From NCBI GenBank assembly GCA_937893795.1, contig CALCTH010000530.1, forward strand, positions 1 through 38,811: a stretch of 38,811 bases of DNA. The letters are read 5' to 3'. This document shows positions 1 through 38,811 of the stretch, piece by piece (positions within the stretch are counted from its first letter, which is position 1; each line of letters begins with the position of its first letter). This DNA is from an uncultured Myxococcales bacterium (lineage in GTDB: Bacteria; Myxococcota_A; Polyangia; Polyangiales; Houyiibacteriaceae). Below the pieces are notes generated by a model. The model saw only the letters and a list, made by a program, of their open reading frames with translations, was not told the origin of the DNA and made no database searches. The position numbers were made by a program, and so were the translations under genes.

Positions 1-2
1 AG

Positions 3-35
3 GATATGGTCGCCGAGGCCGGCGCCGCCGAGTAG
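3..35 (+). CDS. C-terminal fragment of an upstream CDS (...[10 protein letters not shown]), truncated by window edge
   Basis: Open frame from the window start to TAG at 33-35; too short to identify. Confidence 0.3.
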
Positions 36-117
36 CTCGGGGCGCGCCGCCCGGAGCGATGGTACGTTCACGTGGTCCCCGGGCGGCGCGCCCTGGGACG
101 GCCTAGGAGGCAAACAC

Positions 118-2166
<2,049 letters not shown>

Positions 2167-2547
2167 GTCGTTCTCGGTCGCTACCAGATCCGGCGCGGGC
2201 GTCCGGCCGCGGAGCTCCCCGAGGGCACGCGGCAGGACGCGCGCAAGCACACGCGGCACGTGCTGCGACCCGACGCGGACGCGGTCGAGGCCTTTCTCGC
2301 GAGGCCGGACGCCGAGGCCTTCGGCGTCTTCCGCGTGCGCTACGAGGCGACGGTGGCGCGGCGCTTCGCGGAGGATCGCACGCCCTTCGATGCGCTCGCG
2401 GCCCTCGCGCGCGAGGGCGAGGTCTTTCTCGGCTGCGCGTGTCCGACGAAGCGTCAGGCGCATCCGGAGCGCTGCCATACGGCGCTGGCGCTCGCGTTCA
2501 TGAAGACGCACTACCCCGACCTGCGGATCCGCGACGAGGTGCGCTAG
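2167..2547 (+). CDS. DUF488/DUF4326-like small protein (start codon unclear)
   Basis: Open frame directly after the prkA stop: GRYQIRRGRPAAELPEGTRQDARK...LGCACPTKRQAHPERCHTALALAFMKTHYPDL; first conventional start is only GTG 2260. Confidence 0.55.
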   Translation, partial: VVLGRYQIRRGRPAAELPEGTRQDARKHTRHVLRPDADAVEAFLARPDAEAFGVFRVRYEATVARRFAEDRTPFDALAALAREGEVFLGCACPTKRQAHPERCHTALALAFMKTHYPDLRIRDEVR

Positions 2548-2576
2548 CTGCGACGCCGGCGTACTAGCCTGGATCC

Positions 2577-2969
2577 ATGAGGGAGGATCGCGTCGACGCG
2601 GCGCCGGTGAAGCGGCTGGTGCTCATCTATGCCGCCGACTTCACCCTCGGCGGTGCGCTTCGCTACGCCGTCGAGCGTGTACGCCGCCGGAAGGACCCCT
2701 GCGCGCTCTGCGACATCACGTACGAGGGCCTGCGGGAGGGCGCCGCGTGGAAGGCCTGTCGCGTGGCGTTCCCGGTGCCCGTGGACGCCGCGTACCGGGA
2801 TCAGCTCACGCCCGCGATGGCCGAGGCCGCCGGCGGAGCCTTTCCCTGCATCCTGGCGGAGCACGCGGACGGGCGTTTCACGCGCCGGGTGGGCTCTGCC
2901 GCCATCGAGGCGTGCCGCGATGACCCGGCGCCCGTGGACTGCCTCGCCGGCCTGCTCGCCCCGGCCTGA
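2577..2969 (+). CDS. conserved hypothetical protein, 130 aa
   Basis: ATG start, high-GC codon bias, coherent protein with CxxC (CALCDITYEGL). Confidence 0.65.
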   Translation: MREDRVDAAPVKRLVLIYAADFTLGGALRYAVERVRRRKDPCALCDITYEGLREGAAWKACRVAFPVPVDAAYRDQLTPAMAEAAGGAFPCILAEHADGRFTRRVGSAAIEACRDDPAPVDCLAGLLAPA

Positions 2970-3006
2970 GCCGTCACGCCGCGGGCGAACGCCCGTCCAA
3001 CGAAGC

Positions 3007-3243
3007 GTGAACGTGATCGGATTCGCGGTCGTGGCCGCTCTGGTCGCCCTGGCCTACCGCGCGTGGCGCGTGAAACGGGAGGCGTCCCCGGCGGGCCTCT
3101 GGAAGCAGCTCCTTCGCCTGACCCACGACCGGAAGGTCGCCGAGCGGCTCGTGGCCGCCGAGCAGAAGCGCGCCCCCGTGGTCAGCGAGGCGGTGGCGCT
3201 CCGCCGCGCCATCCGGCGGCTGGAAGCGGACCGGCGCCGCTAG
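3007..3243 (+). CDS. small single-TM hypothetical protein
   Basis: GTG start; VNVIGFAVVAALVALAYRAWRVKRE membrane segment then basic helical tail. Confidence 0.55.
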   Translation: MNVIGFAVVAALVALAYRAWRVKREASPAGLWKQLLRLTHDRKVAERLVAAEQKRAPVVSEAVALRRAIRRLEADRRR

Positions 3244-3273
3244 CCGCGCCAAGCGACTACCTGGCCCCGCCCC

Positions 3274-3876
3274 TCACCAGGCCACGACCTCGATCTCCGG
3301 CCACAGAGCCCTCCAGCGCTCCGTCTTGCGCCGGTAGGTCGCTTCGGAGGCGAGGGCGCGGTTCGGGCGGACGCGGAGCGCGAAGAGGTCCTCGAGACCA
3401 AAGGGCGCGTTGACGTTGCCGTCCGGCGCGAGGGCGATGGCCGTCGTGGTCGTGGGCCAGTGGTGCATCGCATCGAGGACGGAGGTGAAGGGGCGGACGG
3501 CGTAGCCGAAATGCGCCTCGTACCACTCGTGCACGCGCGCCTGGTTCACGACCTCGATGGGCCAGGGGAAGCGTGGGCCAAGGAGCGTCTCGAGGCGGGC
3601 GCGGGCCTCCTCTTCCGCGTGCGGGTTCTCGGCGTCGAAGTAGACGACGTCGAGGTCGGCGATCCCATGATGCGCGTCGCGCCCCGTGAGCGCGTTCCAT
3701 ACGGTGCCCACCACGGCGCCCGCAGCGACGGCGCCCGCCGGGAGGCCCAGCGTGGCGAGCGCGCCAAGCGCCCGGTCCAGGGCCGGAGAGCCTCGAACGA
3801 TACGGAGAAGCTCGCTGGCGCGGGCGTCGCCCATCGCCGTGGGGTCCGGCCTCACTCGAAGCGGATCCGGCTCCAT
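3274..3876 (-). CDS. nucleotidyltransferase family protein (DUF925/NTP_transf_6-like)
   Basis: 200 aa; GAVVGTVWNALTGRDAHHGIADLDVVYFDAE, IEVVNQARVHEWYEAHFGY. Confidence 0.8.
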   Translation of the reverse strand: MEPDPLRVRPDPTAMGDARASELLRIVRGSPALDRALGALATLGLPAGAVAAGAVVGTVWNALTGRDAHHGIADLDVVYFDAENPHAEEEARARLETLLGPRFPWPIEVVNQARVHEWYEAHFGYAVRPFTSVLDAMHHWPTTTTAIALAPDGNVNAPFGLEDLFALRVRPNRALASEATYRRKTERWRALWPEIEVVAW

Positions 3877-4006
3877 GACGGCATCCTAGCCCCACTTCGA
3901 CATGCCGGTCGGTGGTTGCGTCGAGGCGCCGGCCGCCTTTGGTACCTTCCGAGGCCCGGCGGGTCGGGGCGGGAGGGCTTCCTGCGCGCCGCCGGTGGAG
4001 GCCCGC

Positions 4007-5536
4007 ATGAAGATCCCGCTGACCGTCGCCGACTACTTCCGCCGCGCCGCGCAGGTCCATGGACCGCGCACCGCCGTCGTGGACGAGCCGATGGACGACG
4101 GCCTGGGGGAGCTCAGCTGGTCCCGCTTCGACGCCATGGCGCGCGGTCAGGCGGCGCGCCGCGACGCGCTGGGCTTCGCGCCCGGCGACCGGGTGGCGAT
4201 GGTCTCGCAGAACGCGGCGCGGCTGCTCGTCTCGCTCCACGGCGTGTGCAGCTGGGGACGGGTCTTCGTGCCCATCAACTTCCGCCTGAACGCGGACGAG
4301 ATCCGCTACATCGTCCGGCACTCCGGCGCGCGCATGCTCCTCTTCGACAAGTCGCTGCGCACGGAGGTCGAGGGCCTGGACGTCGAGCACAAGATCCAGC
4401 TGGGCCTCGCCACGGACGAGCGCGTCTTCGGCGGTGAAGGCGACCCGCAGCCCTGGGCCGGCGATGAGGACGCGACGGCGACCATCAACTACACCTCGGG
4501 CACGACGGCCCAGCCCAAGGGCGTGCAGCTCACGCACCGCAACCTTTGGCTCAACGCCGCCATCTTCGGGCTCCACGCCGGCGTGAGCGAGCGCGACGCC
4601 TACCTGCACACGCTGCCCATGTTCCACTGCAACGGCTGGGGCATGCCCTTCGTGCTCGCCGGCATGGGCGCCAAGCAGGTCGTGCTCCGCGCCGTCGACG
4701 GCGCCGAAATCCTCCGGCGCATCGAGGCCCACGGCATCACGCTCATGTGCGGCGCCCCGGCGGTGCTCGCGCGCGTGCTGGATGCCGCCAAGGCCTGGGA
4801 CGGCCCCATCCCCGGTGCGGGCAAGGTGCGCTTCGTGACCGCCGGCGCGCCGCCGCCGACCCGTACCATCGAGCGCGTCGAGACCGAGCTGGGGTGGGAG
4901 CTCATGCAGATCTACGGGCTCACGGAGACCGCGCCGCTCCTCACCATCAACCGCGTGCGCCCGGAGGACGACGCGCTCACCCCGGCCGAGCGCGCCGCGC
5001 GGCTCTCCCGGGCCGGCGCGCCCGCCATCGGCGTCGAGCTGAAGATCAGCGACGAGGGCGAGGTTCTCGCCCGCTCCAACCACGTGCTCGAGGGCTACTG
5101 GGAGCGCCCGGACGCGAGCGCCGAGGCGCTCCGGGACGGCTGGTTCCACACCGGCGACGGCGGGCGCCTCGACGACGAGTGTCACGTCACCATCACGGAC
5201 CGAAAGAAGGACGTGATCATCACCGGCGGCGAGAACGTGTCATCCGTGGAGGTCGAGGACGTGCTCTTCAGCCACCCGGCGGTCGCCGAGGCGGCGGTCA
5301 TCGGCGTGCCCGACGCGAAGTGGGGCGAGATGGTCAAGGCGCTGGTCGTGCTCGCGCCGGACGCCGAGGCCAGCGAGGCGGACCTCATCCACCACTGCCG
5401 GCAGAAGCTCGCCCACTACAAATGCCCGAAGTCCATCGAGTTCCGGGCGGTGCTCGCGCGGACGGCGACGGGCAAGCTCCAGAAGTACAAGCTCCGTGCG
5501 CCCTACTGGGAGGGCATGGACAAGCAGGTCAACTGA
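4007..5536 (+). CDS. AMP-binding acyl-CoA synthetase
   Basis: ATG at 4007 (MKIPLTVADYFRRA); AMP-binding motif YTSGTTAQPKGVQLTHRN, GDGGRLDDECHVTITDRKKDVIITGGENVSS. Confidence 0.93.
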   Translation: MKIPLTVADYFRRAAQVHGPRTAVVDEPMDDGLGELSWSRFDAMARGQAARRDALGFAPGDRVAMVSQNAARLLVSLHGVCSWGRVFVPINFRLNADEIRYIVRHSGARMLLFDKSLRTEVEGLDVEHKIQLGLATDERVFGGEGDPQPWAGDEDATATINYTSGTTAQPKGVQLTHRNLWLNAAIFGLHAGVSERDAYLHTLPMFHCNGWGMPFVLAGMGAKQVVLRAVDGAEILRRIEAHGITLMCGAPAVLARVLDAAKAWDGPIPGAGKVRFVTAGAPPPTRTIERVETELGWELMQIYGLTETAPLLTINRVRPEDDALTPAERAARLSRAGAPAIGVELKISDEGEVLARSNHVLEGYWERPDASAEALRDGWFHTGDGGRLDDECHVTITDRKKDVIITGGENVSSVEVEDVLFSHPAVAEAAVIGVPDAKWGEMVKALVVLAPDAEASEADLIHHCRQKLAHYKCPKSIEFRAVLARTATGKLQKYKLRAPYWEGMDKQVN

Positions 5537-5542
5537 GGCCCC

Positions 5543-6019
5543 TCAGGCCGTCGCGGCCAGGCGGCGCTGCAGGCGTCCGATCCACACCGCGAGCTCCTCG
5601 TCGAACTCCGCGGCCGTGCTCGGAAAGCGCAGGCCGGACGACGGGATGGCGATGCTCGCCGTCCGCGCCGTCATGCGCAGGATCTGGTTCTCGGTGAGCA
5701 TCATGAAGCGGTTGACCGCGGCGCGGTGCGTCTTGAACCAGTCGACGAAGTGAAGGCCCACCGTGGTCCCGTAGTCGAGGATGCCCTCGAAGGACCACGC
5801 GATGTAGATTCGGCGCCCGCGGCGCCCGTACTCGTCGGCCACGATCTGGGACATCCTCTCCGTCGCCCAGCGGGCTCCCTCGATGGTCACGTGCCCCTGG
5901 GCATGGAGCAGGTAGATGCGCTCCTGGAGGCGCCAGGACGACCCCTGCGACGCGCCGTAGTCCACCTCGGCGTGAGGCTGGCCGTGTCTCTCGAGGAGCT
6001 CTGCGAGGCGGTCACCCAT
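5543..6019 (-). CDS. hypothetical protein, possibly STAS/SpoIIAA-like
   Basis: Likely start MGDRLAELL at 6019, 158 aa; HVTIEGARWATERMSQ...IAWSFEGILDYGTTVGLHFVDWFKTHR reminiscent of STAS-like folds. Confidence 0.6.
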   Translation of the reverse strand: MGDRLAELLERHGQPHAEVDYGASQGSSWRLQERIYLLHAQGHVTIEGARWATERMSQIVADEYGRRGRRIYIAWSFEGILDYGTTVGLHFVDWFKTHRAAVNRFMMLTENQILRMTARTASIAIPSSGLRFPSTAAEFDEELAVWIGRLQRRLAATA

Positions 6020-6110
6020 GGCCTCCTGGGGAAATCGACGCCCGCACCCCGGAGTGAAGGGGCGAAGGGGTAGGCATACGGCGACGCGGTCGAGCTGGTA
6101 CACCGGGGCC

Positions 6111-7517
6111 ATGAGCACTTCGGAAGTCGGAACGAACGACGTCGGGATCATCGGACTGGGCGTCATGGGTCAGTCGCTGGCGCGAAACTTCGCGCGGAAG
6201 GGCTTTCGCGTGGCGGGCTTCGACCTGGACCCCGAGGCCGGGCGGCGGCTTCAGGCGGCCGAGCCCGGGCACGAGTTCGCCATCGCCGAGGACGCGGCCG
6301 CCTTCGTTCGGAGCCTCGAGCGGCCGCGCCGGGTGCTCATGATGGTCAACGCCGGCAAGGCCGTGGACGCCGTGCTGGCCGGCCTCGCGCCGCATCTCGA
6401 GCAGGACGACATCGTCGTCGACGGCGGCAACAGCCTCTTCCACGACACGGAGCGCCGCGCCGACGACGCGAGGTCCTGGCGCTTCGTCGGCATGGGCGTC
6501 AGCGGGGGCGAGAAGGGCGCGCTCGAAGGTCCCTCGATGATGCCCGGCGGCGACGTGGAGGCCTGGGAGCGGCTTCGGCCCGCGCTCGAGAAGGTCGCCG
6601 CCGTGGGCACCGCGGGCCCCTGCGTCACGCATTGCGGGACCGGCGCGGCGGGCCACTTCGTGAAGATGGTCCACAACGGCATCGAGTACGGCGACATGCA
6701 GCTCATCGCCGAGACGGCGGCGCTGCTCCGCCGCGGCCTCGGGCAGGGTGGGGCCGAGGTCGCCGAGACCTTCGCGACGTGGAACGAAGGCGAGCTCGAG
6801 TCCTATCTCATCGAGATCACGGCGGCGATCTTCCGAACGGCGGACCCGACGAATCCGGACCGGCTGCTCGTCGACGCCATCCTCGACCGCGCCGGACAGA
6901 AGGGCACGGGCCGCTGGACCGTGCTCGCCGCCATCGAGATGGGCATCCCCATTCCAACCATCGCGGCGGCCGTCGACGCGCGCGGTCTGAGCTCCTTCAA
7001 GGCCCTTCGCGTCGCGGCGGAGCCCGCGCTCGGCCTCGGCCGGGGCCGCATCGGGGAGCTCGGCGCCGACGACCTCCGCGACGCCCTCTATTGCGCCAAG
7101 GTCGCCAGCTACGCGCAGGGCTTCTGGATGCTCCGCACGGCGAGCGAGGAGAAGGGCTACGGCACCGATCTCAGCGCCATCGCCCGCATCTGGACCGCCG
7201 GCTGCATCATCCGCGCGCGCTTCCTCGAGCCCGTGGCCGAGGCGCTCGCGGAGGACCCGGAGCGTCCGCTGGCGCTCGCGCCGGTCTTCGCCGAGGAGCT
7301 CCGCCGCCGGGTTCCGGCCTTCCGCCGCGTGGTGGCCGCGGGCGCGCGGGCCGGCCTGCCCATCCCGGGCCTCGCGGCGAGCCTCACGTGGCTCGACACG
7401 CTCACGACGGCCGACGGCACGGCGAACGTGATCCAGGCGCAGCGCGACTACTTCGGGAGTCATACGTTCCGGCGGAAGGACGCGCCGGACGTGGCCGTGC
7501 ATCACGAGTGGGAGTGA
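6111..7517 (+). CDS. gnd: 6-phosphogluconate dehydrogenase (decarboxylating)
   Basis: 468 aa; GIIGLGVMGQSLARN, GMGVSGGEKGALEGPSMMPGG, HFVKMVHNGIEYGDMQLI, FGSHTFRRKD C-terminus. Confidence 0.97.
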   Translation: MSTSEVGTNDVGIIGLGVMGQSLARNFARKGFRVAGFDLDPEAGRRLQAAEPGHEFAIAEDAAAFVRSLERPRRVLMMVNAGKAVDAVLAGLAPHLEQDDIVVDGGNSLFHDTERRADDARSWRFVGMGVSGGEKGALEGPSMMPGGDVEAWERLRPALEKVAAVGTAGPCVTHCGTGAAGHFVKMVHNGIEYGDMQLIAETAALLRRGLGQGGAEVAETFATWNEGELESYLIEITAAIFRTADPTNPDRLLVDAILDRAGQKGTGRWTVLAAIEMGIPIPTIAAAVDARGLSSFKALRVAAEPALGLGRGRIGELGADDLRDALYCAKVASYAQGFWMLRTASEEKGYGTDLSAIARIWTAGCIIRARFLEPVAEALAEDPERPLALAPVFAEELRRRVPAFRRVVAAGARAGLPIPGLAASLTWLDTLTTADGTANVIQAQRDYFGSHTFRRKDAPDVAVHHEWE

Positions 7518-7557
7518 GGCTCAAGGCGCCGGGGCCATCGCCGTACTCTCTTTCACC

Positions 7558-7752
7558 ATGAGCTCCGTCAACGGCCTCTCCACGGGCGCCCAATACGCCG
7601 GCGCCATCTTCCAGAAGGTGCAGGGCGCCGCCGAGCAGAACGGCCGCGCTGCGCTTCAGCTGATCGAAGGCGCTGGTGCGCCGGCGAAGGTCGAGACCCC
7701 GCGGCAGTCCCTGAACGCGGCTAAGGGGCGAAACCTGAACGTCGTCGCCTGA
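7558..7752 (+). CDS. 64 aa small protein, YjfB (putative motility protein)-like
   Basis: ATG start; ALQLIEGAG...GRNLNVVA resembles the YjfB-type C-terminus; lies between gnd and a hybrid kinase. Confidence 0.55.
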   Translation: MSSVNGLSTGAQYAGAIFQKVQGAAEQNGRAALQLIEGAGAPAKVETPRQSLNAAKGRNLNVVA

Positions 7753-7811
7753 GAGCGGCTTCCTCGAACGAGCGGCGCAGCTGCTAGGCTGCCGCCGGAG
7801 GACGAACCCGG

Positions 7812-9755
<1,944 letters not shown>

Positions 9756-9783
9756 AGGGCTGGGGCGGCGTGCGGAACGACGA

Positions 9784-9814
9784 CGGGCGGACCCCCGCGT
9801 GGGGAGCCCGCCCG
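9784..9814. terminator. GC-rich hairpin between the hybrid kinase and tRNA
   Basis: CGGGCGG-ac-CCCC-gcgt-GGGG-ag-CCCGCCCG inverted repeat downstream of the stop at 9755; no clear U-tract. Confidence 0.5.
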
Positions 9815-9847
9815 CATCGACCCTGAGTGGCGGCCGCTGAGGCCGGG

Positions 9848-9921
9848 TGCCGATGGCTGGAGTCGAACCAGCGACCTAGCGCGTATGAAACGCCCGCTCT
9901 AGCCACCTGAGCTACATCGGC
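9848..9921 (-). tRNA. tRNA with CAU anticodon (elongator Met, or Ile2)
   Basis: Cloverleaf on minus strand: GCCGATG TA GCTC...GAGC G GGCGT TTCATAC GCGCT AGGTC GCTGG TTCGACT CCAGC CATCGGC A; anticodon CAT; 1-72 pair is G-C so not an initiator; no encoded CCA. Confidence 0.93.
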
Positions 9922-10038
9922 GTGAGGGAGCGGAAGTATGTGCGGCGGCGAGGGCCTGTCAACGTCGATCTCGGGGCCGGTGGGCGGTGTCCGCCCGCAC
10001 TTTTCGACCCGGGCCGCCCGTCTGCTAGCGTGCGCGCC

Positions 10039-10341
10039 ATGCGACGCGCGCTGACCCTCCTCGTGTTCCTCGGCCTCGCGGTCCCCGCGGCCGCCCAGGA
10101 CATGGGCGAGGACGCCGGCATGTCCGATGGCGGCATGTCCGACGGCGGCATGTCCGACGGCGGCGCGCCGGATGGCGGAGCCGGTGACGCCGGCACGGAC
10201 GCCGGCCAGGACATGGGCACCGGCGCGGCCGAGGACGTCGAGTTCTTCCTCGCCAAGGGCGGCGGCTGCGCCGCCGGGGGCGGGTCAGGCGCGCTCGGCG
10301 CGCTGATGCTCGCGGGCCTCCTCGCTCGTCGTCGCCGCTGA
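10039..10341 (+). CDS. 100 aa secreted protein with C-terminal MYXO-CTERM-like anchor
   Basis: Signal peptide MRRALTLLVFLGLAVPAAAQ, Asp/Gly/Met repeats, then GGGCAAGGGSGALGALMLAGLLARRRR. Confidence 0.8.
   Translation: MRRALTLLVFLGLAVPAAAQDMGEDAGMSDGGMSDGGMSDGGAPDGGAGDAGTDAGQDMGTGAAEDVEFFLAKGGGCAAGGGSGALGALMLAGLLARRRR
10120..10179 (+). repeat. 15 bp in-frame tandem repeat ATGTCCGAYGGCGGC (3 near-perfect plus 1 degenerate unit) encoding MSDGG
   Basis: Units at 10120, 10135, 10150 and degenerate 10165. Confidence 0.9.
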
Positions 10342-10372
10342 GCGGGCCTCGGCCGGAGCGTGCGGTGCGCCA

Positions 10373-10430
10373 TCGGATCCCTGAACGGCGACGGGCGCGC
10401 CGGCCCAAGCCGACGCGCCCGCCGCGCGTG
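10373..10430. repeat. Direct repeat copy R1 (58 bp) containing a 12-bp-arm hairpin
   Basis: tcggatccctgaacggcgacgggcgcgccggcccaagccgacgcgcccgccgcgcgtg; 55/58 identical to 12614-12671; arms GGGCGCGCCGGC/GCCGACGCGCCC. Confidence 0.92.
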
Positions 10431-10445
10431 CCTACGGATTCTCCT

Positions 10446-12275
10446 TTACGAGCAGCCTGTGACCTCCATGGCGCCCGAGTCGTTCTCCGGGCCCTGGGGC
10501 AGAGTAGTCCCCAGCGGATCAGTTATCGCGACGGTTCCCTTTCCAACCGGGAAGTGATCCACGCCCGGGGAGGCGCAGCCGATGGTAATGACGTCGGAAA
10601 TGAACTGTAGGGTAGGAGACGTCGGTGGTGACGCGGTCCCCACAAATCCAGGATTCATGCTGAGGTCATCAGGAGCGCCGAGACAGGATGCGTCATCGCT
10701 GACATTCCAATCCGCCGAGGTAGTGCCAAAGCACTGGTTAGTTGCCGTCGTACCGTTGTCTCCTATGGCGCTCGCCATGAGTCGAAGGGACCCAGACCCG
10801 AAGTGACCGACCGCACTTGCCGTCGCTGCTTCGTTGTAGCGGAAGGATGCGCGTTCGACTGTCGTTGTGCCCGACAACGTTGCGATAGCTCCTCCAAAGG
10901 CCTTTGCGTAGTTATTCGAGAAGGATGACAACAGCACGAATCCCGAACCGAACGCGGCAATGGCGCCTCCTGCTGAACCGTCATCGCCCAGTCGATTTCC
11001 GTTTAGGGTTGAGTATTGGACTCGCCACAAGTTCTCTGCGAAGAGAGCACCTCCGTAGTTGCTCGAGGTCGAGGTCATAGTGTTATTCGAGAGATTGGAG
11101 AACTGCACATTTACGATGGTTTGGGAATAGACTGCCCCACCGGCCGAGCTCCCGAAAGCGGTGCCAGCCGCATTGTTTCGTAGGTCAGAAAAAGCTATCG
11201 AGAGCGCCCTTCCCGGTACAGCGGCGGCTCCAGCGGGAGTCTCTTCACTGTAGATTGCGCCTCCATCGGAGCCAGCGGTGTTGCCGATGAACTCGACACC
11301 TTGGTAAAAGTGGTCGAAGCCACTCCCCACGGTTTGTCCGGCGTCAACGGCAAAGACGCCACCGCCATCGGCGCCAGCGCTATTCATCGTGAAGACCGAG
11401 TCGAGAAACTCGACTCCTAGAGCCTTGCTGTAGATACCGCCGCCGTTGGCTGTTGCCGTGCTGTCCCTAATCGTAGAGTCGACACCCTCCACTTTGTATG
11501 TGTTCTCGGCCATGTGGATCGCACCGCCATCGTTCGTCGCCGTACAACTCCGAACCAACGCCGTGTCGAGTAGAAGGCCAGCACCCCCTAGCATCGTTCC
11601 GGGGGGTCGTACGGCGTAGATGCAACCACCGTTCTGCGCCGTGCCGTTTTGCACCGTCATGTTCTCCAGTGTGAGTATGCTGGGCGATACTTCTCCGGTA
11701 TCGGGCGCGGCGAGGAGAGGGAGAATGGCATGGAAGACGCGGTCAGCATTTAGCCCGTCGACGATATGGGCCGTCGGCGAGGTGCCCATGCCGACGATCC
11801 GGACCTGTTCTGTAACGTCCAGATCACCTCGGTCTGCGTTGTCCTCGGCTCCACCTGCGCCATTGAGGACCGTCAGTGAGTATGTTCCTCCACCGGGCGC
11901 GTCCAGCTGGATAGTATCGTGGCCAGGGCAGTTGTTTGCCCACTGCACAGCGGCGCGCAGGGTGCACTCGGCGCTTGGTAGCGTTGACGTACAGGTGGGT
12001 TCAGGAAGATCCCCGCATTCCGCAACGGTTAGCGGAGGTGCCGGTGCGTCCGCCAGAGTGACTACGCGAAACGTCCTGGCACTCGCCGACGAGGGAATCA
12101 GGGAACCAAGGAGAGAGGCCGCCAATAAGGTGGTATAGAGATTAGAGTAGGATGCGGCTCGTTTCAGAGTCAACGATTTCGGGATGAGTGTGAGGTCTAT
12201 GGTCTTGTGATCGTCCATGGTAACATACTGCCAGTGCCGATTTGCGGCCACAAGCTGATCCGTGACAGGCATCAC
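10446..12275 (-). CDS. CSLREX-domain, right-handed parallel beta-helix (POMP-like) repeat protein
   Basis: Signal-like segment LYTTLLAASLLGSLIPSSASA; CSLREX-like AECTLRAAVQWANNCPGHDTI; repeats such as NNAAGTAFGSSAGGAVYS, NGTAQNGGCIYA; true start may be internal (e.g. MDDHKTIDL). Clearly lower GC than neighbours. Confidence 0.85.
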   Translation of the reverse strand: MMPVTDQLVAANRHWQYVTMDDHKTIDLTLIPKSLTLKRAASYSNLYTTLLAASLLGSLIPSSASARTFRVVTLADAPAPPLTVAECGDLPEPTCTSTLPSAECTLRAAVQWANNCPGHDTIQLDAPGGGTYSLTVLNGAGGAEDNADRGDLDVTEQVRIVGMGTSPTAHIVDGLNADRVFHAILPLLAAPDTGEVSPSILTLENMTVQNGTAQNGGCIYAVRPPGTMLGGAGLLLDTALVRSCTATNDGGAIHMAENTYKVEGVDSTIRDSTATANGGGIYSKALGVEFLDSVFTMNSAGADGGGVFAVDAGQTVGSGFDHFYQGVEFIGNTAGSDGGAIYSEETPAGAAAVPGRALSIAFSDLRNNAAGTAFGSSAGGAVYSQTIVNVQFSNLSNNTMTSTSSNYGGALFAENLWRVQYSTLNGNRLGDDGSAGGAIAAFGSGFVLLSSFSNNYAKAFGGAIATLSGTTTVERASFRYNEAATASAVGHFGSGSLRLMASAIGDNGTTATNQCFGTTSADWNVSDDASCLGAPDDLSMNPGFVGTASPPTSPTLQFISDVITIGCASPGVDHFPVGKGTVAITDPLGTTLPQGPENDSGAMEVTGCS

Positions 12276-12613
12276 CTATCATCGGTGACCCGTAGGATGC
12301 GCGAATGCGAAGTTGCGCTTTTTACGCCGTTACCTATACGAAAACGACCAGCCCGCAGGCTGTGAGAATAGCGGATAAGGCTGCCGTCCCGTTCTCACGT
12401 TATCTCGGGCAGCTGAAGCCGCCTTCTTGAGTTCGGGATAGACGAGCCGGAGGAAATGCGGTCGCAGTCGAGTTGATCCCAGACCGTACTTCGTCGACGC
12501 AGCGAAACATGAGGGGCCCTTCTTCGCGCCTACGAGGGTCGAGCGCGACCCGTTGATCACGCGCCTCGTACGCTGGCGAATCCCCCGAGGCACTAAGAGC
12601 AGCAGTCGTTCAG

Positions 12614-12671
12614 TCGGAGCCCTGAACGGCGACGGGCGCGCCGGCCGAAGCCGACGCGCCCGCTGCGCGTG
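12614..12671. repeat. Direct repeat copy R2 (58 bp) containing the same hairpin
   Basis: tcggagccctgaacggcgacgggcgcgccggccgaagccgacgcgcccgctgcgcgtg; 18 bp downstream of the stop of the 12689-15826 gene. Confidence 0.92.
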
Positions 12672-12688
12672 TTCGTGCGGTGCCCTGC

Positions 12689-15600
12689 TCAGGGAGGGGG
12701 TGCCGGCGTCGTGACGGTCATCGTGTAGGCGCCGATGGCGTCCGAGGCGAAGAACGTCGACGTGATGATCACGTATTCGGCACCGGCCGGGATGGTGAGG
12801 CCGTCGATCCCGCTCTGGGCGGCACTGCCCGGCACGTAATCGTCGTTCGACGACACGCAGCCCACGAAGGGATCCGAAGGCACGAAGGTCGTGGCGTCGA
12901 GCACGTGAATGTACCCGTCCTCGCCCGGCGCCCAGTCGACCAGAATGTCCACGTCCACCGACGTAGTGCCGGAGTTCGTGATGTAGTGCTCGTCGTAGAA
13001 GTGGTTCGCAGTTCCGCCAAAGCTCGAGCAGCCGCTGCGGCGGTCCCACTGGGGATCGGTCACGTCGATGCTGCCCGTGAACGACAGTGCGGCGGCGCCG
13101 GCCGCGGTGATTTCATCTGCGCAGAAGTTGCAGCCGTCGCCGGTCACGGTGTTGCCGTCGTCACAGCTCTCGCCGAGCTCGACCATCGAGTTACCGCAGC
13201 TCGAGGTCACGCAGCCCGTGCTTCGGCACACGAAGCCCGACTCCACGAAGCACCCGTCGCAGCCGTCGCCGGTGATCATGTTGCCGTCGTCACAGAACTC
13301 GCCGACGTCGAGCGTTCCGTCGCAGGTGGACGTACAGACGCTCGGCTCACCGGTGCACTCGAAGGGATATTCCTCGACGCAGGTATCGCTACAGCCGTCG
13401 GTGGCCAGGGCATTACCGTCGTCGCATTCCTCGTCGCCTTCGATGATCCCGTCCCCGCAAACGGTGGCTCGGCACGTGCTCGGACCGGTCCCGGTGCAGA
13501 TGAAGCCGGCCTCGACTTCACAGCTGGCGCTGCAACCGTCCGTGGACATCGCGTTGCCGTCGTCGCAGTCCTCGTCCGCTTCGATGACACCGTCCCCGCA
13601 GACGATGGGTGTGAGGTCGATGGTGTACGCCCCGATGGTGGCCGCCGCGCCGAAGGTCGTGGCCACTACGACGTACTCCGTCATCGGCTCCGCAGTGAAG
13701 GTCAGCAGGCTTCCGCCGGTGCCGATGGGGAAGGGGGCGTCGTCATCCGCGATGAGGCAGTTCATCACCGCCATGGTGGGGTCGAAGGGCGCCTCGTAGA
13801 TCACGAGGAAACCGTCGCCGGCCCAGGTCGCCTCTGCCTCGATCGTGATCGCGCTGGCGGTCGGGTTGATGACGTCGAAGGCGTCGTAGTGCAGCCCCGT
13901 GCGCGTGCCGGCCACGCAGCCCTCGTTCGGTCGATCGAAGAGCGGGTCCGTCGCGTCGATGCTGCCGGACAGCGTCAGCGCCGGCCGCACGCTCGGGATG
14001 TCGGTGATGCAGCGGGTGCAACCGTCAGCGTCCACCGTGTTGCCGTCGTCGCAGGCCTCCCCGACGTCGATGGTGCCGTTGCCGCATAGCGGCGCACACA
14101 CGCTAGGCGTACCCGAGCAGCCGAAGCCGTCCTCGATGGTGCAGGTCGCCGAGCAGCCATCCATGTCCATGGCGTTGCCGTCGTCACAGGCCTCGCCCGG
14201 ATCGAGCATGCCGTTGGAGCAGAGCGGCGTGCACACGCTCGGTGAGCCCATGCAACCGAAGCCCCCTTCGACGGTGCAGGTCGCGGAGCAGCCGTCCATG
14301 TCCATCAGGTTGCCGTCGTCGCAGGCTTCGAAGGCGCCCACGGTGCCGTCACCGCAGACCGGGACCTCGCAGGTCACGGCGACGTCGACGCTGGTGGTCG
14401 GGCCGGCAGCGGCGCCGGCCAGGTCGTAGAGGACGTAGCTCCGCGATCCGGCGCGCAGATCCAGGGTCACGAGACCGTCGGCACCCTCACGCTCGTCCGA
14501 GCCGAGGCAGGCGCTCGTGTCGTCGCAGCTGTTGTCGGCCTCCGTGCCTTCGAGCACGAAGAGCTGGTAGTCGTCGGTGGTGCCTGGCGCGGCGGAGGCC
14601 GCGAAGGTCACGCGGACGTCCTCGCTCGGGATGAAGGTGAAGGCCGACTCCGCCGGGGCGTAGCTGCCGGCCGAGTCACAGGCGTTGCCGCTGAAGAACT
14701 CGGTGCCCATCGACGTGTCGAGCGAGAGCGTGCCCGCCGCGCAGTCGACCTCGAGGCGCGCCGCGGGGCAGGGCACGAGCGAGCACATCGCCGGGTCCGT
14801 CGGGTCACAGATGGCGTCCGTCGCCGTGCAGTCCGTGGACGTCTCGAGGAGACAGCCTGCGGCGTCCGGCGCGCAGATGGCCAGCGTGTCGCCACCGCAG
14901 GTCCGGCCGGCGGCCGCGCACTCCGTGAGGTCGCGGCAGGGGTCCGTCGGCGCGACGCCGCAGGAGGCGCTCGCCCCGCCATCGTCACAGAAGCCGAACA
15001 TCACGCCGCCCGCGCAGTCGACCTCGGTCTCCCGGAGGCAGCCGTAGGCGTCGGGCGCGCAGCTGACGAGCGTCGGGCCGTCACAGCTCGTGCCCGCCGT
15101 GGTGCAGAGGTCGTCGCCGGCGCACTCGGCACCGCCGATGCAGGTCGCCGTCGTCGTGTCGTCGCAGGACGCATCGGGGTTGTCGAAGTCCATGCAGGGG
15201 TTGCGCGTCTCGACGAGGCAGCCGAAGGCGTTCGGCGCGCAGACGGTGAGCACGTCGCCCACGCAGAGCGCGCCCTCGGCGGCGCACAGGGTCAGGCCCG
15301 CGCAGGGATCGGCGGGCACCGCACACACGGGCATCTCCCCCCCCGTGTCGCAGATGCCGCCATCGTCGGCCGCACAGTCCGTCATGGTCTCGACGAGACA
15401 GCCGTCGGCGTTCATCTCGCAGACGACCAGCGTGTCGTCGCTGCAGGCCCGGCTCTCGGTGTCGCAGAGCGTCAGCCCGAAGCAGGGGGCGACGGCACAG
15501 AAGTTCGGCGTGGCTTCGTCGTCGCAGAAGCCACCGTCGGCCGCGGCGCAGTCTTCGGTGGTCTCGATGAGGCAGCCATCCGCGTTGGCCTCGCAGGTGA

Positions 15601-15826
15601 CGAGGTCGTCGCCGTCGCAGGCCACGCCTTCGGCGGCGCACTGCTCGATGCCGTCGCATGGGTCGCCCATGTCGCCCATGTCGTCGTCCATGGGGCTGTC
15701 GACCGTGACCATGTCGTCGGTCATGGCGTCCGACATGTCGGCGCCGGTGTCGTCGTCGTCACCGCACGCGGCAACGCCGAGCGCCACCAGGAGTGCGAGC
15801 GCTCGCATCCAATAGTCTGTCTTCAT
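12689..15826 (-). CDS. Lipoprotein with Cys-rich repeats and DUF4215 (Myxococcus cysteine-rich) repeats, 1045 aa
   Basis: MRALALLVALGVAACGDDDD lipobox; many CGDGxxExxExCDDGNxxxxDGCSxxC repeats. Confidence 0.92.
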   Translation of the reverse strand: MKTDYWMRALALLVALGVAACGDDDDTGADMSDAMTDDMVTVDSPMDDDMGDMGDPCDGIEQCAAEGVACDGDDLVTCEANADGCLIETTEDCAAADGGFCDDEATPNFCAVAPCFGLTLCDTESRACSDDTLVVCEMNADGCLVETMTDCAADDGGICDTGGEMPVCAVPADPCAGLTLCAAEGALCVGDVLTVCAPNAFGCLVETRNPCMDFDNPDASCDDTTTATCIGGAECAGDDLCTTAGTSCDGPTLVSCAPDAYGCLRETEVDCAGGVMFGFCDDGGASASCGVAPTDPCRDLTECAAAGRTCGGDTLAICAPDAAGCLLETSTDCTATDAICDPTDPAMCSLVPCPAARLEVDCAAGTLSLDTSMGTEFFSGNACDSAGSYAPAESAFTFIPSEDVRVTFAASAAPGTTDDYQLFVLEGTEADNSCDDTSACLGSDEREGADGLVTLDLRAGSRSYVLYDLAGAAAGPTTSVDVAVTCEVPVCGDGTVGAFEACDDGNLMDMDGCSATCTVEGGFGCMGSPSVCTPLCSNGMLDPGEACDDGNAMDMDGCSATCTIEDGFGCSGTPSVCAPLCGNGTIDVGEACDDGNTVDADGCTRCITDIPSVRPALTLSGSIDATDPLFDRPNEGCVAGTRTGLHYDAFDVINPTASAITIEAEATWAGDGFLVIYEAPFDPTMAVMNCLIADDDAPFPIGTGGSLLTFTAEPMTEYVVVATTFGAAATIGAYTIDLTPIVCGDGVIEADEDCDDGNAMSTDGCSASCEVEAGFICTGTGPSTCRATVCGDGIIEGDEECDDGNALATDGCSDTCVEEYPFECTGEPSVCTSTCDGTLDVGEFCDDGNMITGDGCDGCFVESGFVCRSTGCVTSSCGNSMVELGESCDDGNTVTGDGCNFCADEITAAGAAALSFTGSIDVTDPQWDRRSGCSSFGGTANHFYDEHYITNSGTTSVDVDILVDWAPGEDGYIHVLDATTFVPSDPFVGCVSSNDDYVPGSAAQSGIDGLTIPAGAEYVIITSTFFASDAIGAYTMTVTTPAPPP

Positions 15827-15917
15827 TACGCTAACCCACCCTTGGCGTGCCCCCTCGGCCGCCGAATGGGGATCGTTACCTCATTGGTCCCGGAATGGGG
15901 GGTCTACACGAGGCGTC

Positions 15918-15935
15918 CGGGCGCGAATGCGCCCG
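15918..15935. terminator. Candidate hairpin terminator CGGGCGC-GAAT-GCGCCCG
   Basis: Perfect 7 bp arms, 4 nt loop, 3' of the minus-strand gene ending at 15973. Confidence 0.55.
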
Positions 15936-15972
15936 ATAAGGGTGTCATTGACGGACGCAGGTGACGCTCGCG

Positions 15973-17727
15973 TCACATCACGCGCGCCGCCCGACTCACC
16001 GCCGAGTCTCGGTGACGGATCGTGGAGCGACGCCGACGCCAGCCGAGGGCGAGGAGCACCAGGGGCCAGGCCGCCGCGCCCGTGCCCGCGGCGCAGCCCG
16101 AGGAGGCCGGCCGGCCCGTCGGGGCGCCCATGTCGGCGCGCACCACGCCCATGTCCGGGGCGCCCATCTCGGCCGGTCCCATCTCGGGGCCGAGGTCCGG
16201 TCCCATCTCCGCGCCCATGTCCATCGGTCCCATGTCCGGCTCGCTCGCGTCGCGCTCCGGGATGCACGCCCCGTCGCGGCAGAGCTCACCGCGCGGGCAG
16301 CGGACGCCGGCGCAGTTGGCGATGCAGCCGAGGTCCGGGTCGCACACGAAGCCCTCCTCGCAGGTCACGCCGACGCACATGCGCGACACGCAGGCGCCAT
16401 CCACGCACGTTTCGTCGCGCGCGCAGTCGTCGTCGCCGAGGCAGCGGTCGATGCACTCGCCCGCGTCGCACACGCTGCACTCGGGGTCGCAGAAGATATC
16501 CTCGCAGAGGTCGAGGCAGCGGCCCGCGAAGCAGTCCTGTCCGATCGGGCAGCGGATGCCCACGCAGGCGTCCACGCACTCGCCGGCGCTGCAGCGCTGA
16601 CCGCCGGGGCACTCGACGCCTTCGCAGCCGTCCTCGATGCAGCGGCCCTCGTCGTTGCAGCCGAAGCCCTCGGGGCAGCCGCCCTCGAAGCAGACGTCGA
16701 TGCAGGCGCCGCGGTCGCAGACGCTGAGCCCGCTCCCGCAAATGTCCTCGCCCTCGTCGACGGCGCCGTCGCAGTCATCGTCGAGGGCGTTGCAGACCTC
16801 GCTCCCGGCGGCTGCGACGGGCTGGCAGAAGGTGCCGCCGCCGGCGGCTTCGTCGCACTGGATCACGCCGGAGGCGCAGACGCCGAGCTCGCCGGTGTCG
16901 CAGGCATCGCCGGCTTCCGGGCAAAGCACGTCGCCGCTCCGGATCTGGAAGCGCCACACGCCCGCCTCGGGCCGCGGCAGGTTCGAGCCGGTGCAGAGCG
17001 CGTCGGCGATGCCGGGCATGCGGGAGCCCGGGAGCGCCACGAAGTCCGTGAGGTTGCCGGCGTCGAAGCCCGACTGGGCCTGGGTCCCGCCGAAGCCGTT
17101 GGTCCCGCCGGAGGCCTCGCCGGTCTCCCACTCGCAGCGGTTGAAGCGGAACTCCACGTCGAAGTCCGTCGCCCCGTCGCCGCAGGTCGGCAGCGCCGTC
17201 AGCAGCAGCTGAAAGTTCATCCGAAGATCGTTGCGGCAGTTGAAGTAGCCGACGTCGTCCCAGGTGACGATCATCCGCCCGGGCTCGAGGGTCCACCACA
17301 CGGCGTTCCCGAGGTCCGCGTCCGTCGGGCACACGCTCGAGAGGTCCGTCGTGCACTCGGACGTGCCCGGGGGCTGGCGGATGTCCACGTCGGCCCAGTA
17401 GGGCGCGATCATCGGCTGCGACGCGATGGGGAAGGCGTCCGGCGTGAAGGTCCGGAGCGGCCCGCCGAAGGTCAGGTTGCCGTTCGTGTTCACGTAGACC
17501 TGCGTGAACGTGCCGCCGAAGAACTGGAGCCCCGACGGGAAGGCCGGCGTCAGATCGATGGGCAGCGACGAACCGTCGTCGTTGCGGAAGAGGCACTCGC
17601 TGCCGTAGCCGCGGGGGCCACCGAGCGTGGTCAGGAGCGGCGCCTGCGCGCTGGCATGGGCGACGCATGCGAGGGTCGCGGCGGCGGCGGCGACGGCGAG
17701 CGCGCGGGGAAGGGTGGTGGCGTTCAT
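15973..17727 (-). CDS. Secreted nidogen-like-domain protein with MopE-like motif, Cys-rich repeats and MYXO-CTERM anchor
   Basis: Signal peptide; NIDO-like VNTNGNLTFGGPLRTFTPDAFPIASQPMIAPYWADVDIR; VCNALDDDCDGAVDEGE; multiple CxxGxxCxxGxCxDxC; SSGCAAGTGAAAWPLVLLALGWRRRR. Confidence 0.9.
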   Translation of the reverse strand: MNATTLPRALAVAAAAATLACVAHASAQAPLLTTLGGPRGYGSECLFRNDDGSSLPIDLTPAFPSGLQFFGGTFTQVYVNTNGNLTFGGPLRTFTPDAFPIASQPMIAPYWADVDIRQPPGTSECTTDLSSVCPTDADLGNAVWWTLEPGRMIVTWDDVGYFNCRNDLRMNFQLLLTALPTCGDGATDFDVEFRFNRCEWETGEASGGTNGFGGTQAQSGFDAGNLTDFVALPGSRMPGIADALCTGSNLPRPEAGVWRFQIRSGDVLCPEAGDACDTGELGVCASGVIQCDEAAGGGTFCQPVAAAGSEVCNALDDDCDGAVDEGEDICGSGLSVCDRGACIDVCFEGGCPEGFGCNDEGRCIEDGCEGVECPGGQRCSAGECVDACVGIRCPIGQDCFAGRCLDLCEDIFCDPECSVCDAGECIDRCLGDDDCARDETCVDGACVSRMCVGVTCEEGFVCDPDLGCIANCAGVRCPRGELCRDGACIPERDASEPDMGPMDMGAEMGPDLGPEMGPAEMGAPDMGVVRADMGAPTGRPASSGCAAGTGAAAWPLVLLALGWRRRRSTIRHRDSAVSRAARVM

Positions 17728-20700
17728 TGGATGATCACGTCGTCGAGGCCGAAGCCGTCTTCTTCGATGGAGGCCGCGTTGCTCACCATCGCGAAGCGCA
17801 CGCGCACGTCGTCCTGGCCGGCGGCGCCGGTGAGCGTATTCGAAGCGCGGGCCCAGGCGTTCGGGAAGCCGCTCAGGCCGTCCCAGAAGTCACCGCTCAG
17901 GTCGTTGTACCAGTTGGTGCCCGTCCCGAAGGCGCCGAGCTTGGTCCAGGTGCTGCCGCCGTCCGTGCTGATCTCGACGAAGACGTGGTCGTTCGTCGCC
18001 TCGAGCTCGAAGAGGCGCGAGAAGCTGATCTCCGGGTCCGCGGTGAAGGCCGAGGTGTCGAAGCAGGGGCTCGTGAGGAACGAGCTCTGGTCCGGCTGGT
18101 AGTCGGCGCCCGGCGCCGTGACGAAGGCCCGGCTGCCGGAGTCGGCGCTCCGGATGAAGCTGCCGCCCGTCGTCGGCACGACGCCCCAGGCCCAATCGGC
18201 GTTCGTGCCGCTCACGAGCCAGCCGCCGGGATTGGTCTCGAAGTCCTCGAGGTAGCGCGTCGTCGTCGTGATCACGACGGGCGCGCGGATGGAGAGCGAG
18301 TCCGCGTCGTTCGAGGCATTCGTGTCGCCGGCCGCCGAGACGAAGGCACCGAGCGTCGTCGTGGCGGAGGTCGTCGTCCGGAAGGTCTCCCCCGGGTCGA
18401 GGCGCGTCATGACGGTTCGCACCGAGGGGACGCCGTCGACGAGCGTGGTGAGATCGAAGCGGAGCGACTCCGCCGTGCCGACGTTGGTGACCTGGATCTC
18501 CCCGGCGTTGCAGGCCGTCGCGCTCTCCACGATGGTCGTCGCGAGGTCCGGCTGGGGCGCTGCCACGCGCACGTCGTCGATGGCGAAGCCCTCTTCCGTG
18601 ACGGATCCGTCCGATGAGAAGCGGAAGCGGAGCCGGACGTCGGCGAAGCCGTCCGTGCCCGTGAGCTGGGTCGAGACGGCCGTCCAGCCGCCGTTGCCCC
18701 CGTCCCACCACTGGTTGGCCGTGTCGTTGTACCAGCCCTCGGCGCCCGGGGCGGCGAGCACCTTCGTGTAGGTCCTGCCGCCGTCCGTGCTCACTTCGAC
18801 GAAGCCCTCGTCGCAGCACGATTCGGTCACGTACCAGAGGTTGAAGCTCAGGATCGGGTCGCCTCCGGCGCCGCGCAGATCCATGGGCGGCGACTCGATG
18901 AAGGAGCTCTCGGAGTCGTTGTAGTCGCCCGTCAGGTTCGTGACGAAGGCGTTCGTTCCGTTGGCCGCGCGATCGATGACCGCGCCGGCCGGAGCGCCGC
19001 GGGCCCAGCTCGACGAGGTGCCGCCGATGGTGAAGCCGCCGGCGTCGGCCTCGAAGTCGACGTCGAGGAAGGCGGCCGGCGTCGTGCAGACCATCATGTC
19101 GCACATGCCCGACGCGCAGATCGCCGGGCCGGTGCAGGCCGTCCCGGAGGGGCAAAGGCCGCAGCCGCCACCGGCGCAGTCGATGGCCATCTCGCCGCCG
19201 TTCTGGATGCCGTCCTCGCAGCTCGTGCACGTGCCCATCTCGCAGCGGCCCGAGTCGCACTGCGCCGGCAGGGTGCACGTGAGCCCGTCGGCGCAGGGGC
19301 TGCAGTCGCCGCCGCAGTCGACGTCGCCCTCGCCCGCGTCGAGCACGCCGTTGGTGCAGGTGTCCTCGAAGACGCGCACGTCGTCGAAGGCCACGCCCTC
19401 GTCGGTCACGCTCCCGTCCGAGTCGAAGAAGAGCCGCAGGCGTACGTCCGACGATCCGGCGGCGCCGACCAGCGTGTTTCGGAGCAGGCGCCAGCCCCCC
19501 GAGCTACCGCGCCAGTCCGCGTCGCCGAACGCGCGCTCCGGGTACCAGTCGGGGGCGTCGCTCGAGCCCACCGTGGTGAAGGCGCCGCCGCCGAGGCTCA
19601 TCTCGAGGCGCATGCCGTCGCAACAGTCTTCCGTCTCGTAGAAGACGGCGAGCTCGATGAGCGGGTCCCCGACGGCGCCGCTCAGGTCGATGCGCGGCGA
19701 CTCCACGAAGGAGGCTTCGTTGTCGTCGTAGTCGCCGCTGAGGTTCGTGACCCAGACGCTCGTGCCGGTGAAGCCGCCGGTGAGCGTGGCCGTCGTCGGC
19801 GTCCCATAGGCCCACGAGCTGCCCGGCCCGCCAGAGGTCCAGCCACCGTCGCCGGCCCCGAAGTCCTCCTCGTAGAAGGTCGACGCGCCTTCGCAGATTC
19901 CGGCGGTGCAGGTGAGCGAGATGCAGTCGCTCGGCGCGGCGCACATGTCGCCACCGGCGCAGGGCCGGCAGTCGGCCCCGCCGCAGTCCACGTCGGACTC
20001 GGTCCCGTTCCGGACGCCGTCCTCGCAGCTCGTGCAGCTGCCGCCCTCGCAGCGGCCGGAGAGGCAGTCCTCGGGGAGCGTGCAGGCCGTGCCGTCGGGA
20101 CAGCCCGGGCAGTCCGTGCCGCCACAGTCCACGCCGACCGCGCCGGGGTCCATCATGCCGTTGAGACAGAGCGCGCTCAGGCAGAAGCCGTCCACGCAAT
20201 CTCCGCTCAGGCAGTCGCTGACGGAGACGCAGCGGAGGCCGAGGGCGCAGGGGGCGCAGTCGCCGCCGCCGCAGTCGAGGTCGGTCTCGGTGAAGTTCAC
20301 CTCGCCGTCGAAGCAGTGCTCCGCGACGCAGAAGTCGTCCACGCAGCGGCCCATGGCGCAGTCCGTCATGGTGACGCAGCCCTCGCCGAGCCCGCAGCCC
20401 GGGCAGGTGGGGCCGCCGCAGTCCGTGCCGGTCTCATCGCCGTTGGAGATCCCATCGCGGCAGGTCGGGCTCTGACAGACGCCGCCGATGCACACGAGGC
20501 TGATGCAGTCGGGGCTGATGTCGCAGCGGAGCGTGTCGGCGCAGCGGGCCTCGCAGGTCTCGCCGCCGCAGTCGACGTCGGTCTCGTCGCCGCTGCGGAC
20601 GCCGTCGAAGCAGGGGTCCGGCGGACCGAGGTCCGGCATGTCTGGGCCCATGTCCGGCATGTCGGGCCCCAAGTCGGCCATGTCCGGGCCCAGGTCGGGC

Positions 20701-20867
20701 AGCGCGATCATGTCGGGCCCCGCGTCGCCCATGTCCGGGCCGGCGTCCGTGGGACCACCGTCCACGTCGACGATCATGTCGACGCCGAGGTCGTCGGCCG
20801 GGCGCACGTCGGTCTCACCACAGGCCGCCAGGAGCGCCAGCGCACAGGTCACGTAAGCAAGTCTCAT
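17724..20867 (-). CDS. Large lipoprotein (1047 aa) with CxDGxxNGxETDVDCGG Cys repeats and three MAM/jelly-roll-like modules
   Basis: MRLAYVTCALALLAACGETD lipobox start at 20867; about 7 Cys repeats; three homologous blocks ending in EEGFAIDDVRV/DEGVAFDDVRV/EDGFGLDDVII. Confidence 0.9.
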   Translation of the reverse strand: MRLAYVTCALALLAACGETDVRPADDLGVDMIVDVDGGPTDAGPDMGDAGPDMIALPDLGPDMADLGPDMPDMGPDMPDLGPPDPCFDGVRSGDETDVDCGGETCEARCADTLRCDISPDCISLVCIGGVCQSPTCRDGISNGDETGTDCGGPTCPGCGLGEGCVTMTDCAMGRCVDDFCVAEHCFDGEVNFTETDLDCGGGDCAPCALGLRCVSVSDCLSGDCVDGFCLSALCLNGMMDPGAVGVDCGGTDCPGCPDGTACTLPEDCLSGRCEGGSCTSCEDGVRNGTESDVDCGGADCRPCAGGDMCAAPSDCISLTCTAGICEGASTFYEEDFGAGDGGWTSGGPGSSWAYGTPTTATLTGGFTGTSVWVTNLSGDYDDNEASFVESPRIDLSGAVGDPLIELAVFYETEDCCDGMRLEMSLGGGAFTTVGSSDAPDWYPERAFGDADWRGSSGGWRLLRNTLVGAAGSSDVRLRLFFDSDGSVTDEGVAFDDVRVFEDTCTNGVLDAGEGDVDCGGDCSPCADGLTCTLPAQCDSGRCEMGTCTSCEDGIQNGGEMAIDCAGGGCGLCPSGTACTGPAICASGMCDMMVCTTPAAFLDVDFEADAGGFTIGGTSSSWARGAPAGAVIDRAANGTNAFVTNLTGDYNDSESSFIESPPMDLRGAGGDPILSFNLWYVTESCCDEGFVEVSTDGGRTYTKVLAAPGAEGWYNDTANQWWDGGNGGWTAVSTQLTGTDGFADVRLRFRFSSDGSVTEEGFAIDDVRVAAPQPDLATTIVESATACNAGEIQVTNVGTAESLRFDLTTLVDGVPSVRTVMTRLDPGETFRTTTSATTTLGAFVSAAGDTNASNDADSLSIRAPVVITTTTRYLEDFETNPGGWLVSGTNADWAWGVVPTTGGSFIRSADSGSRAFVTAPGADYQPDQSSFLTSPCFDTSAFTADPEISFSRLFELEATNDHVFVEISTDGGSTWTKLGAFGTGTNWYNDLSGDFWDGLSGFPNAWARASNTLTGAAGQDDVRVRFAMVSNAASIEEDGFGLDDVIIQ

Positions 20868-20956
20868 CGTCGTCGGCCTCCGGCCGTCGCCGAGCTCGCG
20901 CCCGGCACAACTCTCCGTATCACGAGGAGCCTGAGGCGGCTCACACGGCTCAGTTC

Positions 20957-21236
20957 TGATTGGCGGATGGACTGGCTTAGCCGGGCCCGGAGCGAATTCG
21001 CTGAGGAGGGCGGTCTTCTTTCCGTGGGCTCCCCAACCCACGGCGGTGCTGATTGGCGGATGGACCGGCTTCGCCGCGCCCAACCCTCGGTGGTGCTGAT
21101 TGGCGGAGGGACCGGCTTCGCCGGGCTCGGAGCGCTTTCGCTGGGGAGGGCGGTCTTGCCGTGGGCTCCCCAACCCACGGTGGTGCTGATTGGCGGATGG
21201 ACCGGCTTTGGCGGATGGACCCGCTCAGCCCGGGAC
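20957..21236. repeat. Composite structured repeat array (units ~93, 47, 90 and ~50 bp)
   Basis: TGATTGGCGGAKGGACYGGCTTNGCC starts at 20957, 21050, 21097, 21187; GAGGGCGGTCTT...CCGTGGGCTCCCCAACCCACGG in units 1 and 3. Confidence 0.93.
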
Positions 21237-21722
21237 GGACGCGAGGGTCTCGACGATGCGGACCCCTACCGGGTCCACCCAGAAGGCGAAGCGGCCGTCG
21301 TCCGGCGAGCCGTCGATCACGCATGCCGAGCCCGTCCGGAAGCCCGGCACCCGGTCGACGGCGAGGAGCTGACCGGCCAGCAGCCGCACGCGTGGCTCGT
21401 GGCTCACGAGCAGCACCTGCGCGTTCTTCGGCAGCTCGTCCAGCACCGAGAGCGCCTGCGCCGTCGTCCCCCGCTCCGGACCCAGGGCCGTGACGGCCGG
21501 AAGTGAGCCGCGGTAGGCGAGCGCGCTCGAGAGAATCTCTGCCGTCTGCACGGCCCGAACCAACGGGCTCGAGAACACGTGCGTGGGGCGAAGCCGCTCG
21601 CTCAGGAGCGTCCCGACGCGCTCCGCCCGCGCCCGGCCCTCGGCCGTGAGCCAGCGCGCGTCGTCACTCGCGGCCTCGTAGAGGTCGACGGCGGTGCTGT
21701 GGCGGACGATGCAGATGCGCAT
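21225..21722 (-). CDS. sixA: SixA-like histidine phosphatase
   Basis: 165 aa; MRICIVRHSTAVD RHG motif; FSSPLVRAVQTAEIL; LLVSHEPRVRLLAGQLL. Confidence 0.88.
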   Translation of the reverse strand: MRICIVRHSTAVDLYEAASDDARWLTAEGRARAERVGTLLSERLRPTHVFSSPLVRAVQTAEILSSALAYRGSLPAVTALGPERGTTAQALSVLDELPKNAQVLLVSHEPRVRLLAGQLLAVDRVPGFRTGSACVIDGSPDDGRFAFWVDPVGVRIVETLASVPG

Positions 21723-21747
21723 GCACGGCAAGTATACCGCGCTCGCG

Positions 21748-22890
21748 TCAGGCTGCCGTGAGCTCGACGCGCGTCGGGAGCTCGTCCGTGCGCTCTTCGG
21801 CGCGCGAGAGCCGTTCGACGAGGCGGGCCTCGACCTCGGCCCGGTCCGCACAGAGGGTCCGCAGCGCGCGCGCGGCGGCACGGGCGTTGGCGTAGCGGTC
21901 TTCCCGCGCGCGGCCGAGGAGCCGGGCCACGATGGCGTCCGTCGCGGCGGAGGCCTCGGAGACGTTCTCGAGGCGCGGCGCGTCCTCGCGGATGATCCGG
22001 CGAAGCAGCGCCGTCACGTTCGAGCCGCTGAAGGGCAGGCGCCCGGCGACGGCCTCGAAGAGCACGATGCCGAGCCCGAAGAGGTCCGCGCGGCCGTCCA
22101 CGTCGGGGTTCCCGCTCGCCTGCTCGGGCGACACGTAGCTCGGCGTACCGAAGACCCGGCCGCGCTCGCGCTCCCGCTCGCCCTGGGGCGCGGACTCTGC
22201 GGCGCAGACGCCGAAGTCGAGGAGGTGGAAGCCCAGGGTCCCATCGGGGAGCGCCTCGAGCACGATGTGCTCGGGCTTCACGTCGCGGTGCACGTAGCCG
22301 GCGGCGTGGGCGTGCTGGAGCACGTCGAGCACGCGAAGCGCGATGGCGGCCACCTCGTCCTCGGGGAGCGTGCCCGTGCGGCGAAGCAGCCGGTGGAGAC
22401 CTTCGCCGTGGATGCGCTCGAGCACCACGTAGGGCGAGCCGTCGTCCAGGGTCCCCTCGCCGATGGCGGGGACCACGGCCGGATGCGACACGCGGCGCGC
22501 CACCTCGGCCTCGCGCCGCAGTCGGCGGCAGAGGTCGCGGTTGTAGGCGTAGACCGGCCGAAGCGTCTTCACGACGCAGGGATGCCCGTCCCGAAGCCGC
22601 GTGGCCTCGAAGACCACCCCCGTGCCCCCCACGCCGATGCACGCGCCGAGGGCCCACCGACCATCGAGGGTCGTGCCCCGGAGCTCGGCGCGTTCTTCGG
22701 AAGGCATGCGACGACCTTCCGGGGTCGCCGGATCCCGGTCAAAAAAGCGGCGAAGCGCGCGCGGGGGCGTGCGTTTGCGCCGGGGCTCGGAGCGCGGGGC
22801 GGTCGCGGCCTCGCTCGTGCGACGACGTCCGCCGCGCAAGAGCCGGAGCAGCGCGCGGGCTCCTCCTCTTTTCTCCTTCGTCCGTCCCAC
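21748..22890 (-). CDS. Serine/threonine protein kinase (Hanks type)
   Basis: GVGGTGVVFEATRL, CVVKTL, YVHRDVKPEHIVLE, LLDFGVC, GTPSYVSPEQ; start may be internal (MPSEERAEL, 22707). Confidence 0.92.
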   Translation of the reverse strand: MGRTKEKRGGARALLRLLRGGRRRTSEAATAPRSEPRRKRTPPRALRRFFDRDPATPEGRRMPSEERAELRGTTLDGRWALGACIGVGGTGVVFEATRLRDGHPCVVKTLRPVYAYNRDLCRRLRREAEVARRVSHPAVVPAIGEGTLDDGSPYVVLERIHGEGLHRLLRRTGTLPEDEVAAIALRVLDVLQHAHAAGYVHRDVKPEHIVLEALPDGTLGFHLLDFGVCAAESAPQGERERERGRVFGTPSYVSPEQASGNPDVDGRADLFGLGIVLFEAVAGRLPFSGSNVTALLRRIIREDAPRLENVSEASAATDAIVARLLGRAREDRYANARAAARALRTLCADRAEVEARLVERLSRAEERTDELPTRVELTAA

Positions 22891-22960
22891 CTTTCGAGCG
22901 AACGGCCGGGGCCCCGGGGCTTTGAGGGGCCTCGATCGGGGAGGGGCCCTCCAGGTGTCC

Positions 22961-23923
22961 TCAGAAGGTGAGGGCGACCTCGGCGATGCCCCAGATGTGC
23001 GCCCGGCGCTGGCGCTCGAAGACCCGGGACTGGACCACCTGCGCGTAGCGCACCCGCACCCGCCGGTAGCGCATGACGGCCACGAGGCGAAGCTCGTGCA
23101 GCACGGGCGCGCCCTCGACGTCGTGATTCACGCTCGCCGGCCGCGTCTCGAGCAGATGGTCGTAGAGGACGAGGCGTTGCACGTACGCACCGGCGAAGGC
23201 GAGGCCGACCCGTTTCTGCGAGTCGAAGGCGGGCGCGCTGAGCCGAGGCGAGAAGACGGCTACGTTCTCGACGTCTGCGAGGCGCCAGCGCACGAAGGCG
23301 CCCGCGCCGGCCGCGCCCTCGCGCCGGATGGTCCCCAGGTCGCCGGCGCCCCAGACCGTCGCGCCGGCCCGTCCGCCGTCGCCAAAGGCCGCGCCGCGCG
23401 CGTGGGCGCGTTCGAGCGCCACCTGCACGCTGACCCGCGAGGGCAGCTGCGTGGCCCAGCCTTCGGGCTGGTAGCTGCCCAGCACCGTATGAACGGCGCG
23501 CTGCGTCTGCTTCCCGAGTGCCCCTGGACCGACGACGCCGGCGCTCAGGTAGCGGCCGAGCGCGTCCCGGCGTCCCTGGAGCACCGCGCCGACTCGTCCG
23601 CGGAGCCAGCCCGCGTAGGGCCGGTCGCCCCAGGTGGGGGCCGGGAGCCGAAGAAAGCGCGGCGTGTAGATGGACTGCACCGCCGCCACGTCGAGGCTGA
23701 GCGCGCTCGGGCCCCAGCGGCGCAGCGCGAGGGTGGCGAGCCGGGCGTTGAAGGTCAGCGCGAAGAGGTTCGTGAAGTAGCGGTCCGAGTCGCCGAAGAC
23801 GTCGTTGTCGAGGCGAGCCCCCAGCGTGTAGGGGCGCGGGGCCGGGTCCTCGGCGGCGGCCGGTACCGGCACGCTGGCCAGGAGAGCGCACGCGAGCAGA
23901 GAGGGGCCGAGCCGGCGGAGCAC
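22961..23923 (-). CDS. LpxR family (DUF2219) lipid A 3'-O-deacylase-like outer-membrane protein
   Basis: Signal peptide; RLDNDVFGDSDRYFTNLFALTFN, WGDRPYAGWLRGRVGAVLQ; C-terminal strand ending in F. Confidence 0.85.
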   Translation of the reverse strand: MLRRLGPSLLACALLASVPVPAAAEDPAPRPYTLGARLDNDVFGDSDRYFTNLFALTFNARLATLALRRWGPSALSLDVAAVQSIYTPRFLRLPAPTWGDRPYAGWLRGRVGAVLQGRRDALGRYLSAGVVGPGALGKQTQRAVHTVLGSYQPEGWATQLPSRVSVQVALERAHARGAAFGDGGRAGATVWGAGDLGTIRREGAAGAGAFVRWRLADVENVAVFSPRLSAPAFDSQKRVGLAFAGAYVQRLVLYDHLLETRPASVNHDVEGAPVLHELRLVAVMRYRRVRVRYAQVVQSRVFERQRRAHIWGIAEVALTF

Positions 23924-24045
23924 GGGGCGCAGTACGTCACGGCGCGACGGACGTTTCCAGCCGCGGCTCTCGGGCCCTCCTTTTTGCGCGGGCCGGTGGA
24001 GCTGCGGCGTTGACGCTGGTGCATCTCGGCGCGGATTCTCCCGCC

Positions 24046-24720
24046 ATGCTCTCCGAGCAGCCCATCGCCGCGCTTCTCGTCCTCGCGGGGCTGTCGCTGC
24101 TCCCTTTCGCGTTCGTGGTCGCGACGAGCTTCGTGAAGATCAGCGTCGTCCTCTCCATCCTGCGCAACGGTCTCGGCACCGGTCAGGTGCCGTCGGGGAC
24201 GGTGATCACCGGGCTCTCGCTCATCCTCACGCTCTACGTGATGACGCCCGTGGGCGAGGCCATGGCCGAGGCCGCGGCGCCGGCGGCCTCGCGCGTCGAC
24301 CCCACCGCCCCCGCCGGCCCCGACGAGCTCACGGCGCTTCGCGAGGCCTTCGACGCGGGCAAGGAGCCGCTCCGTGCGTTCCTCGCGCGCCACGCCGGCG
24401 ACCGAGAGCAGGAGCTCTTCGTCGATCTCGCGCGGCGCACCCGGGCGCCGGATCGCCGGGCCGACGTCGCCGCCGAGGACTTCCTCGTCGTGCTGCCCGC
24501 GTTCTTGGTGAGCGAGCTGAGCGAGGCCTTTCAGATCGGATTCCTGGTCTTTCTCCCCTTCCTGGTCATCGACATGGTGGTCGCCAACGTGCTCCTCGCG
24601 CTCGGCATGCACATGCTCTCGCCCACCACGGTCAGCCTGCCCTTCAAGCTCCTCCTCTTCGTGCTCGTCGACGGCTGGACACTGCTCGCCCGGGGCCTGG
24701 TGCTCGGCTACGCGGTCTGA
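24046..24720 (+). CDS. sctR: SctR/FliP family type III secretion export apparatus protein
   Basis: FAFVVATSFVKISVVLSILRNGLGTGQVPSGTVITGLSLILTLYVMTPV; FLVSELSEAFQIGFLVFLPFLVIDMVVANVLLALGM; SLPFKLLLFVLVDGW. ORF can extend to TTG 24010. Confidence 0.92.
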   Translation: MLSEQPIAALLVLAGLSLLPFAFVVATSFVKISVVLSILRNGLGTGQVPSGTVITGLSLILTLYVMTPVGEAMAEAAAPAASRVDPTAPAGPDELTALREAFDAGKEPLRAFLARHAGDREQELFVDLARRTRAPDRRADVAAEDFLVVLPAFLVSELSEAFQIGFLVFLPFLVIDMVVANVLLALGMHMLSPTTVSLPFKLLLFVLVDGWTLLARGLVLGYAV

Positions 24721-24773
24721 GCGTGGCTGCCAAGAAGGCGAAGGAAAGCCCCTCGATCGGCTAGCGTGGGGGC

Positions 24774-26243
24774 GTGGGCGACTGGCTCCACGATGCGTTC
24801 CACCGCCCGACCACGGGCGCCTACCGTGGCGTCGAGGCGGCCGTGTGGCTCCTCGTGCTCGTCAGCGTGGCGCTGCTCGCGGCCGAGGGCGCCGTGGAGC
24901 GGAGCTCGCCGCTCGGGCAGAGCCTCGCGCTCCTCGACAAGGTGATCCTCGGCACCTTCGCCGTCGAGCTCCTCCTTCGGGTCCTGAGCTACCGGCCGCC
25001 CGAGCTCGCGGTCTTCCAGTTCGGCCCCTTGGGCCGCCTGCGAGCTCACCTCGTGGGTCGTCTCTCGCTCCTGCTCCAGCCGCTCCTGCTGGTGGACCTG
25101 GTCACCGTGCTCGCCGTCGTTCCGCAGCTCCGCGGGCTTCGCGCCGTGCGCCTGCTCCGCCTGGTCAAGACGGCGCGGGTCTTTCGCTACGGCAACCCCT
25201 TCGAGGGCCTCGTCACGGCGTTCCGCGCCGACAAGGTGCTCTTCGCCTTCGCCTTCACGGTGCTGGGCGTGGAGACGGTCGTCGGCGGCATCAGCCTCTA
25301 CCTCGTCGAGCGCGGCGCCGAGGGCGCCATCGACTCCGTGGGCGAGGGGCTCTGGTGGGCCCTCGTGACCATCACGACGGTGGGCTACGGCGACATCACG
25401 CCGGTCACGGACCTCGGCCGCGTCGTCGCCGGCGCGCTGATGGTCGGGGGCATGTTCACCCTCGCGCTCTTCGCCGGTATCGCCGGCCACAGCCTCTTGA
25501 ACGCGGTGCTCTCCATCCGCGAGGAGTCCTTTCGCATGAGCGGATACGTCGACCACGTCGTGGTGTGTGGCTACGAGCCCGGGGCGTCGCTGCTCCTCAA
25601 GGAGCTCGTGGAAGAGATCGACGCCGACGTCCGACAGGTCGTGCTCTTCGGGCCCGGCGAGCGACCCCCGGAGCTGCCGGCGAGCTTCGTCTGGGTGGAA
25701 GGCGATCCCACCAAGCGGAGCGAGCTGGACAAGGTGCGGCTCACCCACGCCGGCGACGTCGTGGTCATCGGGCGCCGCTCGCCCTCACCGCAGGCCGCGG
25801 ACGCGATCACGCTGCTCACGCTCTTCACGATTCGCTCCTACCTCGCCGACAAGGACGTGCCCCGGCGGAAGCCGCTCCACGTCGTGGCCGAGATCCTCGA
25901 TGCCGAGAACGTCGCGCACGCGCGCACCAGCGGCGCCGACGAGGTCATCGAGACGCGGCGCCTGGGCTTCTCCATGATCGCCCATGCCGTGGCCTATCCA
26001 GGCGTCGGCAACGTCACGAGCCGCATCGTCGGCGCGGGGGCGCAGAACTTCTACGTGGGACCCGTACCGCCGGAGCTTGCCGGGGAGAGCTTCAAGCAGG
26101 TGGCCCACTCGCTGCGGGAGACCCACGGCGTCATGGTGGTGGGGCTTTGCCAGGGCGAGCAGCACCGCGTGAACCCGCCGGACGACTTTGCCGTGCCCGC
26201 GAGCGCCGAGGTCGTCTACCTCGCCGAAGATCCGAGCCTCTGA
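24774..26243 (+). CDS. Six-TM potassium channel with C-terminal RCK/TrkA-N domain
   Basis: Selectivity filter TTVGYGDITPV; VVVCGYEPGASLLLKELVEEID; GTG start. Confidence 0.92.
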   Translation: MGDWLHDAFHRPTTGAYRGVEAAVWLLVLVSVALLAAEGAVERSSPLGQSLALLDKVILGTFAVELLLRVLSYRPPELAVFQFGPLGRLRAHLVGRLSLLLQPLLLVDLVTVLAVVPQLRGLRAVRLLRLVKTARVFRYGNPFEGLVTAFRADKVLFAFAFTVLGVETVVGGISLYLVERGAEGAIDSVGEGLWWALVTITTVGYGDITPVTDLGRVVAGALMVGGMFTLALFAGIAGHSLLNAVLSIREESFRMSGYVDHVVVCGYEPGASLLLKELVEEIDADVRQVVLFGPGERPPELPASFVWVEGDPTKRSELDKVRLTHAGDVVVIGRRSPSPQAADAITLLTLFTIRSYLADKDVPRRKPLHVVAEILDAENVAHARTSGADEVIETRRLGFSMIAHAVAYPGVGNVTSRIVGAGAQNFYVGPVPPELAGESFKQVAHSLRETHGVMVVGLCQGEQHRVNPPDDFAVPASAEVVYLAEDPSL

Positions 26244-26286
26244 GCGCGCGCGCGACAGGGCGCCACGCGGCTGATAGAGCCCGCCG

Positions 26287-27348
26287 GTGAGTGAAAGTAC
26301 GGAAGCCGGCGCGACCGACGCCGACACGCGCGTTCGGCCCCTCCGCGTACGCCCCGGCGTGCGCTACCAGTGCCAGGGCGCCGGCCTCTGCTGCACGGAC
26401 ATCCACGCGATCGGTGAGCTGTCGAAGAAGGAGGCCGCGAAGCTGCGCCTCGTCGACGAGCGGGTCGTTCAATACAGCGACGCCATCGAGGGCTTCGTGA
26501 TGGCCATGGACCCCGGCGGGCGCTGCTACTTCCTCGGCGACGACGACCTCTGCGCGCTGCACGCGCCCATGGGCGGCGCGCTCAAGCCCTACGCCTGCCA
26601 CCGCTTTCCCATCGGCCTCGTCGCCACGCCCGAGGGCGGGCGCGTGACCACGGAGCATCGCTGCCCCTGCCGCACCATGGGCGAGCGTCCCGAGCTCACC
26701 GTCGAGGGCGCGACGCCGGCGCTGCGGGACCCGAGCGGCCAGGTACGCACCGCCTTTCACGTGGACCAGGTGCCGCTGACGCGTGACCACGAGGTGAGCT
26801 TCGCGCGCTACGTGGAGGAGGCGGAGACGCCCTTCCGCGAGGCGCTGCAGATGGCGGAGGACCCCGCCGACGCCTTCGACGTGGCGCCCTTCGGCGCGCT
26901 GACGGGCGAGGGCGTCACCTGGGAGCGCATCGCCACGGGCATGGTGGAGATCGAGGGGACGACGCGCGCCGACGAGGCGCGCCGCTACTTCGGCGACGCC
27001 ATCCGCGCCTTCCACGGGGGGCGCGCCGGCCGCCGCAAGCGCCCCTGGGCCGGCGCCTTCGACCGCGTGGAGGAGAAGACGCCGGTGCCGACGGGTACGC
27101 CGACGGAGATGTACCGCGACTGGATCGAGGACGCGGTCTGGAACCTCTATTGGACGAGCTACTGCAGCTTCGCGCAGCTCCGCCGGGAGCTCGTGACGCG
27201 GCTCTGGGTGGCGCGGCACATCGAGCGGCGGCTCCGTCGCAGCAAGCTTCGCGCGGACCGCGCGGCGGCCGAAGCGATCTTCATCGTCGACCTCATCGGC
27301 ACGAGCGACTGGTGGGAGCCCGTCGCGCACCGCTTCGTGGAGCGCTGA
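26287..27348 (+). CDS. YkgJ family cysteine cluster protein
   Basis: YQCQGAGLCCTDIHAIG, CALHAPMGGALKPYACHRFPIGL; start GTG at 26287. Confidence 0.88.
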   Translation: MSESTEAGATDADTRVRPLRVRPGVRYQCQGAGLCCTDIHAIGELSKKEAAKLRLVDERVVQYSDAIEGFVMAMDPGGRCYFLGDDDLCALHAPMGGALKPYACHRFPIGLVATPEGGRVTTEHRCPCRTMGERPELTVEGATPALRDPSGQVRTAFHVDQVPLTRDHEVSFARYVEEAETPFREALQMAEDPADAFDVAPFGALTGEGVTWERIATGMVEIEGTTRADEARRYFGDAIRAFHGGRAGRRKRPWAGAFDRVEEKTPVPTGTPTEMYRDWIEDAVWNLYWTSYCSFAQLRRELVTRLWVARHIERRLRRSKLRADRAAAEAIFIVDLIGTSDWWEPVAHRFVER

Positions 27349-27413
27349 GCGCGCGTCTTCGTTGGCTCTCGCGCGTGTGTTGCGGCGCGGTCCTGGCGCG
27401 CGATGATGGTCGC

Positions 27414-27962
27414 ATGCTTCGGTCGGTGGGGGTCGCTCTCGGGCTGCTGGCGCATGCGCCGGGATGCGCGGGTGGCGCGGCCGCGCCGCCGACTCCCACG
27501 TCGCTGCCCGACGTTTGCCGCACGCCCTCCGGGGCCCGCGCAGAGGCGTCGCTCGAGGCCGGCGAGCGCGACCTTCACGGCTACACGCTCCACGTGCGCG
27601 AGCTGCCCGCGGCGGAGCCGCAGGTCGTCACCTTCGAGCTCCGCGTGAGCGGCGCCAGGAGCCGGCGCCGCCTGCGGGTCGGTGGCACGCCGCAGCGGCC
27701 CTGCGGCCCCTACGCGGCTCCGGACGATCCCTGCGCGGAGGTGGGCATCGGTCTCTTCGCGACGGACCTGCAGGCTCGGCTCGCTGCGATGGACAACGCG
27801 GCGAGCGTCACGCTCCACCACGTCGAGGTGCATGACTGGGGCGACCTCGACGAGGCAGTCGTCGCGTTGGGCGACGCGCTGAGGGCGTGGCGCATGGCGG
27901 ACCCCTTCCGCGTGGCGGTGCGGCCCATGAGCTGCGGGGTGCTGCTGAAGGGGAAGCGCTGA
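27414..27962 (+). CDS. Hypothetical secreted/lipoprotein
   Basis: ATG 27414; MLRSVGVALGLLAHAPGCAGG lipobox-like. Confidence 0.65.
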   Translation: MLRSVGVALGLLAHAPGCAGGAAAPPTPTSLPDVCRTPSGARAEASLEAGERDLHGYTLHVRELPAAEPQVVTFELRVSGARSRRRLRVGGTPQRPCGPYAAPDDPCAEVGIGLFATDLQARLAAMDNAASVTLHHVEVHDWGDLDEAVVALGDALRAWRMADPFRVAVRPMSCGVLLKGKR

Positions 27963-27964
27963 GC

Positions 27965-28738
27965 ATGCGGGGTGCCGCCGTGCTCCTCGGAGTGGCCTTC
28001 GTGGCCGTCGCGATGCCCACCCGGGCGGACCTGGCCGTCGTGGACAGCCTGCCCTGGCTGCTGGCGAGCGCCGACGCCGTCGAGCCGGGCGAGGTGCGCC
28101 GGTGGCGCCGCTACGGCGCCGGCCCAGACTGGCTTCTCACGGTGGGCGAGGCTGGACCGCATCGACGCGTGGCCAGCATGGTGGTGCACCGCGCCGCGGC
28201 CTTCCTCGAGACCGACGATCCCGGCGCGGCCCTCGCCCCGGGGCAGCGGGTCATCGCCTTCGGCGCGCGGAGCGAGGATGGCCACCGGCTGGAGCTGAGG
28301 ACGCTCTTTCGCGCGGGGCACGCGCGCGCCTTTCTCCGTGACGGACGCGTGGTGGAAGGGCTCGACGCCCTCGGCGAGATCGTGGGGGCCGGGCGGGGCA
28401 CGCCGCCGCGCTGGCCGCCGAGGCCGGTGATCGTGCCGCTCGAGAGCGCGGCCTTCGGGACCACGGTCTCGCTGCGTCTCCCGGCGGATCCCGAGACCGA
28501 GGCCCTGCTGCTGCGGCGCCTCGAGCATCCCGAGGTCGCGCGTCGCGCGATGGCCGCGAGCGCCCTCGTTCCCTTCGAGTCGAGCGCCAACATCGCCCGG
28601 CTGAAACGCCTGCTGGGCGATGCGGGGCACTTCCCCGGAAACCCCGCTCGCGTCGTGTGCGTCCACGCGGCCCGGACGCTCCGCGCGTGGGAGGTGCCGC
28701 TCCCCGGGCGCCCCTGCGGGGGCGACGCGGCGCCCTGA
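27965..28738 (+). CDS. Hypothetical secreted protein
   Basis: ATG 27965, 2 bp after the preceding stop; MRGAAVLLGVAFVAVAMPTRAD signal peptide; HEAT-like C-terminal segment (LEHPEVARRAMAASALVPFES). Confidence 0.65.
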   Translation: MRGAAVLLGVAFVAVAMPTRADLAVVDSLPWLLASADAVEPGEVRRWRRYGAGPDWLLTVGEAGPHRRVASMVVHRAAAFLETDDPGAALAPGQRVIAFGARSEDGHRLELRTLFRAGHARAFLRDGRVVEGLDALGEIVGAGRGTPPRWPPRPVIVPLESAAFGTTVSLRLPADPETEALLLRRLEHPEVARRAMAASALVPFESSANIARLKRLLGDAGHFPGNPARVVCVHAARTLRAWEVPLPGRPCGGDAAP

Positions 28739-28823
28739 AGGCCAGCCGGCCGGCTCGTGGCGAGGGCTCACCTTCGTCTGATGGACCGATCCGGCCGTCC
28801 CCGCGGCGTGCTAGACCCACTCC

Positions 28824-29978
28824 ATGCCTCCGAGGAAGCTCCTTCCCCTGATCGGCTTCGCGCTCGCGTGCACCACCTCCACGCACGGCGGGACCGTCGA
28901 CGCAGGGTCCGGCGACGACGAGGCGGACGCCTCGGCCGCGACCGATGCGCGCGTCGACGCAGGCGCTCCCGAGACCGTCGAGCAGATGGTCGCGCGGATT
29001 CGCCGCGACGTGGAGCCGGAGTACGAGATCGCGTACGAGGGCGCGCGCTTCGTGCCGCCGGCCGGGCAGACCCTGCTCGTCATCGGGCAGACCCTCGGCG
29101 GCATCGACGAGCACGTCGCGAGCTTCCCGGACGAGCCGCTTCCCGGCGGCTGGGCGGCCTACTGGGGCATTCCGAGCACGGACGGGCTCACCGAGACCTC
29201 CCTGAGCGACACGGGCGGCCGGCAGAACCACCAGCAGCTCGTCGACCGCTTCCCGAATACGGTGCTCCAGAGCGGCCTCTGGATGGTCGGCACCTGGGAC
29301 GTGGCCAAGGATACGGCGGCCGGGAGCTACGACGACGTGGTGCGCGCCTTCGGGGCGTGGGCGAAGAGCACCGAGCGGCCCATCTACCTCCGCATCGGTT
29401 ACGAGTTCGACGGGCCCCACAACGAGCTCGAGCCGAGCGACTACGTCGCGGCCTACCGCCGCATCGTCGATCTGCTCCGCGAGGACGAGGTCGAGAACGT
29501 GGCCTTCGTCTGGCACTCCTACGCCGCGACGCCCTTCGGCGGGCGACCCGTCACGGCGTGGTGGCCCGGCGCCGAGTACGTCGACTGGGTCGGCATCTCG
29601 CTCTTCGGGCACATGTACTCCTCGAGGCCGAGCCGCGACCTCGAGGCCGTGCTCGACTTCGCGCTCCAGCAGCGGAAGCCCGTGATGGTCGGGGAGGCCA
29701 CGCCGACCGAGGGCATCTCGGAGCGGAGCGATCGCGCGTGGAACACGTGGTTCGTGAACCTCTTCTCCTTCGCCTACGCGAAGAACATCAAGGCCATCAG
29801 TCTCATCAACGAGGACTGGCGTCGCTTCACGTTCACGACGCGTTGGGGCGACGCCCGGCTGCAGAACAACGACCGGGTCGCCGAGGCCTTCTTCATGGAG
29901 ACGAACGCGCCGCGCTATTTGAAGCAGAGCCCGGAGCTCTTCGAGACGCTCGGCTACACGCCGCCCGGGGATCGCTAG
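28824..29978 (+). CDS. Glycoside hydrolase family 26-like lipoprotein
   Basis: Lipobox-like FALACTTS; RIGYEFDGPHNE and VGEATPTEG acid/base and nucleophile-like motifs; WHSYAATPFGGRPVTAWWPGAEYVDWVGIS. Confidence 0.85.
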   Translation: MPPRKLLPLIGFALACTTSTHGGTVDAGSGDDEADASAATDARVDAGAPETVEQMVARIRRDVEPEYEIAYEGARFVPPAGQTLLVIGQTLGGIDEHVASFPDEPLPGGWAAYWGIPSTDGLTETSLSDTGGRQNHQQLVDRFPNTVLQSGLWMVGTWDVAKDTAAGSYDDVVRAFGAWAKSTERPIYLRIGYEFDGPHNELEPSDYVAAYRRIVDLLREDEVENVAFVWHSYAATPFGGRPVTAWWPGAEYVDWVGISLFGHMYSSRPSRDLEAVLDFALQQRKPVMVGEATPTEGISERSDRAWNTWFVNLFSFAYAKNIKAISLINEDWRRFTFTTRWGDARLQNNDRVAEAFFMETNAPRYLKQSPELFETLGYTPPGDR

Positions 29979-31417
29979 CGGCGTCGCGGTAGCGCGCGAC
30001 GCAGCGCGCGCACCGCGTCGCGGAGCTCGCCCTCGGTGCCCTTGGCGAAGCTCAGGCGCAGCGCCGGTGCCGGCGCGCCGTCGAAGGTGAAGTCCGCGGC
30101 CGTCCGGATGCGCACGCCCTGGCCGAGCGCGCGCTTCTTCCAGGCCTCGACGTCGAGGTCCGGGGCGGCATCGGCCCAGAGCGCGAGCCCGCCCCGCGGC
30201 ACGTGGAGCGAAAGCTGCGGAAGGTCGCGGGTCGCGGCGTCGACGAGAGCGTCGCGGCGCGCCGCATAGGCCTTGCGCATGCGGCCGACGTGTCGCTGCA
30301 GCTCTCCCTCCTCGAGGAGCTCGGCGATGGCCGCCTCGACCGCGAGGTCGCCCTGCCGGTCCACGATCTCGCGCCAGCGCGCCATGCGCTCGAGCACCGC
30401 CGGCGGCGCGACCACGAAGCCGACGCGTGGCCCGGGCGCGAGCACCTTGGAGAGCGTGCCCACGTAGATGACCGAGCCGCTGGTGTCCCGGCTCGCCACG
30501 GGCAGTACGGGCCGGCCTTCGTAGTGGAGCTCGTGGTCGTAGTCGTCCTCGATGACGGCGAGGCGGTGGCGGCGCGCGAGGGCAAGCAGGGCCTGGCGGC
30601 GCGGCGCCGAGAGCAGGGCCGTCGTGGGGTACTGGTGGTGCGGCGTCAGGTAGACGGCGCGGAGCCGTCGTCGGTCCGCGAGGGTGGCGAGCGCCTGCAC
30701 GTCGAGTCCCTCGCGATCCACGGGGACCGGCAGGAGGCTCGCACCCTCCGAGCGAAAGGCGTCCCACGCCGGCCGATACCCGTAGGACTCCACGGCCACG
30801 ACGTCGCCCTTGGACAAGAGCGTGCGCGCCACGAGCCAGAGGCCCATCTGGCTCCCGCGCACCACGAGCACGTCCTCGGCCCGCGTGGCGAGCCCGCGCC
30901 GCGTCGCGAGCATCTCGGCCAGCGCGGCCCGGAGGCGCGGATGACCCTCCGGCGGGCCATAGTCGAGCCAGCGCCGGCCCGCGCGTGCCAGCACCCGGCG
31001 GTAGGCGCGGGCCAGCGCCTCCGTCGGGAGCAGGCGTAGGTCCGGGAGACCGCTGCCGAGGTCGTGCCGCGCGTCGGGCCAGGGCCGCGGTGTGGGTGGC
31101 GGCGCCCCGAGCGCGTAGGCGGCGCTTCCAGGCACGAACTCGCGTTCGCCCCGGGCGAAGCGCTCGGGCGCGACGTCCGTGACGAAGCGCCCGCGCGCGG
31201 CTTCGGTGCGGAGCCAGCCCTGGGCTTCGAGCTCGTCGTAGGCGGCCGTGACGGTCTTGCGGTGTACGCCGAGCTGCGCCGCCAGGGTGCGGGCTCCCGG
31301 CAGCCGCTGCCCGGCGACGAGTCGGCCCCGGAGCGCGTCGCGCCGGAGCGCGTCGGCGATGCGCACGTAGAGCGCTTGCGCGTCTTCGGCGGTCTCCAGC
31401 TCGAGCTGCCAGGCCAT
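29975..31417 (-). CDS. MocR/PdxR-type GntR-aminotransferase fusion transcriptional regulator
   Basis: N-terminal wHTH (YVRIADALRRDALRGRLVAGQRLPGARTLAAQLGVHRKTVTAAYDEL) plus class I aminotransferase domain (VIEDDYDHELHYEGRPVLPV). Confidence 0.95.
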   Translation of the reverse strand: MAWQLELETAEDAQALYVRIADALRRDALRGRLVAGQRLPGARTLAAQLGVHRKTVTAAYDELEAQGWLRTEAARGRFVTDVAPERFARGEREFVPGSAAYALGAPPPTPRPWPDARHDLGSGLPDLRLLPTEALARAYRRVLARAGRRWLDYGPPEGHPRLRAALAEMLATRRGLATRAEDVLVVRGSQMGLWLVARTLLSKGDVVAVESYGYRPAWDAFRSEGASLLPVPVDREGLDVQALATLADRRRLRAVYLTPHHQYPTTALLSAPRRQALLALARRHRLAVIEDDYDHELHYEGRPVLPVASRDTSGSVIYVGTLSKVLAPGPRVGFVVAPPAVLERMARWREIVDRQGDLAVEAAIAELLEEGELQRHVGRMRKAYAARRDALVDAATRDLPQLSLHVPRGGLALWADAAPDLDVEAWKKRALGQGVRIRTAADFTFDGAPAPALRLSFAKGTEGELRDAVRALRRALPRRR

Positions 31418-31478
31418 GAGCTCGGCTTATCAGGCGAAGGCGCGCACGCGAAGAACTGGTCCCCTCGATTTTGCTCAT

Positions 31479-31500
31479 CTGGCTCCATTGGAGGAGCCAG
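31479..31500. promoter_or_regulatory. Perfect inverted repeat CTGGCTCC-attgga-GGAGCCAG, candidate MocR operator
   Basis: 8 bp perfect arms in a ~102 bp divergent intergenic region; half-site-like CTGGTCCC 23 bp upstream at 31456. Confidence 0.7.
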
Positions 31501-31519
31501 CTGCGACCACCTTCGCGCC

Positions 31520-32608
31520 ATGACCTCATCGACCTCGCACCCGTCTTCGCCCCCTCGCCTCCGCGCTGGCCCGCGCCCTCCCGTGCCCGCCTATCGGGGC
31601 TCGACGGAGGACGCCTGGGCTCTCTTCGCGCGGACGGCGCTGCATCGCTTCGCCTTCACGGACGGGGACGGCGCGCCCGTGCTCCGCACCCTCAACGGCG
31701 TGGTACATGCCGGCGCCCTCGTCGTGCACGGCGGCCGCGCGGGTGAGAAGGTGGCCATGGTCGGGCGGCCGGTGGTCGTGGCGGCCGAGGAGCACCTCGC
31801 CACCATTCCGAGCACCTTCGTCGACCCCGAGCTCGCGTGCCCCGCGACCACCTACTACCGGAGCGCCATGGCGTGGGGCGTGGCAGAGAGCGTCGACGAC
31901 CCCGCCGCGAAGGCCGCCGCGCTCCAGGCGCTCATGGAGCGCCAGCAGCCCGAGGGGGGCCACCTTCCCGTCGACGCGCGCGAACCGCGCTACGCGAAGG
32001 AGCTCCGGCGCCTGGTCGTGATCCGCGTGGCGCCTCGACGCCTCGAAGCGCGCTTCAAGCTGCATCAGCAGAAGCCCGCCGCGCGCATGGAGAAGGTGCT
32101 CGAGGGGCTCTGGCGCCGTGGCGGGCCCGGGGACCTCGACACGCTCGAGGCGGTCCGCGCGGCGCATCCGGCCGAGCTCCGACCGGACTGCCTAGCGGTG
32201 CCCGAGGGCGTGCTTCGCGTCCGGCCGGGGGCGGCGGCGCTCGAGGCGGCGGTGGCGCTCGTCGCGCAGGCCTACTGGAACGTCGGCGTGCCCCGGGACG
32301 TCGTCGCGAAAGGGCATGAGGGCAGCAGCGCCTGGATGGTCATCGAGGAGAGGGGCGAGGTGCGCGCCACGGCTCGCGCGCAGGCCGACGGGAAGAACGC
32401 CTGGATCTACGACGTGGCCGTCGCGCCGGCGCATCAGGGCCGCGGCCTCGGCACGGCCCTCCTGCGCCGCCTCCTCGACCACCCCGCGCTCCGCGGGTGC
32501 CAGCGCGTCTTCCTGATGACCAAGGACGCTCAGCGCTTCTACGCCCGGCTCGGGTTCGCTGAACCGAGCGAGAAACACGCGACGATGGTGCTGCACCGGG
32601 CCAGCTAG
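31520..32608 (+). CDS. PNPOx-like flavin-binding domain fused to GNAT acetyltransferase
   Basis: N-terminal PNPOx/FMN-binding-like ([26 protein letters not shown]...[22 protein letters not shown]); C-terminal GNAT ([26 protein letters not shown]). Confidence 0.85.
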
Positions 32609-33842
32609 ACGCGCTCGAGCACGGTGGCGATGCCCATGCCGCCGCCGATGCAGAGGGTCACGAGCGCCGTCTGCAGATCCCGGCGCTCGAGCTCGTCCAC
32701 GGCCGTCTGGAGCAGCATCGCCCCCGTGGCGCCGAGCGGGTGCCCGAGGGCGATGGCGCCACCGGCGACGTTCACCTTGTCCCGGTCCACGCCCAGCTTC
32801 CGCATGGTCTGGAGCGGCACGACGGCAAAGGCCTCGTTGATCTCCCAGAGGTCGATGTCGGCCGGCGTCATCCCGGCCATCTTCAGCGCGCCTTCTCCGA
32901 GGCCGGCGCGGGGGCCGTCAGCATGATCACGGGCTCGGCGCCGACCGTGGCGATGGCGCGAATGCGTGCGCGCGCCGTGAGGCCGAAGCTGTCGAGGCCG
33001 CGCTTCGACGCGAGGAGCACGCCAGCGGCGCCGTCCACGATGCCGCTCGAGTTCCCGGCCGTGTGCACGTGCTGAATCGTGCCGGCCTCCGGGTACTTCT
33101 GAAGCGCGATCTGGTCCATCGTCTCGCCCTGCGGGCCGATGGCCATGGCGCCCATGCGCTCGAAGGCCGGCGCGAGCGTGGCGAGCGATTCCGCCGTCGT
33201 TCCGGGCCGCGGGTGCTCGTCGCGATCGAGCGCGAGCTCGCCGGACTCGGGGTCGTTCACCGGAAGGATGGAGCCCTCGAAGGCCCGTGCCTCGATGGCC
33301 GCCGCGGCGCGGCGCTGGCTCTCGAGGGCGAAGGCGTCGACGTCCGCGCGCGAGATGCCCTCGAGCGTCGCGATGAGGTCCGCGCTGATTCCCTGGGGCA
33401 CCTGGAAGTGCCGCTTCCGTAGGTGGTGATTGTTCCCGTCGATGCCCGCCTGGTCCGAGCCCATGGGGACCCGGCTCATGCTCTCGACGCCGCCGCCGAC
33501 CACGAGGTCCTGCTGGCCGCTCATCACGCCCATGGCCGCGAAGTTCACGGCCTGGAGCCCGGAGCCGCAGAAGCGGTTGAGGGTCACGCCGGTGACCTCC
33601 TCGGGCCAGTCGGCGGCGAGGATGGCGTTGCGGGCGATGCAGGCGCCCTGCTCCTTGGCCTGGCTCACGCAGCCGACGACCACGTCGTCGACCTTCGCCT
33701 TCGGGATGCCCGTCTTGTCGGCCAGGGCGTTGAGCGTCTGGGCCATGAGCTCTTGCGGGTGGATGCCGCTGAGCGCGCCCTTGCCGGCCTTGCCGCGTCC
33801 GCGCGGCGTGCGCGCGGCGTCCACGATGTATGCCTCGGTCAT
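32605..33842 (-). pseudogene. Thiolase (acetyl-CoA acetyltransferase) split by a frameshift
   Basis: N-terminal part 32883-33842 ([17 protein letters not shown]) and C-terminal part 32605-32880 ([31 protein letters not shown]) in different frames; junction GAGAAGGCGCGCTGAAGATGGCC. Confidence 0.88.
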
Positions 33843-33879
33843 CGACTCGGTCCTTCCTGGCGGGTCGCTTTCACGGCGC

Positions 33880-35064
33880 TCAGAAGCCCATGATGCGGGC
33901 GGTGGCGTAGCGCATGACCTCGGTGGTGCCGCCGCCGATACGCAGCAGGCGCGCGTCGCGCCAGGCCCGCGCGACCCAGAGCTCTTCGAGGTAGCCCATG
34001 CCGCCGTGGAACTGGAGGCATTCGTCCATGATCTCGCCCGTCACGTCGCCGACGTAGGCCTTGGCCATGGAGATCAGTCGCGTGGTCTCCATCGAGATGG
34101 GCGACTTCTTGACGTGCTTCTCGTTGTTGTAGGCCTCGGCGGCTCGGTAGGTGAGGGCGTGCGCGGCCTCGTACTTGGCGTAGAGGTCGACGAGCTTCTG
34201 CTGCCAGTACTCGCGCTTGATGAGCGGCTTGCCGAAGGCCTGGCGCTCGCGGCCCCACTGGACGCTGCGGTCGAGGGCCATCTTGGCGCCGGCGAGGCCC
34301 GAGGTGCAGCCGACGACGCGCTCCGACTGGAAGTTCTGCATGAGGTACATGAAGCCCATGCCTTCCTTCCCGAGGAGGTAGCGCCGCGGGATGCGGACGT
34401 CCTCGAAGAAGAGCTCCGCGGTGTCGCTCGACCAGTTGCCGAGCTTCTCGAGCTTCTTGGAGACGGCGAAGCCCTTCACGTCGGTCGGGCAGAGCAGGAT
34501 GGAGATGCCGTTGTGCCCAGCGTCGGGGTTCGTCTTCACCATCAGCGTGACGAAGTCTGCCTGCGTGCCGTTGGTGATGTACGTCTTCGAGCCGTTGATG
34601 ACGTAGTCGTCGCCGTCCACGATCGCCGTGGTCCGGAGGCCTGCGACGTCCGAGCCGGCGCCCGGCTCGCTCACGCCGAGCGCCGCGATCTTCTCGCCGC
34701 GGATGGCCGGCTCCAGGAACTCCTTCTTCTGCTCGTCGGTCGCGAGGTCGGCGATGGCCGGGGTGGCCATGGCGGCCTGCACCAGCAGACCCATGGTCAC
34801 GCCGGCGGCGTTGCAGCGGGGCAGCTCCTCGCTCGCCACGACGGCGAACCAGAAGTCGCCGCCCGCGCCGCCGACGTCCTCGGAGTAGTGCGCGCCGAGG
34901 ATCCCGAGCTCGCCGGCGCGCTCGAAGACCGAGCGGGGGAAGATCTTCGCCTCCTCCCATTCGTCCACGTGCGGCGCGAGCTCCTTCTCGGCGAAGTCGC
35001 GAACGGTCTTTCGGAAGAGGTCGTGCTCCTCCGCGTAGGGCGTCGAGTAGGGCGTAGTCGTCAT
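33880..35064 (-). CDS. Acyl-CoA dehydrogenase
   Basis: [61 protein letters not shown]; start [10 protein letters not shown] at 35064. Confidence 0.95.
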
Positions 35065-35101
35065 GGGATCCCCGGCACCGCGCTCCAACCCGGCGGACGC
35101 G

Positions 35102-35121
35102 GTGAATGAGCGTTCATTTAC
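35102..35121. promoter_or_regulatory. TetR/FadR-like operator palindrome GTGAATGA-GCGT-TCATTTAC
   Basis: Imperfect 8 bp arms, upstream of the acyl-CoA dehydrogenase start; close to the Bacillus FadR consensus TGAATGAMTANTCATTCA. Confidence 0.65.
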
Positions 35122-35232
35122 TAGCCGAGTCCGCGTCGCCCGACAAGAGACTCGGCCCGTCGTTCCGTGAGCGGGATGCGTCGTACGCGCGGCTGCCCGG
35201 AAAGACTGCGAAAACGCGGGGCGTTGGTTTCG

Positions 35233-35727
35233 TTAGTACGGTCCGTCCCCTCGGGTGGAGCGGGCGGCGAGGGCTTCGGCGACGGCTTCGAGGGCGGGGA
35301 TGGCCTCCTTGAGCTTGGCCATGGTGGCGGCGTCGAGCTCCGCAGCGACCTCGGCTTCGATGGTCGCCAGATGGACGAGGCCCTCGAGCATGCCGCGGCG
35401 CCCGGCCGTCGTGAACGCCACGCGACGTGCCCGGCCGTCGTCGGGGTCCGGCCGGCGCTCGACCATGCCCATGGCTTCGAGGTCGCCGACGAGCTGCGCC
35501 ACGGCCTGCCTCGAGATGCCGAGCTTCTCCGCCAGCTCCGATGGCCGGGTGCCCGCGAGGTCGATGTGCGGGAAGAGCGCCATGTGCGCCGGGCGTGGCG
35601 TCGGGCCCGCCGCGACGGGGAGCGTCCGGAGCGCGTGCTCGTTGAGCAAACGCGCGCAGCGAAAGAGGCGCTGCAGCAAGCTGCCGTCCTTGGCCGCGCG
35701 AAGCTCGTCTTCGAACCCAGGGGTCAT
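35233..35727 (-). CDS. MarR family transcriptional regulator
   Basis: wHTH RPSELAEKLGISRQAVAQLVGDLEAMGMVERRPDPDDGRARRVAFTTAGR. Confidence 0.93.
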   Translation of the reverse strand: MTPGFEDELRAAKDGSLLQRLFRCARLLNEHALRTLPVAAGPTPRPAHMALFPHIDLAGTRPSELAEKLGISRQAVAQLVGDLEAMGMVERRPDPDDGRARRVAFTTAGRRGMLEGLVHLATIEAEVAAELDAATMAKLKEAIPALEAVAEALAARSTRGDGPY

Positions 35728-35755
35728 GACCGCAGGCTAGGCGTTGCGAGGAAGT

Positions 35756-35798
35756 TGATAAAGAGCGCTTGACTAAAATGATTAAGGACTCTTTATTA
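35756..35798 (+). promoter_or_regulatory. AT-rich divergent promoter with inverted repeat; -35 TTGACT (35769-35774), -10 TTTATT (35792-35797)
   Basis: 17 bp spacer; arms TGATAAAGAG (35756-35765) and CTCTTTATTA (35789-35798), 9/10 matched. Confidence 0.7.
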
Positions 35799-35803
35799 GA
35801 TGC

Positions 35804-36523
35804 ATGACCGACGTCACTCCCGATCTTCGCGGCCCCTCGCCGCTGGCCCCCGGCGTCTGGCACGTCGAGGGACGCCTCCGCCTTTCGCCGGGGATCCACT
35901 TCCCGGTGCGCTCGACGCTCGTCGATACCGGCGAGGGCCTCGCGCTCGTCTCGCCGCTGGGCTTCGACGACGAGACCGCGGCGCGCATCGACGCGCTTGG
36001 CGCCGTGACCTTCCTGGTGGCCCCGAACCTCTTCCATCACCTCTTCCTCGAGGCGGCGACGGCGCGCTGGCCCGAGGCGAAGGTCCTCGCGCCACCGGGC
36101 CTTCGGTCGAAGCGGCCGGGGCTGACCATCGATGGTGATCCCTCGTCGCTACCCGGCGTCGAGGTGCACCGCGTGGCGGGCATGCCGAAGCTCGAGGAGC
36201 ACGCCCTCTTCCACCGCCCGAGCGGAACGCTCGTGGTCACGGACCTGGTCTTCAACATGCACCGGGCGCACACGGGGCTGACGCGCTTCATCCTGAAATA
36301 CGTCTCGCGTGCCTATGGCCGCGTGGCGGTGAGCGGGCTCCTTCGCTGGCTGACCAAGGACCGGCCGGCGGCGGCTGCCAGCCTCGACGCGATCCTCGCG
36401 CTTCCCTTCGAGCGCCTCGTCATGGCCCACGGCGACGTCGTCGAGGAGGACGCGCGCGCGCAGCTCGCCGCGGCCACGCTCGCGCTCCGAGGCAAGCCGG
36501 CGGCGCCTGCGCTCCTGGCCTAG
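35804..36523 (+). CDS. DUF4336 / metallo-hydrolase-like protein
   Basis: RSTLVDTGEGLALVSPLGFDDETAARIDALGAVTFLVAPNLFHHLFL. Confidence 0.8.
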   Translation: MTDVTPDLRGPSPLAPGVWHVEGRLRLSPGIHFPVRSTLVDTGEGLALVSPLGFDDETAARIDALGAVTFLVAPNLFHHLFLEAATARWPEAKVLAPPGLRSKRPGLTIDGDPSSLPGVEVHRVAGMPKLEEHALFHRPSGTLVVTDLVFNMHRAHTGLTRFILKYVSRAYGRVAVSGLLRWLTKDRPAAAASLDAILALPFERLVMAHGDVVEEDARAQLAAATLALRGKPAAPALLA

Positions 36524-36678
36524 CGTCGGGGCACGAGGCAGCGACGTCGCGGGGGATCGCGTCGATGCTTCGTCCGAGGCGTCGAGTGGCCTCCCCGCCG
36601 GAAGGCATCGAACGGAAACTACGCCGCCTTCGACCGAAGCTCCGGGCATGGCGCCCGAGGCGTGGCTAGCCTTTCCAG

Positions 36679-37827
36679 GTGCGACGGCTCCGCCTCCACG
36701 GGCCGGCGCGGATTCGCCCCGGTTCGCCCTTTCGCGTCAGCCTCGAGCTCGACCCGCGCGGCGGTGTGCCCCGCCCGCTGACGCTCCGCCTCACGCGAAG
36801 CCGGCGCCTGCTCGGTGACGCCCAGGCCCAACGCGACCTGGTGCTCGAGCGGCAGATCGCGCGCGATGCGCTGGCGGACGGCCACCACGCGCTCTCCCTC
36901 GTGCTGCCCCGCGAGGTCCTCCCGAGTCACGAGGGCCTCGCCGGCTGGCTTCGCTATGCCCTCTTGCTCCAGGCGCCGCGGCGCGAGCCGCTCGTGCGTC
37001 CCGTCCACGTCGAAGCCTTGGAAGACGTCAGCCCACGCGAAGCCCGCGTGCTGACCGCGGAGCGCATGGACGGTCGCCGCTTCGGCTTTCGCGCACGGCT
37101 GCCGGATGGCGTGGCGCACCTCGGCGGCGTGCTCACGGTAGAGCTCCGGCTTCACAACGCGGCCCTCGGCCGCTACCGGAGCTTCGCGGCCACGCTCTCC
37201 TGCATCGAAGCGGGCATCGAGCGCCTGCAGTGGGCCGAGCACCTGAGCGAGGAGCACCTGCGGCTGCCGCAGCGCCGGCTCTATCTGCCCGTCGCGCGTC
37301 AGGGGCCGCCGAGTCGAGCGCGCGCGCCCGAGGTGCGCTGGCGCCTGACCCTGCGCCTGGAGGTCGAGGGAGCGCCGCGCGCGCTCGCGGCGGTGGCGGA
37401 CATCCCCGTGCTGGGAACGCCGCCGCCCTGGACGGCGCCGCCGCTCCTCGCGGCGCGGGGCGAGGTGCGTGCCTGGGCTTCCGGCCGAGGAATCCAGCTG
37501 CGCTACCCCCCGCTGGGGCGCCCGCTGGACCTCGGCCCCGCCTCCGGCCCCGCGCGGGGCCTCCCGCGAACGCTCGCTCCCGCGGCCTCGACGCGCTGGC
37601 TTCGGGCGCATCGGCTGCGCGGGGTGGACCCGACGCAGGGCGAGGCGCTGCTCAACTCGCTCCTGGCGGTCGGCCTCGCAGGCTTCGCCATCACCGACGG
37701 CTGGGAGGCGGGCCTCGACCTGGTCCCCGAGGCCCCCACGGCGGAGCTTCCACGTCGCGCCGGCGCGCTGGTGGACGCGCTCGCCGGCCACCTGGGCGCG
37801 GAGCGTCAGGTCGGTCCCTACCGCTGA
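36679..37827 (+). CDS. Hypothetical protein, 382 aa
   Basis: GTG start; coherent high-GC codon usage; no family recognised with confidence. Confidence 0.65.
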   Translation: MRRLRLHGPARIRPGSPFRVSLELDPRGGVPRPLTLRLTRSRRLLGDAQAQRDLVLERQIARDALADGHHALSLVLPREVLPSHEGLAGWLRYALLLQAPRREPLVRPVHVEALEDVSPREARVLTAERMDGRRFGFRARLPDGVAHLGGVLTVELRLHNAALGRYRSFAATLSCIEAGIERLQWAEHLSEEHLRLPQRRLYLPVARQGPPSRARAPEVRWRLTLRLEVEGAPRALAAVADIPVLGTPPPWTAPPLLAARGEVRAWASGRGIQLRYPPLGRPLDLGPASGPARGLPRTLAPAASTRWLRAHRLRGVDPTQGEALLNSLLAVGLAGFAITDGWEAGLDLVPEAPTAELPRRAGALVDALAGHLGAERQVGPYR

Positions 37828-37849
37828 CGCGCGCCTCGGCGCGCGTCAG
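37824..37849. terminator. Perfect palindrome CTGACGCGCGCC-TC-GGCGCGCGTCAG between convergent genes
   Basis: 12 bp perfect arms; contains the stop codons of both flanking genes; no U-tract. Confidence 0.75.
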
Positions 37850-38745
37850 AACGCGGCGGCCGAGATCGCGTCGGCGTCGCGCAGGTCCACGGGGGTCGGG
37901 CGGAAGAACTCGCGGCGGTTGAGGTTGCCGGCGCCCGTGGCCCAGCGGTAGCGAAGGCTCAGCAGGCCGAAATCGCCGCCTCGGCGACCGAGGTTGTCTC
38001 GGGCCACGGCCGGCGGGATGTAGGCCATGCGGAGCTGGAGGCGAGCGTTGATGTTCGCGCGAAAGGTCGCGCCCGCGCGCAGCACGACGAGATCCCGGTC
38101 CGGGTTCCCGACGAGCTCGCCCACGAGCCCCAGGGCCAGCGACTTGGCGGGGCCGAAGCGGAAGGCATAGCCCACGCGCGTCCGCCAGACCCAGGGGGGA
38201 TCGACGATGATCTTCAGCGTGCTCTCGTACACCCGACGGTCGACGCCAAAGCGATCGGGCTCCCCGTCGCCGTCGTCGTCGATGTCCTCCGAGGGCACGC
38301 GGCTCACGTAGGTGACGGACGTCTCGCTGACGATGGCCCCGGGCCCGACGGGGATCGCCAGCGTGAGCTCGGCCTCGTTGGACAGATAGCTCGCGACGGT
38401 TCCATCCCGGATGGCGAACGCGCGCGTCGTGTACTCGTCTGCGTCCCCCTGCCGGGGCGCGCTGAGGTAGCTCCCCGCGTTGGCGACCCCGTAGCGGGTG
38501 CCCACGCGCAGGTCGAAGAACCCGTAGCGCGCCCGGATACCTCCGTAGGCTCCGGCGGAGTTCGGCGTGACGATCGGGTTCACATCGATGCCCACCCAAT
38601 CGTCGTGCGGCCTCCCCCAGCCCGCGCGGATGCGCGGCCGGGCGTAGATGAAGCCCACGTCGAAGGCGCCGGCGAGGAAGCCCCGGGTACGTCCCAGGCT
38701 CCAGGGTGTCGGCCGCGGCCAGCGCCGGAGCGGCGGGCCAAAGAG
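37846..38745 (-). CDS. Outer-membrane beta-barrel-like protein, 5' truncated by the window end
   Basis: Alternating-strand sequence (RARYGFFDLRVGTRYGV, LQLRMAYIPPAV, FGLLSLRYRW); frame continues upstream of 38658 (LRRWPRPTPWSLGRTRGFLAGAFDVGFIYARP) into poly-G. Confidence 0.65.
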   Translation of the reverse strand, partial: LFGPPLRRWPRPTPWSLGRTRGFLAGAFDVGFIYARPRIRAGWGRPHDDWVGIDVNPIVTPNSAGAYGGIRARYGFFDLRVGTRYGVANAGSYLSAPRQGDADEYTTRAFAIRDGTVASYLSNEAELTLAIPVGPGAIVSETSVTYVSRVPSEDIDDDGDGEPDRFGVDRRVYESTLKIIVDPPWVWRTRVGYAFRFGPAKSLALGLVGELVGNPDRDLVVLRAGATFRANINARLQLRMAYIPPAVARDNLGRRGGDFGLLSLRYRWATGAGNLNRREFFRPTPVDLRDADAISAAAF

Positions 38746-38811
38746 CCGGGGGGGGGGGGGGGGCGGGGGGGGCGAGGGGGGGGGCGGGGCGCCCGCGGCG
38801 GCGGGCGGGGG
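38746..38811. other. Poly-G/GC low-complexity contig end, probable artefact
   Basis: Runs of 8-16 G with sporadic C/A at the terminus. Confidence 0.8.

Follow-up and report, generated by a model that had tools for sequence, protein, structure and literature searches.

The window analysed is the entire contig C530 (38,811 bp) of a draft genome of 6.4 Mb that is 92% complete. Among the proteins encoded on it are myxo_disulf_rpt, EspA-like kinase and MYXO-CTERM-like tail types, which point to a myxobacterium, possibly one of the Polyangiales. The locus considered here lies between a small plus-strand gene, for which no family match was obtained, and a long minus-strand gene for a DUF4215/myxo_disulf_rpt protein. 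Between these two is found a second minus-strand gene, of low GC content, preceded by a non-coding stretch, both enclosed by two copies of a 58-bp direct repeat that we have called R58a and R58b (Table 1). Elsewhere on the contig, a histidine kinase gene and a tRNA-Met on the opposite strand (7812-9921) form a pair conserved in five relatives, and four copies of a repeat of about 60 nt around GTGCTGATTGGCGGATGGACCGGCTTCGCCG are located at 20924-21239, covering the start of the ORF 17724-21173 and sequence upstream of it.

Table 1. Features of the repeat-bounded locus, with positions in the window.
Feature	Position	Strand	Basis or remark
Small secreted protein with MYXO-CTERM-like tail; convergent, its stop facing R58a	10040..10341	+	Start read from the sequence (ORF scan: 9922, GTG)
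Outer 10-bp direct repeat CGTGCGGTGC, left copy; possible insertion scar	10359..10368	+	Suggestive only
R58a, terminator-like hairpin after the stop of the low-GC gene, between convergent genes	10373..10430	-	Minus-strand RNA fold -48.7 kcal/mol, z -3.2
Low-GC gene, secreted POMP/Chlam_PMP-repeat (beta-helix type) protein	10446..12275	-	Pfam PF02415, NCBIfam TIGR01376; GC3 0.64
Low-GC non-coding leader/spacer, putative part of the inserted stretch	12222..12613	.	58.7% GC; no Pfam match
R58b, terminator-like hairpin after the stop of the DUF4215/myxo_disulf_rpt gene	12614..12671	-	Fold z -4.1; hairpin of another sequence at this place in orthologs from another genus
Outer 10-bp direct repeat CGTGCGGTGC, right copy	12674..12683	+	Suggestive only
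DUF4215/myxo_disulf_rpt protein, native composition	12689..15826	-	Profile matches; GC3 0.90

The two copies of R58 are identical at 55 of their 58 positions, have the same orientation and start 2241 bp apart, which reproduces the coordinates of a first-pass annotation of this DNA (55/58, about 2.24 kb). Immediately outside them identity drops to some 30-35%, i.e., to chance level. Within the genome, BLAST finds R58b together with R58a at an E value of 8e-20, so that the pair is not a product of chance, and since the longest exact run common to both copies is only 27 nt, an artefactual assembly join at R58 is unlikely. Each copy lies shortly after a minus-strand stop codon, R58a 15 nt 3' of the stop at 10446 and R58b 17 nt 3' of that at 12689, very near the 16-18 bp given before. 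On the other hand, the earlier statement that the paired arms contain no mismatch has to be corrected. The C/T difference at repeat position 51 is located in the outer paired arm of the minus-strand hairpin, where a G-C pair of copy 1 becomes A.C in copy 2; the 14-bp core stem is unaffected, and the 17-bp stem of copy 1 loses one pair in copy 2. A 7-bp inverted repeat (CGTTCAG/CTGAACG, 12606-12628) spans the inner edge of R58b, is absent at R58a and folds as a small extra hairpin.

As minus-strand RNA, R58 forms a stem of 14-17 bp (17 bp in copy 1, the 14-bp core in copy 2) closed by a UUCG or UUGG loop. Only on this strand is the stem fully paired, by means of a G-U pair that corresponds to a mismatch on the plus strand, and the two copies fold at -48.7 and -47.2 kcal/mol, compared with -39.4 when copy 1 is read as the plus strand. 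Both therefore show, just 3' of a stop, what is expected of an intrinsic terminator, a GC-rich hairpin of high stability on the transcribed strand (z -3.2 and -4.1). A U-rich tract directly 3' of the stem was not found (2 T in the 12 bases scored), for which reason we have classified R58 as terminator-like and not as a proven intrinsic terminator; it is also absent from the list produced by a consensus terminator scan. Its post-stem tail, UCGCCGUUCAG, is a weak U-tract that makes intrinsic termination uncertain, and R58 may instead be an RNA-stability hairpin.

A way to place R58 among the hairpins of this lineage is to look at where such structures occur. Long hairpins 3' of genes are enriched about 6-fold both in this genome and in a relative: those scoring at least 12 are found at 109 per 100 kb within 70 nt 3' of stops and at 16-19 elsewhere (804 kb of this genome), the values for 400 kb of the relative being 112 and 16-19. 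Many of the 3' hairpins sampled are, like R58, devoid of a good U-tract. In several genera, a covariance model built from R58 recovers similarly shaped hairpins 11-48 nt 3' of the stops of unrelated genes, together with a minority of weaker matches that fall inside genes. The nearest R58-like hairpin in this genome (contig C592, 81-84% alike) lies 16 nt 3' of a stop, has a T-tract and ends in TTTTCGTTC. Rfam gave only sub-threshold matches at R58. Two orthologs of the DUF4215 gene, belonging to another genus, have a strong hairpin of different sequence 15-19 nt 3' of their stop. Because these orthologs carry a hairpin at the position of R58b, this copy looks native and would most likely be the terminator of the DUF4215 gene. 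The 3' enrichment, the model matches after unrelated genes and the ortholog hairpin at the same place, taken together, make R58 most likely an ordinary, putative terminator or 3'-end hairpin of minus-strand genes. The first-pass annotation had named, as a finding that would speak against its proposals, a unit confined to the role of an ordinary terminator behind core genes unrelated to each other; for hairpins of this type it is largely the case, although the near-identical duplication stays odd.

The composition of the DNA changes markedly along the locus. The GC content is 0.748 to the left of the repeats, 0.589 between the copies and 0.654-0.69 to the right, leaving an inter-repeat stretch of 2.18 kb with 59% GC within a contig of about 70%. 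Change points estimated by maximum likelihood lie close to the repeats, on the left at 10420-10600 and on the right, softly, with a best position of 12510. Of the previous claim that the low-GC sequence begins and ends with the repeats, the lower GC and the left edge hold, but the step on the right is gradual since the neighbouring gene has itself only about 65% GC towards its 3' end. The spacer was considered as a decayed transposase and rejected, given the lack of any Pfam match and only weak tblastn matches, to haloarchaeal plasmids (E 0.2-0.5).

The frame of the low-GC gene is open from the GTG at 12275, with the ATG at 12218 as the likely start, followed by a signal-peptide-like N terminus. 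Its product exceeds the curated cut-offs of both POMP/Chlam_PMP-repeat profiles (28.3 bits for PF02415, cut-off 20.6; 34 bits for TIGR01376, cut-off 15) and has no match in PDB or PHROGs; a structure model made without alignment is strand-rich, with a mean pLDDT of 40 that is too poor for use on the beta-helix. At 0.64 versus a median of 0.91 (sd 0.05), its GC3 is the second lowest of the 507 genes sampled in this genome. No close relative of the protein appeared in 377 genomes of the phylum or in a protein scan of public genomes. The bacterium's own family yielded no homolog, and the best matches elsewhere in the phylum are partial and 30-39% identical. This combination of composition and distribution fits a horizontally gained accessory gene.

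Just outside the repeats, 4 nt from R58a and 2 nt from R58b, there are two exact copies of the 10-bp sequence CGTGCGGTGC, found nowhere else in the contig. Such a pair would arise by chance with a probability of about 0.0004 in windows of that size and of 0.0075 when 40-nt windows are taken, values that are post hoc and uncorrected for some 12 comparisons; with this modest significance, the pair may represent a target duplication or insertion scar. It would suit a small composite mobile element, formed by the gene and its two hairpin repeats and inserted whole with a 10-bp target duplication, but we consider such an element decidedly unlikely. No third copy of R58 was detected in the genome (allowing 3 mismatches over 25 nt), no near-identical one in 58 relatives, and no exact match when public genomes and viral contigs were scanned for the pattern. 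None of the proteins scanned from the contig matched a transposase or recombinase, so neither the other copies nor the transposase expected of a transposable element were found, and R58b has the native appearance described above. From the absence of a third copy and of an exact public match it follows that the duplication is particular to this locus and is most simply ascribed to the arrival of the gene.

A conserved hairpin 3' of a gene of foreign composition also recalls an integron-like cassette, in which R58 would be a site-specific recombination site. In the same genome, contig C53 contains an island (3044-6054) between a tRNA-Leu(CAA) and a 59-bp copy of part of that tRNA gene (att-like direct repeats), where a tyrosine recombinase (PF00589) stands beside genes of small Cys-rich lipoproteins, each followed by a hairpin, 83-95% alike; further copies are located at C53:861 and, two of them, on C607. 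The island, which could be cited in favour of a cassette, is the only other case of near-identical 3' hairpins close together in the 0.8 Mb sampled. However, its genes are at least partly paralogous, and the duplication of gene plus terminator thus explains it; what it shows is that this genome has more than one instance of neighbouring genes ending in near-identical hairpins, and it does not count as evidence for hairpins as recombination sites. At the locus itself, no mismatch-free RYYYAAC/GTTRRRY pair is present near either R58 copy, in agreement with the first-pass annotation, the stem of copy 1 lacks unpaired extrahelical bases, and the best IntI match in the whole (92% complete) genome reaches 88 bits against a cut-off of 265. 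Multiple cassettes with an R58 site were not found either, only the two near-identical copies. An integron-like cassette is hence hardly credible here, and the earlier proposal of a cassette mobilised through hairpin-site recombination is not supported on the same grounds, as well as for want of a near-identical copy in relatives and of a recombinase match in the contig.

The same island bears on the possibility that there was no recent insertion at all, the low-GC gene being old in the lineage and the terminators alike through gene conversion or local duplication. Its hairpins are more alike than the genes they follow, indicating that terminator copies can stay or become alike. We nevertheless regard an old gene as unlikely, considering a GC3 far under the genome median, the lack of a homolog in the family and the compositional shift near both repeats. 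Another repeat-bounded region, on contig C260, has an exact 83-bp direct repeat (1-83 and 3634-3716) inside a fragment with a likeness, judged by eye, to an integrase N terminus; the copies bracket low-GC genes (M43-peptidase-like and FGE-sulfatase-like), and others at 91-95% are present on C545 and C594.

The explanation that we favour, and that appears on the whole probable, is an ordinary terminator and a foreign gene inserted at, or with, a copy of that terminator, the duplication having been left by the event. R58 would be the usual 3'-end hairpin of minus-strand genes, with R58b native to the DUF4215 gene, and a foreign gene of lower GC, encoding a secreted protein of beta-helix type, would have been inserted between R58b and the convergent small gene. 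The insertion would have left a second terminator copy after the incoming gene, and the same hairpin would now close both genes. A possible route is a single crossover, or joining assisted by homology, with incoming DNA on which the same terminator was present; alternatively, the terminator may have been duplicated first and the gene inserted between the copies. The direction of the duplication, with R58b as the older copy, is not proven. The second alternative of the first-pass annotation, in which an inserted gene brings along a duplicated terminator-like element at its 3' side, gains support from the strand-specific RNA hairpin, its place after the stop, the similar hairpins after unrelated genes and the foreign-looking gene.

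Whether terminator hairpins act in this lineage as preferred joining sites, with gene-plus-terminator units coming and going in the manner of cassettes but independently of an integron integrase, is a broader matter, and we hold it to be very improbable. A new mobile cassette system at the locus is not supported by anything found. If the terminator were a joining site, the locus would be a concrete case of single foreign genes settling at gene ends without harm to the neighbours, and sister strains should have an empty allele with one R58. No empty allele was recovered by synteny in the five relatives read, in which the gene order beyond the histidine kinase and tRNA-Met differs. Otherwise, the locus would amount to an acquired accessory gene and a duplicated terminator.

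Literature searches yielded nothing directly relevant. Among known systems, R58 resembles a Rho-independent terminator in its GC-rich stem and tetraloop shortly 3' of a stop on the coding strand, and differs from it in the weak U-tract and in having two near-identical copies after unrelated neighbouring genes. With an integron gene cassette and its attC the locus shares a single gene followed by a conserved hairpin and the foreign composition, but it has no core sites, integron integrase or array, and its stem is near-perfect. The insertion of a single, horizontally acquired gene between duplicated sequences is matched by the foreign-looking gene between direct repeats, one of them resident-looking; unlike in single-crossover or homology-assisted insertions, the homologous stretch is here only 58 bp long and is a putative terminator.
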